DNA of 64,000 nucleotides from a virus: positions 1 through 64,000 of IMG/VR virus record IMGVR_UViG_3300042391_001456; one strand, written 5' to 3'. This document shows, piece after piece, positions 1-64,000 of the stretch (its first letter is position 1; each line of letters opens with the position of its first letter). Under the pieces are notes generated by a model that did not search any database, was not told the origin of the DNA, and saw only the letters and a program-made list of their open reading frames with translations. Both the position numbers and the translations under genes were made by a program.

Positions 1-3000
1 ATTATCTCTGTGTTTATAATCTGAGTTTAATGTTCCATACATATCATCATTGATGGATTCGTTTATTAAGCTCATGTAATCTATTACATTATCATAATAG
101 ACTTGAATTTCATACAACTTATTTAATGTTGATATTAGCATTGAATTTTTATCGGTATTAAAAATCAACTTTGAACCATTGGTTAATGGTATTGATTTTA
201 ATGTTTTTCCAAATAAATCCAATATTGTAATTTTTCCAGTTTCATAAACATAGATGAATGAATCATAGTAGTTTATAGACCATAGAGATGGAGTTGATGT
301 GTATGTATTTGAATCTTCAACTTGATTATTTCCATTTATAAATTTAATTAGACTACCATCAGTTGTTATTAAATTACTCCCTATTGTGTTTGTTAATACG
401 ATATTTCCTTTTGTATTTATTGGTGTTAATATATCGTTTAATATTCTATATAAATTATTTGAACTATCTTTAATTATAATACTATCATTTATTGAGTCAT
501 AGTGTATAAAATCTTTATTTAAGTTGAGTAAGGTAAATTCTTTTAATTTAGTTATAGTAGAATCTATTTGAAATATTTTATTATCTGATATAATATAAGA
601 TTTATTTTCTTTTTCATTCCATTTTATATTATATAAATTAACATTTAGAATACCATTTAACCCTGTTGTTGTTATGACACTATTTAATGTGTTTTTTATG
701 GAATTTAATTGGTTTATATTTCCAAGTATGGGAGCGGAGTTTAAACTATAATTCGGTTGTATAGTTGTTATATTACTATTAGTATCATAAGTTACTGATT
801 GTGCTTTTCCGGTCCATTTTCCAGTTCCTGTTGATGTGTTATATGTAAAATTAAATTCACTACCTATTTTAATTGAAGTTGTTATATCACCATTGATTAA
901 TATTGTATCTGTATAAACTTTACCACTCACATTATTATTGATTGTTGCTGTAGTTGATAATGTATTAACAACTTCTACGTTATAATTATTCAATATTGAT
1001 ATTGTTCCATCTATAAATATGATATATTTATAACCACTTTTATGATTTGATGATAAATACTTTGGTGTTTTTGTAAATTTTGTTATGTTTGATGATATGT
1101 CTACTATAGGATCAACTCTAATAATTGATTTTGATAGAAGACAATAAATTAAATTATCGAATTTATTGAATTCTAATTTAAGTCCATATCCTTCTGTTGT
1201 TTCTAAACCTAAGTTTATTATATTTTTAACTTTATTTGTCGTTGAATCTACCTTTAATAGGATTGTTGATGTTAATTTTTTTGCTAAAACATAATAGGAG
1301 TTTGATAACTGTACTGTTATTATATCATAAATATTATCAACATAAGTTTCAATTTCCAATAGCTCAACTCCTTTTATTGTTGAATCTATTTTAGCTGAGA
1401 AAAGAGTTTTATTAAAATGATTTAGATTTAAATCTGAGTTTTTTATAAAATCTGGTGTGTAACTAGCCGTTATTCCGAATCCTAAGTTAAATCCTAATGT
1501 TGAGTATGCTGATGAGTTATAAATTGAATTGGTTAATCCCCAAAATGGTCCTTGGTAACTTAATCCAACTTTGTTTTTATCTACATATTGTATATTATAT
1601 TCTTGATTATCATATACAAATCCTGAGTTGTTGATAGATATTAACATACCGGTTGATAATCCTATATTTTCAAAATTTCTAGTATCTATTTCATCATCTT
1701 TGAGAGTTATTTCATTCGATGAAATAACAATTCCGGTATTTGATTTATTTTTATTAATAATAAAAAAATCTTCATTTCCTGGTATTTGTATTTTTCCAAT
1801 ATTTATCTTTATATCCAATCTTCTATCTGGATATTTTGTGTCTACCTTAATTGAGTTATTTATATATGTAACAATTATACCATATTCTAAAAGTGTTGAT
1901 TTGTGTTTTACTACCCAATTGGATAAAGTTAATTGTATACTTATTGACGTGTTGATTGTATATAATTTATCATTTATATCAATAGTTAATAGTTTTGATA
2001 AATTTGATAAATTTGATATATTTTTAAAAGCCAAAATAGAGTTTTCAACGTAATAGTCTCCGCCAGTACCAACCTCTACTTTTAGTGATATTGGAACATT
2101 TGGAAAAAATGTTTTAAGTATTATAGAGTTTTGAAAATCAGAGTAATTACCGATGAAGTCTATTTCAGATACTATTCCTAATGTGTATAGTTTAACATAG
2201 TTAATTGTTAACCAATTTCTAAGAGTTCGATCTATGGTTCTTTCTAAATCCGGTTCACCTGCGTTATATATCCAGATAACATCTGACTCATATATTTGTC
2301 CGTTTATGGTTAATTTAATTCCCCAATCATCGATATCAGTGAAAATAATATTATATTTTGAATTATTTGAATAATTATAATTCATTTCTGTGTTTAGACT
2401 CTCTTGTACCTCAATCAATCTTTCATTTTTTTGAATTGTTGTTGATATCAAATTACTTGGTAATGCTTCTGTGTGATAGAAGTTAACCTCGGCATATTTG
2501 GATGAGTATTTTAGATCTGCTTTTAATTCATCATTTGAAAAATATAAATCTATATTATATAATTCTAAATTTGATCTGTACTTTTCGGCAGTTGATGAAA
2601 ATGTGTTTTTTGCATTTAATGTCCAATTGTATTCAAAATAGTCTTTATTTGTTGTTAAATAAATTTGGCATTTTTGAATATATTCTTTATTTATACTACC
2701 TTTTATTGGTAGAAATGATGTTTTATTCCAATATTCTGAATTTTCAGGAGTTATTGATGAGTTATTTATTTGATCTTGTGTATACGCTTTTACACACTCC
2801 CATATTTGATTATTATAAATAACCTGTGATTGTGTTGCGTAATAAGTTAAATTAAGATTTTTTGAAAAAACCGGTACATTTGATATGGTGTAATAATTTT
2901 TATTCAATTGTGATCCTGATATAGTAAATTCGGATCCTGGTTTTAAATTAGATGGGACATCTAAAAAATTATTAAAATATATTCTATTATCTTTTATTTC

Positions 3001-3816
3001 TAATTCTCCATCATATATTCTCGGTAAATCACTTTTTGTTATAACTTCAATTATTAATTTTGAATTAGTTGGTAACTTATCAATTGTTGTTGAATATTCA
3101 AAGTGTAATAAATCAATTAACTTAGTATTTGATATAGTATATGTGCCATTGTTATTGTTAGTGTTTACCACATTTAACTTTTTGCCATTAAATAATTTAT
3201 CATAAAAATTAGGTTCATTCCAATTTGATAAATTATTTTCAAATTTTGAATTAACATAATCATAAATACCAATGGAATTTACTGAGTTTAGTAGATATAA
3301 GTCTTCCCATGTTGTTGGATTTGTATAGATACTTGAATATTTTAATTCAAAAGTTGCATTATCCACATCCGATATTATCATAATAGCATCTTTTTTAGAT
3401 GATATTACTGTATAAACTCTCATTTCATCCGTAAATTCTAGTATTGCGTTATTAAAACTAACTAGTGTTCCAATTGGATATTTAATATCAAAGTTATCAC
3501 CATATATCCATTTTGAATAAAAGTTCCAATCATTGTTTACTGGTTCGATATTTTTAATTATCTGTTTATCTAAAGTTTTTTGATAGAAATGTATACCAAA
3601 CTCATTGAATAGTTGAAATTTATCCAATGATAGTCTTGAAGGTGATTCGAACTCAATTGATGGTACTTTTTCCATCGTATATAGTCCAAAAGTTTTATAT
3701 GTATCTGATGAGTTTTCATGAAATAGAATATCACCTTCAAATCTTTCATCAAATTGATCATATTTGAAATTTAGGCTATCCCCTTCTTTGTTAAAGAAAA
3801 TTAATGATTCGGACAT
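1..3816 (-). CDS. Giant tail/baseplate-type structural protein, 5' part (partial)
   Basis: The frame is open on the minus strand from an ATG at 3816 to the left edge of the window, at least 1272 codons with no stop seen, so the C-terminus lies outside. The product is rich in Asn, Ser, Thr, Ile and Tyr with short beta-strand-like stretches, as in phage fibres and baseplate arms. The start reads MSESLIFFNKEGDSLNF, and a KTFGLYTMEKVP segment follows within 60 residues. Towards the window edge, stretches such as YYVLAKKLTSTILLKVDST and LIYCLLSKSIIRVDP look like beta-propeller blades, which is an inference. A TTTTTAATATATA motif lies about 20 bases before the start, so late expression is likely. 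I cannot assign it to a named T4 protein. A baseplate or long-fibre component is the best guess. Confidence 0.85.
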   Translation of the reverse strand, partial: MSESLIFFNKEGDSLNFKYDQFDERFEGDILFHENSSDTYKTFGLYTMEKVPSIEFESPSRLSLDKFQLFNEFGIHFYQKTLDKQIIKNIEPVNNDWNFYSKWIYGDNFDIKYPIGTLVSFNNAILEFTDEMRVYTVISSKKDAIMIISDVDNATFELKYSSIYTNPTTWEDLYLLNSVNSIGIYDYVNSKFENNLSNWNEPNFYDKLFNGKKLNVVNTNNNNGTYTISNTKLIDLLHFEYSTTIDKLPTNSKLIIEVITKSDLPRIYDGELEIKDNRIYFNNFLDVPSNLKPGSEFTISGSQLNKNYYTISNVPVFSKNLNLTYYATQSQVIYNNQIWECVKAYTQDQINNSSITPENSEYWNKTSFLPIKGSINKEYIQKCQIYLTTNKDYFEYNWTLNAKNTFSSTAEKYRSNLELYNIDLYFSNDELKADLKYSSKYAEVNFYHTEALPSNLISTTIQKNERLIEVQESLNTEMNYNYSNNSKYNIIFTDIDDWGIKLTINGQIYESDVIWIYNAGEPDLERTIDRTLRNWLTINYVKLYTLGIVSEIDFIGNYSDFQNSIILKTFFPNVPISLKVEVGTGGDYYVENSILAFKNISNLSNLSKLLTIDINDKLYTINTSISIQLTLSNWVVKHKSTLLEYGIIVTYINNSIKVDTKYPDRRLDIKINIGKIQIPGNEDFFIINKNKSNTGIVISSNEITLKDDEIDTRNFENIGLSTGMLISINNSGFVYDNQEYNIQYVDKNKVGLSYQGPFWGLTNSIYNSSAYSTLGFNLGFGITASYTPDFIKNSDLNLNHFNKTLFSAKIDSTIKGVELLEIETYVDNIYDIITVQLSNSYYVLAKKLTSTILLKVDSTTNKVKNIINLGLETTEGYGLKLEFNKFDNLIYCLLSKSIIRVDPIVDISSNITKFTKTPKYLSSNHKSGYKYIIFIDGTISILNNYNVEVVNTLSTTATINNNVSGKVYTDTILINGDITTSIKIGSEFNFTYNTSTGTGKWTGKAQSVTYDTNSNITTIQPNYSLNSAPILGNINQLNSIKNTLNSVITTTGLNGILNVNLYNIKWNEKENKSYIISDNKIFQIDSTITKLKEFTLLNLNKDFIHYDSINDSIIIKDSSNNLYRILNDILTPINTKGNIVLTNTIGSNLITTDGSLIKFINGNNQVEDSNTYTSTPSLWSINYYDSFIYVYETGKITILDLFGKTLKSIPLTNGSKLIFNTDKNSMLISTLNKLYEIQVYYDNVIDYMSLINESINDDMYGTLNSDYKHRDN

Positions 3817-3835
3817 TTATTTAATACTTTTTTGG

Positions 3836-3848
3836 TATATATTAAAAA
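3836..3848 (-). promoter_or_regulatory. Putative late promoter motif for the giant structural gene
   Basis: On the minus strand this reads TTTTTAATATATA, about 20 bases before the ATG at 3816. It mirrors the plus-strand copy at 3867, so the two form a divergent pair. The late-promoter role is inferred from recurrence and the presence of a gp55-like sigma gene. Confidence 0.5.
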
Positions 3849-3866
3849 TCACTTCTTTGATAATTA

Positions 3867-3880
3867 TTTTTAATATATAG
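3867..3880 (+). promoter_or_regulatory. Putative late promoter motif TTTTTAATATATAG
   Basis: The motif is 22 bases before the ATG at 3903 and is followed by GAATTAT, the same extension found in the palindromic pair at 44586-44624. Confidence 0.5.
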
Positions 3881-3902
3881 AATTATAAAAATTATTAATA
3901 TT

Positions 3903-4685
3903 ATGAGAATTCTTAAATTTAATGAGAGTAAAAAAGAAAAAGATGTACAAGATGTAATTTTTGATATTAAATCATTAGAAAAAACTGATGATGATTTAAT
4001 CGGATTTGTAAGTGATTTCGAAGAAGTTAAAGACAGTGAAATAAAGAAAATTAAAAAAGAAATTCAAAATGACGGTGAGACACCTGGTTTGAAAAGGGCT
4101 ATCAAGAAATTTGAAGAATTTTCAGATGAGTTTATTAGTGATAATATTTCAGAGAATATTAAATATCATTTTGATAAATCACTTTCAGTTATTGAGAATA
4201 TTTTCAGACCTGGTTCAGATGAGTTTTTTAACTTATTGATAGAAGGTAGAAAGTTATTTGAAGCTAATAAATTTATTTTTAGTAAATTTGATAAGGAATT
4301 ATTTGAGAAAACAGACATTGGTAAATTTGGATATTTTAGAGGTCAATTAGTTCCATTAGATCTTCCAATGGAGATTATTGAGGAATTAAATGAGGCTGAA
4401 TATAAGGGTAGAGATGTTAAATTAAATAAACCTATGAGAAGTACAGGTCCTAAAAAGTATAAAGTTTATGTTAAAAATCCAAAGACTGATAGAGTTATGT
4501 GTGTTAACTTTGGAGATGTTAAGGGTGGCTTAAAATCAAAGTCTAGTAATGCTAAATCTAGAAAATCATTTGCTGCTAGACATAAATGTCATTTAAAGAA
4601 AGATAAAACTACTGCTGGGTATTGGTCATGTCGATTGAATAGATATAAAAATCTAGTTAAATCTGGAGGTGGTAAATATTGGTAG
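3903..4685 (+). CDS. Leader-peptide protein with C-terminal RHxC...YWSC basic domain
   Basis: 260 residues. The N-terminus MRILKFNE-S fits the shared leader described in the findings (candidate cleavage after FNE). The middle is acidic and probably helical. The last 85 residues form a basic domain: KYKVYVKNPKTDRV, a VNFGD turn, a Ser/Lys-rich link, then KSFAARHKCHLKKDKTTAG and YWSCRLNRYKN. This pattern is known from many large-myovirus proteins (DUF5872-type, as I recall it). His and Cys spacing suggests metal binding, but this is unproven. A packaged head protein is plausible from the leader. The short cupin-like gene follows after 17 bases, so the two are probably cotranscribed. Confidence 0.85.
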   Translation: MRILKFNESKKEKDVQDVIFDIKSLEKTDDDLIGFVSDFEEVKDSEIKKIKKEIQNDGETPGLKRAIKKFEEFSDEFISDNISENIKYHFDKSLSVIENIFRPGSDEFFNLLIEGRKLFEANKFIFSKFDKELFEKTDIGKFGYFRGQLVPLDLPMEIIEELNEAEYKGRDVKLNKPMRSTGPKKYKVYVKNPKTDRVMCVNFGDVKGGLKSKSSNAKSRKSFAARHKCHLKKDKTTAGYWSCRLNRYKNLVKSGGGKYW

Positions 4686-4702
4686 AATAAAATAATTAGA
4701 TT

Positions 4703-4966
4703 ATGACACTTCCATTTAAAGAAACTAAAATAAGTGATAATGTATTTATAAGAGAGTTTAATCAAAATACAGATTCAGACGATTTTGTTTGGCATCTCGA
4801 TAGAGAAGATAGGATAATTGAATCTATTGGTGATACAGATTGGTTAATGCAATTGGATAATGAGCTTCCTAAGAAGATTGAAGGTGAGGTATTTATACCA
4901 ATGGGTATTTATCATCGTTTGATAAAGGGATCAAAAAATCTTAAAGTAAAGGTAATAAAGTTATAA
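4703..4966 (+). CDS. Small cupin-like conserved phage protein
   Basis: 87 residues. The core reads VWHLDREDRIIESIGDTDW, then MQLDNELP, then GEVFIPMGIYHRLIKGSKNL. The order H-x-D-x-E-D, Q-x-D-x-x-x-P and IP-x-x-x-x-HR is that of a small cupin fold seen in many T4-type marine phages. The function is unknown. It follows the leader-peptide gene by 17 bases and ends just before a strong bidirectional terminator. Confidence 0.75.
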   Translation: MTLPFKETKISDNVFIREFNQNTDSDDFVWHLDREDRIIESIGDTDWLMQLDNELPKKIEGEVFIPMGIYHRLIKGSKNLKVKVIKL

Positions 4967-4973
4967 AAGTAGT

Positions 4974-5011
4974 AAAAAAATGAACCACTCAATTAGAGTG
5001 GTTCATTTTTT
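4974..5011. terminator. Bidirectional intrinsic terminator
   Basis: Stem TGAACCACTC / GAGTGGTTCA with loop AATTA, flanked by A-runs on the left and T-runs on the right. It serves the convergent genes ending at 4966 and 5010. Confidence 0.85.
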
Positions 5012-6140
5012 AATCAACTTTTGATTTATAATTATCACTATAAACTTTAATTATCTCATCATATTCATTTAAAACACCATTTTTAAAATCATCATTTTCA
5101 TATTTCTGTTTTATAATATATTCTTTGATATAACTTTCATATTCTAGTTTAATTGATATGTCTAATGTTTCTTCATCAATTTCTACTGCTTCTGATATAA
5201 TATCTTCACCATCTTCTCCTTTTTGTACAATATCATCTATGTATTCAACTGATGAAAAATTACCCTTCTCTAACATCATTTCTAATTTTCTTCTTAGTTT
5301 TCGATTGTTTATAAGTAGGTTATTTGAGATTGATATATCAATATAGTCTTTTGTATCGGATAATTCATCTAATTTATCAATATCTTCTTCTTTAATGACT
5401 TTGAACTTTCTAAATATCGGAGATATTTTATTTGGATAGAATATCTCTTTATCATTATTTGTGTCTATTACAAATATTCCTTTTTGATCCCCAGTATCAT
5501 TTCGATCCATTTGAAAAATAGATCCGACAAATGTAAAATTAGAATTACTTTGAACTAAGTGTATGTGTCCTGATCTAACCATTCTAAATGATCTAAAATC
5601 ATCTATATCAATCTTATCATTGTTTTTATGTGCGACTGATGTTAGGTGCATTTTACATCCGTTTAAATCAGAGTGACAAAATAAATAATCACAATTTTTA
5701 TTTTCGTTTATTATATTTACTTGTTCTGATTTTTTTTCAATATAAGGCATCATTAGAATTTTCAGATCATTATATTCTAAAATTGTTGGTTTATCATATA
5801 TTTTAACATTTGGTATGTATTTAAATGGTCTTACTGAATTTATTTCAGATGCACTTTTTGAATATAAGTCGTGGTTTCCTATTATTATGTGAAGAGGAGC
5901 TATTTTTGATATCTCTTCTACAATATCCATTCCGTAATTTAAAAGATTTATTGGAATAACATTTCTGTTATCAAATAAATCGCCTAAATGAACGATTATA
6001 TCACCGTCTTTTACTTCTTTTTTTAATAGTGGAATTAGAAATTCGGAAAAATATTGTTTGTGTATTTTATACCATTTATCAACTGAGTTTGGATAACCAA
6101 GACCTATATGTGAGTCTCCGATAAGAAAAATTTTACTCAT
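5010..6140 (-). CDS. gp47: gp47-like (SbcD/Mre11 family) recombination nuclease subunit
   Basis: 376 residues, close to T4 gp47. It is a calcineurin-like metallophosphoesterase that with gp46 resects DNA ends for recombination-dependent replication. Metal-binding motifs in order: GDSH (D9, H11), GDLFD (D54, D57), GNHD (88-91), CHSD near 155 and GHIH near 190. The C-terminal third is acidic and probably helical, the usual place for binding the Rad50-type partner. No gp46 ATPase gene lies in this window, so the pair is separated here. The gene is a single minus-strand unit ending at the shared terminator at 4974-5011. Confidence 0.9.
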   Translation of the reverse strand: MSKIFLIGDSHIGLGYPNSVDKWYKIHKQYFSEFLIPLLKKEVKDGDIIVHLGDLFDNRNVIPINLLNYGMDIVEEISKIAPLHIIIGNHDLYSKSASEINSVRPFKYIPNVKIYDKPTILEYNDLKILMMPYIEKKSEQVNIINENKNCDYLFCHSDLNGCKMHLTSVAHKNNDKIDIDDFRSFRMVRSGHIHLVQSNSNFTFVGSIFQMDRNDTGDQKGIFVIDTNNDKEIFYPNKISPIFRKFKVIKEEDIDKLDELSDTKDYIDISISNNLLINNRKLRRKLEMMLEKGNFSSVEYIDDIVQKGEDGEDIISEAVEIDEETLDISIKLEYESYIKEYIIKQKYENDDFKNGVLNEYDEIIKVYSDNYKSKVD

Positions 6141-6193
6141 TCATAATTTATTATTTTTTATTTATATTATTTTAATTTATTTAAGTTGAAAAA

Positions 6194-6226
6194 GGAAAAA
6201 AATTAGTTTTTTAACTTAATATATAC
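6194..6226 (+). promoter_or_regulatory. Extended late promoter of the tail tube gene
   Basis: A-tract GGAAAAAAATTAG, a T-run, then AACTTAATATATAC. The same layout precedes the genes at 20249, 34039 and 39273 (see findings). An AATTG-GTAA-CAATT hairpin follows at 6281-6294, still inside the leader. Confidence 0.5.
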
Positions 6227-6314
6227 ATATGAAAGTATAGAAAAAACAAGAGAAATAAATTAAAAAAATATATACTTTATAATTGGTAACAATTAAAAAA
6301 AAATAAAAAAAAAT

Positions 6315-6935
6315 ATGCCACTACCACATTACACTCAATTGACTCAAGTTGGTTCACCGGGTGGGCCAGGTACGTTTCCAGATGAGATAGTTTACACTAA
6401 CCTATTTGAGATTACTTTTGTATTGCCTACTACTTTACAAAACCAACAAAGAAATTCAACATTGTTATTAGAGAATGCAACAAGTGTTGACTTTAACCTT
6501 ACTGAATTTGACTTCACTCAAAAAGAGCAAAGATTTAAATATTCAACTAGAGTATTTCAAACTACTCCTGCTAAAACAAGTGGAGAAATTAGTATTAAAT
6601 TTCAAGTAAATGTTAATCAATCTGGTTCTATGGAGACTTGGAGTACATTAAAAGCTTGGTATGATTTAGTTTTTAATTCACAAGATGGAACAATGCATTA
6701 CAAATCTGATATTATCGGTACTATTATTGTTAATCAACATGATAAAAAAGGTGTTGTATTGAGAAGAGTTACTTTTCAAAATGTTCAGATTAAGAAAATT
6801 AATGGTTATTCATTAGATTGGTCTACAAATGGTACAATTGAAACTTGTCAAGCTGATTTCGTATGGGATTACTTTCTTGATGAGTATATTGATCCACCAT
6901 TTGGAGTTACTCCTCCAATGATACCTGGGTATTAA
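6315..6935 (+). CDS. gp19: Tail tube protein (gp19-like)
   Basis: 206 residues against 163 in T4 gp19. It forms the inner tube of the contractile tail. Seen in the sequence: the early VYTNLFEITFVLP strand, a KYSTRVFQTTPAKTSGEIS segment, the MHYKSDIIGTIIVNQHDKKG hairpin and a C-terminal YSLDWSTNGTIETCQADFVW. This layout of N-terminal strand, central immunoglobulin-like hairpin and late ATFVYD-type strand is that of T4-type tube proteins. The leader is about 90 bases and begins with a strong-looking late promoter. The sheath gene is 13 kb away, unlike T4 where genes 18 and 19 are adjacent. Confidence 0.8.
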   Translation: MPLPHYTQLTQVGSPGGPGTFPDEIVYTNLFEITFVLPTTLQNQQRNSTLLLENATSVDFNLTEFDFTQKEQRFKYSTRVFQTTPAKTSGEISIKFQVNVNQSGSMETWSTLKAWYDLVFNSQDGTMHYKSDIIGTIIVNQHDKKGVVLRRVTFQNVQIKKINGYSLDWSTNGTIETCQADFVWDYFLDEYIDPPFGVTPPMIPGY

Positions 6936-6944
6936 TTTAAAAAG

Positions 6945-6971
6945 AAAGTTCACATTAGTGAACTTTTTTTT
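6945..6971 (+). terminator. Intrinsic terminator after the tail tube gene
   Basis: Stem AAAGTTCAC / GTGAACTTT, loop ATTA, followed by T-rich sequence. Confidence 0.8.
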
Positions 6972-7049
6972 ATATGTGTATATAACATGAAGGACATCGA
7001 AAATCATAAGTTTATATTGTTATAAGCTTAAAAAAATAAACGATTATGG

Positions 7050-7415
7050 ATGTATTTAAATAATAAAGAATTGTATATAGAATTAGTGGTGAGTAAGGCA
7101 CAGGGTAGATTAACAAGAAACGCTCAAAAAATGTTAGAGCTTTTAGCAAAAAAAACAATAAAAAAAATGAGGTATTGGTCCAATGATGATAAAATGGATT
7201 GTTATCAAAGTGGATTACTTTATATTTTCCAAAATTGGTATAACTTTAATGAAGATAAATCGGTAAATGCTTTCGCATATTTTACTGAGATATTTAAGAG
7301 AGGGATTGCGAAAGGTTATAATGACTTATATAAAAAGAAAGGGGATAATGAACACCAAATCAGACTTATCTCAATTGAGGGAAGTAACGATGGGATGGGG
7401 CTACATTCATTATGA
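7050..7415 (+). CDS. gp55: Late transcription sigma factor (gp55-like)
   Basis: 121 residues, shorter than T4 gp55 (185). It is the sigma-70-family factor that directs host RNA polymerase to late promoters. Matches to the family: YLNNKEL at the start, DKMDCYQSGLLYIFQNWYNF in the region-2 helix, and KSVNAFAYFTEIFKRGIAKG (the NAFAYFT signature). The C-terminal GMGLHSL fits the hydrophobic clamp-binding tail of T4-type late factors. This gene makes it likely that the recurring TTTAATATATA motif upstream of so many genes is its promoter. The region 7416-7517 after the stop is noncoding or a relic (see rejected items). Confidence 0.85.
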   Translation: MYLNNKELYIELVVSKAQGRLTRNAQKMLELLAKKTIKKMRYWSNDDKMDCYQSGLLYIFQNWYNFNEDKSVNAFAYFTEIFKRGIAKGYNDLYKKKGDNEHQIRLISIEGSNDGMGLHSL

Positions 7416-7517
7416 GGTTTCATTGCCCTTCGATTTAGTTGTTTCACCTGGATTTTAAAATGATAAATTTAGAGTACCTTCTATAAGAAGAATTGGAAGA
7501 GAAAAAATAGAAAAGAT

Positions 7518-7913
7518 ATGGAAAGAAAAATACCAAATTTAGAATCATTTTCAGTTTCACCAATTGTAGGTGATGATAAAACAGAAGAAAATTATAAAAT
7601 TCAGATTTATAAATTTGAAAGAAGAATCGAAGAACATCTTCTTGATATATTTAAAAAATTAAATATGAATGTTATTGTAAAAACAGATCCTTATTCACTT
7701 CCTTACAATAATGAATTTGTATATTCTCGTGGGTTTTCTTCATATATAAATGATTCATATGATTACTACTATATAAGTAGAGAAATATTAAAAGATGTTT
7801 TGGAAGTGTATATGCATCAATTTAGATTTTATATCTATGTTGATGTTTGTTTGAAGAGTGATAGTTCATTTGGCGGTGAGGTAAAATACCATTTCAGATA
7901 CTATAAAAAATAA
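7518..7913 (+). CDS. Hypothetical protein, 131 residues
   Basis: I do not recognise this protein. It is mixed alpha/beta with many aromatics in the middle (SYINDSYDYYYIS) and a C-terminal strand-rich stretch (FRFYIYVDVCLK, VKYHFRYYKK). There is no signal peptide, membrane segment or zinc motif. It lies 102 bases after gp55 on the same strand, with an A-rich leader. Confidence 0.7.
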   Translation: MERKIPNLESFSVSPIVGDDKTEENYKIQIYKFERRIEEHLLDIFKKLNMNVIVKTDPYSLPYNNEFVYSRGFSSYINDSYDYYYISREILKDVLEVYMHQFRFYIYVDVCLKSDSSFGGEVKYHFRYYKK

Positions 7914-7980
7914 AACTTATTAATTAGGTTGATATAAACTTTTTTTATTAATTTTAATAAAATGTTTAAATATTTATATT

Positions 7981-8277
7981 ATGAATAAGGTTATATTTCA
8001 ATTTTGGGAAAATTCTATAGAAAACGTTGATGTTATACCTGATGGTTGTTCTATACACATAGATGAGATTGAGTTTAATAGATGGATTGATAGTATTTAC
8101 TCTACCCGTGATTTAAATGATATCCCAGAAGAATATGATAGAGTTATTGGTGATAAATTAATAGCTTTTGTAGAAGATGATCTATTTAAAAAAGTTGAAA
8201 ATTTTAAAACAATAAGACTATCTCAAAATCAACTTAATAATCTTATATTAATGGATGAAATAACCATTAAAGAATAA
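7981..8277 (+). CDS. Hypothetical acidic protein, 98 residues
   Basis: I do not recognise it. It is small and acidic, starts MNKVIFQFWENS and has DE-rich segments throughout. It ends one base before the convergent gp4 gene, with no room for a hairpin terminator between them. Confidence 0.65.
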   Translation: MNKVIFQFWENSIENVDVIPDGCSIHIDEIEFNRWIDSIYSTRDLNDIPEEYDRVIGDKLIAFVEDDLFKKVENFKTIRLSQNQLNNLILMDEITIKE

Positions 8278-8802
8278 TTAAACATTAAATTTCTTTAAAT
8301 GTTCTTCGGTTATGATTATAAAATCATAACCTTTTTTGTTGCACCAATTTATCATGGTTTCCCATTTTTGTTTATTCTTGTACGCCATTTTTAAATCATA
8401 TTCAAAGTTTTTCAACTTTTTACCTTTATCTTCTGGTACTTGTAATCTACCTTCTGTTAAAGCTTGTACAAAATTATATTCTTTCTGTGGTTTAACTTCA
8501 GCAACTACCTGTCTTAAAACTCCATTTATTCTCATTTCATAATAGAAATCGACATGATATACATGGCTTTTTATTTTAGTGTCTCCATTTTCAAAGTGGG
8601 TCATTTGATATGGAATTTGTAAACATTCAGCTCCCCATTTAGTTATCTCTGGTTTTAGATCTAACCAAATCATTATTTTTTTCTCCCAAGAACTCCTATA
8701 AAATAATCCACCTTGATCATTCAATTTAATTACCTTCTCTTTATTTTTTGGTATAAATAAACCACCGTGGTATTTATTGTTATTTGGTTTTGAATTTAAC
8801 AT
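8278..8802 (-). CDS. gp4: Head completion protein (gp4-like, nuclease fold)
   Basis: 174 residues, near T4 gp4 (gp50/65). Family features: YRSSWEKKIMIWLDLKPEI (the Y-RS-x-WE-x-K signature, E40), a weaker WGAECLQIPYQ (W-S-E-E-x-x-IPY in T4), HVDFYYEM (D85) and VVAEVKPQKE (E102-x-K104), then WETMINWCNKKGYDFIIITE near the end. E40, D85 and E102-x-K104 form a TnsA/PD-(D/E)XK-like active-site pattern. In T4 the protein is needed to complete filled heads before tails join. A palindromic TTTATATATAAA lies between its start and the divergent gene at 8846. Confidence 0.85.
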   Translation of the reverse strand: MLNSKPNNNKYHGGLFIPKNKEKVIKLNDQGGLFYRSSWEKKIMIWLDLKPEITKWGAECLQIPYQMTHFENGDTKIKSHVYHVDFYYEMRINGVLRQVVAEVKPQKEYNFVQALTEGRLQVPEDKGKKLKNFEYDLKMAYKNKQKWETMINWCNKKGYDFIIITEEHLKKFNV

Positions 8803-8819
8803 AAAATAAATTTCTTTTA

Positions 8820-8831
8820 TTTATATATAAA
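8820..8831. promoter_or_regulatory. Palindromic TATA motif between divergent genes
   Basis: TTTATATATAAA is self-complementary and sits 17 bases before the minus start (8802) and 14 bases before the plus start (8846). It could serve as a shared promoter for both. Confidence 0.4.
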
Positions 8832-8845
8832 AGAAAAAACTTTCT

Positions 8846-9532
8846 ATGGGTTTATTAGACGATCGAGTTAAATTGAGTTTATTAATTAATGGTAATGGAC
8901 TGCCGGATAACTATAAAAATAATGCTCTACATTTAATGGAAAAAATAACAAAGAGTGATAAAGAATATACTGCTATAAATGTTACTGATATAAAAGCTGG
9001 TAGTTTTTGTTTTATTCAATATCAAGATCCATCGAATTGGATGAAATGGTCTCCTGTTTTTATTGTTGACTCAAAGAAGTTTGATAATAAAATAATTATA
9101 TTTGGGGTTAATTTAAATTTTATACCTCTTGAGGTTAGAACAGTTATTTTTGATCCGTATTTTATTGAAAAAAACTTTGATATTAATTTGCCATTAAAGG
9201 TGAATTATAAAGGAATGTATGATGAATTGTTGAAGTGGGGTTTTGAGTATTCATTGGTTGAATATAATGCAATTCAGATAAAAATGGTTCATCAGATAGA
9301 AATGAATTCTGTTCCGAGATTTATAATGTCTGGTCATCCATTGACTAAATATGATCCTCAAAAGTTAATCCAAATCTGGACTAAAAAATTAGAGACTAGA
9401 GATCAGAGACATAATGAAATGATGAATTCCTTAATTTCTGATTTTTATGAAATGGATGGTAAAATTAAAGAGCAATATCAAGTTCTTAAAGGTCATATAC
9501 AAAGAATTCAAAATTCTTTAAGAAGATTTTAA
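8846..9532 (+). CDS. Putative head/DNA-terminus protein (possibly gp2-like)
   Basis: 228 residues. The middle has AGSFCFIQYQDPSNWMKW, PVFIVDSKK, then IIFGVNLNFIPLEVR. This recalls the GxFYFFxYDPK...PLVxPF...FxGxNxHYLPxxxR pattern of T4-type DNA end protector proteins, but the match is by eye and weak. The gene sits beside gp4, as gene 2 does in T4. The C-terminal 70 residues are helical and probably coiled (KLETRDQRHNEMMNSLISDF). It could also be a baseplate component. Confidence 0.7.
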   Translation: MGLLDDRVKLSLLINGNGLPDNYKNNALHLMEKITKSDKEYTAINVTDIKAGSFCFIQYQDPSNWMKWSPVFIVDSKKFDNKIIIFGVNLNFIPLEVRTVIFDPYFIEKNFDINLPLKVNYKGMYDELLKWGFEYSLVEYNAIQIKMVHQIEMNSVPRFIMSGHPLTKYDPQKLIQIWTKKLETRDQRHNEMMNSLISDFYEMDGKIKEQYQVLKGHIQRIQNSLRRF

Positions 9533-9581
9533 AATATTCTGAAAAAATTTAGTATATTTGTATATATTAAAAATCTAAAAA

Positions 9582-10028
9582 ATGGACTATAAAACTTATA
9601 TCTCTGCTGCAAAACAAGTATCTACTCTAGGTCAAAAAGATTTATCTTTAAGATTTATCAAACATGCTGAATTATTGGAAGAAATGAAAATAGTTGATAT
9701 GAAATTTGATATTTTGGTAGGTGAAGTCAAATCTTTTAATAATGCTAAATTTCAATCAGCTCGAGTTATTAGAGAGAAAGAAGGTAATACTATTATATTT
9801 ATTTTTACATCAGGTGAAAATACTCACCGTGTTAATGTAACTGTTAATAAAGATGGTTCTGTTTCTTGGTTAGATGGTAATAAATTTTCAAACAGACAAT
9901 CTGTTAATAGTTTTATTAAATTATTTAAACATCTAAAAAATTATAAAAAAGATATAATAAAATTATTAGATGAATTATCACTAACTGAAACTAATCTGAA
10001 ATTCTCAAACCGAACATTTTATATCTAA
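9582..10028 (+). CDS. Hypothetical protein, 148 residues
   Basis: I do not recognise it. An N-terminal helical stretch (DYKTYISAAKQVSTLGQKDL) is followed by a beta-rich middle (NTIIFIFTSGENTHRVNVTV) and a C-terminal Lys-rich helix. The leader contains both TATATTTG (host-type -7 box) and TATATATTAAAA. The next gene follows after 4 bases, so they form one unit. Confidence 0.7.
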   Translation: MDYKTYISAAKQVSTLGQKDLSLRFIKHAELLEEMKIVDMKFDILVGEVKSFNNAKFQSARVIREKEGNTIIFIFTSGENTHRVNVTVNKDGSVSWLDGNKFSNRQSVNSFIKLFKHLKNYKKDIIKLLDELSLTETNLKFSNRTFYI

Positions 10029-10032
10029 TATT

Positions 10033-10257
10033 ATGAAATTTGACTATGAAATAATAAAGGATTTTATTATTGAAAAAGATCCTACAGTAAAAAGAAAAAA
10101 TATCATTTTTGAAAATGTTTATTTATCAGAAGAATTAATAATGGCTCCTTATAGAGAACTTATTTGGTCAAATAAATTTAGTGTTAAGTTAGAGGACTAC
10201 GAACATAGACTAAAAGAAAAGTTGAGAGATAATAAACTGAGTGAATTAGGAATATAA
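10033..10257 (+). CDS. Hypothetical protein, 74 residues
   Basis: I do not recognise it. It is a small charged protein starting MKFDYEIIKDFIIEKD. It is cotranscribed with the preceding gene (4-base gap) and followed directly by a terminator. Confidence 0.65.
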   Translation: MKFDYEIIKDFIIEKDPTVKRKNIIFENVYLSEELIMAPYRELIWSNKFSVKLEDYEHRLKEKLRDNKLSELGI

Positions 10258-10286
10258 AAAAAGAGGTTTTTAAACCTCTTTTTTTA
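10256..10286 (+). terminator. Intrinsic terminator
   Basis: Stem AAGAGGTT / AACCTCTT with a 4-base loop and a T-run. It isolates the portal gene from the upstream unit. Confidence 0.8.
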
Positions 10287-10303
10287 TTTTTAGGGAGTTA
10301 TTA

Positions 10304-10316
10304 TTTTTATATATAA
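10304..10316 (+). promoter_or_regulatory. Putative late promoter of the portal gene
   Basis: TTTTTATATATAA, 19 bases before the ATG at 10336. Confidence 0.45.
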
Positions 10317-10335
10317 CATTAAAATTAATTTTTTA

Positions 10336-12075
10336 ATGGCTTCTTATAATTATAGAAATAATAACAGTGGTGATGGAATGGGTTTTGTAAATTCCGCTGT
10401 TGAAAATAAAGGTCTTTTTAATAGAATACTTCGTAATTTATCCAATTATGGTATGAATTATGATGATATGATAATTAGAAACCAAGTTGGTGTCGGTATT
10501 AATGAAGATCCTTATAGTGCTAAGGGTGATTCAATGTATAATTTCTTTTCACAGAGAGCTGTTGCTTCTGTTTTGAATAGAAAATCTATTCCTTATTTAG
10601 ATAGATCTTATCCAGATAAAAGAAGAATATTAAGAGAATATTCTATTAAAGATGAAATTAGAGATTTTGTTAGTGCAATTGCAGATGAATCAATTGTGTA
10701 TAATGATACAAAAGATTTCTGTTCACCATCTCCTCTTTCAAATGATTATTCTAAGGAAATAACTGATAAGTATCAAGAATACTTTGAGAAAGTTTACAAT
10801 AAATTTGGATTTTCTGATAGTGTAACTGCTTATCAAATGATGAAAGATTTTCTAATCGATGGTTATCTTGCAATTGAATTAGTTTGGGATGATAAAAAGA
10901 AGAATATTATTGCTTTTAATAGATTAAGACCAGAGAGTATAGTTCCTGCTTATGAGCCAAATGTTGGACACTTATGGATTCAATTTCCGGAAGATCCTCA
11001 GTTAAGAAGAATATTTTTAGATTCACAAATTGTTTTTATATCCTATTCTTCTCAGAATGATTATTCAGAGACATCATATGTTGAGGGTTTGATTAAGCCT
11101 TATAATCAGTTAAAAATTCTAGAACAAACTAGAATTATGTTTAACATTATGAATGCGACAATTTATCAAAAATTCACTATTCCAATTAAAGGTATGTCTC
11201 GTCAAAAAGCCGAAGAACAAATAGGTCAATTGATACAGGATTACTCGGAAGAGATTGAATTTGATGAATCATTAGGTACTATTCAGGTTAATGGGGCTAA
11301 ACACATACCTTATAATAAACAAGTTTGGTTCCCAGAGGGTGATGCTGGTACGCCAAATATGGAATTAATGACTCCACAAGGACATGATTTAAATGAAGAG
11401 TCTATGTTAAAGTGGTTTCATCAAGCACTTAAAAGAGCTTCTAAAATACCAGTTACTAGGTTTGAAGCTGAGAGTGGTGGTGGTACATTTGTAGCAGATC
11501 AATCTGGATTAACTAATGATGAGGTTAAATTTCATAATTTTATTGGTAGATTAAGAGCTAATTTTAAAGAATTAATTGTTAAACCAATAAAATTGCAAAT
11601 GTTAGTTGAGTTTCCTGAACTTATTGAAGATGATGTTGTTATGAATGAAATAGATATTAATTTCAACTCTAATCAAATTTTTGAAGAATGGAAAAAAATA
11701 AATAACTTAGCAAAAAGAGCCGAGGCAATTGGTACATTGACTGGTATTATGAATGGTGATAAACCTTATTTTCATATTGAATGGATTATGGATCATGTGT
11801 TTAAATTGACACCGGAGGAAAAAGCAGAGAATCAAAAATACTGGGCAAAGGATAGTTCTGGTGTTGGTTCTGGTGGTGCTCAGGGTGGTGCTCAAGGTGG
11901 AATGGATATGGGTGCTCAAGGTGGTGCTCAAGGTGGAATGGATATGGGTGCTCAAGGTGGTGCTCAAGGTGGAATGGATATGGGTGCTCAGGGTGGTGCT
12001 CAAGGAGGTCAAGCGGCTCCTGAAACTCCACCAGCTCAAGGTGGTGCTCAAGGTGGTGCTGAATTTGAATTCTAA
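10336..12075 (+). CDS. gp20: Portal vertex protein (gp20-like)
   Basis: 579 residues, against 524 in T4. The dodecameric portal sits at the unique head vertex and passes DNA. Typical features: EIRDFVSAIADESIVYN near residue 115, GYLAIELVWDDKKKNI and FNRLRPESIVPAY in the wing region, then the conserved core HDLNEESMLKWFHQALKRAS, KIPVTRF and DEVKFHNFIGRLRANFKELI. The C-terminus past residue 515 is a Gly/Ala/Gln/Met repeat tail not present in T4 (see repeat entry). It has its own promoter and terminator. Confidence 0.92.
   Translation: MASYNYRNNNSGDGMGFVNSAVENKGLFNRILRNLSNYGMNYDDMIIRNQVGVGINEDPYSAKGDSMYNFFSQRAVASVLNRKSIPYLDRSYPDKRRILREYSIKDEIRDFVSAIADESIVYNDTKDFCSPSPLSNDYSKEITDKYQEYFEKVYNKFGFSDSVTAYQMMKDFLIDGYLAIELVWDDKKKNIIAFNRLRPESIVPAYEPNVGHLWIQFPEDPQLRRIFLDSQIVFISYSSQNDYSETSYVEGLIKPYNQLKILEQTRIMFNIMNATIYQKFTIPIKGMSRQKAEEQIGQLIQDYSEEIEFDESLGTIQVNGAKHIPYNKQVWFPEGDAGTPNMELMTPQGHDLNEESMLKWFHQALKRASKIPVTRFEAESGGGTFVADQSGLTNDEVKFHNFIGRLRANFKELIVKPIKLQMLVEFPELIEDDVVMNEIDINFNSNQIFEEWKKINNLAKRAEAIGTLTGIMNGDKPYFHIEWIMDHVFKLTPEEKAENQKYWAKDSSGVGSGGAQGGAQGGMDMGAQGGAQGGMDMGAQGGAQGGMDMGAQGGAQGGQAAPETPPAQGGAQGGAEFEF
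11874..12062 (+). repeat. 36-base tandem repeat encoding the GGAQGGMDMGAQ tail of the portal
   Basis: Three near-identical 36-base units encode GGAQGGMDMGAQ, followed by degenerate GGAQGG copies and an APETPPAQ linker. The tail is probably disordered and flexible. Long antisense frames here are an artefact of the repeat. Confidence 0.85.
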
Positions 12076-12085
12076 AAATTACTAT

Positions 12086-12118
12086 AAAAAAACCTCTCAA
12101 TATTTGAGAGGTTTTTTT
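12086..12118. terminator. Bidirectional intrinsic terminator after the portal gene
   Basis: Stem AACCTCTCAA / TTGAGAGGTT, loop TAT, with an A-run before and a T-run after. It serves the convergent genes ending at 12075 and 12117. Confidence 0.85.
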
Positions 12119-12575
12119 ATGCTACATTATTTTCTTCTTTTATGTAAAAGTGACTGAATTGATCATCTATAAAACTCATTGATATTTCTAATTCAATTCC
12201 TGAATCCAATAGACCTATTATTGTTCTACCTAACTCTGTCTGTAATGGTCTCCATTCTATTTCCAACTCCTCAATAAAATCATTCTTTATAATCATTGAT
12301 ATAGTTTTCACTGCAAAAACTATATCAGATAACATTGGATCTGATGATCTATCACTACCAAGTTTGCCCCATTCATTAATATCTTCAATATCAAATTGAA
12401 TTCTTTTCCCCTCTAATAAAGAGTTTAATTTAATTTCTCTTTTAAATTGAATCCAGTTGGGCCACTTTTGTAATTTATCTTCAAATTGAGATATTTTGAT
12501 CCCATCTAAATAAAATTTATACTTTCTATTTTTTAGATGTGAATCACCACCATCTATTCTAAATAATTGACTCAT
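12117..12575 (-). CDS. Hypothetical protein, last gene of the RNase R operon
   Basis: 152 residues. The ATG is only 3 bases after the RNase R stop, so translation is probably coupled. The segment LQTELGRTIIGLLDSGIELEISMSF resembles, by eye, the strand after the catalytic turn of phage prohead proteases (GRTIxxLLDxGIxLGVSSR), but the catalytic Ser is not obvious, so function is not assigned. An active prohead-type protease is encoded elsewhere (51590). Confidence 0.75.
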   Translation of the reverse strand: MSQLFRIDGGDSHLKNRKYKFYLDGIKISQFEDKLQKWPNWIQFKREIKLNSLLEGKRIQFDIEDINEWGKLGSDRSSDPMLSDIVFAVKTISMIIKNDFIEELEIEWRPLQTELGRTIIGLLDSGIELEISMSFIDDQFSHFYIKEENNVA

Positions 12576-12578
12576 AGT

Positions 12579-14483
12579 TTAAAATTTTAAAAAGTCTATT
12601 TGTTTCTTTTCTAAATTTGTTGATTTTACGACAACTTTTATTTTATCACCTAATCTTATTTCTTCCCCTAATTGACTTATCGCAACATATTTATCTGGAT
12701 ATGCCATCCATTTTCCTGGTAATTCTGATAATCTAATCAACCCTTCACACTTATTTTCTTCCAATTCTATATAGATTCCTCTATCTAATACACCGGAAAC
12801 TATACCATCAAATACTCTGCCTATTTTATCACTTAAATATTCCACTTGTTTATATTTAATTGAATCTCTCTGAGCTTTTGATGAAACAACTTCTTGTTTT
12901 GAGATCCATTCACATTTTGTATTTAAATCACCTGGTGTTAATTCACCTTTATATTTTTCTTGACCTAATGCTTTAGATAATAATCTATGTGTTAGTATAT
13001 CACTATATCTTCTTATTGGTGATGTAAAATGTGAATAATGTTGAAATCCTAGTCCATAGTGACCAATATCTCTGGTTGAGTATTTAGCTTTTTGTTGAGC
13101 TCTTATTATTAGAGTTGTTATTATATTCTCTTCACTCTCACCTTTTATCTTTTTAATTAGTTCATTTATAACTAACTTTGTTTTTTCAACTGTGTCCCCA
13201 AAGTGAATATCATATCCCAATCCTGATATAAATGATTTGAAATGTTCTAATTTACTTTCTTCTGGTTCTTCGTGTATTCTATTTACACATGGTAGGTTTC
13301 TAGACTTTATAAATTTAGCAACTTCTCTATTTGCTAATAACATATATTCCTCTATTAGGTGATTAGCTTCTTTTTGTTCTTTTAAATAAACCCCTATTGG
13401 TTTTTTATTATCATCTGCTAGTTTGAATTTAACTTCAACTCCTCCTATTTCCATAGAACCACCTAACATTCTTCTCTTTCTCATTTTTCTAGCTAATCTA
13501 TTTAATTCTAGAATTGCAGAATCACAATCTTTCCATTCTTCTGATGGTGTTCCTCTGTCGATAACTTCTTGAGCCATTTCATATGAGTAATCTCTATCTA
13601 CATTTATTATAGTTTTACCAAACCAAGTGCTTTCTATTCGACCATCATTATTTAACTCCACAATCACAGAAAAACATAGTTTATCACTTCCAGATTTGAG
13701 TGAACATATACCATTACTTAATCTCTTTGGTAACATTGGGACACATCTATCAACTAAATAAACGGATGTTGATCTTCTCAATGCTTCTTTATCTAATTCT
13801 GATCCTGGTTTTATATAATGTGTTACATCTGCTATGTTTATAGAAATAAATCTTTTACCATCTTTAAATTCCAATCCTATTGTATCATCCGCATCTTTTG
13901 AATCATGTGGATCTATTCCAATTGTTGGGACATTTCTTAGATCTCTTCTTCTTGATATTTCATTTTCTGTTATTACTTCAGGCATTATTTCCGCCTCATT
14001 TAAAACTTCTTGTGGAAAATCAACTGGTAATCCATATTCATACATTATAGCATTCATTTCAGTTTCATTCTCTCCTATAGATCCTAAAATTTTAGTAATT
14101 TTAGCATTGGGAGACTTTTGTCCATTTTCCCAACCAATAAATTCAACTAAAACTTTTTGATTATCTTCGGCTTTGTGAGATCCTTTTATATAGAAATCGA
14201 CATGTATTTTTGGATTATCTGGTATAACAAATGTGTGGTCTTTTTTTACTTGAGTGGTTCCTACAAATTCTGTTTTAAATCTCTTCACAACTTCTATTAC
14301 TTCTGCTTCTAGTTTTTTACCATTATCAAATAGTTTGACTTTTACCGTATCTAAGTGTAGTGAGTTACTTGTTCTTTTTTTGTTTATAAAAAATTCTTTT
14401 CCTTCGAATTTTAAAGTTCCATTTCCAGCTACTGAAAATTCTATTTGAGATTCTATTATATCTCCTTCTTTGTATTTAGCCAT
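12579..14483 (-). CDS. rnr: RNase R/RNase II family 3'-5' exoribonuclease
   Basis: 634 residues, shorter than bacterial RNase R (about 720-810). It would degrade RNA from the 3' end with Mg2+. The N-terminal 150 residues look like cold-shock domains. The RNB active site is intact: IGIDPHDSKDADDTIGL near 190, then NIADVTHYIKPGSELDKEA, RSTSVYLVDRCVPMLPKRLS and the C-terminal LGFQHYSHFTSPIRRYSDIL. An S1 domain (FDGIVSGVLDRGIYIELEE) ends the protein. A basic C-terminal tail is missing. The enzyme is rare in phages. Bacterial RNase R works with tmRNA to clear non-stop mRNA, and a tmRNA gene lies at 58555. The gene overlaps the upstream frame by 8 bases. Confidence 0.92.
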   Translation of the reverse strand: MAKYKEGDIIESQIEFSVAGNGTLKFEGKEFFINKKRTSNSLHLDTVKVKLFDNGKKLEAEVIEVVKRFKTEFVGTTQVKKDHTFVIPDNPKIHVDFYIKGSHKAEDNQKVLVEFIGWENGQKSPNAKITKILGSIGENETEMNAIMYEYGLPVDFPQEVLNEAEIMPEVITENEISRRRDLRNVPTIGIDPHDSKDADDTIGLEFKDGKRFISINIADVTHYIKPGSELDKEALRRSTSVYLVDRCVPMLPKRLSNGICSLKSGSDKLCFSVIVELNNDGRIESTWFGKTIINVDRDYSYEMAQEVIDRGTPSEEWKDCDSAILELNRLARKMRKRRMLGGSMEIGGVEVKFKLADDNKKPIGVYLKEQKEANHLIEEYMLLANREVAKFIKSRNLPCVNRIHEEPEESKLEHFKSFISGLGYDIHFGDTVEKTKLVINELIKKIKGESEENIITTLIIRAQQKAKYSTRDIGHYGLGFQHYSHFTSPIRRYSDILTHRLLSKALGQEKYKGELTPGDLNTKCEWISKQEVVSSKAQRDSIKYKQVEYLSDKIGRVFDGIVSGVLDRGIYIELEENKCEGLIRLSELPGKWMAYPDKYVAISQLGEEIRLGDKIKVVVKSTNLEKKQIDFLKF

Positions 14484-14853
14484 TTTTATTTTTATTTTTA
14501 TCTCGTTTTGTATCTAGAGTTTTCCTCATTTTATCCATTACTTCATTATTTTGTATTGGATAATCAACTCCAAATGATTTTCTGAGAGTGTCTTTTCTTT
14601 TTGGTTCTGAACATTTTCTACAAAGATAATCTCCCCATTTTTTATTATCATATAGTAAATAGTTTTTATAGATTATATTTTTCTCAATTCCACAAGAGTC
14701 ACATTTGCATTTTATTTTAAAGTGAGATCCTTTTGAGAGTAGTTCGGGTGGTATAACAATAGTTTCTCCTATCGTAGTTTCGTAACCAAGATTGGTAAAA
14801 TAATTTAAATTATTTATATTAATTTTTATATTTATTTCCCTAGTGAGAATCAT
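14476..14853 (-). CDS. Truncated homing-endonuclease-like zinc-ribbon protein
   Basis: 125 residues. The middle has a treble-clef-like zinc ribbon, CKCDSCGIEK then LCRKCSEPK, followed by the element RKSFGVDYPIQNNEVMDKMRK. The same kind of repeat appears in the homing endonuclease at 25872 (KYGGNSPMSSDNIKSKSK). No nuclease domain follows. The frame runs out in TKRDKNKNKNG, translated from the A-rich leader of the next gene. It is probably the remnant N-terminus of a homing endonuclease, now first in the RNase R operon. A small zinc-binding protein in its own right cannot be excluded. Confidence 0.65.
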   Translation of the reverse strand: MILTREINIKININNLNYFTNLGYETTIGETIVIPPELLSKGSHFKIKCKCDSCGIEKNIIYKNYLLYDNKKWGDYLCRKCSEPKRKDTLRKSFGVDYPIQNNEVMDKMRKTLDTKRDKNKNKNG

Positions 14854-14976
14854 AATTTTATCTATTATAATATTATATATAAAATTTTATGGATTGTTTA
14901 AACAAAATAGTTTATTAAAATATAAATTGAAGAGAAAGATATATTATAATATATATCAAAAAAATAATAATTAAAT

Positions 14977-15918
14977 ATGTCACAAAATGAAATGAGTGAA
15001 GAAGATTACTTAAAAAGACATCTTCAAGATTTGGAAGAAGGTAAAAAATCTCAAAATTTTATAAATTCTGATATTCCAATTTCTAATCCAAATATAGATA
15101 ATACTAGAGCATCTGACTTACAATACTTTAATTTTGATGTTAAGGAATTACCTTGTGGTCAGTTTTATCCATCTGGAACACTTTTTATGGTTAGACCTGC
15201 TCAAGTTAAAGAGATTCAATCATATTCGATGGTTGATGATAATAACTTTTATGATATTGTTGAGAAAATGAATGATATGTTACAGTCGTGTGTTCGTGTT
15301 AAATATGCTGATGGTAGAGTTTCTTCATATCTTGATATTAAAGATCAAGATAGATTGTTTCTAGTTTTTTTAATTAGAGAATTAACCTTTCAACAAGGTA
15401 ATGGTTTATCAGTTAATATAATGTGTAAATGTGGTGAAGAAAATGTTATTGAGTTAAAAAGAGATAATTTTGTTTATCATGATATTGATGATAAATTATT
15501 TAAATTTTATAATAAGAATACTGGTTCTTATCATTTCAACACTGTTAATGATAAAAATTTCGAACTTACTCCACCAAATATTGGATTACAAAAGGCATTT
15601 ACTGAATACATTTTAAAGGAAAATAATGAAAAAAGAAATCCAAATTTAGCATTTTTAAAAATTATTCCTTTTATGTTAGGTGGTAGAAGTAATATTACAT
15701 ATGATGGTATCAAAGCTAAATTAAAAGAATTTGAACAAATGGATCAAACATCTTTTCAGTTTTTAAATGCCGCTGTGAGTAAAATGACGTTTGGTATCAA
15801 AGAATTGAAGAAAAATTGTTCGTGTGGTGAGGAGATCCACACGGATATGCAGTTTCCCAACGGAGCCTCAGGTATTTTCGTTATTCATGACGCCTTTGAA
15901 GCATATATTAAAGAATAA
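14977..15918 (+). CDS. Baseplate hub/wedge protein (T4 gp26-like family)
   Basis: 313 residues. The family pattern (T4 baseplate protein, PF12322-type) is seen in VKELPCGQFYPSG followed by MVRPAQVKEIQSYS, then a helical core DKDRLF-type segment (IKDQDRLFLVFLIRELTF), and two CxC-G knuckles: MCKCGEENVIEL near 150 and KNCSCGEEIHTDMQFP near 280, probably a split zinc site. It ends EAYIKE with a stop, but the next frame continues as KLLLQKHFHTQEW, which reads like the missing C-terminus (see next entry and findings). Confidence 0.75.
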   Translation: MSQNEMSEEDYLKRHLQDLEEGKKSQNFINSDIPISNPNIDNTRASDLQYFNFDVKELPCGQFYPSGTLFMVRPAQVKEIQSYSMVDDNNFYDIVEKMNDMLQSCVRVKYADGRVSSYLDIKDQDRLFLVFLIRELTFQQGNGLSVNIMCKCGEENVIELKRDNFVYHDIDDKLFKFYNKNTGSYHFNTVNDKNFELTPPNIGLQKAFTEYILKENNEKRNPNLAFLKIIPFMLGGRSNITYDGIKAKLKEFEQMDQTSFQFLNAAVSKMTFGIKELKKNCSCGEEIHTDMQFPNGASGIFVIHDAFEAYIKE

Positions 15919-15958
15919 ACTTCTTTTACAAAAACACTTTCATACTCAAGAGTGGTCA

Positions 15959-16135
15959 ATGGATAATTGGCCATTCTGGATGTTTGAAGAAAACATTAAA
16001 CTTGTAAATGAAATTATTGAAGAAGAAGATAAACAGAGAAAATCTGATGAAGATTCTCAGAGATCAAGTATGCCAGACACATCATCTATGATGAAAAATG
16101 CATCAAATTTCACGAGTAATATTCCTAAATTTTAA
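15959..16135 (+). CDS. C-terminal part of the baseplate protein or small separate protein
   Basis: 58 residues if started at ATG 15959: MDNWPFWMFEENIKLVNEII, then an acidic Ser-rich tail. The +1 frame is open upstream through the end of the preceding gene, and joining at AAA-GAA-TAA would give EAYIK-NKLLLQKHF continuing into this segment. PF12322-type proteins usually end in a helical segment with an aromatic-E-x-x-I pattern, so this is probably the same protein made by +1 frameshift, or a split gene. No ribosome binding site is visible before 15959. Confidence 0.65.
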   Translation: MDNWPFWMFEENIKLVNEIIEEEDKQRKSDEDSQRSSMPDTSSMMKNASNFTSNIPKF

Positions 16136-16161
16136 AAACCCATCATTTGATGGGTTTTTTT
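16134..16161. terminator. Bidirectional intrinsic terminator
   Basis: Stem AACCCATCA / TGATGGGTT with an A-run before and a T-run after, between convergent genes ending at 16135 and 16163. Confidence 0.85.
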
Positions 16162-16162
16162 A

Positions 16163-17095
16163 TTAGAATTCACCACTTTTGATCTTATTTATTTTATCTC
16201 TTAATTGAGATGCCATTTCATAATCTTCTATTGATAAATACTCTTCTAACTTTTTTTCTAATTTGGTTAGATCTGGTTTTATTTCTATCTCTGTATTTTG
16301 TATATTTTCTTTTTTAACTATTAATTCGATAGATTTTGAATTTTTGTAAAGTTCTTTTATTTCATTTCTAATTTCTATAGCTTTTTCAAAGTTTTGAGTT
16401 TTTATACAATATTCTAATTCTTTCTCTAAAGATTTTAAAAGGTTTATATCTAAGTTAGATATTTTGTCTCTTAAAATAGAAGCCTCCTCAAAGTTTTCAT
16501 TTGTTATAGCTACTTCTAATTTTTGATTTAAATCTTCTATATAATCTTTTTTCTCTTTTACTTTTTTCTCTTTTTTGAATACTAATTCTTTGCTATTATT
16601 TTTAATCATTTCAATTTCTTTTTCGGTTAAGTGAGTATACCATGTATTGAGAGTTAACTTGTCTTCTTTTTTATCATGCTTTACTGCAAAAACAAAAACA
16701 TTATCCTGTGTTAAGAATACTTTATCATAATCTCTTTTTTTGAAATATTCTAAATCTGCACAAAAAGTCAATTTATCGTAGTTGTTTTGTTTAAGGTTTA
16801 TAAATTTTATTTTAGATAAATTTTCATTTTTTAGATTATTGAATATAGTTGGTTCGATACTTAATAATTTATCATTTGATATCTCGTTAAATAATTTTGA
16901 TATATCACCATATTTATTGATGGTTGCTAATATTTTATATTCATTATCAATCTCAACTAAATATAATTTTGAATATTCATTCTTTTTAAAAAAGATGATA
17001 TCACCACTTTTGAAGTTTAAAATTTTACATATAGCACCTATTTGTAATCTATTATATGATTTAAGATCTATACATTTGATTGTTGATTGGTCCAT
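16163..17095 (-). CDS. UVR-motif repeat protein
   Basis: 310 residues. The C-terminal half has three UVR motifs of about 35 residues: LEVAITNENFEEASILRDKI, LEYCIKTQNFEKAIEIRNEI and LEEYLSIEDYEMASQLRDKI. UVR motifs mediate UvrB-UvrC contact and also occur in ClpC and the ClpC adaptor McsA. The N-terminal 170 residues form an unknown domain (CIDLKSYNRLQIGAICKIL start) that is not UvrB or UvrC. A host DNA-repair or Clp-protease partner is possible. Its promoter region differs from the late genes (see promoter entry), so early expression is likely. Confidence 0.85.
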   Translation of the reverse strand: MDQSTIKCIDLKSYNRLQIGAICKILNFKSGDIIFFKKNEYSKLYLVEIDNEYKILATINKYGDISKLFNEISNDKLLSIEPTIFNNLKNENLSKIKFINLKQNNYDKLTFCADLEYFKKRDYDKVFLTQDNVFVFAVKHDKKEDKLTLNTWYTHLTEKEIEMIKNNSKELVFKKEKKVKEKKDYIEDLNQKLEVAITNENFEEASILRDKISNLDINLLKSLEKELEYCIKTQNFEKAIEIRNEIKELYKNSKSIELIVKKENIQNTEIEIKPDLTKLEKKLEEYLSIEDYEMASQLRDKINKIKSGEF

Positions 17096-17111
17096 CTTTT
17101 AATTATTTATA

Positions 17112-17142
17112 CAAATATAGTAAATATTAAAAAATATACAAT
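17112..17142 (-). promoter_or_regulatory. Host-type promoter for the UVR-repeat gene
   Basis: On the minus strand: ATTG, 19 bases, TATATTTG, then the ATG at 17095. This is one mismatch from the Bacteroidota consensus TTTG-N19-21-TANNTTTG. It suggests transcription by unmodified host polymerase, before gp55 acts. Confidence 0.45.
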
Positions 17143-17145
17143 TTT

Positions 17146-17159
17146 TTTTTAATATATAA
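17146..17159 (+). promoter_or_regulatory. Putative late promoter TTTTTAATATATAA
   Basis: Lies 19 bases before the ATG at 17179. Confidence 0.5.
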
Positions 17160-17178
17160 TAAAAAAAATTCCTTTTTA

Positions 17179-19626
17179 ATGAAGTATATTGTTAATAGAG
17201 AAGTATTTATTCAAAGAAATATTTCTAAAAAGTTTGAAAAAACACCATATTCTGGTCATAATTTTCCTATATATGAAGAATATTCGGATGGTGGGAGTGG
17301 TAAACCAATGTTTAGTAATAATATTGGTTGGAACGATTCTTTATTGGGTCGTTTAATAAATCATATTATAAGAAAAGTTAAAGTAAAATTAGCATCTTTA
17401 GTTCAAATTCCAAAATTAATTAACCGACTTAATTCTGAATTTGAGAGAATTTATACCAATGGTTGTCTTATAGCTACCTATGATGCTGATATTAAGTATA
17501 AAATGGAGGTTATAAAATTAGAGTTTTATTCTTTTTTATTTGAAGTTAAAAATTCAATCGCTAATGGCGAAAGTGCTTCTATTATTAAATCTTTAGTTAA
17601 AAATGCTATTGGTAAGTTAAAAGAATCATCTGATGAGTTAGAAGATAAAGATAAAATGATACAGGAATTAGAGAAGTTTTTAGACTTTTTAGAGAATTAT
17701 AAAGATGATGAAAAAACTACAATCTCAACTGAGAATTCGGAGGCTTTTTCTGATAAATATAGTTTGTTAGTTTCTAATTTAACATATCTATCAAAAATTA
17801 TTGAGCAATATAAAAAGATAAATTTTGATTCACCATCTAATTCAAATGTTGATAGTAAAAAAGCGGTCAATCCAAATGTTAATGTTGGTGAAAAATCTAA
17901 GGTTGCTTCTATAGTTGATAGTTATCAATCATTTTGTGAGAATGTTATATCAAAAGAGCAAAATCATGCATTACAAGCATTTAAGAAATTAAAAATTCAA
18001 TGTCAAAATTTAGATAAAACATTGAAGGGATCAAAGGATCCAATTGTTAGCAATGTTGGGTTAAGTAAAGTAATATCCAATAAAGATAGTGAGGTTTATA
18101 AAAATTTTATAATAAAGTTATTTGTTGATATTGTTAAGAATATTTCCGGTAAAAATAAGACATTTACTATTCCTGCTAATAAATTGTATGAAAATTGGAA
18201 TTTTAGAATTGATAAACTAACGACTAGTGAATTTAGTTCAATATCTGATAAGATTTCAAAATTTGCTCATGTGGCTTTATTATTTAAAAAAGAAGAAGAG
18301 AACGGTAACTCACTTTACAATGAATATAATTTTGATGGTGTTGACTTTGGTAAAAACTTGAAGGGGTATGTTGATACTATGAGTCAGATAAAATCTCTAA
18401 AAGTTGGAAATAGTGAAGTTAATAATGAAGTTAAGGATAATTCGAACAATGATGAGATTTCTAAATATTTTGAAGATAATTGTAACACTGTATCTAAATT
18501 TGAGGTAGATGAAAAAATAATTGAAGAGTTAGAAGTTAAATTAAAAAATATAAATATTAAAAGAGGATTTATAATTGATGGATTTGATCCAATTATAGAG
18601 ATATTGAGAATTTTTAATCAGGCATATAAGTTATATATGACTCCAATTATCTCTAAAAGAAGTCAAAATTTAGATGGTTCTGCTGCTGGTCCTAGTCCAG
18701 GTACTCTCTTTGAGTATACCGATATGGGTGGTGGTAATAATGGTCCTTGGAGAAATAATGAAATTTTTGATAAATGGGAAGATGCTGTTTTTGATATTTT
18801 AGGTAATAGAAAATACCAAGTAATTTTCGATAAAGATACTTCATTGAGAGTTGGTGATGAAATTAGAGAAGGTAAAGGTCCATTGCTTAGAAAGTTTATG
18901 ACTGATTTATTAGATGGCTCTAAGTTATATGGTAAAGGTTCTTCTTCTGGTGATGGAGTGGGTGCTCAGAAAAATTTATTAGATAAATATTTTGATGAAG
19001 CACCAAAAGATGTTAGTGTTGAACCTACTGGTGGGAATGGTATTGTTGAGGCTAATGTTGAAATGCAACAAACAATAAATGAAAATTCTAAAAAAATAGA
19101 AATATTAAAATTAAATAGTCCTGGTCCGGTATATATTGATTCTCCAGGTACTTTCTTTATTATAGATGGATCTGACATTGATAAAAACATTAAAGTTCAA
19201 ATATTTGCTCATTATATTTCGGATGATAGAATATCATTTATAAGAAGCTTTGGACCTTGGAAAAAAGCAATAGATCCTATAGAGATAACTAAAAATGATT
19301 TAAATAATATGATTAATAAACCTTCTGCTGAGGGTGGCAATCCATATACTATATTCTATACTAATATTAAGAATTTTAAAAATGAGGTTCAATTAAATAA
19401 AGAAATGTCTATTAAATATACTTCTAAAGAAAAATACAATGAAAGTTATACATTAAATGTTAAAGTAAATGATATTTATAAAATTTGTATAAAAGAAGAA
19501 GATTTAAAGATATTAGACTTATCTAGTTCTTTTGATAAGGAGTATAAACAAAAATTTCAAAAATTAGGAGTAGATGTTCAATTTAAGCCAAAACCTGAAA
19601 ATAAAATTGTAAAATACACTAAATGA
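17179..19626 (+). CDS. Large unknown structural or internal head protein, 815 residues
   Basis: I do not recognise it. It is mostly helical with coiled-coil-like stretches (residues 60-270 and 390-470), a Gly-rich linker near 510-530 (SAAGPSPGTLFEYTDMGGG), and a final beta-rich domain (LNSPGPVYIDSPGTFFIIDG). It starts MKYIVNREVFIQRNISKKFE-K, a longer variant of the shared leader. The next gene's ATG overlaps its stop (ATGA), so they form a translationally coupled pair placed between the UVR gene and the sheath gene. Virion location is inferred from the neighbours and late promoter. Confidence 0.85.
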   Translation: MKYIVNREVFIQRNISKKFEKTPYSGHNFPIYEEYSDGGSGKPMFSNNIGWNDSLLGRLINHIIRKVKVKLASLVQIPKLINRLNSEFERIYTNGCLIATYDADIKYKMEVIKLEFYSFLFEVKNSIANGESASIIKSLVKNAIGKLKESSDELEDKDKMIQELEKFLDFLENYKDDEKTTISTENSEAFSDKYSLLVSNLTYLSKIIEQYKKINFDSPSNSNVDSKKAVNPNVNVGEKSKVASIVDSYQSFCENVISKEQNHALQAFKKLKIQCQNLDKTLKGSKDPIVSNVGLSKVISNKDSEVYKNFIIKLFVDIVKNISGKNKTFTIPANKLYENWNFRIDKLTTSEFSSISDKISKFAHVALLFKKEEENGNSLYNEYNFDGVDFGKNLKGYVDTMSQIKSLKVGNSEVNNEVKDNSNNDEISKYFEDNCNTVSKFEVDEKIIEELEVKLKNINIKRGFIIDGFDPIIEILRIFNQAYKLYMTPIISKRSQNLDGSAAGPSPGTLFEYTDMGGGNNGPWRNNEIFDKWEDAVFDILGNRKYQVIFDKDTSLRVGDEIREGKGPLLRKFMTDLLDGSKLYGKGSSSGDGVGAQKNLLDKYFDEAPKDVSVEPTGGNGIVEANVEMQQTINENSKKIEILKLNSPGPVYIDSPGTFFIIDGSDIDKNIKVQIFAHYISDDRISFIRSFGPWKKAIDPIEITKNDLNNMINKPSAEGGNPYTIFYTNIKNFKNEVQLNKEMSIKYTSKEKYNESYTLNVKVNDIYKICIKEEDLKILDLSSSFDKEYKQKFQKLGVDVQFKPKPENKIVKYTK

Positions 19627-20186
19627 GGTATTTAAAAAAATGGAATCTTTGGTTGGAAAATTTAGAAATTAAAGACTCTGATACATCTGATATTAAAAAA
19701 GCTAAAGAAAAATTGAATACTCTTAGATCACAAATAGATGAGTTCAATTCTAAATATAAAGAGATTGATATTGCTTATAAATCAAATGATGATAAAAAAA
19801 TATTAGACATGGAGAAAAAATTATTCGGTTCTACTGATATCAAAAATGGGGCTGATAGAAATGAATTTTTAGTTAAATATTTAAATATCGCTAAAAAGAA
19901 AAGACAAATAGATAAGGGTGTTAATCAAATAGCGACTGATAATCTAAATCTTCAGAAATCACAGGATATATTAAATATCGCGACTGATAAAGGTATTAAA
20001 GATCAGTATAATAAAGAAATACCAAAAATAAAACAAAAAATACAGAATACGAAAAATAGTATAGAAAAGAAAAAGGTTGATGTGTCTAATAGTTTTGAGG
20101 GAATTCAGAAAGAAATGTTGGAACGTGAGAAAGAAATGTTGAACTACATCAATCGGATAATAAAAGATTCAAATAGGGAGTATTAA
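19623..20186 (+). CDS. Coiled-coil leader-peptide protein, 187 residues
   Basis: The start MRYLKKWNLWLE-N fits the shared leader (candidate cleavage after LWLE). The rest is almost entirely charged helix (DIKKAKEKLNTLRSQIDEF, IQKEMLEREKEMLNYINRI), predicted coiled coil. It overlaps the 815-residue gene by 4 bases and probably partners it. Function is unknown. Confidence 0.8.
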   Translation: MRYLKKWNLWLENLEIKDSDTSDIKKAKEKLNTLRSQIDEFNSKYKEIDIAYKSNDDKKILDMEKKLFGSTDIKNGADRNEFLVKYLNIAKKKRQIDKGVNQIATDNLNLQKSQDILNIATDKGIKDQYNKEIPKIKQKIQNTKNSIEKKKVDVSNSFEGIQKEMLEREKEMLNYINRIIKDSNREY

Positions 20187-20190
20187 AAAT

Positions 20191-20223
20191 GGAAAAAAAT
20201 GGTTTTTTATACTTTATATATAT
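20191..20223 (+). promoter_or_regulatory. Extended late promoter of the tail sheath gene
   Basis: GGAAAAAAATGG, a T-run, then ATACTTTATATATATG. Same A-tract/T-run/TATA layout as before the genes at 6315, 34039 and 39273. Confidence 0.5.
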
Positions 20224-20248
20224 GATAACAAAAAAATAATTAAAAAAT

Positions 20249-23200
20249 ATGGCAATTCAAATTGGAAAATACAAAAGACCAGGTATATTTATCGAGGAAT
20301 TTGATAAATCCATTATTGCAACACCTCAATCTGTTGATCAGTTAACTAACTTGGTTTTGGGTGTTTCAAAAAAGGGACCTGTGAATACACCAGTTAAAGT
20401 TAGCACTCTGAATGAGTTCGAGGCTATTTTTGGTGAAATTGACAGAAATTTAGAGAGAAGGGGATCTTTCTTTCATAGAACTGTCGAAAAAATGTTAGAG
20501 AGTTCACCAGTGTACGCTATGAATTTGTTATTAACAAATGATAACTTAGACACAGCTGAATATCAAACATTATCAACATCATCGGATATTTTAAATGATT
20601 CTAAAAGATTAGGTGCTTATAGAAGATTCCATGATACAACTGGATTCTGGAAAAAAGATACAGAATCTTTTATTAATTTAACTCGATCTAATCCTGGGTA
20701 TGGACAAAGAGCTCTTAATATTACAAACTTATCTGATAAACCAGTTTCGGTTTTTATCTATAAAACAAGAGTTAATAATTTTGACGTTACTGCGGAATCA
20801 TGGTTTGGTTCAAAAAAACCAAATTATATCAATTCTAATGATTTTATTTCAGATTACATGGTTGATGTTGTAGTTGTTGATGGTGATTGGTCAAATTATA
20901 AGACATTGGCTCAAGATAAAGTTTGGAGTAATTATTTTTTCTATGACACTAAACTTGGTTCAGGTCTTAGAAAAAATTTAGTTTTGGATTTTATTCAAAA
21001 TAGAAATGTTAAAGTATTGGGGTACTATGAAGGTCTTTCTTTGATTCCATATTTTAGAGATGGTAATAACAAAAATTTATTTATTGAAACAAATCTTAAT
21101 AAAGATACTGATAAAACTGGTATTTTTTGTTCATATAATATTGATATTGTTGAAACAGATGGTATTAATAATGTTATTGATTTAGTTGGACATACAATTG
21201 CTGCTAAAAATGAGACATATATAGATTTCTTATCATATCAGGCGAATATTTCAGAAGAAATTAAATTTGAAGTTAAACCATTGGATTTACCTGGTAACGT
21301 TACTGCTAATTTAGGTGGTATGACTTGTTCTGGTGTTATAAATGGTACTTCAGCATTAGGTAATAATTATGTAAATGTTCTTACTACTAGATCGACTTAT
21401 ACATCAAATAATTATAATGATTATTCTATTCTTGCTGTCAATACTAATGTTGATCATTTTTATCCAACTGTTAACGGAGCTCCTACTTATTCCGGTGTTC
21501 AAAAAAACTATAAAAATAGAACTTCATTGTTTGCGGATGGAACTACTTGGGGTATTAGATATATTAGTTATAATTTTGATAATAATGCAAATACTAATTT
21601 TGTTTATACATCAGCTACAAACTTTACTATAAAATATAATGTTCATGATTTAGCCTATGCTATTATAGATGGTGAGTATAAACCTGTTGTTTCCGATGCT
21701 AAGTCTGTAAATAATTACAAAGAAATTACCTTTACGGTTACTGCTGCTGATTATCCTCAATCAACCGCAACTCAATCATATGTTGCAACTGTTTATTATG
21801 ATTATGAAACATCCGGAATTAAATTATCAAGTAGTTTAACTAGTGGTAATGTTATTGGTATTACGTCAAAAGATATAGTTTTGAACACATTTAAATTTAA
21901 ATTAAAAGGAGACTCTAATGGTGTTAATAAATTTGTCCCATTTAATTCTTGGAATATATATAAAGATGTTAATGGTAATCGAGTTGATCGTAAATTCTCA
22001 CCAGTATATACAAGTGATGTTTATGGTTGGAATGCTTGGCCTGTTGTTAACCCAGCGACTAATGTTTTCAATACAACTTTTCAAGGACATTGGATGAATA
22101 GTGGATCTTCTTCAGATTCAATTCTTAATACCGAGGGAGTACATGTTGATGTTTCATTTTTAAATCCTAATTCGGATTATAGTAATCCATTGATACATGA
22201 TAATAGTTCATATATTCAAACTTTTTATAAAAATAAACCAACTAAAGCTTATTTATTTGATGATACAGCTGCTGTTATTGGAGCTTCTGGTAATCAAAAA
22301 TTTACAGGGGGTAGTTTTTCTACAGCAAATACTATAGAAAGATCTGGATTTGTATATGATAATAGAATATTAAGTTATTCTAATGTTGATAAATGGAATT
22401 ATGGAAGTTTTAGTCCAGTTTTTGCGACAAGTTCACCAAATTCAATTGGTAGTTGTACTTTTACATTTGATGATCAAACTGAACAGTTTTGTGCTGAATT
22501 GAGTACTGGGACTAAATGGGCATCTGGTGTTTCTCAGTTATCGAGTGGTGATTTAGTATCTGTTTGGTATTTAGATCCAAGTTTACTTTCCACAAAACGC
22601 GCTCTATCTGATTCGAATGCTGTACCAACAACTTTAGATACTTTTAACTCAACTGGTCGACCAACTTTATTTATAGTTGATAGAGTTGATTTGTCTTCTA
22701 ATAGAGTATATTTTTTAAATAATCAATGGGCTAATTCAAATGGTCCTTATCCAATACTTAATGCTATTATTAAAGGAACCGCTCTTAAATATCAAATGAC
22801 TCCTGCGAAAGATATTAATGGAAACTCAGTCGCTGTCAATGCTAATGTTACAAATAAATCTGGATTTACTGGTTTGGTAAATGGTCCTGCTGACGTTGTT
22901 AAAACTAATATTGCGGTAAGAGCTACTTTTGGTGGTGCTTCAAGAACATATGGTGTTGCTACTATAACAATAAAAGCAAATGCAACTGCTGCGACTATTT
23001 CGACAGGTGTTGAGGTTAATTTTACTTCTATTTGGGTAGCTGGTTTAACAGTAAATGAACTTATTACAACTGGTATAACATTCACTGTTGATGCAACTGG
23101 TACTTATGGTTTGAATCTAGTTACTGGTCAAGGTGGTATAACAACAGCACCTACCACTCCACTTACGTTTAAATTTAATCAAACGGCTTTAAATTCAATG

Positions 23201-25771
23201 CAAAAAGATCTTTCAATATCTACTGAGAAATTCACTTTAGAGAAGGTTAATCATGATTTATTTGATTATAGAGTTTCTTATGAAGGTGATGGTAAAATCA
23301 AATATACTTTCTTAAATACTGATAATAATGGTACTGATCCAAATAATTATAGACATTTCAGAAGACATAAAATGTTTAACAAATTAGTCGCATTATTAGA
23401 TAGTGCTGATAAAGATAAAAGAGCTTTAATACTAAATAGTGATTCTGGTAATAGAAAAGTGAGTATGGAAGGTATGTTCCTTTCTAATATAGTAAGAACA
23501 TCAACTCAAAATAAATCATTTATTTTAAATACTAATTTACCAAACTCAGAAATTGTTAAAAACGATTGGATAAAAGTTTTACAAGGTTTTTTAACTATTT
23601 ATTCTGTTGATGATGAGGTTATTTTGGGTACAAATGGTATGGATACTAGAATGATTGGTTTAACAAATAGCGTTACATCATCTGATATAACAATTGGTGA
23701 TGGTATTGGTGTAGTTTCTAAATATTCTGATTTATATCAACAATATTACAATGGATATATTAACAATGGTGATTACTTCCAAAATAATAGAATTCCATCC
23801 GATGTTTGGATGTCAACAGATGGATATTCAGTTACTTTCTTTGATGGTGAAGAAGATAAAGCAATTACTGGATTAAATACTGGTAAAACAACATTATTCG
23901 CTGGGTATAATTATATTATGTTTACTGCATCATTTGCTAATAATTCTGTTGTTAATGGTGTTACTTTGAAAAATGATCCTAAAATTCCAATCGGTGATAT
24001 GATCACTATTAAACAATCTATTCTTAATAGAAAAAGAATTACAATTCTTAGTGAAAATATGGCATCATCTTCAGCTGGTTCAATTACACAATTTACAGAT
24101 GCTAATGGACTAGTTTTAGATAGTGGTTTACTTAATAATGCTTCAAAATTATACATCTACAAAATCGCTGAAGAAGTCGTTTATGAAAAAGTTACAAGAG
24201 TAAAAGATTTATTAGATCATTCATTATCATCTGGTTTTAATTATTTAAATATGTTTATTGATAATAAAACCGAAGCTAATGGAAATGTTGTTAATAATTC
24301 ATTGTCTATTAGATTTAAAAATAGTTATAGCTCATTAATTCCGATGCCTCCATTAGGAAGTGTTTATGGGGCTAGTGATTTAGTTCCATTGAATAAATTT
24401 TATGTTATATCTCAAAGTTCAAATTATAAACAAACTTTAGAAATTGAATTATTACCAACTGGTGTTAAAGATAATCAATTGGTTGATGAAGATGGGACAT
24501 GGATAAGAGATAATCAAGTTTTAGTTAAAGGTGATAGATATTCTGAACTTAGAATTGGTGATTTCTTATTAGGTACTAACAATAGACTTGTTAGAATTAT
24601 TGATAAGAAAGTTTATAAAAACGATTCAAGTTTGGTTATAGTTACTTGTAATGGAGCAATTAAAAGAAATTTATTTGGATTGGATTGGCAAACATACTTG
24701 TATAGATCAGTTGATAACTACACATACGCTTATAAAGCATTAACATTTAAAGGATTTAAAACTAGAGTAGCTTCTTTACCAGATGGTACAGAAACAACTC
24801 AGAATAATATTTTAGATATTGTTGCTAAAGGAACTCCTTTATTCAGAGCTTTAACTAATAAAGAGGCTATTGATTATAGATATTTAGTTGATTCTTTTGG
24901 ATTGGGACTTAGTGAAAGATCAAAACAACAATTGGCTGATATTTGTGGAAGTAGAAGAGATATATTTGGTTTCTTAAATATGCCATCTGTTAAATCGTTC
25001 AAACAATCATCTTCGCCTACATTCGTAGATTCTAATGGTGATTTAAGTGTTGAGTTTATGGCAAAAGGTTCAAATCCTGATAAAGCAGCATCGTTTACGT
25101 ATACATTCGCTGATGGTGAAGGATCTACTTGTGTTGGTTACTTTACTCCTTATATTCAAGTTGATGATAATGGTAGACAGCTTTCTATGCCACCTGCATC
25201 ACACGTTGCGACAACATATATGAGGAAACATACTTCTAATTTGGGTGGTATTACTCCTTGGACAATCGCAGCTGGTGTTACTAATGGTAGAATTACTAAC
25301 ATTATTGGACTTGAACATAACTATAGTAATGAGGATATCGAATGGTTGAATCAATCACAAATGAACCCTATCGTGTTCAAAAGAAATAGAGGAAATGTAA
25401 TTGAGACTGAGAATACAGCTCAAACTCTTTACAAATCAGCTCTTTCTTATATCCACGTTAGAGAGGTGTTAATCGAATTGGAAAGAGAATTATCTAGAAT
25501 GTTATTAGATTTCCAATGGCAATATAACACAGCTGAAATCAGAGCTGAAATTAAACTTAGAGCTGATGTAATTTGTGAAACATATGTAAATAGAAATGGT
25601 TTATATAACTATTTTAATAAAATGGATGATGAGAATAACACATCTGAGATAATTGATAATCAAATTGGTGTTTTAGACACTTATGTTGAACCAATTAAGG
25701 GTATGGGTATCATTGTTAACAATGTTACGATACTTAGAACTGGAGCAATTGACGCTGGTGGATTCTTATAG
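20249..25771 (+). CDS. gp18: Tail sheath protein (gp18-like), strongly enlarged
   Basis: 1840 residues, nearly three times T4 gp18 (659). The sheath contracts to drive the tube into the cell. The N-terminus is typical (YKRPGIFIEEFDKS, LVLGVSKKGPVNTPVKVST, FEAIFGEIDRNLERR), as is the C-terminus (NTAEIRAEIKLRADVICETY, then YVEPIKGMGIIVNN). Roughly residues 120-1400 hold extra beta-rich domains, some immunoglobulin-like (TVNELITTGITFTVDATGTY near 930-960), probably displayed on the sheath surface. No internal stop or frameshift is present. It has its own promoter and terminator. Confidence 0.9.
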   Translation: MAIQIGKYKRPGIFIEEFDKSIIATPQSVDQLTNLVLGVSKKGPVNTPVKVSTLNEFEAIFGEIDRNLERRGSFFHRTVEKMLESSPVYAMNLLLTNDNLDTAEYQTLSTSSDILNDSKRLGAYRRFHDTTGFWKKDTESFINLTRSNPGYGQRALNITNLSDKPVSVFIYKTRVNNFDVTAESWFGSKKPNYINSNDFISDYMVDVVVVDGDWSNYKTLAQDKVWSNYFFYDTKLGSGLRKNLVLDFIQNRNVKVLGYYEGLSLIPYFRDGNNKNLFIETNLNKDTDKTGIFCSYNIDIVETDGINNVIDLVGHTIAAKNETYIDFLSYQANISEEIKFEVKPLDLPGNVTANLGGMTCSGVINGTSALGNNYVNVLTTRSTYTSNNYNDYSILAVNTNVDHFYPTVNGAPTYSGVQKNYKNRTSLFADGTTWGIRYISYNFDNNANTNFVYTSATNFTIKYNVHDLAYAIIDGEYKPVVSDAKSVNNYKEITFTVTAADYPQSTATQSYVATVYYDYETSGIKLSSSLTSGNVIGITSKDIVLNTFKFKLKGDSNGVNKFVPFNSWNIYKDVNGNRVDRKFSPVYTSDVYGWNAWPVVNPATNVFNTTFQGHWMNSGSSSDSILNTEGVHVDVSFLNPNSDYSNPLIHDNSSYIQTFYKNKPTKAYLFDDTAAVIGASGNQKFTGGSFSTANTIERSGFVYDNRILSYSNVDKWNYGSFSPVFATSSPNSIGSCTFTFDDQTEQFCAELSTGTKWASGVSQLSSGDLVSVWYLDPSLLSTKRALSDSNAVPTTLDTFNSTGRPTLFIVDRVDLSSNRVYFLNNQWANSNGPYPILNAIIKGTALKYQMTPAKDINGNSVAVNANVTNKSGFTGLVNGPADVVKTNIAVRATFGGASRTYGVATITIKANATAATISTGVEVNFTSIWVAGLTVNELITTGITFTVDATGTYGLNLVTGQGGITTAPTTPLTFKFNQTALNSMQKDLSISTEKFTLEKVNHDLFDYRVSYEGDGKIKYTFLNTDNNGTDPNNYRHFRRHKMFNKLVALLDSADKDKRALILNSDSGNRKVSMEGMFLSNIVRTSTQNKSFILNTNLPNSEIVKNDWIKVLQGFLTIYSVDDEVILGTNGMDTRMIGLTNSVTSSDITIGDGIGVVSKYSDLYQQYYNGYINNGDYFQNNRIPSDVWMSTDGYSVTFFDGEEDKAITGLNTGKTTLFAGYNYIMFTASFANNSVVNGVTLKNDPKIPIGDMITIKQSILNRKRITILSENMASSSAGSITQFTDANGLVLDSGLLNNASKLYIYKIAEEVVYEKVTRVKDLLDHSLSSGFNYLNMFIDNKTEANGNVVNNSLSIRFKNSYSSLIPMPPLGSVYGASDLVPLNKFYVISQSSNYKQTLEIELLPTGVKDNQLVDEDGTWIRDNQVLVKGDRYSELRIGDFLLGTNNRLVRIIDKKVYKNDSSLVIVTCNGAIKRNLFGLDWQTYLYRSVDNYTYAYKALTFKGFKTRVASLPDGTETTQNNILDIVAKGTPLFRALTNKEAIDYRYLVDSFGLGLSERSKQQLADICGSRRDIFGFLNMPSVKSFKQSSSPTFVDSNGDLSVEFMAKGSNPDKAASFTYTFADGEGSTCVGYFTPYIQVDDNGRQLSMPPASHVATTYMRKHTSNLGGITPWTIAAGVTNGRITNIIGLEHNYSNEDIEWLNQSQMNPIVFKRNRGNVIETENTAQTLYKSALSYIHVREVLIELERELSRMLLDFQWQYNTAEIRAEIKLRADVICETYVNRNGLYNYFNKMDDENNTSEIIDNQIGVLDTYVEPIKGMGIIVNNVTILRTGAIDAGGFL

Positions 25772-25787
25772 TCTAATAAATAAATTA

Positions 25788-25820
25788 AAAAAAGTCTCAA
25801 AGAAATTTGAGACTTTTTTT
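25788..25820 (+). terminator. Intrinsic terminator after the tail sheath gene
   Basis: Stem AAAGTCTCAAA / TTTGAGACTTT, loop GAAA-type, followed by T-run. Confidence 0.85.
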
Positions 25821-25840
25821 TATGAACAAAGTTAGGTGTA

Positions 25841-25852
25841 TTTAATATATAT
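25841..25852 (+). promoter_or_regulatory. Putative late promoter TTTAATATATAT
   Basis: Lies 19 bases before the ATG of the homing endonuclease gene at 25872. Confidence 0.45.
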
Positions 25853-25871
25853 GTAAAACTTATATGGTCAA

Positions 25872-27557
25872 ATGAATTTAGATATATTTAAAATAAATGA
25901 TCCATCCGGCAAGATGTGTAAAGAATCTTATGTCTCTAAGAATTTTACAGAGGAGTATGAATTTATTATTCAAAAAATAAACATTGATATCCCCTTTAAG
26001 GAGAAGGTTTATTTGGTGTTGAATAATATAGAAAAGCCTATTTGTAAAAATCCAAATTGTAAAAATCCGGTTAAGTTTAAAAATTCAACAATTGGATATT
26101 TGGACTATTGTAGTAATAAGTGTATAGGATCAGATCCTAATATAATAGAACTTAAAAAAATAAAATCTATTGAGAAGTTTGGAACAAAAACACCAGCTGA
26201 ATCAGATTTAGTAAAAGAGAAAATAAAAAAGACAAATAATGATAAATATGGTGGTAATTCGCCAATGTCATCTGATAATATTAAAAGTAAGTCAAAACAG
26301 ACTTTAATGAATAATTGGGGAGTTGAAAATCCCTCAAAATCTCAAGATATACAAAAAAAAAGAATAGAATCATTTAAACAAAGTAATTATAAAGAAAACT
26401 ATAAAAATACTTCTTTGAATAGATATGGTGTTGATCATCCATGGATGAATAATGATATACATAAAAAGACAATCGATTTATTTTACAAAAACTATAAACA
26501 AAGAATAGTTGATAATATTGATTTAAATAAATTCAAATTTATTGATTTTGAGATGGGTGATAAGACTAATTTAAAATTTTATTGTCATTCTTGTGAAAAT
26601 AAATTTAATATTTTAACATATCAGTTTTATTGGAGAATAAAGAATAATAATAGTATATGCACAGAATGTTATCCTATATCAGAAAGTTCATCAATTGATC
26701 AAATAGAAGTTTTTAACTTTATAAGAGAAAATTATCATGGTGAAATAATATCAAATGTTAAGGGAATAATAGATCCGTATGAGATTGATATTTATTTACC
26801 TGATTTGAAACTCGGTTTTGAGTTTAATGGGGTTTTTTGGCATTCAAATAAGTTTAAAAATAAAGATTATCATCTGAATAAATATAAAAAATCAATAGAT
26901 AATGAAATAAAATTGTGTACAATATGGGAAGATGATTGGACATTAAAAAGAGAGATTTGTGAATCATTTATTTTAAATAAAATATCTAAATCTGGTAGAT
27001 TGATGGCAAGAAAAACTAATATAAAGGAAATTGATTATAATACTTCAAGAGAATTTTTAGATAAAAACCATTTGCAAGGTGATTGTAAATCATCTAAAAG
27101 AATTGGTCTTTATTATGGTGACGAATTGGTTACTCTAATGACATTTTCGAAATTAAGACTTCCGTTTAATAGTAAGAATGTTGATGGTAAAGATAATTGG
27201 GAACTTACTAGATTTTGTAATAAATTGAATACAAGTGTAGTTGGTGGCGCATCTAAATTATTAAAATATTTTATAAAAAATTACAAACCTGTTGAAATAC
27301 AAACTTATTCAGATAATTTAATATCCGATGGTGATTTGTATGAGAAATTAGGATTTGAATATAAATGGACATCAAATCCTGGTTATTGGTATGTTGTTAA
27401 TAGTATTAGAAGTCATAGATTTAATTGGAGAAAATCAAAATTAGTAAAAGATGGGTATGATAGTAATAAAACTGGTGAGGAGATAATGGCTGAGTTGGGG
27501 TATTGGAGAATATATAATGCTGGTAATAAGAAATGGATTTTGGTTATTAATAAATAG
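25872..27557 (+). CDS. EDxHD-type homing endonuclease (Vsr-like fold)
   Basis: 561 residues. Domains in order: a zinc ribbon (CKNPNCKNPV then CSNKCIGSD) near 55-90; four short DNA-reading repeats of the form K-x-G-x-x-x-P (FGTKTPAESDLVKEK, YGGNSPMSSDNIKSK, WGVENPSKSQDIQKK, YGVDHPWMNNDIHKK); a second ribbon (CHSCENKF, CTECYP); the nuclease core IDIYLPDLKLGFEFNG then FWHSN and LCTIWEDDW, as in I-Bth0305I; and a C-terminal domain with IGLYYGDELVTLMTFSK and NTSVVGGASKLLKYF. It sits directly behind the sheath gene, a usual spot for free-standing homing endonucleases. It appears intact. Confidence 0.88.
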   Translation: MNLDIFKINDPSGKMCKESYVSKNFTEEYEFIIQKINIDIPFKEKVYLVLNNIEKPICKNPNCKNPVKFKNSTIGYLDYCSNKCIGSDPNIIELKKIKSIEKFGTKTPAESDLVKEKIKKTNNDKYGGNSPMSSDNIKSKSKQTLMNNWGVENPSKSQDIQKKRIESFKQSNYKENYKNTSLNRYGVDHPWMNNDIHKKTIDLFYKNYKQRIVDNIDLNKFKFIDFEMGDKTNLKFYCHSCENKFNILTYQFYWRIKNNNSICTECYPISESSSIDQIEVFNFIRENYHGEIISNVKGIIDPYEIDIYLPDLKLGFEFNGVFWHSNKFKNKDYHLNKYKKSIDNEIKLCTIWEDDWTLKREICESFILNKISKSGRLMARKTNIKEIDYNTSREFLDKNHLQGDCKSSKRIGLYYGDELVTLMTFSKLRLPFNSKNVDGKDNWELTRFCNKLNTSVVGGASKLLKYFIKNYKPVEIQTYSDNLISDGDLYEKLGFEYKWTSNPGYWYVVNSIRSHRFNWRKSKLVKDGYDSNKTGEEIMAELGYWRIYNAGNKKWILVINK

Positions 27558-27648
27558 ATTTATTAAATAAATATTTTTAAAATATTAAAAATAGAGGACT
27601 TTTTAAGTTTTAATATTTTAATAAAAAAAAATGATAATATATAGATTT

Positions 27649-27948
27649 ATGAGGTATTTAGAGTTAAAACACAATGGTAAAATATACACACATGTTGAAG
27701 AGATTGAAGATATTTTAGAAGATTTAGGGTTCAACTGGTTGGTTGATTCAGAGATTAGAAATTCTAAAATAGAAATAAAGAAGGGTACTTTAATTTGGTA
27801 TGATGGTATTTTTATATCAGGTGATTGGAATTATGGTATTTTTAAGGGTGGTGAATTTTATGGTAATTGGGAATCAGGTATTTTTGAAAGGGGTTTAATG
27901 AATGGAGAATGGAATGGGGGTATTAATTTATCTACTCATCTATCATAA
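27649..27948 (+). CDS. G-x-W/F repeat (MORN-like) protein
   Basis: 99 residues from ATG 27649. An ATG at 27631 is in frame, but it lies in ATGATAATATATAG, which looks like the promoter motif, so the second start (MRYLELKHNG) is preferred. The last 60 residues carry short repeats of aromatic-x-x-G, for example IWYDGIFISGDWNYGIFKGG and WESGIFERG. Such repeats form a flat beta solenoid and are common in large phages. The function is unknown. The start is a weak version of the shared leader. Confidence 0.7.
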   Translation: MRYLELKHNGKIYTHVEEIEDILEDLGFNWLVDSEIRNSKIEIKKGTLIWYDGIFISGDWNYGIFKGGEFYGNWESGIFERGLMNGEWNGGINLSTHLS

Positions 27949-27964
27949 AAAATAAAAAATCACT

Positions 27965-28414
27965 ATGAAACGCAGAAAAATCGATGTTAAATCATTATCT
28001 AGAGAAATTTATAATAGTGGAAAAATCAGAATTTTACATGAAGAATCCGACTATTATTTTGAAATTGGAAAAGAAATAACCACTGATTTGGCGGAAGCGA
28101 CGGCAATTTTGATGAGAGTTGTGGAGGCAAACGATAAAATTTGGAATTTAAAAATTGATATTATTGATTATGAAAAAATAGAACCATCTAAATGTTTGTT
28201 TTGGTTAACCGGAGGTCATTCGGAATGGAATAATTTAGAAAATTATAACAAGCCATGGAACTCTTATTATTTAAATTTTCAGGAGGAGTTTGGATTTTTA
28301 ATAATTACAATATTAAAGAAATCTAAAACATTGGGAGATTTGAGATATTATTTTAATAGGCATTTAAATTTACCAATATTATATGAATTTGCATTGAGTA
28401 AGAACATGATATAA
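27965..28414 (+). CDS. Hypothetical protein, 149 residues
   Basis: I do not recognise it. A basic N-terminus (MKRRKIDVKSLSREIYN) is followed by a mixed alpha/beta body with FWLTGGHSEWNN. It follows the repeat protein by 16 bases on the same strand and ends at a terminator. Confidence 0.65.
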   Translation: MKRRKIDVKSLSREIYNSGKIRILHEESDYYFEIGKEITTDLAEATAILMRVVEANDKIWNLKIDIIDYEKIEPSKCLFWLTGGHSEWNNLENYNKPWNSYYLNFQEEFGFLIITILKKSKTLGDLRYYFNRHLNLPILYEFALSKNMI

Positions 28415-28415
28415 T

Positions 28416-28443
28416 AAAAAACTCACCAAATGGTGAGTTTTTT
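28416..28443 (+). terminator. Intrinsic terminator
   Basis: Stem AAACTCACCA / TGGTGAGTTT with flanking A- and T-runs. Confidence 0.85.
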
Positions 28444-28444
28444 A

Positions 28445-28459
28445 TTTTAATATATAAAA
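28445..28459 (+). promoter_or_regulatory. Putative late promoter TTTTAATATATAAAA
   Basis: Ends only 1-2 bases before the ATG at 28461 and overlaps the T-run of the upstream terminator. The transcript would be nearly leaderless unless initiation is further upstream. Confidence 0.4.
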
Positions 28460-28460
28460 C

Positions 28461-28670
28461 ATGGAAAGTAAAGTATGTAGTAATCCATGGTGTAAGGGGA
28501 TATTTAACTATTCGATTGATGATAATGTTGATATTCCCGAAATTTGTCCAAAATGTCAATCATTTGATACTGAGTTAAGTGGTGGTGTTACTTGGAAAGA
28601 AAAACAATATGAAGGATCAAGATGGGAAGGACCTCATCAAATATCTTATAAAATAAAAAAATATTTCTAA
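28461..28670 (+). CDS. Small zinc-ribbon protein
   Basis: 69 residues. CSNPWCKGIF and CPKCQSFDTELSG form a four-Cys zinc ribbon, followed by VTWKEKQYEGSRWEG. It has the look of a conserved small phage protein with an unknown partner. Its stop overlaps the next ATG by one base (TAATG). Confidence 0.8.
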   Translation: MESKVCSNPWCKGIFNYSIDDNVDIPEICPKCQSFDTELSGGVTWKEKQYEGSRWEGPHQISYKIKKYF

Positions 28671-29515
28671 TGATAGCTCATTTTTTTGACTTGGATACAA
28701 TTTTAAGAGTTGATAATAAAGTTTGGATTATAGACGTTAAAAGTCCTAAGATACCAATTTATAAATTAGATCAATCTGATTATAACCTTATAAAAAAGGG
28801 TGTTTGGAAAGATCGTGGTGAACGATTTAATTTTAATGGTGATAATTATTGGTTGCCTGAAAATATTGCAAATGATTTAAAAATAAAATGTAAAAATCTT
28901 AAAATTGATACTTTCAATTTAACATTTTCTATGCAAGAGTTTTTTAATTCTGAAATTATTGGAGATGTTGATTATGATATAAATATAGATTTATTACTAC
29001 CTATAAAAAATACAACAGATCATATTTATTTGATATGTTCTAAAAATAATAAAAAGAATTATGAATTAATTTTAAAAAAATTAAAAGATAAATTCTTGGA
29101 AATGGGTTTAGATATAAAAGATATTTATTATTTATCTGAAACATTTTTTAATAGAAAGAATGATAGGATAGTATTTAATAAAGTAAAACTTTTATTACAA
29201 TTTTTAATTGGGTTAAAAAGTGATTCTGATAAGTTTATTGATAGTGAAATAACTAAATATGATATTGTTAATTATTATGATGATGATTTAGAAAATATTA
29301 ATATAAATCCGAATGACTTTCTAAAGTATTTATATGATAATAGTGATATTGTTTTAAAGGATAAAATTAGTAATGTCGTTAAATCGTATGATAATATTCT
29401 AAATATTAATTATGTTAGTCCTAATAAGATGAAAAGAATACAGACTAAAAAGAATATTTTATCTTTAAGTAAGATAATAAAAACATTTGAAAGTTTTAAA
29501 AAAAATAACCACTAA
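28670..29515 (+). CDS. HAD-like unknown protein with leader-like C-terminus
   Basis: 281 residues. FFDLDTILRV at the start and YLICSKNNKKNYELILKKL followed by IKDIYYLSE suggest a HAD-like fold, by eye only; the second Asp of DxDxT is present (D7, D9). The last residues, KIIKTFESFKKNNH, repeat at the C-terminus the KTFES pattern otherwise seen at N-termini here. It is coupled to the zinc-ribbon gene (one-base overlap) and ends at a bidirectional terminator. Confidence 0.7.
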   Translation: MIAHFFDLDTILRVDNKVWIIDVKSPKIPIYKLDQSDYNLIKKGVWKDRGERFNFNGDNYWLPENIANDLKIKCKNLKIDTFNLTFSMQEFFNSEIIGDVDYDINIDLLLPIKNTTDHIYLICSKNNKKNYELILKKLKDKFLEMGLDIKDIYYLSETFFNRKNDRIVFNKVKLLLQFLIGLKSDSDKFIDSEITKYDIVNYYDDDLENININPNDFLKYLYDNSDIVLKDKISNVVKSYDNILNINYVSPNKMKRIQTKKNILSLSKIIKTFESFKKNNH

Positions 29516-29535
29516 TAAGTGGTTATTTTTTTTTA
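29501..29535. terminator. Bidirectional intrinsic terminator
   Basis: Stem AAATAACCACT / AGTGGTTATTT with A-run and T-run, between convergent genes ending at 29515 and 29523. Confidence 0.85.
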
Positions 29536-30155
29536 TCTTCTTTATTTAACATTGCTTGTTTTATCAAATCATTCAATTTTTTATTGTCTGTTATAGTTCC
29601 ATCATCCTCTTTATCCTCTTTCATTTCAACATTATCTGATTTAGAAATTTCATTATTTTCAATATCATCATATCCTAAATCTTTTCTTAGTGTTTTATAA
29701 AATTTCTCCAATTCTGTTCTTTGACCACTTAAAAATTTAGCATTTTCTCTAATTTGTCCAATTGTTTGGTTTACAACTTCATGCATCCTAGCTGAATTAT
29801 CACCATTATCAACTTGTCTTAGTTGATTTAAAAAGTTTTTTCTAGTCATTTTGGCAAGAAATAATCCTTCGGCATAAACCATCGCGTCTTCTTTCATTTT
29901 ATTTGATATATAAGAATGATCTTTTAATTTAGGAACATCACCTAAATAGAGATCTACTAAAGATTCTAATACATCAGTTGATTGTTCATTTACACTATCT
30001 AAGTCTGATTCATAATCATATATTGCTATTTCCCCTAAGTCTGGTAAGTCTTCTGGTTTTGCTAAATGCATAGATAAATCAAAATTCATTGATTCTGATT
30101 GTATCTGTTCAAATTCATCTTTTATTCTATTTTTTTCTTTATCCGATTTCGACAT
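29523..30155 (-). CDS. Hypothetical acidic helical protein, possible small terminase candidate
   Basis: 210 residues, mainly charged helix (KMKEDAMVYAEGLFLAKMTR, FYKTLRKDLGYDDIE). It lies beside the large terminase gene, where T4 has the small subunit gene 16, but here it is divergent and there is no sequence match I can see, so this is only a positional guess. It overlaps the RHH gene by 17 bases, in one operon. Confidence 0.65.
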   Translation of the reverse strand: MSKSDKEKNRIKDEFEQIQSESMNFDLSMHLAKPEDLPDLGEIAIYDYESDLDSVNEQSTDVLESLVDLYLGDVPKLKDHSYISNKMKEDAMVYAEGLFLAKMTRKNFLNQLRQVDNGDNSARMHEVVNQTIGQIRENAKFLSGQRTELEKFYKTLRKDLGYDDIENNEISKSDNVEMKEDKEDDGTITDNKKLNDLIKQAMLNKEDKKK

Positions 30156-30315
30156 CTTTTATTTCTATTTTTTCTTTATTTAAAAAATCTTTAATAATTT
30201 TATCTATTAATTTTGATTTATTTATATAATTATCATTGCAGTATAATTCAAACTCGTTATAAGTCTCTATATCCACTGAAAATCCAACTTTAACTTTTTT
30301 TATTCCTCTTTTCAT
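30139..30315 (-). CDS. Ribbon-helix-helix DNA-binding protein
   Basis: 58 residues from ATG 30315 (MKRGIKKVKVGFSVDIET). A longer frame to 30411 would overlap the terminase start and its extra residues look like translated leader, so the internal start is chosen. VKVGFSVDIETYNEFELYC is the strand plus helix 1, and INKSKLIDKIIKDFL is helix 2 of a CopG/Arc fold. It is probably a small transcription regulator. Its own promoter region is shared with the divergent terminase gene, so it could regulate that junction. Confidence 0.75.
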   Translation of the reverse strand: MKRGIKKVKVGFSVDIETYNEFELYCNDNYINKSKLIDKIIKDFLNKEKIEIKDVEIG

Positions 30316-30378
30316 AGTGTATATATTATTTCTAAAAATTGTACTTTTTCTACTTTTTGATTTAAATATATACATTAT

Positions 30379-32517
30379 ATGAGTAAGATAAAAAGTGATG
30401 ATGATAGACAAATAGTATTTACTACTAAGCTTGTTAATGAGTCTGTTGATAAAATAAACGATGGTATTCTATTAAAAAGATATGAAAATCCATGGTTAAA
30501 GGGTGAGATTGGTATAAGAAGAAGTGGTGTTATTTTTAAAATGACTGCTGAAGAGCAACAAGAATATATTAGATGTGCTCTTGATATACATTATTTTACT
30601 GAGAAATATTGTAAAACTAAACGAGAAGATGGTAGTGTTGGTTCTATAAAATTAAGAGATTATCAAGAAGAAATATTAGATAATTTTGTTCAGAATAGAT
30701 TTAATATACTAATGGCCGCTAGGCAATGTGGTAAAACAATTTCATCATCTATATTTATATTGCATTTTTTACTATTTAATAATGATAAGAATGCGATGCT
30801 TATCGCGAATAAGGGTGATACTGTTGTTGAGGTTGTTGATAAGATAAAGTCTATATATGCTTTATTACCATTCTTTTTAAAACCGGGTGTAAAAGTTTGG
30901 AATCAAAAGTCTATAACATTTGATAATGGGTGTAGAATTAAAACATCTGCTAGAACAAAAACACCAGCAGTTGGTTTTACCATAGATCTTCTCTATTTAG
31001 ATGAGTTTGCTCACATTCCTTCTAATATTATTGAAAGTTTTTATACCGCGGCTTTTCCGACTGTATCAGCTGTTCAAAATTCAAAAATTATTATTACATC
31101 TACTCCAAATGGTATGAATTTGTTTCATCGATTGTTAACAGATGCAGAGAGACCTGATGGTGATCCACAGAAGAATAACTACAAACCTATGAGAGTTTAT
31201 TGGTATCAAGTTCCTGGTAGGTTTGTTACATATATTAGATTGAATAATCATAAAATGTATGAACATGGTATCAAATCTGGTGATATATTATCATTAGTTA
31301 AAAATGATTGGGGAGATTTAACTAAAGTTGAAATGTCTTTTGATTTAGATCAACAAAAAGATGTTATTCATGTTTTTAATAATGATAAATGTTCATCTGA
31401 TGATATTAAAAGTATTCAGTTTGAGGATAAAAATGAAAACTGGAATTCAATTTTATCTATATCCGAAATAACTACTTGGAAAGATGAGGCTGTTAAAGAT
31501 ATTGGTGGTGAGGATGCGTTTAATCAAGAATATGGATTGAGATTTATCAATGGTAGTAGATCTTTATTATCAGAAGAGATAATAGATGATATTTTAAAGT
31601 CTAAAAAGAATTACGTATATGAGGAGTTGGATGAGTTTAAAAAATTGAGGTTTAATTATAGTGATCTTAAATGGATTGATTGTGATGATATGTATTTGCC
31701 AATTAATAGAAAAGATTATAAGATCGTTATATCGGTCGATATATCAGAGGGATTGGGTCAAGATTATTCCATTATTAATATTTTTAAAGTTTCGAAAAAA
31801 GAAACAGATTTAATTGAATCTCAAAGATTCAAATATAAATCCATAGTTGACTTTTTTAGATTAGAACAAATTGGAATTTATAGAAATAATTTTATATCCG
31901 TTAAACAATTATCCGAATTATTGTATTTAATTGCATTTGAATATTTCAACCCTGAAAATGTTAAAATTGTTTTAGAGTTGAATAATTATGGTAATACACT
32001 TTTAGCTGAGATGCCACATGTTTTTGATGGTAATAATCAATATGGATCATCCATCTTTGTCAGATATAAACACAGAGTTGATTCGAATGAGGAAAAAGTT
32101 GGTTTAAAAGTTGGAGATAATAAAAATATGATGGTCAAAGATTATCAAGATTTAATGCAAACCGGTGGTATATTTATTACAAATGAAGACAACATTAGAG
32201 AAATTACGACATTTGTTAAACATATAACTTCATCAGGAAATATTAGATATGCTGCTGATGGTAATAGTAATGATGATACAGTTATGACGTTAGTAAATAT
32301 GACTACAATTTTTGGAAAGCCCGAGTTTAAGGAATTTGTAGAGGATTTTGGAAATTCTGATAAATCATTTATGGAATACATAAATAAATGTATGAGTGAA
32401 TCTGACTTTGTTGAAAGTTTGGATTATGGTCAGGTGCTAAGAGCAAGAAAACAATTTATTAATAGAACAAAACCAAGTTATAATAGTAATATTAATTGGT
32501 TCGGTCAAAATAAATAA
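30379..32517 (+). CDS. gp17: Terminase large subunit (gp17-like)
   Basis: 712 residues, against 610 in T4. It is the ATP-driven packaging motor and headful nuclease. Walker A AARQCGKT (113-120), Walker B LLYLDEF (204-210) with catalytic Glu, coupling motif TSTPNG (240-245). The nuclease domain starts near 450 with VISVDISEGLGQDYS, continues with LELNNYGNTLLAEM and has a late Asp in YAADGNSNDDTVMTL. The start is 63 bases from the divergent RHH gene. Confidence 0.95.
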   Translation: MSKIKSDDDRQIVFTTKLVNESVDKINDGILLKRYENPWLKGEIGIRRSGVIFKMTAEEQQEYIRCALDIHYFTEKYCKTKREDGSVGSIKLRDYQEEILDNFVQNRFNILMAARQCGKTISSSIFILHFLLFNNDKNAMLIANKGDTVVEVVDKIKSIYALLPFFLKPGVKVWNQKSITFDNGCRIKTSARTKTPAVGFTIDLLYLDEFAHIPSNIIESFYTAAFPTVSAVQNSKIIITSTPNGMNLFHRLLTDAERPDGDPQKNNYKPMRVYWYQVPGRFVTYIRLNNHKMYEHGIKSGDILSLVKNDWGDLTKVEMSFDLDQQKDVIHVFNNDKCSSDDIKSIQFEDKNENWNSILSISEITTWKDEAVKDIGGEDAFNQEYGLRFINGSRSLLSEEIIDDILKSKKNYVYEELDEFKKLRFNYSDLKWIDCDDMYLPINRKDYKIVISVDISEGLGQDYSIINIFKVSKKETDLIESQRFKYKSIVDFFRLEQIGIYRNNFISVKQLSELLYLIAFEYFNPENVKIVLELNNYGNTLLAEMPHVFDGNNQYGSSIFVRYKHRVDSNEEKVGLKVGDNKNMMVKDYQDLMQTGGIFITNEDNIREITTFVKHITSSGNIRYAADGNSNDDTVMTLVNMTTIFGKPEFKEFVEDFGNSDKSFMEYINKCMSESDFVESLDYGQVLRARKQFINRTKPSYNSNINWFGQNK

Positions 32518-32542
32518 CCACTCAAACTGAGTGGTTATTTTT
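32512..32542. terminator. Bidirectional intrinsic terminator
   Basis: Stem ATAACCACTCA / TGAGTGGTTAT between the convergent terminase and clpS genes. Confidence 0.85.
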
Positions 32543-32819
32543 AATTGGAATCCATTGTTACTGAAAGACCAGCATTTTTAAGTTTATCTTTCATATCGGA
32601 AATAGTATCATAATCACCATATTTAACGTCACATCTACCATTGTGATGTACTATAAATGCGCATTGATTGGCTTGTTCGTATTCGTGTTTACAAATTTTC
32701 ATTAAACATGTGATTACCCAATCAAATGAATTGTAGTCATCGTTTTCTAAAATTAGAACATATGGACTAGACAAGATTTCTTCTACTTGTGATTCTACTT
32801 GTTCTTTAGTTTTACTCAT
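32541..32819 (-). CDS. clpS: ClpS-like adaptor protein
   Basis: 92 residues, full length for the family. ClpS delivers N-degron substrates to the ClpAP or ClpCP protease. YVLILENDDYNSFDWVI carries the N-D-D signature that binds the N-terminal residue (N26, D27, D28), and AFIVHHNGRCDVKYGD carries the conserved His (H58). The pattern KICKHEYEQANQCAFIVH followed by LKNAGLSVTM is that of Bacteroidota ClpS, so the gene was probably taken from the host lineage. Codon use looks like the neighbours. It is convergent with the terminase gene and ends at the shared terminator. Confidence 0.9.
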   Translation of the reverse strand: MSKTKEQVESQVEEILSSPYVLILENDDYNSFDWVITCLMKICKHEYEQANQCAFIVHHNGRCDVKYGDYDTISDMKDKLKNAGLSVTMDSN

Positions 32820-32846
32820 ACTTATTTTTATTTTTTTTATTATATA

Positions 32847-33368
32847 TTATAGGAATGTTTTTTCTGTTTTGTTGATAATGTCAATAATAGTTATTTTTAT
32901 ATTTTGTTTATCTGCCCATTTTTCAAACTCTGATAAATGCTCTTCTCTATCATCAAACATGATAAACTCTTCAACTCCTAAGGATTTTATTTTTTCTTCA
33001 AAAAGTTTTATTTTGAACTTTAAAGTATCTCCTCCCCAATTTAAGTGAACTTCATCAAACTCTATATCATTTTTTTCTAAAATTTTATGAACATTATCAC
33101 TCATACCTTCAACTTTTTTAAGTCGACCGGTTGCTAAAATTATATAATTTTCATCATCTTCTGTATATTCTAAAAAATGATTATATACCCAATCATTTTT
33201 AGGTATTTCAAATATTTCTAAATCCAAAGTTTCTGGTTTTCCCCACCAACCTTTATGCGACCAAACTTTTCCAGTTTTTTCTAAAAAAATACCTTTACCC
33301 AATTCTGGTTCAGGTGTGTGGAATAGAGTTTTGTCGAAATCGAATGATATTAGTTTTTTATATTTCAT
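32847..33368 (-). CDS. HAD-family hydrolase (Swiss-army-knife RNA-repair type)
   Basis: 173 residues. SFDFDKTLFHTPEPE carries the DxDxT nucleophile motif (D10, D12), KGWWGKPETLD and IILATGRLKK follow, then FIMFDDREEHL as the acidic motif. This order matches the HAD_SAK (PF10307-type) group linked by domain fusions to RNA repair. The likely activity is a phosphatase on nucleic-acid ends or nucleotides. The leader contains the TATCTTTG host-type box near the start. Confidence 0.8.
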   Translation of the reverse strand: MKYKKLISFDFDKTLFHTPEPELGKGIFLEKTGKVWSHKGWWGKPETLDLEIFEIPKNDWVYNHFLEYTEDDENYIILATGRLKKVEGMSDNVHKILEKNDIEFDEVHLNWGGDTLKFKIKLFEEKIKSLGVEEFIMFDDREEHLSEFEKWADKQNIKITIIDIINKTEKTFL

Positions 33369-33410
33369 ATAGCAAAGATAGTATATTTTTATATATAAAA
33401 AAAATAATTA

Positions 33411-33980
33411 ATGTTTATGTTGAGTGGTAAATTAAATACATTTTTTATCGGAACCATTTTGATAATGTCTATTATAATTTTCTTTTTATTTAAATTGTAT
33501 AAAAATGAAAGAGAAGATCGAATAAGATATAATAACAATATGATTTCTCTAATAGAGGATAAAAGCAGACAACAAATTTTAACTGTTAATGAATTGAAAA
33601 GATTATATCCAAAATATGATTCATTAGCTAAAGAATTGAAAATAAAAACAAAGTTTATAACAAACGTGATTGAGACTAGATATAATTTTAAAGATACTCT
33701 ATTGACTACAACTGTTATTAATCGAGATAGTTTGAGTGAAAAGTCATATTTTAATTTGAGTGAAAAGTGTTATAATTTAAGTGGATATATAAAGTCTGAT
33801 TCAATTTCTTTCACTAAAAAAGAATTTAATGATAAATTAACTACTTTTTTATACAAAGATTGGGAGAAAAAGTATTTATGGGGATTAATAAAAATAAGAC
33901 CTTTTTATAGTGTTAAGGTTTGGAGTGATTGTATGAGAGATACAATTACTGTTGAGAATAACATTAAAATAAAAGAGTGA
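33411..33980 (+). CDS. Membrane-anchored coiled-coil protein, spanin-like (DUF6549-type)
   Basis: 189 residues. One N-terminal membrane helix (TFFIGTILIMSIIIFFLFKL, 11-30), then a charged coiled coil, an N-x-T/S-rich middle (DTLLTTTVINRDSLSEKSYF), and a C-terminal YLWGLIKIRPFYSVKVWSD. The layout matches a Bacteroidota phage and prophage family with an inner-membrane spanin topology. A lysis role is likely but inferred. No outer-membrane partner is visible nearby. Confidence 0.75.
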   Translation: MFMLSGKLNTFFIGTILIMSIIIFFLFKLYKNEREDRIRYNNNMISLIEDKSRQQILTVNELKRLYPKYDSLAKELKIKTKFITNVIETRYNFKDTLLTTTVINRDSLSEKSYFNLSEKCYNLSGYIKSDSISFTKKEFNDKLTTFLYKDWEKKYLWGLIKIRPFYSVKVWSDCMRDTITVENNIKIKE

Positions 33981-33982
33981 AA

Positions 33983-34015
33983 GTGAAAAAAATGATATTT
34001 TTTTATTAATATATA
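33983..34015 (+). promoter_or_regulatory. Extended late promoter
   Basis: GTGAAAAAAATGATA, a T-run, then ATTAATATATAC, 23 bases before the ATG at 34039. It is almost the same as the element at 39211-39244. Confidence 0.5.
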
Positions 34016-34038
34016 CTCTATAAAAAATTAAAATAAAT

Positions 34039-34638
34039 ATGAAATACGTTAGAACATTCGAATCATATAAGAGTTTAAAAGTTGAATTATCAAAAGTTAA
34101 TGAAAGCGCTCTTATTGATGCAGTAAAAGAATCTGTTTTGCAAGTTGGTGATACTTATAAAGTTAGATCTATGGTTGATATTCCACAGTCACTTATTAAT
34201 TCTTATGTTAAAAAAGTTAAAGATTCAACTGGTAAAAACATTCGTCAATTTTTTGGTGATGTTGAAATCGCGGAAGAATTATTAAAATACATTACTTTAA
34301 CTGGTTTAGATTTAGAAAAAATTCCAGGAAATGCTCTTATGGGTGGTGCTCAAGGTCAAGGACAAGCTCAACCACAGGTTCAAGTTGATACTCAATCTGA
34401 AGTTGAGCCACAAGCTGAACCACAAGCTCAGTCACAAGCTCAACCACAAGCTCAACCACAAGCTCAACCACAAGCTCAACCACAAGCTCAACCACAAGCT
34501 CAACCACAAGGACAAGCTCAGGATGGTGAATTTGAAGAGCCACAAGCTCAACCACAAGGACAAGCTCAAGAGGTAGAGGAAGAAAACGAAGAAGAAAAAG
34601 AAGAGGGTGAGGAAAACGAAGAAGAATTACCTTTATAA
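34039..34638 (+). CDS. Leader-peptide protein with PQAQ repeat tail
   Basis: 199 residues. Leader MKYVRTFE-S. Residues 15-95 form a small domain (LIDAVKESVLQVGDTYKVRS, SLINSYVKKVKDSTGKNI) whose fold I do not recognise. Residues 100-180 are a Pro/Gln/Ala repeat and the end is strongly acidic (VEEENEEEKEEGEENEEE). The extended promoter suggests high late expression. It resembles an abundant internal head or core protein, which is an inference. It ends at a terminator, so it is a single-gene unit. Confidence 0.8.
   Translation: MKYVRTFESYKSLKVELSKVNESALIDAVKESVLQVGDTYKVRSMVDIPQSLINSYVKKVKDSTGKNIRQFFGDVEIAEELLKYITLTGLDLEKIPGNALMGGAQGQGQAQPQVQVDTQSEVEPQAEPQAQSQAQPQAQPQAQPQAQPQAQPQAQPQGQAQDGEFEEPQAQPQGQAQEVEEENEEEKEEGEENEEELPL
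34400..34520 (+). repeat. 12-base tandem repeat encoding PQAQ
   Basis: About nine near-identical copies of CCACAAGCTCAA. Antisense and +1 frames across it are open only because of the repeat. Confidence 0.85.
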
Positions 34639-34660
34639 AAATACTAGTATCTAGAAATTT

Positions 34661-34690
34661 AAAACCCATCAATAAAATGATGGGTTTTTT
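34661..34690 (+). terminator. Intrinsic terminator
   Basis: Stem AAACCCATCA / TGATGGGTTT, loop ATAAAA, followed by T-run. Confidence 0.85.
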
Positions 34691-34691
34691 G

Positions 34692-34704
34692 TTTTAATAT
34701 ATAG
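34692..34704 (+). promoter_or_regulatory. Putative late promoter TTTTAATATATAG
   Basis: Ends 3 bases before the ATG at 34708. The same AATATATAGTATATG junction recurs before 35417. Confidence 0.45.
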
Positions 34705-34707
34705 TAT

Positions 34708-34935
34708 ATGAAATACTTAAAATTATTTGAAGGTTTTAAAGAATTGGAATTTATACATACTGACACTTATAAAAGATATGTTAAAAATAAATTTCAACCG
34801 GTTGATATCGATGAGTTATTAGATTGGAGATTTAAATTTAAAAAGTTAAAGGATGAATCTGAAGATGAATCTGATTCAAATAAATATGAGAAGGAAATTA
34901 AAGCTATAGACTTTATATTATCAAAACATTTTTAA
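34708..34935 (+). CDS. Small leader-peptide protein, 75 residues
   Basis: Leader MKYLKLFE-G, followed by a small charged helical protein (RYVKNKFQPVDIDELLDWRF). Function is unknown. First of a four-gene run (34708-36540) in which every member has the leader; the next ATG is 3 bases after its stop. Confidence 0.75.
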   Translation: MKYLKLFEGFKELEFIHTDTYKRYVKNKFQPVDIDELLDWRFKFKKLKDESEDESDSNKYEKEIKAIDFILSKHF

Positions 34936-34938
34936 AAA

Positions 34939-35406
34939 ATGAAACATTTAAAACTATTTGAAAACTTTGACTTAGGTGATGAGCATATAGATAAGATTAA
35001 ACAGATATGGAAAGTAGATCCTTTGGATTTTAGAGAAGTTGTCTTATCCTGTTTAGATCATGCGGACATTTATAGTGGATGTGATTTAACTTTTGTTCTT
35101 TGGCATCCTTATCCAGATTCAAATCTTGAAATAAAACCTATGTTTTATTTAGAGGATGAAGTTATTAAAAAAGGACCTTGGTATGACAACTTGGAATCAA
35201 TTGTTGAAAGTGAAAGAATCAAAATTGGTATAGAGGTAATTATACCCTATTTTGAAATTGATAGAATAGATAGATTCTGCGAAGAGTGTAATGCTAGATT
35301 TAGAAGAATGGATATTCCTTATATGTGTGCTAATCCAGATCCATTTGGAGAATCCTATCTAATCGAATTTGATTACACTTGGAGAAAATCATATTTAGAA
35401 AAATAA
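34939..35406 (+). CDS. Leader-peptide protein, 155 residues
   Basis: Leader MKHLKLFE-N. The body is acidic with several Cys (CEECNARFRRMDIPYMC) that could bind metal or be a chance cluster, and YLIEFDYTWRKSYLEK at the end. I do not recognise the family. Second gene of the run. Confidence 0.75.
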   Translation: MKHLKLFENFDLGDEHIDKIKQIWKVDPLDFREVVLSCLDHADIYSGCDLTFVLWHPYPDSNLEIKPMFYLEDEVIKKGPWYDNLESIVESERIKIGIEVIIPYFEIDRIDRFCEECNARFRRMDIPYMCANPDPFGESYLIEFDYTWRKSYLEK

Positions 35407-35416
35407 TATATAGTAT

Positions 35417-35908
35417 ATGAAGTTTATTAAATTGTTTGAAAACTTTGAAAGTAGTTATACATTAGGTGATGTACTTCTTGACTCGTATGAAATTAATTAT
35501 GTTTTAGATGAGCAAAATATAACAGCTTACTATTCATTTTCTATTTATAGTGATTTGAATTCTAATTTAGTTATACACCAAATTGGAACAACAGATCCCA
35601 AAAATAGCGACGCTTTAATTAATAAATTAGAACAATTTATAAATCCAGTTACTAGTCTTAAAGACTTATTAAAAAGTGAATTTGGTATAGGTGATATGAT
35701 AACAATTAGTTTCTTTGATAATAGTGTTAATAAATATCATCAAGTTGAAGATATAAATGATGATAATAGAGGTAAATTTAATTCATATTTTAATCTCTTA
35801 AAAGATCATTTAGAACCATTTAGTGGATTATCAATTGAGATGAAACCATATAAGCTTTACACATCTTCAACACCGGTACTTACAATAATAATTAAAAAGA
35901 TAAAATGA
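35417..35908 (+). CDS. Leader-peptide protein, 163 residues
   Basis: Leader MKFIKLFE-N. The rest is mixed alpha/beta (ITAYYSFSIYSDLNSNLVIH, GIGDMITISFFDNS). I do not recognise it. An AATATATAG motif lies just before the start and its stop overlaps the next ATG (ATGA). Confidence 0.75.
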   Translation: MKFIKLFENFESSYTLGDVLLDSYEINYVLDEQNITAYYSFSIYSDLNSNLVIHQIGTTDPKNSDALINKLEQFINPVTSLKDLLKSEFGIGDMITISFFDNSVNKYHQVEDINDDNRGKFNSYFNLLKDHLEPFSGLSIEMKPYKLYTSSTPVLTIIIKKIK

Positions 35909-36540
35909 GATATTTAAAGACATTTGAAAGTCATTCGACTAAAGACATATTAATTATTGTTGACGTTCAAAAATCATTTCATGATTTTTTTACAGATAAC
36001 TATCTTAAAGAGCTTAAGAAGTATTGTAATAAGTTTGATAAAGTATATCAGATTTGGGATAATCATCATCTTGGTAAAAATGTTGATAAAGATTATCTAT
36101 ATGATAGAGATCCTGAAGAAGAAGATACTAACGATTTGTATGAATTTCCAAATCAAATTGATTTGATTGAGAAGAGATATAACTATGATGTGACTGTTGA
36201 TTTTTATAAACCTGTTTTGGATGAATCTGAATATGAGGAGATAAAAAGAAAAGAAGATGACGGTGAATTGATAAGAGGTGATTTCTTCCATACTAATGAG
36301 GGAACTATTATAGTTTATATTGGGAATAACCACAGATGGCACCATCTTCCTAAAAAACTCTATGATCTTTTTATGGAAATAACGGAAGCTCAGGTCGAAG
36401 ATAATGTATCGGTTACAATTGTTGGTGGTGCTGATGGAGAGTGTATAACTGATATTGAGGTTGCTGCTAAATCACTTGGTGTCAATTTCAAAAGTGATGA
36501 TAGATATATTTATAGCGCTAAAAATTGTCCTATAAAATAA
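35905..36540 (+). CDS. Isochorismatase-like cysteine hydrolase with leader peptide
   Basis: 211 residues. Leader MRYLKTFE-S. The body fits the cysteine-hydrolase fold: ILIIVDVQKSF with the catalytic Asp (D20), and VTIVGGADGECITDIEVAAK with the nucleophile Cys (C180). The middle catalytic Lys is not obvious because of an acidic insertion (RDPEEEDTNDLYEF). The family includes nicotinamidases and isochorismatases; the substrate is unknown. The leader suggests that an enzyme is carried in the virion. Confidence 0.78.
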   Translation: MRYLKTFESHSTKDILIIVDVQKSFHDFFTDNYLKELKKYCNKFDKVYQIWDNHHLGKNVDKDYLYDRDPEEEDTNDLYEFPNQIDLIEKRYNYDVTVDFYKPVLDESEYEEIKRKEDDGELIRGDFFHTNEGTIIVYIGNNHRWHHLPKKLYDLFMEITEAQVEDNVSVTIVGGADGECITDIEVAAKSLGVNFKSDDRYIYSAKNCPIK

Positions 36541-36557
36541 AAATAAAAATTGCTAAT

Positions 36558-36767
36558 ATGCCATCAAAAAGTAAACAACAATTTAAATATATCTGGGCTA
36601 TGAGAAATAAATACAAGTCTAAGAAAAAAGCTCCTAAAAATATGAAATGGGTATTTAATAAGGAATGGACTGATGATGTTAAATTTAAAGATTTGCCAAA
36701 AAAAGTTAAAGAAAATCATATACAGGATTTTATATCATTTATAAATGAGATTTGCTTTAAACTATGA
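36558..36767 (+). CDS. Small basic protein, DUF3008-like
   Basis: 69 residues from ATG 36558. An earlier in-frame ATG at 36525 lies inside the preceding gene and adds only MSYKIKIKIAN, so it is not preferred. MPSKSKQQFKYIWAMRNKYK near the start and KFKDLPKKVKENH near the end fit the P-x-KS-x-x-Q...LPxKVxE pattern of this small family. Function is unknown. It overlaps the convergent gp25 gene by 6 bases. Confidence 0.7.
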   Translation: MPSKSKQQFKYIWAMRNKYKSKKKAPKNMKWVFNKEWTDDVKFKDLPKKVKENHIQDFISFINEICFKL

Positions 36768-37139
36768 TACAATAATATAAACTTCTATATCTTTCAGAGC
36801 AAAGTTAATTTCCATATATTCTTGGTATCTTTCGGGATCTTCTAATATCTCAACATCTAATGTGTAGTCTATATCATTTAATTCCGGTATAAAATATGTT
36901 ATCTGCTCATTTAATGATTCTTTAATTGACTCGGCTGATAATTTAGTTTCATGTAGATAATACGATAAATTTGCACCCAAATTAGGTTCGCCAAAAACCT
37001 CACCTTTTTCGGTGAATAATACCATTTCCCACTTTTGTATAATAACTTTTAGTATATCATCTTCTATTAATTCAAGATCTTTGAAATTGGGATTTCCTTT
37101 ATATGAAATGTAAAAGTCTGTAAAATTATAATTAGCCAT
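36762..37139 (-). CDS. gp25: Baseplate wedge protein (gp25-like, GPW family)
   Basis: 125 residues, near T4 gp25 (132). It joins the baseplate wedge to the first sheath disc. Family core: LFTEKGEVFGEPNLGANLSY then YLHE, with the E-x-x-x-x-P-x-x-G-x-x-L pattern. The upstream 24 bases contain a TATATATTAATAAAA element. The gp44 gene lies just upstream on the same strand. Confidence 0.9.
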   Translation of the reverse strand: MANYNFTDFYISYKGNPNFKDLELIEDDILKVIIQKWEMVLFTEKGEVFGEPNLGANLSYYLHETKLSAESIKESLNEQITYFIPELNDIDYTLDVEILEDPERYQEYMEINFALKDIEVYIIVS

Positions 37140-37163
37140 GTAATATATATTAATAAAATATAT

Positions 37164-38126
37164 CTACATAAATAAATTTCTAAATTTTCCTATAATCGTC
37201 ATTCCTAATATAATTGGATCCGTATTAGTTTCAAGTAGAGGTGAATAATCTGATATTATAAAATTACAATCAAATAGTTTTGATGAGAGACTTGGATTTT
37301 TATCCATAATGTATTCTACAAAAGATCTACCTAATAATTTTACCATCTGATCTATTTTTTCTGGACCAAATGTATTCATTAAAAAATGGTATGTTTTATT
37401 GTAGTCATATTTTTTATCAAAAATGAAATCATATAATTCGATTTTAACCTTATTGGAGATATTTCCTGTTATTTCACTGTCTCCAGTTTGTAAGAAATCT
37501 TGAATCTCTACTAAAATGTTTCTAAAATCCGGAAATTTTTTACTAACTATTCTTACTAAATCCTCTTTTGTGATTTCTTTTTCTTCTTTTGGTAAAATTG
37601 TCTTTTGAATTCTCATAAAGAATTCTTTTTTTAAATACCTTTCTTCATCTATATTCTGGCAATCAAAGTTTATAGTCTTTATTCTAGATTTAAGACCATT
37701 TCCTATTTTTTCTATGTGATTGGTTGTTATAATAAATCTTACTTTATCATTATACTTCTCTATAAAGGCTTTAAATGCATCTTGAAATTGAGCTGAAACT
37801 CTTTCAAATTCATCTAAAAAAACATATTTTATATCAGAATCTCCTTCAAACATTGGTTTTGTTTTACAAAATGATGATATTTCTTCTCTAAGAAAATCGA
37901 TAGAGGTTTCTTCTGAGCAATTTACCTCCATGAATGGTTTATCCTTAGAATATTTCCCTATTAAAATTCTAGCTAGGCTAGTTTTACCAGTTCCCCAATG
38001 GCCATAGAATATATAATGTTGTGATACTCCAGATTCAAACTGTTTTCTGATTCTAGGTAATAATATTATATCCTCCAAATTTCTTGGCCTCCATTTTTCC
38101 CAAAGTATTAAAGATTTTACCGACAT
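37164..38126 (-). CDS. gp44: Sliding clamp loader large subunit (gp44-like, AAA+)
   Basis: 320 residues, like T4 gp44 (319). It loads the gp45 clamp, which also activates late transcription. WEKWRPRNLEDI near the start, Walker A GHWGTGKTS (42-50), Walker B VFLDEFERV (102-110), sensor 1 FIITTNH, and a K-SRI arginine-finger-like segment near 155. The small subunit gp62 and clamp gp45 are not in this window. Confidence 0.92.
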   Translation of the reverse strand: MSVKSLILWEKWRPRNLEDIILLPRIRKQFESGVSQHYIFYGHWGTGKTSLARILIGKYSKDKPFMEVNCSEETSIDFLREEISSFCKTKPMFEGDSDIKYVFLDEFERVSAQFQDAFKAFIEKYNDKVRFIITTNHIEKIGNGLKSRIKTINFDCQNIDEERYLKKEFFMRIQKTILPKEEKEITKEDLVRIVSKKFPDFRNILVEIQDFLQTGDSEITGNISNKVKIELYDFIFDKKYDYNKTYHFLMNTFGPEKIDQMVKLLGRSFVEYIMDKNPSLSSKLFDCNFIISDYSPLLETNTDPIILGMTIIGKFRNLFM

Positions 38127-38176
38127 GATTATTATAATTTGATAAATGATATATGTTCTCTTAGAAAGAAAGTTTA

Positions 38177-38188
38177 TTTAATATATAA
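38177..38188 (+). promoter_or_regulatory. Putative late promoter TTTAATATATAA
   Basis: Ends 3 bases before the ATG at 38192. Confidence 0.45.
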
Positions 38189-38191
38189 TTT

Positions 38192-39205
38192 ATGATAGGT
38201 AGCAAATTTAACTTTGAAGATATTTTCATGAGAGATTTAACTGTTGGTGTTCTATATACACTGGAGGATAAAATTAAGTGGAGAAATCGATTTTCTTCAG
38301 GTGATGTTTTTGTTAAAGTTCCAATATATTATTCTTTATCTGGAGATGAGAGATTTTTATTAGATTCATTTTCTGATGATATAGTTTCCGAAAATAGATA
38401 TGTTGAATTAAATACTGATATGATACCAAGAGGTCATTTGACTCTAACCGGTTTTAATATTAAGTCTGATGAGTTTGCAAATCCAAATGTTTGGCTAAAA
38501 ATGGTTGTTGAAAATGAGTGGGAGATTAGAAAAACACTTGCTCAGGTTAGAGCTATACCTATAACGGTTAATTATGATTTAGAAATATTGGTTTCATCTG
38601 AAATAGATACATTTAAATGCTCACAAGCTTTAATGGATACAATGTGGATATACAAATTTATATATTTTGAACATAATTTCATGAATATAGACGCTGTTAT
38701 CACTTTACCCGATAGTAATACAATTCAAATTAATAGAGAAAAGAATTTAACAAGTGATAATAAAATATCAGTTAAATTATCATTTTCGGTTGAGACATAT
38801 TATCCAGCCTGGAGATCTGATAAATTTGCAGATGTTGGTTATGTTATAGATGGTGGTGACGGTATGTCTGATTTAAATGGTTATAATAATAGTGGTGTTG
38901 TTCCTTGGTATATGAGCGGTACGCCTGATATTGATGAGCCTACACCATTTCCATTACCGGATACAAATTTACCAAAACCACTAAAACCTAGAACTATACC
39001 TACTGGTATAACCGGATCACTTTGGCCTAAATTAATAGGTACTTCCGGTTCTTCCGGTTCTTCCGGTTCTTCCGGTTCTTTTGGTACTTCTGTTTTTCGA
39101 GATGAAAATAATGGATATTCAACAAACACAATATCCACCAATCCAAAAAGATCAAAGTGGTATGATAATATACTTAGAGCTAGAGAGGAATTTAGAAAAA
39201 GGTAA
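38192..39205 (+). CDS. gp15: Tail sheath stabiliser/completion protein (gp15-like)
   Basis: 337 residues, against 272 in T4. gp15 caps the tail and joins it to the head. Family features: KIKWRNRFSSGDVFVKVPIYY near 30-50, PRGHLTLTGFNIK near 90, the NYDLEILVSS strand with the following Q-x-x-D-T-M-W helix (where T4 has EQILPYF), and KISVKLSFSVETYYPAW near 200. The C-terminal 110 residues are low-complexity (Pro-rich, then GSS repeats) and absent in T4. Confidence 0.78.
   Translation: MIGSKFNFEDIFMRDLTVGVLYTLEDKIKWRNRFSSGDVFVKVPIYYSLSGDERFLLDSFSDDIVSENRYVELNTDMIPRGHLTLTGFNIKSDEFANPNVWLKMVVENEWEIRKTLAQVRAIPITVNYDLEILVSSEIDTFKCSQALMDTMWIYKFIYFEHNFMNIDAVITLPDSNTIQINREKNLTSDNKISVKLSFSVETYYPAWRSDKFADVGYVIDGGDGMSDLNGYNNSGVVPWYMSGTPDIDEPTPFPLPDTNLPKPLKPRTIPTGITGSLWPKLIGTSGSSGSSGSSGSFGTSVFRDENNGYSTNTISTNPKRSKWYDNILRAREEFRKR
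39041..39081 (+). repeat. 9-base GSS-encoding tandem repeat
   Basis: Four copies of TTCCGGTTC give SGSSGSSGSSGS in the gp15-like tail. A flexible linker is likely. Confidence 0.8.
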
Positions 39206-39210
39206 AAAAT

Positions 39211-39244
39211 AGAAAAAAATGATATTTTTTACTTAATATATATA
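39211..39244 (+). promoter_or_regulatory. Extended late promoter
   Basis: AGAAAAAAATGATA, a T-run, then ACTTAATATATATAA before the gene at 39273. Matches the element at 33983-34015. Confidence 0.5.
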
Positions 39245-39272
39245 ATCAGAATATAAAAAAATATGAAATAAC

Positions 39273-40556
39273 ATGAAGAATCTAAAACTTGAATTATTTA
39301 ATTTTAAGAAGAATTTAACTCTTGAACAGGACGAAATCTCTTCTATAGTTGAAAGTCACATGAATGCATGCAATGTTGCATCTGAAAAGACAATAATTAA
39401 TTCTCTTAATGAGAAATTAAAAACATACACATATGATAAAGAAGTTAAATCTCTATTAGAGAGTTTAAACGATGATATGAAAAATTATGAATTATTGTAT
39501 GAATTGAAAAATTTATATAATGTTCTTAATACAAAAAATCAAGGTGAACTTTATAGACAACCAATTAATGTTCTTTTACAAACAATCAATCTTGAAGATG
39601 ATCAAGATAGAATGTCTAAAGTACTTAATGAGTTATCTGTTTATGATTGGGTTCCAGAAATTAAATTATTTGTACATAATTTAACAAAATCACCTGAAAA
39701 GAGAACAAACTTACTTAGTGGTGGTAAAGGAGAATCAATTTTTACATTAGTTGAGTCTGTTGAAGATGGACACATTGTTTTAGTTAAAGATTCTTGGTTT
39801 TTATTGACTGAAAATACAATTGAAAAAACTTTATTGGAAAATAATATTAAAGATGCTGAGGAATTAAAAACTTTAAGAATTTTAGAAACAGCAATGAAAT
39901 ATTCTAATATCACCGAAGATAGAATTAATTTTAGATTATCCGAATATCTAACAATTGGATTATCTGTTGATAAAAAAGGTAAAATATTCATTAATGATGA
40001 TGAAATGAATAATGAGACTACTTTGGAAAGTCTTTTCAATTCACCAATTATTCCAATTGTTAATAAAAACTTCTACCCTGTTCTTTTAGAAACGTCTAAA
40101 AATTTAGATAAGTTTATGGAGTTAGATGTTGTTAAAAGAGTTAATAACTTAATTAATCCTTATTTAGAATGTTTCGCATTTAATTATAAAAACTCACTAT
40201 ATTTATATAGATGTGATGAAAGACATGGAAATTCTTTTTTCAAATATGATTCAGCTTTAGAATTAGTTAATGAAGTAAGAAATGAATTAAATTATGATTT
40301 AACTTATTTCTTCGAGAATAAACTTTCTAAAGAAATGGTCGTTAAAAGAAAATTAGAAGATAAAGAAAGAGAAATTACTCTTAAATTAGAAGATGTTCAA
40401 TTTAATATTGAGAAACTTAAAGGATCTATCAAGATGATTGGTGAATCTGACGTTTTAATAACAGCTTTAAATAATTTAGAAAAAAGAGAAAATATTTTAA
40501 ACTCAGAATTAGACGGAGTAAAAGAACTTCAATATAACGAAAGAGTTAAATTATAA
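39273..40556 (+). CDS. Unknown protein of the neck/tail block, 427 residues
   Basis: I do not recognise it. It is helical at both ends (DEISSIVESHMNACNVASEK; KLEDKEREITLKLEDVQFNI coiled coil) with a mixed middle. The start MKNLKLELFNFKKNLTLE is a loose form of the shared leader. It sits between gp15-like and gp13-like genes and has a strong late-type promoter, so it is probably structural and abundant. Confidence 0.8.
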   Translation: MKNLKLELFNFKKNLTLEQDEISSIVESHMNACNVASEKTIINSLNEKLKTYTYDKEVKSLLESLNDDMKNYELLYELKNLYNVLNTKNQGELYRQPINVLLQTINLEDDQDRMSKVLNELSVYDWVPEIKLFVHNLTKSPEKRTNLLSGGKGESIFTLVESVEDGHIVLVKDSWFLLTENTIEKTLLENNIKDAEELKTLRILETAMKYSNITEDRINFRLSEYLTIGLSVDKKGKIFINDDEMNNETTLESLFNSPIIPIVNKNFYPVLLETSKNLDKFMELDVVKRVNNLINPYLECFAFNYKNSLYLYRCDERHGNSFFKYDSALELVNEVRNELNYDLTYFFENKLSKEMVVKRKLEDKEREITLKLEDVQFNIEKLKGSIKMIGESDVLITALNNLEKRENILNSELDGVKELQYNERVKL

Positions 40557-40572
40557 TATCAATATATTAATT

Positions 40573-40602
40573 AAAAATCCTCAGAGAAATCTGGGGATTT
40601 TT
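40573..40602 (+). terminator. Intrinsic terminator
   Basis: Stem AAAATCCTCAG / CTGGGGATTTT with one G-T pair, loop AGAAAT. Confidence 0.8.
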
Positions 40603-40622
40603 GTTTTTATTCTCTTTTTTTA

Positions 40623-40636
40623 TTTAATATATATAG
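40623..40636 (+). promoter_or_regulatory. Putative late promoter TTTAATATATATAG
   Basis: Lies 16 bases before the ATG at 40653. Confidence 0.45.
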
Positions 40637-40652
40637 AAAAATATATTATATT

Positions 40653-41453
40653 ATGAGTGATGTAAATGGATATGGTGATCAATATGTACCCGGAGGTGGT
40701 GGATATACAATCGAAGAAATGATTGATTTAGTACAAACTGAGTTAACAGTTGCCTGTGCTCTCCCAAAGACCTTACCAGATGCTAGTATTAGACAAATTA
40801 TTGAAAATAGAGCACTCCCATGGTTCTATAGATGGTATCAATATTCAGTTCAAAAAATTTATTACCTAATCAGAAAAGAAGCTTTTTATACTGATGAATT
40901 TACAAAATTTAGATACGTTGAAGTTCCTTGTGATATTCAAAGTGTTACATGGTTATATGAAGTTAGAGATCAAAGTCTTTTCCAACTTGGTATAAATACT
41001 CCAAATTTATCTGTAAACTTAGGTGTTACTAACCAACCATTTCTATCATCATATGTTACCACAATATCAGAATTGGGTGTTTATAAGACACTTCTTGATA
41101 ATATGAGTGATATGTTGAACCAAATGAATAAATATACTCTTAAACACCACTTCAATCAATTAAACCATCGAATACACATATTAACAAATGTTAAGTATGA
41201 TGTTATAATGGAGGCTTATGCCAATATACCTAGAGAAAAATTGTTTATGGATGATCTTTTTTATAAGTATTGCGTAGGATGGAGTAAAGTTATGTTAGGT
41301 AATATGGTGGGAAGGTATGATTTCCAACTCCCCGGCGCCGTGAAAATAAATAGCGCGGATTTAATATCACAAGGAAAAGAAGAAGTTAAAGAAGTGGAGG
41401 AAGAAATCAAAGGTCAATCAAATTCCTCGTTTTTTATAATGGTGAAACGCTAA
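40653..41453 (+). CDS. gp13: Neck protein (gp13-like)
   Basis: 266 residues, against 309 in T4. gp13 links the filled head to gp14 and the tail. The N-terminal helix (TIEEMIDLVQTELTVACALP) and the C-terminal pattern YCVGWSKVMLGNMVGRYDFQ, LPGAVKIN, then GKEEVKEVEEEI and FFIMV match the T4 gp13 end (LPGGVTIDG...FGILVG). It is a single-gene unit with its own promoter and terminator. Confidence 0.8.
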   Translation: MSDVNGYGDQYVPGGGGYTIEEMIDLVQTELTVACALPKTLPDASIRQIIENRALPWFYRWYQYSVQKIYYLIRKEAFYTDEFTKFRYVEVPCDIQSVTWLYEVRDQSLFQLGINTPNLSVNLGVTNQPFLSSYVTTISELGVYKTLLDNMSDMLNQMNKYTLKHHFNQLNHRIHILTNVKYDVIMEAYANIPREKLFMDDLFYKYCVGWSKVMLGNMVGRYDFQLPGAVKINSADLISQGKEEVKEVEEEIKGQSNSSFFIMVKR

Positions 41454-41501
41454 GTGAAAAGGACACATTTTTTTATATACCAATATAAAAAATTTGAAAT
41501 T

Positions 41502-41532
41502 AAAAAAACCAGTCTAATGACTGGTTTTTTTT
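41502..41532. terminator. Bidirectional intrinsic terminator
   Basis: Stem AAACCAGTC / GACTGGTTT, loop TAAT, between convergent genes ending at 41453 and 41535. Confidence 0.85.
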
Positions 41533-41534
41533 AA

Positions 41535-41843
41535 TTAATAAAAAGAATATTTATCTTCTTCTTTAACACAATAAATTGATATTGGTTCTAACTTAATGTT
41601 ATTATCATCTTCGGTCACCATAAATCTAATTGTACCATCAATTATTTCTTGATTTGAAATTTTAATAGAAGAATTAGTTAATTCTTTCAACTCATTATAA
41701 ATTTCAAAGGTATTATCAATAGTTATAAAATTTTTATTACCATTTATCTTACCTAGATTGCCGTTATCGAAATATGATTTTTCGATTAATGATTTCAATA
41801 AATCGGAATTATCTAATTCCATTTTTACTTCATACTTTACCAT
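41535..41843 (-). CDS. Hypothetical protein, 102 residues
   Basis: I do not recognise it. It is small and mixed alpha/beta, starting MVKYEVKMELDNSDLLKSL. Last gene of a three-gene minus operon (42509-41535). Confidence 0.65.
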   Translation of the reverse strand: MVKYEVKMELDNSDLLKSLIEKSYFDNGNLGKINGNKNFITIDNTFEIYNELKELTNSSIKISNQEIIDGTIRFMVTEDDNNIKLEPISIYCVKEEDKYSFY

Positions 41844-41866
41844 TTATATTTGTTTTTAGTTATTAC

Positions 41867-42091
41867 TTAATTATGATATGTTATATTAACTGAGGTTATA
41901 TCTTCTATATTTAGATATGTTTTATTTTTAGTTAAAATTTCTTTAAGAAGTTTTAAACTATCTGGTAGATCTTTATAATCTGTATTTTTATTTATTTTTT
42001 TAATAATTGGTGTTAAAGAGTTTATTTGAGTATTTGTTACTTCAATTTTTTCTCTTTTATCTTCAGTGTCTATAACTAAAAATGCTTTCAT
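41867..42091 (-). CDS. Hypothetical protein, 74 residues
   Basis: I do not recognise it. It starts MKAFLVIDTEDKREKIEVTN. A palindromic CTTATATATAAG lies about 20 bases upstream, so it may have its own promoter. Confidence 0.65.
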   Translation of the reverse strand: MKAFLVIDTEDKREKIEVTNTQINSLTPIIKKINKNTDYKDLPDSLKLLKEILTKNKTYLNIEDITSVNITYHN

Positions 42092-42122
42092 AATTATTTT
42101 ATATTTTACTTATATATAAGTT

Positions 42123-42509
42123 TTAATCTTGTGTAATTAGATTTTTTATTTTTTCAACACCATCTGGATTTACTGAATGAATTATATACTCTGGGAATAT
42201 TAAATTATTTATTTTACAATAATTTAATAAAAATTTGGTACAATCTAACCCAGTGTAAACTCTATTCTCATTTAAATCAAACCATTCTTCAATTACCAGT
42301 TCTTCTTTTAGTTCTTCAACATCGGCTAAATCATAATCAAATGAAACTAAATCGGGAACACCATTTATTTCAATCCATTTAGTAAATTGTCCATAAGATC
42401 GAACTATATTCCATTCTTCGTGAAAGATTGTACAATTAACTTTTCGTTGCCACATATATTGTGCACAATCTCGTGGAATTCTCCAATCATCTAAGAATAA
42501 TCTTTTCAT
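42123..42509 (-). CDS. Receiver-like protein of the cyclic-phosphate-processing (cREC) type
   Basis: 128 residues from ATG 42509 (MKRLFLDDWRIPRD); an ATG 12 bases earlier is less likely. LFLDDWRIP with paired Asp, VPDLVSFDYDLADVEE with a further Asp, then GLDCTKFLLNYCKINNLIFP and YIIHSVNPDG match the REC-like family found beside RNA ligases and cyclic-phosphate enzymes. It lacks a partner kinase. A role in nucleotide or RNA-end metabolism is possible. Its long leader carries a structured element (42551-42601). Confidence 0.75.
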   Translation of the reverse strand: MKRLFLDDWRIPRDCAQYMWQRKVNCTIFHEEWNIVRSYGQFTKWIEINGVPDLVSFDYDLADVEELKEELVIEEWFDLNENRVYTGLDCTKFLLNYCKINNLIFPEYIIHSVNPDGVEKIKNLITQD

Positions 42510-42550
42510 AATAGCAAACATAAGGATAATTTTTTAATATATAAAATATA

Positions 42551-42601
42551 ACCGGGTGACGTAAGTCCCATATTTTAGGACCGGTATTAGTTACATCTAA
42601 T
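42551..42601. promoter_or_regulatory. Structured element between two minus-strand genes
   Basis: ACCGG (42551) pairs with CCGGT (42581). Inside lies a GAC-GTAA-GTC hairpin with a GNRA-type loop, and next to it ATTAG-TTACAT-CTAAT. It lies in the leader of the cREC-like gene, after the terminator of the collar gene. No match to a ribozyme or riboswitch I know. The GC content is high for this genome. Confidence 0.4.
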
Positions 42602-42602
42602 A

Positions 42603-42633
42603 GAAAAAGAGGAATTCGCTACTCCTCTTTTTC
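42603..42633 (-). terminator. Intrinsic terminator of the collar-fibre gene
   Basis: Stem GAAAAAGAGGA / TCCTCTTTTTC with loop ATTCGCTAC, just after the minus-strand gene ending at 42638. Confidence 0.75.
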
Positions 42634-42637
42634 ATTT

Positions 42638-43579
42638 TTATAACTTTATGATATAACAGAGTGCGAAATATGTAGGTCTATTTTCGATTGGAGTTGGGTC
42701 ATTTGGTATGTAAACCGTATCTCCATTAAATGTAATACTTTTGAAACCAGGACCATCTTTTTTGGGTCCAGTTCCATAATTTGAAAAAATAGTTGGAGTC
42801 CACATCCCACCATCACCATCTACACCTTTGTTACCAGTTGAATCGGTTCCGGATGTAGCGGCAGTTACTGTAGTGACAGCTTCATAATATGATCCATAAG
42901 TATTTGGATCGACTTTACTTTTTGCAAATGTGTAACCATTATTTCGGTAGTATTTATGTTCGTGTTCTGGAATATTTTTAAGAGTTAATATATTATTATT
43001 AACCCCTCCTTTATCACCAACATTATATCCAGAACCTATTACTGAGTTATTATCACCACCTGCCCCAACTATAAATCTTTCTCTTAGATCTAATAGTTGA
43101 GGATTATCGCCGGAACCACCAAATGGGTAGTTTTGACCTTTTAATTGATTATATAAACTCGTATCACCATACGTATTTTTATCTAATACCCTACCATCAC
43201 AGATAATCCATCCACCTGGTATTCCACTGTACCCCCACATTACTATTGTTCCTGGTAATACGTATGATGCGGTTGTCAATTGTTGATTTAGTTGAGTATT
43301 TTGTTCATCTAATTTCTTTTTTAAATCATCTATTTGATCTTGTAGATCTTTAAATAAATCTGTGTTGGTTGTGTTATTAGTATTTGTTACATTTACATTT
43401 CCACCATCAGTTGAATCTTCACCGACACCTTCTACATTAATAGAAACTTCTTGCCCAAATAGAGTAAAGACAACAGTATTACCCCATCCATCATAGAATT
43501 TACCATCAATTGTTTGTATAATTCTACCATATCCATGTGTGTCTAAGGAATGTATTTGATATTCAGGGTATCTAGGCAT
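42638..43579 (-). CDS. Tail fibre with collar domain
   Basis: 313 residues. A coiled coil (DLFKDLQDQIDDLKKKLDEQ, 75-100) is followed by a phage tail collar domain (PF07484-type): LPGTIVMWGYSG then PGGWIICDGRVLDK, PQLLDLRERFIVGAGG, IPEHEHKY, and the closing IENRPTYFALCYIIKL. Such proteins trimerise and often bind the host surface. The Gly/Thr-rich C-terminal loops are the usual variable part. A late-type motif (43596-43606) precedes it. Confidence 0.88.
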   Translation of the reverse strand: MPRYPEYQIHSLDTHGYGRIIQTIDGKFYDGWGNTVVFTLFGQEVSINVEGVGEDSTDGGNVNVTNTNNTTNTDLFKDLQDQIDDLKKKLDEQNTQLNQQLTTASYVLPGTIVMWGYSGIPGGWIICDGRVLDKNTYGDTSLYNQLKGQNYPFGGSGDNPQLLDLRERFIVGAGGDNNSVIGSGYNVGDKGGVNNNILTLKNIPEHEHKYYRNNGYTFAKSKVDPNTYGSYYEAVTTVTAATSGTDSTGNKGVDGDGGMWTPTIFSNYGTGPKKDGPGFKSITFNGDTVYIPNDPTPIENRPTYFALCYIIKL

Positions 43580-43595
43580 AATATATTTTTATTTT

Positions 43596-43606
43596 TATAT
43601 ATTAAA
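43596..43606 (-). promoter_or_regulatory. Putative late promoter of the collar-fibre gene
   Basis: TTTAATATATA on the minus strand, 17 bases before the ATG at 43579 and overlapping the end of corA. Confidence 0.45.
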
Positions 43607-44588
43607 GCCAATCTTTTTTCTTAAAGAATATTATTAGAGATGTTGCTATTGATACTATAATTCCCCAAAAGATGAAATAACCCCATCTCCATTTTAATTC
43701 TGGTAGGTATTCAAAATTCATCCCATATATACCCGCCAAAAATGTTAATGGTATGAATATTGTACTTATTATTGTTAAGAGTTTCATTATTTGGTTCATT
43801 TTTTGACCTTGAATTGAATAATATAAATTTGATAATCCATCTAGTATTTGTTTAGTATCATCAATTTCATCTAAGATATCAACTATATTATCATAGAGTT
43901 CATGAAAAAATCTTCTATTATCAGATTCGATTAGATTTGTATTCATGTTTTCTAAATGTGTTAATATATTTTTAAAAGGAGTTACTAGTTTTTTCAACTC
44001 CAACAATTTTCTTTTTTGTTGTTCTATTTGATTGAAATCAAATTTAGACTTATCACTATTTATGTCTTTTTCAATCGAGTTAACTTCTTTGTTAATAGAG
44101 TATAGAATATCAAAATAGTTATCAATTAAACAACTCAATAGTCTATATAATAGATAATCGCTCGATTTTTGTCGTATTCTGCCTCTATCATTTACTATTC
44201 TATCTCTAACATCATTAAAATGGTCTAATTTTTTACTTTGAAATGATATTAAAAAATTGCTACCTAATATAAAAGTTATTTTATTCTTTTTTATTTCATT
44301 TTTTTCCATCTTCCCGGATTTTATGGTAAAAAAGATATAATATGTATATTCCTCCAACTTGGGTTTTAAATCTTTAAATATATCTTCAGTTGTTACTTTA
44401 TCAATATTAAAGTTATCACATAGTTTTTTTATATGATCAACATCATCTATATTGTGAAAGTTTAACCAATTCACACTTTTATCACAAATTTGATCGTAAT
44501 TAAAACTCTTAGAGAAATATTCAGGATTATTAATCTCTAAATTATATTCATTTGAATTGTAGTGATAAAATTGGCATATTTTTTTCAT
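43602..44588 (-). CDS. corA: CorA-family Mg2+ transporter
   Basis: 328 residues, full length. CorA is a pentameric inner-membrane Mg2+/Co2+ channel. A cytoplasmic alpha/beta N-domain and long helices (EVNSIEKDINSDKSKFDFNQ) lead to two C-terminal membrane helices: LLTIISTIFIPLTFLAGI ending in the YGMNF selectivity motif (GMN 289-291), and WGYFIFWGIIVSIATSLIIF. The C-terminus KKKDWL is the usual cytoplasmic tail. It is unusual in a phage. It is transcribed divergently from the nuclease gene at 44622 through the palindromic promoter. Confidence 0.93.
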   Translation of the reverse strand: MKKICQFYHYNSNEYNLEINNPEYFSKSFNYDQICDKSVNWLNFHNIDDVDHIKKLCDNFNIDKVTTEDIFKDLKPKLEEYTYYIFFTIKSGKMEKNEIKKNKITFILGSNFLISFQSKKLDHFNDVRDRIVNDRGRIRQKSSDYLLYRLLSCLIDNYFDILYSINKEVNSIEKDINSDKSKFDFNQIEQQKRKLLELKKLVTPFKNILTHLENMNTNLIESDNRRFFHELYDNIVDILDEIDDTKQILDGLSNLYYSIQGQKMNQIMKLLTIISTIFIPLTFLAGIYGMNFEYLPELKWRWGYFIFWGIIVSIATSLIIFFKKKDWL

Positions 44589-44624
44589 AATTCTATATAT
44601 TAAAAATTAATATATAGAATTATG
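44586..44624. promoter_or_regulatory. Perfect 18-bp inverted-repeat divergent promoter including both start codons
   Basis: The right arm TTAATATATAGAATTATG (44607-44624) is the exact reverse complement of the left arm (44586-44603), with AAA in the centre. Each arm carries the TTAATATATAG motif and ends in the start codon of a gene (corA to the left, nuclease to the right). Confidence 0.75.
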
Positions 44625-45866
44625 GATATAATAAAATTTTCAAAATTTAACGAGAATGTTCAACTACCAGTTTTAGATATTGTTATTGATTCAAATGGTA
44701 AACTTTATAATGGTAGATTTGGAGACCTAATAAAGGGTAATGTTGTTATTAAAAAAGTAAAAGGTATAAATACCACAGTTGATATATTGGGTAGTGATAA
44801 TAAGAGCTATGTTGCTGGTATAGATAAAAATGGATATTTAGTCGCGCCACCATCTAATATAAAAGACGATTGTTTATTTGTAAATGGTGATTTTGTTAAA
44901 ATACCTATAGATGTTTTAAATTCTATGAAGAAAAAAGATTCTATTTGGAGATTTGGTGTTGATTACACACAATTATTATCATCAGAATCTACTGGTTGGG
45001 TTAATGTTAAAATTGATATGGAGATCTTTAAAAGAGTTAAAAGATATTCATCTGGATTGGGCAGTGTTAAAAGAGGACACACAGCATTTATTTCAAAATT
45101 AGAGGATTTAAACTCTATTAACTTTATTAAAAAAAGAAAAAGAAGTATTAAAAGTATTCAAAGAGAAATGTCTGTTATAATGTTATTGCATTATATCGAA
45201 GAAATTAAAAGTTTTTTCACACCATCAGCAGCTGGATTTTTATTCGAATCTTTTATCGCTGGATTAATTCCAAATGCTAAAGTAATTAGTGATAATAGCG
45301 CAGCTGATATTGTTTCGGATGGTAGAGGTTATCAGGTTAAAACTTTAGATGCTCACAATAACCCAAGTGTTGAGTTTATTATGAGAGATATTGATGGTGT
45401 TAAACAATTTTTAGATCATTATGTTGTTTGTTTTAAGTATGCTGATAGAATAGAAATCTATGTATTGGATGGTGATGTCTCATCACCATCATATTGTGGT
45501 AATCTTTTGAAAAATAGTAAGACCTTTACAAAAGTTGATAAGAAAAATCAAGTAACAAAAATCTATAGAGAATCTTCATATTCTAGAATAAATACATCTA
45601 AAATTAATCCATATATTATTAATTTATTGGGAATTGATGAGAGTATTGATATTATATCAATGGGTTTAAAAGAAACTTTAAATAAATTATATACCGAGTT
45701 ATCATCATTTCAATATAACGTAGAAACTATTGTTGCTGGAGTTAATAAAGATGGTAAACTAATCGGAACAAATGAATTCGATGCTTATAGTAATTTGGCT
45801 AGAAAGAATGCTGAAATTATGAAAGGTGAGTTAGAAAACTTAATAAAACATTACAAAAGAGATTAA
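44622..45866 (+). CDS. PD-(D/E)XK-type nuclease with leader peptide
   Basis: 414 residues. The start MDIIKFSKFNE-N fits the leader (candidate cleavage after FNE). The core TPSAAGFLFESFIAGL, SAADIVSDG and YQVKTLDAHN gives the order E209, D229, Q238-x-K240, a restriction-endonuclease-like active site. The N-terminal 150 residues are beta-rich and unknown, and the C-terminus is helical. If packaged, it could enter the host with the DNA. It could attack host DNA or act in DNA repair; neither is shown. Two more leader genes follow on the same strand. Confidence 0.78.
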   Translation: MDIIKFSKFNENVQLPVLDIVIDSNGKLYNGRFGDLIKGNVVIKKVKGINTTVDILGSDNKSYVAGIDKNGYLVAPPSNIKDDCLFVNGDFVKIPIDVLNSMKKKDSIWRFGVDYTQLLSSESTGWVNVKIDMEIFKRVKRYSSGLGSVKRGHTAFISKLEDLNSINFIKKRKRSIKSIQREMSVIMLLHYIEEIKSFFTPSAAGFLFESFIAGLIPNAKVISDNSAADIVSDGRGYQVKTLDAHNNPSVEFIMRDIDGVKQFLDHYVVCFKYADRIEIYVLDGDVSSPSYCGNLLKNSKTFTKVDKKNQVTKIYRESSYSRINTSKINPYIINLLGIDESIDIISMGLKETLNKLYTELSSFQYNVETIVAGVNKDGKLIGTNEFDAYSNLARKNAEIMKGELENLIKHYKRD

Positions 45867-45870
45867 AGTT

Positions 45871-46158
45871 ATGAAAATATTAAAATATTTAGATTTTATA
45901 AACGAATCGCTACCACGTCAACAATCAGTTGATCAGTTAAAACGTGTTATGAAACAATCATCAAAAACTGATATTGGTAATAGAATTTCTGATATGAATA
46001 AACAGGGAGCTAATATACAATATATTCAAAATCCAATTGATAATGGCATCGAATCTTTTGAGGATTGGCAAAAGCATAATAAGAAATTTGTTTCTTCTTG
46101 GAACTTAAAAGGAATGTTAGGACCATTTAAAGGTGAAGATAATAAGCAAAATAAATAA
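45871..46158 (+). CDS. Small leader-peptide protein, 95 residues
   Basis: Leader MKILKYLDFINE-S, ending in the same INE triplet as the candidate site in the major capsid protein. The rest is polar (QQSVDQLKRVMKQSSKTDIG). Function unknown. It starts 4 bases after the nuclease gene. Confidence 0.75.
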   Translation: MKILKYLDFINESLPRQQSVDQLKRVMKQSSKTDIGNRISDMNKQGANIQYIQNPIDNGIESFEDWQKHNKKFVSSWNLKGMLGPFKGEDNKQNK

Positions 46159-46160
46159 TT

Positions 46161-46901
46161 ATGATTTTTTTAAAAAAATATTCAAATTTTATGAATAATG
46201 GAATAATAATAGCCATTGGAGGTTCTGAAAATGTTGTAGATAATACTATTTTATCAGAAGTTATAAAAAATTCAAAATTCAAAAAAAATTCAAAAATTAT
46301 AATAATCCCAACTGCATCATCCCATCAAGATGATGTCGATGTTAAATATAAAACAGCATTCGAGAAATTAGGGTGTAAGTATATAAAAACACTATTTATA
46401 TCATCTAAGGATCAAGTTGATTCAGAAGATAATTTGAATCTATTAAAAGAATCTAATATCTTAATGTTTTCTGGTGGTGATCAATCTAGAATAAGTGAAT
46501 GTTTTATAGGAACTAAATTTTTAGAAATTTTAATAAATAAATTTAATTCAGATCATTTTGTTGTAGCTGGTACTTCAGCCGGTGCTATGTGTTTATCTAA
46601 TAATATGATAACCGGTGGAGATAAAATTGTTAAATGTGGAGTGGGTTTATCATTTATTCCGGAACTAATAATAGATACTCATTTTACGGAAAGAAATAGA
46701 TTATCTAGATTATCTAATGCAATTTCAATCTATCCAAATAGAATTGGTGTTGGTTTATCTGAAGATACTGGAATTATTATAAAGAATAATGAAATAGAAG
46801 TTATTGGAACGGGTAGTGTTACTGTTTTTAATTTTGAGGATTTAAAAGAATTAAAATTTAAAGTTTTATATTCTGGTGATAAGTCAATTTTAAATAAATA
46901 A
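46161..46901 (+). CDS. Cyanophycinase-like serine peptidase (S51 family) with leader-like start
   Basis: 246 residues. Family motifs: IIIAIGGSENVVDN near 15-28, ILMFSGGDQSRISE near 100, nucleophile GTSAGAMCLS (S139), and DTHFTERNRLSRL (H174) followed by GVGLSEDTGIII. The S51 family cuts acidic-side-chain dipeptides (peptidase E) or cyanophycin; the R-x-x-R-L segment is typical of cyanophycinases. The start MIFLKKYSNFMNN is a degenerate leader without the Glu, so packaging is less certain. It begins 2 bases after the preceding stop. Confidence 0.85.
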   Translation: MIFLKKYSNFMNNGIIIAIGGSENVVDNTILSEVIKNSKFKKNSKIIIIPTASSHQDDVDVKYKTAFEKLGCKYIKTLFISSKDQVDSEDNLNLLKESNILMFSGGDQSRISECFIGTKFLEILINKFNSDHFVVAGTSAGAMCLSNNMITGGDKIVKCGVGLSFIPELIIDTHFTERNRLSRLSNAISIYPNRIGVGLSEDTGIIIKNNEIEVIGTGSVTVFNFEDLKELKFKVLYSGDKSILNK

Positions 46902-46927
46902 TATAATTAAAAAATGATATATAGAAT

Positions 46928-46963
46928 ATTAAGTATTTAAAAAGATTTAATGAGGTTATATAG
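46928..46963 (+). pseudogene. Relic leader-peptide gene start (ATT in place of ATG)
   Basis: The frame reads I-KYLKRFNEVI-stop. A GATATATAG motif lies just upstream. It matches the shared leader but has ATT where ATG is expected and stops after the candidate cleavage site. It lies in a 127-base gap between two leader genes that holds nothing else I can identify. Confidence 0.5.
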
Positions 46964-47028
46964 ACTTAGAAACACAAAAAAGATTTAAAAAATATGTATA
47001 TCAATACATAAAAAAATAAATAGTAAAT

Positions 47029-47352
47029 ATGAAATATTTAAAAACGTTTGAGAGTTATAGTGAGAAAGGTTTAGCTCAGGAAATTGCTGAAGACATTCTA
47101 CCAAAACTACAAGAAATTAAAAAAGAGAAAGGTATTTTTACAGTAGGTATGTTTGATAACTACATGGAAGAAAGAAAAGGTGATATGAAATTAACTGACG
47201 AAGTTATGTCTGAATTAGTTAATATGGGATTTGATTTTGATTCTGGTGATGATGATGATTTCTACTTTGTAGAAGATGACGAAGAAGGTGATGTTCCACC
47301 ACCTCCTCCTGGCTTCGAAGGTTATCCAGGGATGGAATATAGTTTAAACTAA
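47029..47352 (+). CDS. Acidic leader-peptide protein, 107 residues
   Basis: Leader MKYLKTFE-S. The body has a helical segment (AQEIAEDILPKLQEIKKEKG), then a very acidic stretch (SGDDDDFYFVEDDEEGD) and a PPPPPG run. I do not recognise it. The acidity is like T4 internal and core proteins, but homology is not claimed. Confidence 0.75.
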   Translation: MKYLKTFESYSEKGLAQEIAEDILPKLQEIKKEKGIFTVGMFDNYMEERKGDMKLTDEVMSELVNMGFDFDSGDDDDFYFVEDDEEGDVPPPPPGFEGYPGMEYSLN

Positions 47353-47369
47353 AAAAATAAATATAAGTG

Positions 47370-47552
47370 ATGAAACATTTAAGAAAATTCAACGAAGCTG
47401 CTAAAGTTGAAAAAACATCTAAGAAAGATGAGATTGAAGACTTTATCAGTAAGAATAAGAAAAACAAATCTTCTTACGAAATGTATAAAGTATTAAGAGA
47501 AAAAGGTTATACTGAAGCCAATCTTAAAGATTATTTCTACGATAACTACTAA
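47370..47552 (+). CDS. Small leader-peptide protein, 60 residues
   Basis: Leader MKHLRKFNE-A. The start is ATG 47370; the GTG three bases before it is unlikely. The rest is basic then helical (DFISKNKKNKSSYEMYKVLR, EANLKDYFYDNY). Function unknown. Confidence 0.72.
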   Translation: MKHLRKFNEAAKVEKTSKKDEIEDFISKNKKNKSSYEMYKVLREKGYTEANLKDYFYDNY

Positions 47553-47568
47553 AAATTAATTATACATT

Positions 47569-48171
47569 ATGTTAAAAAGTAAATCAAAAATGATTAAACC
47601 AATTACACTTCCTGAATACAAAGGTGATAGGGTTTATATGCACGAATTTGATATGGCTAATCCTTCACTACCAATTGGTTATGAAAGATGGAATGGTGTT
47701 CTTAAAGAAATAATCGCTAGTTCACCAAAACAAACTGGGAAAGCTTATATCACTATTGATGAGAAAATTGTAAGAGCTGGTGAATCTCATAGAAGAGGTG
47801 GACCACATACTGATGGAAACTATCTATTTGGATGGGGCGGCGGTGGGGGCGGCTGGTTAACTGGTGAAGATGGTAGATTTCTACCAAGAGAACAACACAA
47901 AGAACAATATTGTTCTGATAAAGGTGGTATGTTAATTGTCTCTTCTTACGAGGCTTGTAAAGGTTGGGATGGAGATTTTGATGGAGAACCAAACCAAGGT
48001 GGTGATTGTTCACACTTAGACCTTTCTAAATTAGAAAGTTATAATCTTAAAGCAAATACTTTATATTGGGGAAATAGTACATTCATCCACGAATCACTAC
48101 CATTGGAAGAAGATGTTAAAAGACAATTAATTAGAATAACTCTACCAGCTGATGCTGAAGAATTAGTTTAA
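47569..48171 (+). CDS. 2-oxoglutarate/Fe(II)-dioxygenase-like protein
   Basis: 200 residues. SHRRGGPHTDGNYLFGW gives the H80-x-D82 metal pair, and LYWGNSTFIHESLPL with H174 followed by KRQLIRITLP (R185 or R189) gives the distal His and the 2-oxoglutarate-binding Arg of a double-stranded beta-helix dioxygenase. The Gly-rich loop GWGGGGGGW is odd. Substrate unknown. It has no leader peptide and ends at a terminator. Confidence 0.65.
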   Translation: MLKSKSKMIKPITLPEYKGDRVYMHEFDMANPSLPIGYERWNGVLKEIIASSPKQTGKAYITIDEKIVRAGESHRRGGPHTDGNYLFGWGGGGGGWLTGEDGRFLPREQHKEQYCSDKGGMLIVSSYEACKGWDGDFDGEPNQGGDCSHLDLSKLESYNLKANTLYWGNSTFIHESLPLEEDVKRQLIRITLPADAEELV

Positions 48172-48205
48172 GATAGTGATTGTCAAATATCTAGACAGTC
48201 TTAAA

Positions 48206-48237
48206 TAAAAAACCCACTCAATTTGAGTGGGTTTTTT
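48206..48237. terminator. Intrinsic terminator
   Basis: Stem AACCCACTCAA / TTTGAGTGGGTT with A-run and T-run. The rest of the gap 48172-48294 shows nothing. Confidence 0.85.
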
Positions 48238-48294
48238 CATTTATATACATTATTAGATTTCTAACCATTCTTTTTCTACGAAGAGTATTATCTA

Positions 48295-48519
48295 TTATTT
48301 ATCAATTATTTGGTCAATTTTTTCGTCACGAATTTCAGATTTAGATTTAATGACCGTTAATCTACTCTCAGAAATAACATCAACTTCATCATTATAATCA
48401 TCACCTAAATATTCAATTACTTCATCCTCGGAATTTGCTAAGTAAACACCACAAACACAATCCCATCCCATTTCTACATTGGTTAGGACATAGATATTTT
48501 TACCTTTTAAGTCTATCAT
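48295..48519 (-). CDS. Hypothetical protein, 74 residues
   Basis: I do not recognise it. It starts MIDLKGKNIYVLTNVEMGWD, with an acidic middle (NSEDEVIEYLGDDYNDEVD). Its ATG overlaps the stop of the upstream 56-residue gene (TAATG), so the two are coupled. Confidence 0.65.
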   Translation of the reverse strand: MIDLKGKNIYVLTNVEMGWDCVCGVYLANSEDEVIEYLGDDYNDEVDVISESRLTVIKSKSEIRDEKIDQIIDK

Positions 48520-48689
48520 TATTTCAATACCATATATTTAACACCATCTACAATTTTGGTAACATATTTACCAGTTTCTTTTTTCTCAACATTTTTAGAT
48601 GCTCTTTTAGTCGCAACTTTACCGGATTTAGATTTCTCTACTTCACCATACTTTTGTTTGATAACTTCTTTCATTGAAAATCTTTCCAT
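48519..48689 (-). CDS. Small basic protein, 56 residues
   Basis: Starts MERFSMKEVIKQKYGEVEKS and ends VKYMVLK; Lys-rich throughout. It is supported by the coupled TAATG junction with the next gene, the clean frame and a TATATTTG box with GTAGAAA about 20-30 bases upstream, very like the -7 region of the tmRNA promoter. Function unknown; early expression is plausible. Confidence 0.65.
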   Translation of the reverse strand: MERFSMKEVIKQKYGEVEKSKSGKVATKRASKNVEKKETGKYVTKIVDGVKYMVLK

Positions 48690-48730
48690 AATTGATAATG
48701 TTTAATTGTTTCTACAAATATAATAAAACT

Positions 48731-48744
48731 TTTTTAATATATAA
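48731..48744 (+). promoter_or_regulatory. Putative late promoter TTTTTAATATATAA
   Basis: Ends 3 bases before the ATG at 48748. Confidence 0.45.
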
Positions 48745-48747
48745 TAA

Positions 48748-49506
48748 ATGATTAATGAAAATAAAATGTGGTATAAAACCATACCAGAAATTATAAATTG
48801 GTTAGATAGTAAATCAAGCTTACCATGGATCTGGATTGATACAGAGACTAGCGGACTCGGTGGTCCAAAAAAACAACAACTTACTCAAGTTTCAGCAATT
48901 TCAACTCAATATGATTTTAATTCTAATTCTTTTATTGAATTAGATACTTATGATCAAAAAATAAAATTAACAGATGATATAAAATCTAGATATAATTCAC
49001 CTGGTGATACAAGTAGAAGAATATTGAGTTTTAATCATTATGGATCAGGCCAATATAAATGGAGAAATGAAGAAGAAGTAGTTAATGAGTTTTTTAATTG
49101 GTTGGAAAGATATGAGCCATGTTTATTTGTGGCTCAGAATGCTGGTTTTGATATGAATATGTTATCTGGTAGATTTGAACACAAAATAACTAATGAGGTA
49201 TTTGATACTAAGATGTTAATTCAATTATATTATTTACCACTTATTCAAAAATTAGCTGAGACTGATAGTAAATATAAAGATTTAATCAATTTTATTGGAA
49301 CATCTAGTAGAGATAATGGACTTATTTCTTCTTCTTTATCTAAAATTGGACCAGCACTTGGCTTAAATATGAGTGGTTATCACGATGCTTTAACAGATTG
49401 TAGATTGACTATGAATATGTATTTAAAAATTGTTGATTTTCTAAAAGAAAATAAATCGGTTGATATAATGAAGTATCAAACTGATAGAATAAAAGTTATT
49501 AGATAA
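48748..49506 (+). CDS. DEDDh 3'-5' exonuclease (DnaQ-like)
   Basis: 252 residues. Active-site motifs: WIDTETSG (D31, E33), AQNAGFDMNML (D135) and YHDALTDC (H212, D217), the full DEDDh set. It acts on DNA or RNA 3' ends. It may correspond in role to T4 DexA, but the sequence is closer to general DnaQ-type nucleases. The endolysin gene follows by 2 bases. Confidence 0.88.
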   Translation: MINENKMWYKTIPEIINWLDSKSSLPWIWIDTETSGLGGPKKQQLTQVSAISTQYDFNSNSFIELDTYDQKIKLTDDIKSRYNSPGDTSRRILSFNHYGSGQYKWRNEEEVVNEFFNWLERYEPCLFVAQNAGFDMNMLSGRFEHKITNEVFDTKMLIQLYYLPLIQKLAETDSKYKDLINFIGTSSRDNGLISSSLSKIGPALGLNMSGYHDALTDCRLTMNMYLKIVDFLKENKSVDIMKYQTDRIKVIR

Positions 49507-49508
49507 TA

Positions 49509-50123
49509 ATGGATAATTTATTTAAAAGAGGTAGATCGTTAATTGATAAAGATATTGTTACTATTAAAGTGCCATTCATAAACTTTGATGGTAAAGAAGA
49601 TTTTGGTTTATTACAAGTACATAAAGATATTAGTGAAGAAGTTATTAATATCTTCAATGAGATAAAGAATATTGGTTTCCCAATTTTCAAAGTTGAAACC
49701 GTTGATAATTATGATTATGATGATGAGAAATTAGCTGATGGTAATATTACATCTAGTTATAATTTTAGATTTGTTAGTGGGTCTACTAAATTAAGTGATC
49801 ATTCTATTGGATTGGCAATTGATATAAATCCGATGCAGAATCCTTGGATACACATATCAGCATTGAATAAGTATATTTATAAACCAGGTGAAAAAGGAAC
49901 AATAGAGTCTTCTTCTGAAGTGGTGAATATTTTTAAGAAGTTTGGTTGGTCTTGGGGTGGTGATTGGAAAAATCCAGATTATCAACATTTTTTTAAAGGT
50001 GGTGATATTAATAAGAATATTAAGAACAAATTATATATTGATTTGGGAATTGATAATCCATATCAAAGTTCTAATAAGGTCTTTAATTTCAAAGACTTTA
50101 TCAAAAGTGTTATCAAACGTTAA
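49509..50123 (+). CDS. M15-family peptidase endolysin (L-Ala-D-Glu or D-Ala-D-Ala type)
   Basis: 204 residues. It cuts peptidoglycan cross-bridge peptides at lysis. Zinc-site motifs: STKLSDHSIGLAIDINP (H98, D105) and WGGDWKNPDYQHFF (H160), as in VanY-like and phage M15C enzymes. There is no signal peptide, so a holin is needed for release; none is evident nearby. It is cotranscribed with the exonuclease gene. Confidence 0.9.
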   Translation: MDNLFKRGRSLIDKDIVTIKVPFINFDGKEDFGLLQVHKDISEEVINIFNEIKNIGFPIFKVETVDNYDYDDEKLADGNITSSYNFRFVSGSTKLSDHSIGLAIDINPMQNPWIHISALNKYIYKPGEKGTIESSSEVVNIFKKFGWSWGGDWKNPDYQHFFKGGDINKNIKNKLYIDLGIDNPYQSSNKVFNFKDFIKSVIKR

Positions 50124-50159
50124 ACTTATAGAATATCTAATATAAAATAGTTAATCAGA

Positions 50160-50363
50160 ATGGATATAATTGGATCTAAAATAAGAGTTTTAACATATTA
50201 TAAGGAGTGGAAAGATTCTAATTCTAATATAGTTGCATCACATTCTAAATATAATGATTTAGAGGTGTTAAGTATTGAAGAAGTTAAAAAGTATGATGAT
50301 TTTATTAAATATCGTTTAACAATGACGGACGGTGTTGTTTTAAATTTATTCAAAGGATATTAA
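50160..50363 (+). CDS. Hypothetical protein, 67 residues
   Basis: I do not recognise it. It is small, starts MDIIGSKIRVLTYYKEWKDS and looks like a small beta barrel (SH3-like), which is a guess. It lies in the endolysin to gp32 interval. Confidence 0.6.
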   Translation: MDIIGSKIRVLTYYKEWKDSNSNIVASHSKYNDLEVLSIEEVKKYDDFIKYRLTMTDGVVLNLFKGY

Positions 50364-50421
50364 AGATAATAAAAAAAATTGAAATTAAAAACTTTTATAT
50401 TAAAATTTAATATAAATACTA

Positions 50422-50439
50422 ACTGACAACGAAGTCAGT
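50422..50439 (+). promoter_or_regulatory. Leader hairpin before gp32, possible autoregulatory site
   Basis: Stem ACTGAC / GTCAGT with loop AACGAA, followed by an A-rich single-stranded stretch up to the ATG at 50463. T4 gp32 represses its own translation through a folded leader and AT-rich single-stranded RNA. The same logic is inferred here. Confidence 0.45.
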
Positions 50440-50462
50440 ATTAAAAACAAATAAAAAGCAAA

Positions 50463-51443
50463 ATGGCAAATGAAATGGACGATCTATTTAATGGCGGATT
50501 AGACAGTAAAATGGATTTTTTAAACGAGCAAAAAGGAAGTACTAAAAACAATGATGGAATCTACCGAGTAGATTTATCAAAAGTTAAGGACAAAAAAAGA
50601 GGATGGAGATCTGTAGTGAGATTTTTACCTAATTTAACTAAAGAGAGTAAAGTTGGTGAATTAGCAGTTGAGAAAATTACTCACTATGTTGATATCAAAA
50701 ATCCTAAAGAATTGAGTGGATGGTTTGATTCTCCAAAAAATTTCAACGAAAAATGTGCATTAACTGATTTGTATTACACTATGCAAAACTCTAAAAATGC
50801 AGTTTTAATTGAAAAATCAAAACAATTAAAGTATTCAAAAAAGTATTATTCTTATGTACTTGTAATTGAAGATGAGCAACAACCAGAATTAGTTGGTAAA
50901 ACTATGATCTTCCAATACGGTAAAACAATTAAAGATAAAATTTCACAAGAGAAAAACGGAGAAATCTCAGGAGTTCCTTGTAATGTTTTTGATTTAGCTG
51001 AGGGTAAAGATTTCGTAATGATTGTTAAAGAAATTCAAACTGGTGATGAAAAATACCCAGATTATAAAATGTCTACTTTTAAAAGTGATACAACTTCTTT
51101 ACCAATTTATTTTAAAGACAAAGGAGCATTCAAAAACGTACCAACAACAGAAGTGGATGGTAAGTTAAGAGTTACATCTGAAGCTCAATCAAAAGTTAGA
51201 GATTTCTTGTTAGATAGAGAACATGATTTAGAAGAATTCGCACCTAAAAAGTTAAGTGATGATCAAAATGGAAAAATTACTGAGATTATTAATTTCTTAA
51301 CAGGAAAATCTTCTCAAACTTTCGCTAAGACTGAGACAAAACCATCATCCGATGATTTTGATTTTGATGATAGTTTTACACAAAAAACAACATCTACTAC
51401 ATCAGTAGAGGCTGAAGAAGATGATTTTTTTGGTGATTTCTAA
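50463..51443 (+). CDS. gp32: Single-stranded DNA-binding protein (gp32-like)
   Basis: 326 residues, near T4 gp32 (301). It coats single-stranded DNA in replication and recombination. Seen: N-terminal helical LAST-like region, an OB-fold core (RGWRSVVRFLPNLTK, KYYSYVLVIEDEQQPELVGK, FQYGKTI), and an acidic C-tail ending EEDDFFGDF for partner binding. The zinc-binding Cys cluster of T4 gp32 is absent; only one Cys lies in that loop (NEKCALTDLYYTMQN), replaced by a longer insertion. The codons are richer in C-ending forms than in most neighbours, as expected for an abundant protein. Confidence 0.9.
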   Translation: MANEMDDLFNGGLDSKMDFLNEQKGSTKNNDGIYRVDLSKVKDKKRGWRSVVRFLPNLTKESKVGELAVEKITHYVDIKNPKELSGWFDSPKNFNEKCALTDLYYTMQNSKNAVLIEKSKQLKYSKKYYSYVLVIEDEQQPELVGKTMIFQYGKTIKDKISQEKNGEISGVPCNVFDLAEGKDFVMIVKEIQTGDEKYPDYKMSTFKSDTTSLPIYFKDKGAFKNVPTTEVDGKLRVTSEAQSKVRDFLLDREHDLEEFAPKKLSDDQNGKITEIINFLTGKSSQTFAKTETKPSSDDFDFDDSFTQKTTSTTSVEAEEDDFFGDF

Positions 51444-51465
51444 TAACAATTAAAATTATAAAATT

Positions 51466-51499
51466 TTAAAACCTGACTTAAAAAGTCAGGTTTTTTTTG
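51466..51499 (+). terminator. Intrinsic terminator after gp32
   Basis: Stem AACCTGACTT / AAGTCAGGTT, loop AAAA-type, long T-run. Confidence 0.85.
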
Positions 51500-51589
51500 T
51501 GCTCAATAATTTATATAAAAAATCCACTCTTTTTAAAAGAGAGCTTTTATCTACAATATATACACTTAGATAAAAAATAAATAAATTAA

Positions 51590-53713
51590 ATGAAACCAGT
51601 TTTAATTGTAGAAAATTCGACTAATTCCTTAATTAAGGAATCTGTAGCTAAGAACGATTATATATTAGGTGGTATTTTCACTGAATTCGGAGTTAAAAAC
51701 CGTAATGAAAGAATTTACACAGCTGATAAATTTCTTCCAGCTTTACAGGAGATGAATGAAAGAATGTCTGGATTAGGAGCCGTTTACGGTGAATTTGATC
51801 ATCCAGATGTTTTTGATACTTCATTATCAAGAGCTTCTCACATAATTACAAAAGCTAATTATGTTCAGGAATCTAATCACGTTGCTGGTGAAATCAGATT
51901 ATTAAGTACTTATTGGGGTAAAGAAGCTAAGGCGCTTGTCGATGACGGGTGTCCTGTTTTTGTTTCTTCTAGAGCAGCAGGTATTACTGAATCTGATGGA
52001 TCAGTATCTCTTAAAAAATTATTTACTTATGATATCGTTGCTGACCCTGGATTTGCATCTGCAAAGATGAGTGTTAAGGTCTTAAATGAGTCATTAGGTT
52101 ATGATAATCCACAATCTAACTTTAGGATATATGAAATGTCCGATGAGTCAAAAATAAATGATCTATTTAACATGAATAAAAATGAATTTGTTACCAAGCA
52201 ACAATTAACTGACTATTCTAAATATTTAGTTAATGAATTAGCTTCTACTAAAAAAGAAGTTAAAACTGCTATTTCTAAAGGTAATTTAACACCTAAGAAA
52301 TTAGAGCAACTACTTGAGTATTATGATGAGTTAAATACTACTAATACACAAGTTGTTAAGTATTTAGATTATTTAGCTGAAAAAGTTCAAATTATGGTTA
52401 ATGAGAATAAGTCTTTGAAAGAAACAACAGACAAACTTATTAAACACAATGACTATTTAGCTGAAAATCTTGAAAAAGCTGTTAATTACTCTGAGTATTT
52501 AGCTGAAAATTTAGATAAGAATATTGCTTATTCTGAATATGTAGCTGAGAACTTAGATAAAAACATCTCTTATTCTGAGTATATCGCTGAGAACTTAGAT
52601 AAAAATATTGCTTATTCTGAGTATATCGCTGAGAACTTAGATAAAAATATTGCTTATTCTGAGTATATCGCTGAGAACTTAGATAAAAATATTGCTTATT
52701 CTGAGTATATCGCTGAGAACTTAGATAAAAACATCGCTTATTCTGAGTATATCGCTGAGCACGTTGATAATAATATTGCGTATTCTGAATATTTAGCTGA
52801 GCACGTTGAGGGAAATATCGCTTATTCTGAGTATATCGCTGAGAATTTAGATGATAACATCGCTTATTCTGAGTATATCGCTGAGAATTTAGATAAATCT
52901 ATTTCTTACTCTGAAATGATTACTGAAACACTTAAGGGTGGTAAAGTATTCGAATCATATGAAAATTTCCCAACATTACAAGATGCTGGAATTTCAGCAA
53001 TTGAATCTGAAAAAGAAGAAGTTGAAGAAAGAGAAGAAGAAAGAGAAGATTTAGGTATCTCTCACATTTCAGACGAAAAAGAATATTACACAGAAGAAGA
53101 AAAAGAAGAAAATATTGAAAATTTAGAAGAAGAAAAAGAAGAAGAAGAAGATTGTACACCTGCTTATGAAGAAAAAACATTTAATGGTGATACTGATACT
53201 GAGCTGTCTTTATCTATCGATAAACTAATTGAGGAAGCTAAAAAACGTAAAGTTTCTGAAACATCAGATTTGAATTTCTTGAAATTCTTATCTAAATCAC
53301 AAGTTGATAGTTTTTATGCATTAACTAATGAAGAGCAAGAAACTGTTAAACTTCACATAAACGAAAGAAGTTACTTCACAGGAAAAGAAGTTCTTACATT
53401 AATTTCTGAAGCACTATCAACTAAAAATGAAACTCTTGAAGAAAGAGTTATCAGAATGATGCCTGAAAACACTAAGGCTATCTGGAATCAGTTAAATGAA
53501 TCTGCTAAAAAATCTTTCCTTTCACAGGCTAGATTATACCCAGAGGAAATGTTGATGACTGAATCACAAGTTGATCATTTCTGGGGAACTAGAAACATCA
53601 AAACAAATGAATCTGTAACTAAAAAATTAGTTTCTCATGATGCTTTAATTCAAGAAGATAAATTATCTGATAATGAAGTTAGTGCTATTATGGAAAGGTT
53701 CAAAAATATTTAA
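51590..53713 (+). CDS. Prohead protease-scaffold fusion (gp21 plus gp22-like)
   Basis: 707 residues. Residues 1-170 are a herpesvirus-type serine protease as in T4 gp21: VYGEFDHPD (H71) and VFVSSRAAGIT (S126), then DIVADPGF. Residues 285-450 are 14-residue repeats of YSEYIAENLDKNIA type (two heptads each), predicted coiled coil. A very acidic Glu-rich segment (475-530) and a helical C-domain follow. In T4 the protease and the scaffold core are separate genes; here one product would carry both. It stands directly before the major capsid gene, as 21-22-23 do in T4. Self-cleavage during maturation is likely but not shown. Confidence 0.88.
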   Translation: MKPVLIVENSTNSLIKESVAKNDYILGGIFTEFGVKNRNERIYTADKFLPALQEMNERMSGLGAVYGEFDHPDVFDTSLSRASHIITKANYVQESNHVAGEIRLLSTYWGKEAKALVDDGCPVFVSSRAAGITESDGSVSLKKLFTYDIVADPGFASAKMSVKVLNESLGYDNPQSNFRIYEMSDESKINDLFNMNKNEFVTKQQLTDYSKYLVNELASTKKEVKTAISKGNLTPKKLEQLLEYYDELNTTNTQVVKYLDYLAEKVQIMVNENKSLKETTDKLIKHNDYLAENLEKAVNYSEYLAENLDKNIAYSEYVAENLDKNISYSEYIAENLDKNIAYSEYIAENLDKNIAYSEYIAENLDKNIAYSEYIAENLDKNIAYSEYIAEHVDNNIAYSEYLAEHVEGNIAYSEYIAENLDDNIAYSEYIAENLDKSISYSEMITETLKGGKVFESYENFPTLQDAGISAIESEKEEVEEREEEREDLGISHISDEKEYYTEEEKEENIENLEEEKEEEEDCTPAYEEKTFNGDTDTELSLSIDKLIEEAKKRKVSETSDLNFLKFLSKSQVDSFYALTNEEQETVKLHINERSYFTGKEVLTLISEALSTKNETLEERVIRMMPENTKAIWNQLNESAKKSFLSQARLYPEEMLMTESQVDHFWGTRNIKTNESVTKKLVSHDALIQEDKLSDNEVSAIMERFKNI
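52448..52910 (+). repeat. 42-base tandem repeats in the scaffold region
   Basis: Eleven or so copies encoding YSEYIAENLDKNIA variants; the central four units are nearly identical in DNA. Coding repeat, not CRISPR. Confidence 0.9.
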
Positions 53714-53797
53714 TCTATAAAAAATCCACACTTGAAAAAAACGAGTAAAAATAAGGAAATATATAGAAAATAAAAATAAAAAAAAATAAAATAAATT

Positions 53798-55489
53798 ATG
53801 TCACACATTAGAATAGACAATGCGAAAGCAACTAAGAAATGGGCTCCAGTTTTAGAAAACATGGGAGTAACTGGTGATAGAGTTGAATGGATGGCTGAAT
53901 ATGCTGAGTTTCACTCTATTAACGAAAATGCGTATGTAAACGCTGCAAACGTAGCAGGTATGGGAGCTATAACAGCTGCACAACCAGGATTATATGCTGG
54001 TACTACTACAACTGCTGCTCAAGGTACATATGGTCCTTTATCAGGTTCAGGAGACGTAGGTCAAAACCTTTTACCAGTAGCTATGAAAATTGCTGCTCAA
54101 ACAATCGGTTTAGATTTAGTAGCAGTTAAACCAACTCCAGGTCCGAAAATCGATTTACTTTATGTAGATTTCGTTTATGATGACGTTGATCAATTACAAA
54201 ACGAAAGACCACAAGTATTTAAATTAGCAAGTGTTAACGAAACTTTGGTAAATAACTTAACTAATTTGGTTAAAGCTGAAGGTAGATTAGTAACTGGTGG
54301 TATCAGTGGTACTAGAGTTTTTGTTGGTATTACACAATCTAACGCATTTAGCGCAACTTCAGAATCTTCGTTCCCAGCAACTGGAAAAGCAGGTGTTGTT
54401 GAATTTTTAGGTTTCTCAAGAATTGATGGATATCCAATGTTTAAAGCTTATAGACAAGCTAATACAGGTGGTCAATTTAACTACTTCTCATTTGATTCAA
54501 AATTAAATACATTTGACTCATCTAGTGCTATGTCTGCTCAGATTAAAACAATCGCTGGATATACTTTCTCAGCTGCTCCTTCAATTGAATTAGTATCTGC
54601 ATTAGAAGATCATATCCCAGGTTTCTCTGCAAACTGGACAGGAGCAAAAGCATCTGGTGATTATCCAATGGATCGTTACTCTGATGATACATCTTATTCA
54701 GGTGTTATCGGACCAAAAATCTCTTCTAAAACTATCGCAGTTGGTACTATCGAAGTATCTTCAGCTTTAAGAAGAACTGAAATCGAAGATATTAAAGCTA
54801 ACACTGGTATGGATATCGTTCAAAAAATGGAATCTATCCTTGTTAATGAATTATCTCAAACAATTTCTAAACAAATCGTTGCTAAGATTTTTGAAATGGG
54901 TGAATTAAACAGAAAAAGTAGTGCTCCTTTAAGATCAGGTGTTTCTTCTTTCGTTTCTGCTTCTGCTTCAACTATCTTTGACTTGAACACTAATTATGCG
55001 TCTACTTCAGTTTCTGGTGAAACTACTCACGCTGTTCAAAGAAAATTGATTACTAAAATTGCACACGCTTCTAACTTCATCGCTACTGAAGGTCGTGTAG
55101 GACCAGCTCAATACATCATTACAAATGGAGGTTTAGCTGCAGCACTTCAAGATATCGCTGGTTATACTATTAACCCAGTTAAATCTAAATTAAACGGACA
55201 AGGTCAATTATACCCTGTAGGTTCAATCGGAGATATTTCTATCTATGTTGATCCATACATGAAGTATAATGATAACAGAATCGTTTTAGGAAGAAAAAAC
55301 AACGCTGATCAACCAGGTATCATTTTCGTACCTTATTTAATGGCACAATCTATCTCAGTTATTTCTGAAGCGACTTTCGCTCCAAGAATGTTACTAAGAT
55401 CAAGATATGCAGTTGCTGAAGTTGGATGGTATCCACAAAAACAATTTATGACGATTGTTGTTGAAGATGCAAATCAATTATTAAACTAA
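53798..55489 (+). CDS. gp23: Major capsid protein (gp23-like)
   Basis: 563 residues, against 521 in T4. HK97-fold shell protein. Family features: a charged N-terminal helix (DRVEWMAEYAEFHSINE), AMKIAAQTIGLDLVAVKPTP, DLLYVDFVYDD, SKTIAVGTIEVSSALRRTEI, DIVQKMESILVNELSQTI and the C-terminal SVISEATFAPRMLLRSRYAV. T4 gp23 loses its first 65 residues to the prohead protease; here SINE-N at 43-44 is the best candidate site and matches the leader pattern of the internal proteins. The Ala-rich stretch after it is typical of the mature N-terminus. Codons favour C-ending forms. Confidence 0.95.
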   Translation: MSHIRIDNAKATKKWAPVLENMGVTGDRVEWMAEYAEFHSINENAYVNAANVAGMGAITAAQPGLYAGTTTTAAQGTYGPLSGSGDVGQNLLPVAMKIAAQTIGLDLVAVKPTPGPKIDLLYVDFVYDDVDQLQNERPQVFKLASVNETLVNNLTNLVKAEGRLVTGGISGTRVFVGITQSNAFSATSESSFPATGKAGVVEFLGFSRIDGYPMFKAYRQANTGGQFNYFSFDSKLNTFDSSSAMSAQIKTIAGYTFSAAPSIELVSALEDHIPGFSANWTGAKASGDYPMDRYSDDTSYSGVIGPKISSKTIAVGTIEVSSALRRTEIEDIKANTGMDIVQKMESILVNELSQTISKQIVAKIFEMGELNRKSSAPLRSGVSSFVSASASTIFDLNTNYASTSVSGETTHAVQRKLITKIAHASNFIATEGRVGPAQYIITNGGLAAALQDIAGYTINPVKSKLNGQGQLYPVGSIGDISIYVDPYMKYNDNRIVLGRKNNADQPGIIFVPYLMAQSISVISEATFAPRMLLRSRYAVAEVGWYPQKQFMTIVVEDANQLLN

Positions 55490-55508
55490 TCATAAATAGA
55501 TTATATAG

Positions 55509-55543
55509 AAAAGAGAGAACAAAAGTTCTCTCTTTTTTTTTTT
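55509..55543 (+). terminator. Intrinsic terminator after the major capsid gene
   Basis: Stem AAAGAGAGAAC / GTTCTCTCTTT, loop AAAA, T-run of more than ten. Confidence 0.9.
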
Positions 55544-55606
55544 ATATAAATTATTATATAACGAGTCTCTCTTTATACTCTAAATTTCTAAAAGTGATTT
55601 TATAAG

Positions 55607-55620
55607 TTTAATATATAAAT
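55607..55620 (+). promoter_or_regulatory. Putative late promoter TTTAATATATAAAT
   Basis: Ends 1 base before the ATG at 55622. Confidence 0.4.
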
Positions 55621-55621
55621 C

Positions 55622-55957
55622 ATGAGTAATTATTTATTTGCATATGGTATGTTTAGAGATGCCGCTAGAAACCTTTTAGGAAAACCAAAACACATTGGTA
55701 GAAAAAGTGTATTAGGTACAATGTGGAGAGTAGATCCATTTTACCCAGGTGTTGTTTTAGATGATAAAAATGTAGTTTGGGGTGATTTGTATGAAATTGA
55801 TACAAAAGTTCTTCCAGAATTAGATGAGTTTGAGGGAGAAGAATATTATAGAAGGATTATTAAAACTCAAGATGGTATTGAGTGTTGGATATATGAATGG
55901 ATATTACCCACTACTTCATTTAAAATTATTAAAAGTGGAGATTGGTTAATTAGATAA
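55622..55957 (+). CDS. Gamma-glutamylcyclotransferase-like (AIG2/GGCT fold) protein
   Basis: 111 residues. NYLFAYGMFRDAARN (the Y-G-x-L/M signature), VWGDLYEIDTKVLPELDEFE with the catalytic-type Glu, then EYYRRIIKTQDG. Members act on gamma-glutamyl amines or are of unknown function. First gene of the accessory block after the capsid gene; the next gene follows in 15 bases. Confidence 0.8.
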   Translation: MSNYLFAYGMFRDAARNLLGKPKHIGRKSVLGTMWRVDPFYPGVVLDDKNVVWGDLYEIDTKVLPELDEFEGEEYYRRIIKTQDGIECWIYEWILPTTSFKIIKSGDWLIR

Positions 55958-55972
55958 AAATATTTAATAAAA

Positions 55973-56590
55973 ATGATTAAAAAATATATCGAATATATTA
56001 AAGAGAATGTTACACCCAAAAGTGATGTAGCTGAGCTCAATGGAAATGGACTAGATGTTAAACACAAAACATTAATTGATATTAATAATCCTGATATGAA
56101 ATATGATATTTATTGGGGTAGAAATGCAAAAACTAATGATTATTTAACAACTAATTTTTCTGGTAAATTTGCCAGACAAATTGGTGGTAATTTACCTAGT
56201 GAAAATGATATTTGGATGCATATAACAAGTTCTTTAAATAAAGAACATTTTTATAAGACTAAATCTGGTGATGTTTTTGAGGGAGATAAACCTGAAAGAA
56301 GAGTTGTTGGAACACATTTAATAATAAAAACTCTGAAAGATGATAAAGTTCCAGAAAATATTATCTTACAATCTGCTGATATAGTTAGAAAAAATAGTCA
56401 TTTAGAAATTATCACAGAAGAAGGAAAAAAGAGAATAGTTGCTACCGACTTAGAAAATTGTGATATAGTTTTTTGTAAAAAGAATTATGTTAGTAAAAAA
56501 CCAGGTAGTGTATTAGGTCAAGTTCAAGTTGAACACTCAAACGCTAGATACATTCAATATACAAAGGGAAATATAAATATTAAAAATTAA
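55973..56590 (+). CDS. NFACT-R domain protein (RqcH/NEMF-type RNA-binding domain) with leader-like start
   Basis: 205 residues. The start MIKKYIEYIKE-N is a variant of the leader. Residues 40-190 match NFACT-R: YWGRNAKTNDYLTT (49-60), ENDIWMHIT (77-85), VGTHLIIKT (112-120), VPENIILQSADIVRKNS and YVSKKPGSVLGQVQVEH (172-188). In RqcH/Rqc2/NEMF this domain helps bind stalled large ribosomal subunits and tRNA. The NFACT-N domain, coiled-coil and HhH parts are missing, so this is a stand-alone form. An insertion (KEHFYKTKSGDVFEGDKPER) splits the domain. It lies one gene from the tmRNA. Confidence 0.78.
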   Translation: MIKKYIEYIKENVTPKSDVAELNGNGLDVKHKTLIDINNPDMKYDIYWGRNAKTNDYLTTNFSGKFARQIGGNLPSENDIWMHITSSLNKEHFYKTKSGDVFEGDKPERRVVGTHLIIKTLKDDKVPENIILQSADIVRKNSHLEIITEEGKKRIVATDLENCDIVFCKKNYVSKKPGSVLGQVQVEHSNARYIQYTKGNINIKN

Positions 56591-56616
56591 TATATACTAA
56601 AAATAAAAATAAAAAA

Positions 56617-58452
56617 ATGGCAGAAGAAACAAATCTACCAAAAATAAAAATATCTAAAGAATTAGCATCGGTATTACAAAAAACTGAAGACTTAGGTGAT
56701 TATATCTCATTTGAAATAATTTGTATGGGTGATGATGATAGTGAGCATTTTAATGGTTTAAAAATTACAGATGTGAATGTTTCAAAAAAAGATTTTTGTT
56801 TTGAAGTAACTACATTAGATGGTAAGAAAATGGATATGAAGTGTGGTAATTTCATTAGATACTACTTTCATAACTATTTTACACCAAGTGATATTCAAAA
56901 CTTCGTAAACCTTTATAATAAAGTTAAAAATGGTGAGTCAGTGGCTGATGAAAAAATTCCAATCAATGTTTCAAAGTTTGAATATAATCCGTTAGATCCG
57001 AGATCTACTTTTCTTTCACTTGTTACTAAAACATATCCACATGGACACGAAGATGAAGTTCTTCAATTCTTACCACAATTGGATAAAGATATCGTTGGAA
57101 ACTATTACAAAATAATTGGAGATAATCCAACAACAATGTTTACATGTCATTTAGATACTGCTGATAGAAAACAGGCTGTTACAAGACTTTATTCTATACA
57201 AGTTGATGATCAAGAACATATTGTTACCGATGGTACAACTGTATTAGGAGCTGATGATAAATCAGGAACAACAGTTATGTTATATATGATGGCAAAAAAT
57301 GTACCAGGTCTTTATTACTTCTTTATCGGAGAAGAAAGGGGTGGTATTGGATCTAGAGCTTTAGCTGATAAATATGATGAAGTTTCTTATTTAAAAAATA
57401 TTAAAAGATGTGTTTCTTTTGATAGAAGAAAGACTATTTCAGTTATCACCTCACAAGCAGGTGGTGTTTGTTGTTCTGATGAATTTGCAAATGCTCTTTG
57501 TGATGAGTATAATAAAAATGGATTAAATCTTAAACCAGACCCAACTGGAGTATTTACTGATTCGGCTTCATTCATTGATGATATTTCAGAATGTACAAAT
57601 GTTTCTGTTGGATATCTTAACGAACATACTGGTAAAGAAATTCAAAATATGGATTATTTAATAGATTTATGTAAAGCATCTGTTAATGTTAATTGGGATT
57701 CATTACCAACTGTTAGAACTGTTCAAGATAGAGCAGCTATGAAAGAAATGATTAATAGAGTAAAATCTTCAAATAAAGAATTTGTTGATTCGTTAAAAGG
57801 TGTTAATTTGGATAAAACTATTTCCACAGATTATGGAAATGTATATGTTAATTTTGATTTAGATAATGAGTCTCTTGATAACATCATTGAAAGTTTAACA
57901 GAGTTGAGAAAGGTAATGAGATTACACAAAAAGCCAGCTTCTTGTTTATTCGATGAAACTTATTTACAAATATTTTTAGGTAAAGAAAGTGGTCAAAAAA
58001 TAACAACACTTGATATTGAAGATGATGATAAATATGAGTCTCAAAAATTAAAAAAATATGAACAATTTTTAACTGAAAAATACTGGGATGATGAAGATGG
58101 TCAAGATGAAGATGAAGAAGATAACGATAAAGAACAAGATATAGAACATCTTAAATATCTTTTAAGGCAAATGTTGACTAAAGCAGGTATTAAGAATTCT
58201 ACAATAACTAATAATGGATTGAATTTAAAAATTCAAATTATTCCACCATCGTATGGGATGATTGACTATTTTTATAAATTAGATGATATTATACACATCT
58301 ATGAAACAATTAAAAAGTTTGATAAAGATATTTTAGTTGATTTTGATTTAGAGTGTGATATTTGGGAAACTAAAAAAATAGAACCTCTTTTAATTTTCAA
58401 TTTCTATTCTAACCAAGATGATTATGAAGATGAATCTGGTTTACCATTTTAA
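56617..58452 (+). CDS. Zinc-dependent peptidase of the M20/M28/M42 type
   Basis: 611 residues. The metal-site order is clear: FTCHLDTADR (H178, D180), VLGADDKSGT (D213-D214), FIGEERGGIG (catalytic E239, metal E240), CVSFDRR near 270 and LNEHTGKE near 340. This is the layout of co-catalytic zinc aminopeptidases and carboxypeptidases. The N-terminal 120 residues and an acidic C-terminal 200 residues (DEDGQDEDEEDNDKEQ) are unusual additions. It ends at a terminator directly before the tmRNA gene; a role in digesting tagged or clipped peptides is only a suggestion. Confidence 0.85.
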   Translation: MAEETNLPKIKISKELASVLQKTEDLGDYISFEIICMGDDDSEHFNGLKITDVNVSKKDFCFEVTTLDGKKMDMKCGNFIRYYFHNYFTPSDIQNFVNLYNKVKNGESVADEKIPINVSKFEYNPLDPRSTFLSLVTKTYPHGHEDEVLQFLPQLDKDIVGNYYKIIGDNPTTMFTCHLDTADRKQAVTRLYSIQVDDQEHIVTDGTTVLGADDKSGTTVMLYMMAKNVPGLYYFFIGEERGGIGSRALADKYDEVSYLKNIKRCVSFDRRKTISVITSQAGGVCCSDEFANALCDEYNKNGLNLKPDPTGVFTDSASFIDDISECTNVSVGYLNEHTGKEIQNMDYLIDLCKASVNVNWDSLPTVRTVQDRAAMKEMINRVKSSNKEFVDSLKGVNLDKTISTDYGNVYVNFDLDNESLDNIIESLTELRKVMRLHKKPASCLFDETYLQIFLGKESGQKITTLDIEDDDKYESQKLKKYEQFLTEKYWDDEDGQDEDEEDNDKEQDIEHLKYLLRQMLTKAGIKNSTITNNGLNLKIQIIPPSYGMIDYFYKLDDIIHIYETIKKFDKDILVDFDLECDIWETKKIEPLLIFNFYSNQDDYEDESGLPF

Positions 58453-58459
58453 TAAAATT

Positions 58460-58494
58460 AAATAACTCACTTTTTTAGTGAGTTATTTTTTTTT
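58460..58494 (+). terminator. Intrinsic terminator
   Basis: Stem AATAACTCACT / AGTGAGTTATT with T-run; it separates the peptidase gene from the tmRNA. Confidence 0.85.
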
Positions 58495-58500
58495 AAACTT

Positions 58501-58532
58501 TTTGTATATTTAAAATATTATATATATATTTG
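58501..58532 (+). promoter_or_regulatory. Host-type (Bacteroidota primary sigma) promoter of the tmRNA
   Basis: TTTG (58501-58504), 20 bases, TATATTTG (58525-58532): full agreement with TTTG-N19-21-TANNTTTG. It gives a start near 58540, some 15 bases before the mature 5' end, which would be removed by RNase P. It suggests expression from the start of infection. Confidence 0.65.
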
Positions 58533-58554
58533 TAGAAATAATTACAAAAACTAT

Positions 58555-58920
58555 GGGGGCGTCATTAGATTCGCCTAGCAGTGTGTAGGTGGTTATGCAG
58601 GAATCGGGTTTTCATATGTCCGATCAATAAATTATATGATAACGTCGTAAATGGCAAAACAAATGAAGTAGGAACTCGTGAAGATTTAGTAGCGGCCCTA
58701 AACGCAATCAAAGCTGAAGAGCTTGAATTAGTTTAATTAAGAGAAACTAATCAAAAAAATTCTCCGACTGTATCACACAGTAAATGTGAAACCAGAATTG
58801 TTAGAGTGATGGGTTAATTCAACTAACTATTTTGTAAGTTTAGAAAAATTTACTATTCCTGTGAATGAGTAATTACAAACAGCTGATTAGTACACCCGGG
58901 GCGGTTCCGGGTCGCTTCCA
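58555..58920 (+). ncRNA. ssrA: Transfer-messenger RNA (tmRNA)
   Basis: 366 bases. The ends pair as a 7-bp acceptor stem (GGGGGCG at 58555 with CGCTTCC at 58913), the discriminator is A, and the next bases are CTA, not CCA. AGATTCGCC near the 5' end matches the tmRNA D-loop (GGATTCGAC); a CCCGG-type T-stem (ACCCGG/CCGGGT) precedes the 3' strand, though its loop lacks the usual TTCRA. ATCGG/CCGAT near 58611-58625 matches the helix before pseudoknot 1. The tag frame most likely resumes at GGC 58653 and ends at TAA 58734-58736: 27 residues, beginning GKTNEVGTRE and ending AEELELV, without ALAA. Later helices include GTTAG/CTAAC. Three-dimensional details are inferred. Confidence 0.82.
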
Positions 58921-58925
58921 CTAAA

Positions 58926-58955
58926 CAAAGTCCACTTTTAAAGTGGACTTTTTTG
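58926..58955 (+). terminator. Intrinsic terminator of the tmRNA gene
   Basis: Stem AAAGTCCACTTT / AAAGTGGACTTT followed by T-rich sequence. Confidence 0.85.
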
Positions 58956-58975
58956 TTTTAAAAAATATAATTTTT

Positions 58976-59467
58976 ATGAGTTCTATTGAAGGTTTTAAAG
59001 GAGAATGGTCATTCTTATCGAATTTTTATCCATGTGAGATTCAATATGATGGATTAACTTATAAAAGTGTAGAACATTTTTATGTTGCTATGAAATTCAA
59101 TAATGAACAAATGATTAATGGGAAACATTATACTATTGGAGATTTTCGAGAAATGATTTCACTCACACCAAGTCCTGGTTTAGTTAAAAAAATTGGTCAA
59201 AAAATTATAATAAGATCTGATTGGGATATCAGAAAATTGAGATTTATGAATTGGGCAATTCGTGAGAAGTTTAAAGATATAAACTTATCAGAACTTCTTA
59301 TTGGCACAGAAGATATGGAATTAGTTGAGTCTAATAATTGGAATGATACTTTTTGGGGAGTTTGTAACGGAAAAGGTAAAAATCATCTTGGTAAAATATT
59401 GATGAAGGTTAGAGATGAGCTAAGAGGTGTTGAGAAAAAAACTGGTTTAGAAGAATTTTTTAATTGA
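58976..59467 (+). CDS. NADAR-family protein (YbiA-like)
   Basis: 163 residues from ATG 58976. An upstream in-frame start at 58943 lies in the tmRNA terminator and is rejected. Family motifs: GEWSFLSNFYPCEI, YKSVEHFYVAMKF (E33, H34), SDWDIRKLRFMNWAIREKF and FWGVCNGKGKNHLGKILMKV. NADAR proteins act on N-glycosidic bonds: riboflavin-pathway intermediates in YbiA and ADP-ribosylated guanine in recent reports. In a phage, reversal of ADP-ribosylation by host toxins such as DarT is an attractive but untested role. Confidence 0.88.
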   Translation: MSSIEGFKGEWSFLSNFYPCEIQYDGLTYKSVEHFYVAMKFNNEQMINGKHYTIGDFREMISLTPSPGLVKKIGQKIIIRSDWDIRKLRFMNWAIREKFKDINLSELLIGTEDMELVESNNWNDTFWGVCNGKGKNHLGKILMKVRDELRGVEKKTGLEEFFN

Positions 59468-59522
59468 AACTTATAGTTAAGTTATCTCTATAACTAAAGA
59501 AAAAATAAATATAGAAAGTAAT

Positions 59523-60476
59523 ATGTGCGCAATGATAAGTTATTTTGGTGGTAAGAGTTCAAATGTTTTCCACGAATTTATAAATAAAAAAATACCCAAA
59601 GATGGTAGTATAAAAACCTATTTAGAAGCATTTAGTGGTTCAATGGGTACTTACTTAGATGATGATTCTTTAAAATTTGACACGGTTATCTATAATGATA
59701 AAAACCGTCATCAAGTTAATTTGTATTATTGTTGTTCGAAACCAGAAGAATTTTTACCTTATTTAGAAAATCTTAAAAATACTTTATTAAAGACTGAAGA
59801 AACAGAAGTTTTAAAAAAGTGGGATTTCTATAAAGGTATTTATAAGGAGTATCAAAAGAATGATTTTTTAGATAATACTGATTTCCAAATTGGAGACTTT
59901 GAAAAGGCCGCTATTTATGCTTTTCTTATCACATCCGCTCACAACTCTGTGTACCCACGTGGAGCGGGCTTCAATGGTTACAAAAAAGATAAAGATAGAC
60001 TTAAATTGGAAGTTCTTATTGATAAATTAAAAAAGAACAAATATACAGAGAAGTTACAATCAATCACTGAGTATAATAACATCGATTTTGAAGAACTTAT
60101 TACTAAATATGATAGTGTGGATACTTATATCTATTTAGATCCACCATATGCAAGATTTAACGAAGGTAAAGGAGATGATGATGGTAAGAGATTGTTTTGG
60201 TACGGTTCTGATAAGGATGGTGTATTTGGTCCAGCTTCACATAGAAGACTTTTAGAGTTGATTAAAAAATCAGAAGCTAGATGGTCATTATCATATTACT
60301 ATTTTCCACTTTTAGAAGAGTTATTACCGAGAGATAAATATTTTTGGTTTGAGAAAGAAGTATTTAGAAGCTCTGCACAAGGTGGTAATAATGCCGATCT
60401 TAAAAAAGAACAAGAAAAAGGAGTTGAGTTATTGATATTAAACTACAATCCGGAGACTGGTGAAAAAATAAAGTAG
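59523..60476 (+). CDS. Dam-type DNA adenine methyltransferase (D12 class)
   Basis: 317 residues. SAM-binding ISYFGGKSSN near the start, TYLEAFSGSMGTYL (FxGxG-like) and the catalytic TYIYLDPPYA (D206-PPY-209), then an FWYGSDKDGVFGPASHRRLL segment with the target-recognition region between. The class methylates N6 of adenine, often in GATC. There is no partner restriction enzyme nearby, so protection of phage DNA against host enzymes is the likely role. It sits between NADAR and the capsid paralogue. Confidence 0.88.
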   Translation: MCAMISYFGGKSSNVFHEFINKKIPKDGSIKTYLEAFSGSMGTYLDDDSLKFDTVIYNDKNRHQVNLYYCCSKPEEFLPYLENLKNTLLKTEETEVLKKWDFYKGIYKEYQKNDFLDNTDFQIGDFEKAAIYAFLITSAHNSVYPRGAGFNGYKKDKDRLKLEVLIDKLKKNKYTEKLQSITEYNNIDFEELITKYDSVDTYIYLDPPYARFNEGKGDDDGKRLFWYGSDKDGVFGPASHRRLLELIKKSEARWSLSYYYFPLLEELLPRDKYFWFEKEVFRSSAQGGNNADLKKEQEKGVELLILNYNPETGEKIK

Positions 60477-60479
60477 TTT

Positions 60480-61169
60480 ATGTATAGTGATTTAATAAAA
60501 GGAGTTAATGAATTATTAAGTATTGATACAAGAGACTTTTTAATTTTAGATGATACTATAACATCTAATAAGAATACTGTAAGTATTTCTGTTCATCTCA
60601 CAGCAAACGATTCAAATATAGAACAATTTGTTAGTCATGTTAAATATGAAGTTTTTAGAACTTTATATAAGTACATCTTTAAACAGATGAAATTTAATAA
60701 TAAATTTATTGATTTGAGAAATCTTAAATTTACTGAGAAATTAAATAGGACTAGTTTATTTTTATCTCAATTTAAATATAAAAACATATTGAGTAATAGT
60801 AGAATATCGACTGAACTACAAGATTCATTATCTTTTCATTTTTCTAAAATGAAACCAAATACATCCAGTGATATTTATGAAATAGGTAAGTATTTAGATT
60901 TTGAAGCTTATGTTGATCCATATCTTAGATATAGTGATGAAGAGATTTATTTATTTAATGATATACGATTTAATATAAATAACTTTCAATATGATGTTAT
61001 CAGTGAAGCAACTTTTACACCAAGATTGATGATTACTTATGATTTTTATTTTGAAATATTTGATAATGAAATAGTTTATATCATAGATGATGAGTTTCAA
61101 AAATCATTACCAATTCTATTATCTCAAATTAGAGACGAAAAAATAGATAAACTTATAAATGGCAATTAA
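60480..61169 (+). CDS. Diverged paralogue of the major capsid protein C-terminal region
   Basis: 229 residues. Residues 118-200 align with the capsid protein C-terminus: ELQDSLSFHFSKM with ALQDIAGYTINPV, YVDPYLRYSDEEIYLF with YVDPYMKYNDNRIVLG, and YDVISEATFTPRLMI with SVISEATFAPRML. The N-terminal 100 residues do not match anything I know. It is too short for a vertex protein such as gp24. It begins 3 bases after the methylase gene and overlaps the next gene by 11 bases. It may be a minor shell component, a decoy of the capsid, or a relic. Confidence 0.78.
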   Translation: MYSDLIKGVNELLSIDTRDFLILDDTITSNKNTVSISVHLTANDSNIEQFVSHVKYEVFRTLYKYIFKQMKFNNKFIDLRNLKFTEKLNRTSLFLSQFKYKNILSNSRISTELQDSLSFHFSKMKPNTSSDIYEIGKYLDFEAYVDPYLRYSDEEIYLFNDIRFNINNFQYDVISEATFTPRLMITYDFYFEIFDNEIVYIIDDEFQKSLPILLSQIRDEKIDKLINGN

Positions 61170-61419
61170 TCCACCAAATCCATTTCTTGTTAATTCATCG
61201 ACTAATCAGTCAATTCCACTTCTTATCAATTCATCGACTGGTGAATCGGCACTTATAGTTGACTCGGATGGTAATGTTATAGTTAAGAAATTAGTTTTAT
61301 TGGATGATAAAACTGGAAAGAAATGGGAGGTAAAAATTTCTGATGGTGAAATTTACATGGAGCCTCTTGAAAAATCTGATAAAAGAGATTTTAAAATAAA
61401 AAAGATTTTAAATGACTAA
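61159..61419 (+). CDS. Small beta-rich protein, 86 residues
   Basis: Starts MAINPPNPFLVNSSTNQSIP, then two strand repeats with LINSSTGESALIVDSDGNVI. The Asn/Ser/Thr/Gly-rich repeats look like a short fibre or capsid-decoration element; not assigned. It overlaps its neighbours on both sides (11 and 8 bases), in one operon with the capsid paralogue. Confidence 0.7.
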   Translation: MAINPPNPFLVNSSTNQSIPLLINSSTGESALIVDSDGNVIVKKLVLLDDKTGKKWEVKISDGEIYMEPLEKSDKRDFKIKKILND

Positions 61420-61735
61420 ACACTTAGATAGAATATACAAAATGGGATTTATTGTAACATTAGATTGGAATATGTGTTTTACGATAACTTTACCACACTA
61501 TCATTCTCCAAATTTTGGTCATGAGTGTAATGTTTTAGTCTGTCAATTTGATGATACGATCATAAATATAAAATTTTCAGAGGTTGTTGAATATTGCTGT
61601 GATATTTTTTATGAATGGTATAATGAATATGTTCATATAATAGATGATACAACTCCAGAAGAGTTTAGTAAAATAACTTTAGGTAACATAACAACTCGTG
61701 TTAATAGAGACTTAAAATTAGATAAACTACTATAA
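61412..61735 (+). CDS. Hypothetical protein, 107 residues
   Basis: I do not recognise it. It is compact, with HYHSPNFGHECNVLVC and VVEYCCDIFYEWYNEYVH; the His/Cys content could bind metal, but no spacing is convincing. Last gene of the plus operon that starts at 59523. Confidence 0.65.
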   Translation: MTKHLDRIYKMGFIVTLDWNMCFTITLPHYHSPNFGHECNVLVCQFDDTIINIKFSEVVEYCCDIFYEWYNEYVHIIDDTTPEEFSKITLGNITTRVNRDLKLDKLL

Positions 61736-61769
61736 ACAAAAAGAGAGTCAAATGACTCTCTTTTTGTTT
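61735..61769. terminator. Bidirectional intrinsic terminator
   Basis: Stem AACAAAAAGAGAGTCA / TGACTCTCTTTTTGTT, long and nearly perfect, between convergent genes ending at 61735 and 61768. Confidence 0.9.
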
Positions 61770-62040
61770 ATCTTAATTTGTTAGTCCAATTACCAATTTT
61801 CCTTTGGGTAGTTAAATCTTTCATAGCTCCAAAATTAGCTGTTGGTTTATTCCAATCTATTAGTTTTCCATTCATGTGTGTTAACATAGGATCAGTACCT
61901 CTATATAAATCCATTACTTTTCTATTAGCATCATCTATATCATCTGCTTCAATTTCTACCACTTCATCATTTTTATTTAGAAGAGTGTAAGTATAAGTAT
62001 TTGACTCATTAAAATTAGTCCAATTTTTAATTTTATTCAT
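61768..62040 (-). CDS. Leader-peptide protein, 90 residues
   Basis: Start ATG 62040 (MNKIKNWTNFNE-S); a longer start at 62064 adds MVKKKIII, which overlaps the previous gene and breaks the leader, so it is not preferred. The leader has FNE before the candidate cleavage. The body (VEIEADDIDDANRKVMDLYR) is acidic. It is the only clear leader gene on the minus strand of this window. Confidence 0.72.
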   Translation of the reverse strand: MNKIKNWTNFNESNTYTYTLLNKNDEVVEIEADDIDDANRKVMDLYRGTDPMLTHMNGKLIDWNKPTANFGAMKDLTTQRKIGNWTNKLR

Positions 62041-62045
62041 AATAA

Positions 62046-62444
62046 TTATTTTCTTTTTAACCAATCTTCAAACATCATAGAATAATCACCGTCACTATCT
62101 AAACACTCACTTCTATATTGTCTATAAACTTTTAAACAAATTTCCTTTTCCTCTGGTGTAATTTCACCAGACTCATCATATCTATCAGAAAAAATACCTT
62201 CATTAGTTTCTTCTTCCATAGCATCTAACGTATCTTCAATTTCATCAACCGAATAATCAGTCAATTTATGAGTAACTGGATTATATTCAGTTCTCTTATT
62301 ACCTAAATGTTGTTGGTCTTCTGAATTAGGCTTTCTTTGAAGATCTGCCTTTGCTAATTTTTCCTTATCTGTTGCAAAGTCTTTAAAGTTAGAAACTTTT
62401 CTATCACCTACATTAAATGTTGGTTGGTTATCTCTATAATTCAT
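62046..62444 (-). CDS. Hypothetical polar protein, 132 residues
   Basis: I do not recognise it. Acidic and helical at the C-terminus (PEEKEICLKVYRQYRSECLD, YSMMFEDWLKRK), and disordered at the N-terminus. It sits 5 bases before the leader gene in the same minus operon. Confidence 0.65.
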   Translation of the reverse strand: MNYRDNQPTFNVGDRKVSNFKDFATDKEKLAKADLQRKPNSEDQQHLGNKRTEYNPVTHKLTDYSVDEIEDTLDAMEEETNEGIFSDRYDESGEITPEEKEICLKVYRQYRSECLDSDGDYSMMFEDWLKRK

Positions 62445-62447
62445 ATT

Positions 62448-63146
62448 TTAATCTTTATTTTTTAATTTACTATCCAATAGTTTTGCTATATTTGATCCAA
62501 TAAAATAGTGTATATTATTTATTGTATCAGTTTCAACTGTTTTAATATCATCCATAAACTTAAATTGAAATTTATATTTATCAACATCATCTTTATCTTC
62601 GGCTTCTATTTTCCAAATAGATAGATCTATAAAGTAATTATTGTTTATGTTTATTTTAAAATCAAATGTTGTTTCATGACAAGGAGTTGTTTTAAATTTT
62701 GGACTATATTCCACATCAAATATTGAGTAGTCTGTGATTTTTGCTCTTTTCATATAATAGTTAAGAAATAAAGCTGGGGCCTCTATAAAATCTGAAAGTA
62801 TTTGTATATCTTCTCCAAAGTCATTTGAGTCAATTATATCTTTAATTTTTTCCTCCAAGTCTATGATATTTTTGAAATCAATTTTATGATAAACGCAATT
62901 TATATCATATAGATATAAAAATGTGTTATCAATTAAGTGTCTTTTACTATTATCTACTTTGAAAATAAATTTAGTATGTATTATTGTCGCATCCTCTGTA
63001 TTTAAACCATGTAAGGAAATAATAAGTTTAATAAAATCATCATTTTTTGGCGATTCATAAACAATATCCACTGTTGACACCAAACCTTTCTCCTCATCAA
63101 ATACATCTTTGTATAAGTTTTCTATTTCTGATATATTAATATTCAT
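62448..63146 (-). CDS. Hypothetical protein, 232 residues
   Basis: Start chosen at ATG 63146 (MNINISEIENLYKDVF); starts at 63152 and 63203 would add residues translated from the A-rich end of the endonuclease gene. It is mixed alpha/beta with two similar strand-rich halves (KFIFKVDNSKRHLID and TFDFKININNNYFID), possibly a duplicated fold. Unknown function. Confidence 0.65.
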   Translation of the reverse strand: MNINISEIENLYKDVFDEEKGLVSTVDIVYESPKNDDFIKLIISLHGLNTEDATIIHTKFIFKVDNSKRHLIDNTFLYLYDINCVYHKIDFKNIIDLEEKIKDIIDSNDFGEDIQILSDFIEAPALFLNYYMKRAKITDYSIFDVEYSPKFKTTPCHETTFDFKININNNYFIDLSIWKIEAEDKDDVDKYKFQFKFMDDIKTVETDTINNIHYFIGSNIAKLLDSKLKNKD

Positions 63147-64000
63147 TTTCATTTTTATTTTTTTTAAAATCTGATTCCCATATAGATATAATACTATATC
63201 CACTCTTTATAAATAAATCTTCTCTTTCCAAAACTTTATTGTATAAATCTCCGAATTTCTTTTTGGAAACAGTATTATAACTTTCACTGTCATATATATC
63301 TAAATTACCATGCCAATAATCACCATAGAACTCATATATTGTCATTGTATTTGGATCATACCCATCTACAATATATTTTTTACCATCAATTGTTATTTTA
63401 TATTGCCTATCCATTTCCATATCAATACTATCTAACCACTCAGTCTCCATTTTAGAAATTATTTTAGAACATTTTGGACAACCCTTTTTGTGTATTAAAT
63501 GATTATTTGGTGTTTGATTAAAATTTCCATGTTTTCTACATTTTATAATTACTTTAGTTGAATGATTTATGTAGCTAACAAGACTATAATCATACAAACC
63601 ACCATGCACAACAATGGATCTATTTATGAAACTACTTTCTGATATTCTGTGACTTTCACGAGCACACTTAGGACATCCTTGTCCACTAAGGTGTTTAAAA
63701 GCCATTTGAGTAAATTCGCCATGTTTTTTGCATATAATATTAATTTTCTTTTTCATTGATTTGAAACCGATATTATCATATGAATATAAATTACCATGTA
63801 CTTTTCTTAATTCATTTAATATTTGTAATTGAGTTGGATTTCTATTTTCATCATAACATTTTTTACAACCCTGTCCTATCATATGAGCCTGAGCTCTTTG
63901 TTCAAACAACCCATGTTTTTTACATATAATTTTAATCTTATCCTTAGAATATTTATAATCAACTATGGAATAATCATACAAATCACCATGCATTGATTTA
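63136..64000 (-). CDS. Homing endonuclease with zinc-ribbon repeats, partial
   Basis: At least 288 codons, open through the right edge (the ATG at 63993 is probably internal, as K-S before it continues the repeat). Three or more repeats of IICKKHGLFEQ...GQGCKKC type, each with a CxxHG and a CPKC knuckle, precede an EDxHD-like nuclease core: YIVDGYDPNTMTIYEFYGDY then WHGN and IISIWESDFKKN. It is the same family as the gene at 25872. The C-terminus is present; the N-terminus is outside the window. Confidence 0.85.
   Translation of the reverse strand, partial: KSMHGDLYDYSIVDYKYSKDKIKIICKKHGLFEQRAQAHMIGQGCKKCYDENRNPTQLQILNELRKVHGNLYSYDNIGFKSMKKKINIICKKHGEFTQMAFKHLSGQGCPKCARESHRISESSFINRSIVVHGGLYDYSLVSYINHSTKVIIKCRKHGNFNQTPNNHLIHKKGCPKCSKIISKMETEWLDSIDMEMDRQYKITIDGKKYIVDGYDPNTMTIYEFYGDYWHGNLDIYDSESYNTVSKKKFGDLYNKVLEREDLFIKSGYSIISIWESDFKKNKNENEY

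Follow-up and report, generated by a model that had tools for sequence, protein, structure and literature searches.

Does the window, the 64,000-nt stretch of viral DNA analysed here (positions 1–64,000 of IMG/VR record IMGVR_UViG_3300042391_001456, itself a 102,753-base fragment), encode a working phage tmRNA and, if so, what would become of the proteins that it tags? A preliminary description of the sequence had placed a phage tmRNA with a long, atypical tag and a degenerate T-loop at positions 58555–58920, and had suggested a covariance-model search as a check. The answer from that search is divided. The window copy is rejected by Rfam, both at the gathering threshold and at E ≤ 10 on 651 bases, while a homologue at the same locus in a basal relative (L055) is accepted end to end by Rfam model RF00023 (65.3 bits, above the gathering threshold). 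ARAGORN likewise does not detect the window copy and calls L055 a tmRNA. Since L055 occupies the same locus and passes both programs—it has a canonical TTCGAAT T-loop and an encoded CCA—the window RNA is homologous, though diverged, to an RNA that is recognised as tmRNA. We place this one-piece gene at 58555–58923 (+ strand, as are its parts and its promoter and terminators below), consisting of the mature part plus an encoded 3' ACTA; the earlier coordinates were right to within 3 nt.

The same element was found by blastn in two uncultured huge phages, LR756502 (642 kb) and LR745206 (634 kb), at 68–73% identity. Both share their gene order with the window: a long upstream gene, then the tmRNA, then NADAR and DNA methyltransferase genes. 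A methyltransferase search of IMG/VR gave 59 contigs which, with the two huge phages, make a set of 61 loci. The same RNA was recovered by nhmmer in 54 of these loci, gathered as they were by DNA similarity or by a neighbouring gene, and a search with the tag alignment gave 52 loci, partly further members. Many relatives are near-identical, and counts of distinct sequences are used below where they matter. No second, canonical tmRNA scored above the cut-off elsewhere in these phages; the remaining RF00023 matches there, for the most part short and with scores well under the cut-off, are probably tRNAs.

Is the predicted fold more than chance? Across 26 distinct sequences of the derived clade, 93.8% of cells are paired in a structure of 55 pairs, 20 of which show changes on both sides (covariation score 0.243). 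Control structures slid by 1–3 columns are 31–51% paired. None of 500 shuffles reached the observed paired fraction, the number of double changes or the covariation score, and the structure is thus not a product of chance. By minimum free energy the RNA does not stand out (z = -1.14), nested-fold energy being a weak guide for an AT-rich, pseudoknotted RNA. Strong covariation is seen in the acceptor stem, T stem, helix 2, and pseudoknots PK1 and PK3.

The individual elements follow the tmRNA plan. The acceptor stem (GGGGGCG/CGCTTCC; 58555–58561 with 58913–58919) has seven base pairs and a discriminator A, as a tmRNA should, and CTA follows; the stem is 100% paired, and pairs 5 and 6 show changes on both sides. 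Its third pair, G3:U70, is invariant (G-U in 26 of 26 distinct derived sequences), and this pair is the alanine identity element. The tRNA-like and mRNA-like parts are linked by a covarying helix 2, whose 5' strands (58589–58601) pair with 58858–58861 and 58869–58876 within the 3' segment 58858–58876. PK1 (58603–58640; ATCGG/CCGAT and TCATAT/ATATGA) lies directly 5' of the resume codon, again as in a tmRNA. Its first stem is 100% paired with double changes; the second is 75.8% paired and imperfect in most relatives, with two inner pairs mostly open and support for the outer part alone. Further downstream, PK3 (58768–58789; CTG/CAG and TCACA/TGTGA) has a covarying first stem and an almost invariant second one, and a hairpin between PK4 and helix 2 (58834–58853) has three pairs with double changes. 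PK2 (58728–58764; TTAGTTT/AAACTAA and GAG/CTC) and PK4 (58795–58827; GAATT/AATTC and GTTAG/CTAAC) are candidates identified by eye in the window; in the PK4 region, other relatives can seemingly form different stems.

Behind PK1 runs a tag frame of 29 codons (VNGKTNEVGTREDLVAALNAIKAEELELV; 58647–58733) that probably opens at a GTA resume codon and closes at a TAA stop (58734–58736). Frame and stop are conserved in every full copy read, and indels comprise whole codons. Tags of relatives span 29–32 codons; they share the core NEV[GA][ST]xEDLVxALxNN. The frame has no conserved start codon. Because the open stretch upstream of the resume codon can be as short as two codons, and no start codon is shared among the relatives, the frame is best explained as being entered by trans-translation. 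The dN/dS of the tag is lowered, but only to a moderate degree (median of 0.50 in frame, versus 0.67–0.82 in shifted frames).

Two other readings of this segment were considered. Firstly, an ordinary small protein ORF was ruled out: there is no conserved start, and only 2–30 codons are open upstream. Secondly, a short tag of the ALAA type, read in a different frame and named in the preliminary description as an outcome that would overturn it, is not what the locus encodes; the reading concerned (ATG GCA AAA CAA ATG AAG TAG) is not the conserved frame, which specifies the long tag.

The complete tag in the window would consist of a non-encoded Ala plus 29 encoded residues, five of them Glu, ending in LELV. 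The frame, the LELV end and the richness in Glu were correctly described at the outset; the count of 27 residues, apparently taken from GGC (58653), more probably becomes 29 by alignment. GTA at 58647 is the more likely resume codon on sequence grounds, since it aligns with GCA-AAC of one relative (L045). The E. coli tmRNA likewise has GCA-AAC at the resume position. ARAGORN places the tag start of L055 two codons later. It also calls a second relative, L130 (L130:3895–4263), with a late tag start lying well inside the conserved frame (VLQNNMLTVRELEVA), and so automatically assigned tags may err in this tmRNA family.

The T arm (58894–58912) departs from the canonical form. As first noted, its loop is degenerate: GGCGGTT on a 6-bp stem (ACCCGG/CCGGGT), in which four of six pairs show double changes. 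The TTCRANN consensus is absent from the window and its clade, which have GGCRGUN, and present in relatives L055 and L050. Among 28 sequences of the derived clade, 18 have GGCAGUA as their loop and the others a close form, and the sixth stem pair is mostly G-C. Of the canonical loop, the clade retains C56 and R57 and lacks U54 and U55; in two sequences with a UGCAAUA loop, a U54–A58 pair would be restored. In an RNA tree (one FastTree run), the odd T-loops form a single clade nested among canonical or near-canonical ones, and the change is thus derived and the loss secondary: the T arm of this clade would have gained one base pair as its loop turned into GGCRGUN. In alignments, the derived clade has a D-region longer by about one base, which may compensate for the altered T arm. 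The tRNA-like domain thus appears to tolerate a rebuilt T arm across a whole clade, which can be compared with the known structures of tmRNA–SmpB and of the elbow. A scan for the exact T-arm pattern across viral contigs gave zero matches, because the T stem is variable.

The 3' end of the window copy reads discriminator A plus CTA (58920–58923) in place of CCA, in agreement with the preliminary description. Encoded ends in the derived set are ACAA (22), ACTA (5, including the window) and ACCA (1), from which it follows that most copies need CCA addition. The T arm also stands out among near-identical tmRNAs: in the pairs L034/L059 and L010/L014 it holds most of the differences (8 of 13 and 8 of 11, respectively, in 20 of 397 columns; A4 columns 368–387), and the stem stays paired. 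Recombination at the tmRNA 3' end or diversifying selection are possible causes; the tmRNA 3' end is a frequent integration site.

The gene sits between two terminators, one closing off the upstream gene (58460–58488) and an intrinsic one 3' of the tmRNA (58927–58951). Between the first of these and the tmRNA lies a putative Bacteroidota-type promoter, TTTG-N20-TATATTTG (58501–58532). TTTG and TAnnTTTG are the established promoter motif of Bacteroides. The significance of the match lies only in its conservation among relatives: taken by itself, the window's one match does not exceed chance expectation, while 33 out of 48 distinct regions upstream of the RNA contain TTTG-N17-23-TAnnTTTG (versus 0.7% of random 90-mers). 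The tmRNA would thus be transcribed as a separate unit. The surroundings are those of a phage, with an AT-rich, T4-like region in the 3' half of the window (Gp23 capsid gene at 53798–55489). Upstream, positions 56617–58452 encode a 611-aa protein whose HLDTA, GADDKSG and GEE motifs recall M20/M42-type metallopeptidases, with no Pfam match; the gene is kept upstream of the tmRNA in relatives (as two ORFs in L001 and L002).

Partners of the RNA are known from relatives alone, the window's own 102,753-base fragment containing no SmpB. In each of the seven records above 220 kb that were searched, SmpB scores above the cut-off; a record of 174 kb has it too. The one of these proteins run against NCBIfam exceeds the cut-offs of the SmpB equivalog and aligns nearly end to end with solved SmpB. 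A thioredoxin-like gene lies near smpB in both L063 and L066. A CCA-adding-type nucleotidyltransferase (PF01743) is present in four records of a seven-record set, and the host can supply such an enzyme as well.

Could the RNA nonetheless be a decaying or decoy tmRNA, or an inhibitor that titrates SmpB, rather than an active tagging RNA? A phage RNA consisting of the TLD only has been discussed as a tmRNA inhibitor (PMC4131195), and the degenerate T-loop, the missing CCA in most copies and the failure of ARAGORN and Rfam would all suit such a role. However, the tag frame, its stop and compensatory stem changes are kept across some 40 distinct copies, the phages encode their own SmpB, and CCA can be added post-transcriptionally; we consider a decoy very improbable. 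The original proposal of a phage tmRNA is upheld by the homology to L055, the covarying stems and the conserved tag frame. By far the best explanation, which we hold with high confidence, is a phage-encoded one-piece tmRNA with its own transcription unit that would act in trans-translation. The sequences show its tRNA-like domain, helix 2, PK1, PK3, the tag frame, the terminator and SmpB in relatives. Mahaphages have predicted Bacteroidetes hosts (PMC7162821), and a tmRNA has been reported in Mar_Mega_1 (OU342829; PMC9723777). Judging from the features above, a group of giant viruses of Bacteroidota-type bacteria possesses a previously unrecognised version of tmRNA.

What, then, would the tag do? 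After CCA addition, the tmRNA would be charged with alanine; together with SmpB, of phage or host origin, it would enter ribosomes stalled on broken mRNA, and Ala plus the 29-residue tag would be appended to the stalled chain. The most likely use of such a phage-owned trans-translation system, the reading that best fits the locus and its predicted partners, would be ribosome rescue during infection while host mRNA breaks down, with the tagged fragments then being degraded. Candidate proteases include (i) a phage ClpC lacking the N-domain together with phage ClpP, and (ii) host ClpXP or ClpCP.

Basal, and hence ancestral, tags end in LAVA, EVAA, VALA or VATA, which resemble ssrA ends. Most tags of the derived clade end in Val, several keep -A ends (L001, L058, L035, L112 and L134), and the most atypical ends are those of the window (LELV, lacking the LAA-like end of a ClpXP-type degron) and its sister L140 (PELV). 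It is plausible, at somewhat below an even chance, that the tag is an ordinary long ssrA tag for host ClpXP or ClpAP/ClpCP whose length and C-terminal drift are neutral. Length is no obstacle: published tags span 8–35 residues (PMC8012679), a range that includes the roughly 30–31 residues here. The preliminary description was right to call the tag long, but its "usually 8–15" was too narrow. Against an ordinary host-directed tag stands the conservation of the internal NEVGTxEDLVxALxNN core, which far exceeds that of the C-terminal residues, unlike what a tag informative only in its last three residues would show.

The same core weighs on the earlier suggestion that the tag escapes degradation, with -V ends keeping tagged proteins stable and rescue proceeding without proteolysis. 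Val has replaced Ala as the final residue in most of the derived clade, and this shift fits the idea, as does the strongly atypical ELV of the window; an inert tag, however, would not explain why a core of ~17 residues is conserved, several derived members keep their -A ends, and the ancestral members end in degron-like -AVA or -VAA. We regard stabilisation as distinctly unlikely.

A ClpA/B/C-type (ClpC-like) unfoldase of about 710 aa is encoded in six records of the same seven-record set. The five that were read have two AAA+ modules, a tripeptide (VGF or LGF) similar to ClpP-docking loops, and, by eye, no N-terminal domain; the one scanned for domains has a UVR motif, and a search of all seven records turned up no Clp_N domain. 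ClpP is present in five of seven, one copy exceeding the ClpP equivalog cut-off. A third, partial ClpP-like match lies ~2–3 kb from smpB in W01 (364599–365000) and G001 (81468–81875), the records of L001 and L030. These unfoldase and ClpP genes in related phages lend circumstantial support to the earlier suggestion that a protease other than ClpXP reads the tag. The long tag could then be the degron of a phage-owned route, apart from host ClpXP, and a search of 84,980 bacterial genomes, in which not one of 16 pattern matches was confirmed as the tag, is in keeping with this. Such a route is possible, though on balance unlikely: co-occurrence is no proof of a pathway, the Clp genes do not lie next to the tmRNA, two tmRNA-bearing records (possibly fragments) show no ClpP, and huge phages may hold Clp genes for other ends, with one ClpP copy perhaps serving head maturation. 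That Bacteroidota huge phages own a complete orthogonal pathway—tmRNA, long tag, SmpB, and an N-domain-less ClpC with ClpP reading the tag independently of host ClpXP—is doubtful. Should phage ClpC/ClpP truly read the tag, this would be a viral quality-control route apart from that of the host, and a natural orthogonal degron pair.

A phage-borne tmRNA is shared with the mycobacteriophage Bxz1 group, Wildcat and Bacillus phage G (PMC4131195). SmpB and tmRNAs have also been reported in huge phages, in a survey that used ARAGORN and does not mention Clp in its main text (PMC7162821); that approach misses the present lineage save for its basal members. Indeed, ARAGORN and Rfam overlook the tmRNA in phage genomes of 634 and 642 kb and in most relatives, and we found no description of its tag or T-loop in the literature on phage tmRNAs and huge phages examined. 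In Mesoplasma an ssrA tag is paired with the protease Lon (PMC8138137), and the M. florum system thus sets a precedent for such a tag being read by an enzyme different from ClpXP; here, in contrast, a search of the seven phage records gave no Lon, and the candidate protease is ClpC/ClpP. With bacterial tmRNA (RF00023) the window RNA has in common the G3:U70 acceptor, a D-like region, helix 2, PK1, a tag frame, later pseudoknots (PK3, with PK2 and PK4 as candidates) and a T arm. It differs in two respects: firstly, the present lineage has a 6-bp T stem with a GGCRGUN loop, mostly no encoded CCA, and goes undetected by the Rfam model; secondly, its tag comprises 29–32 codons, with a conserved NEVGTREDLVAAL core and, in most of the derived clade, a C-terminal Val.
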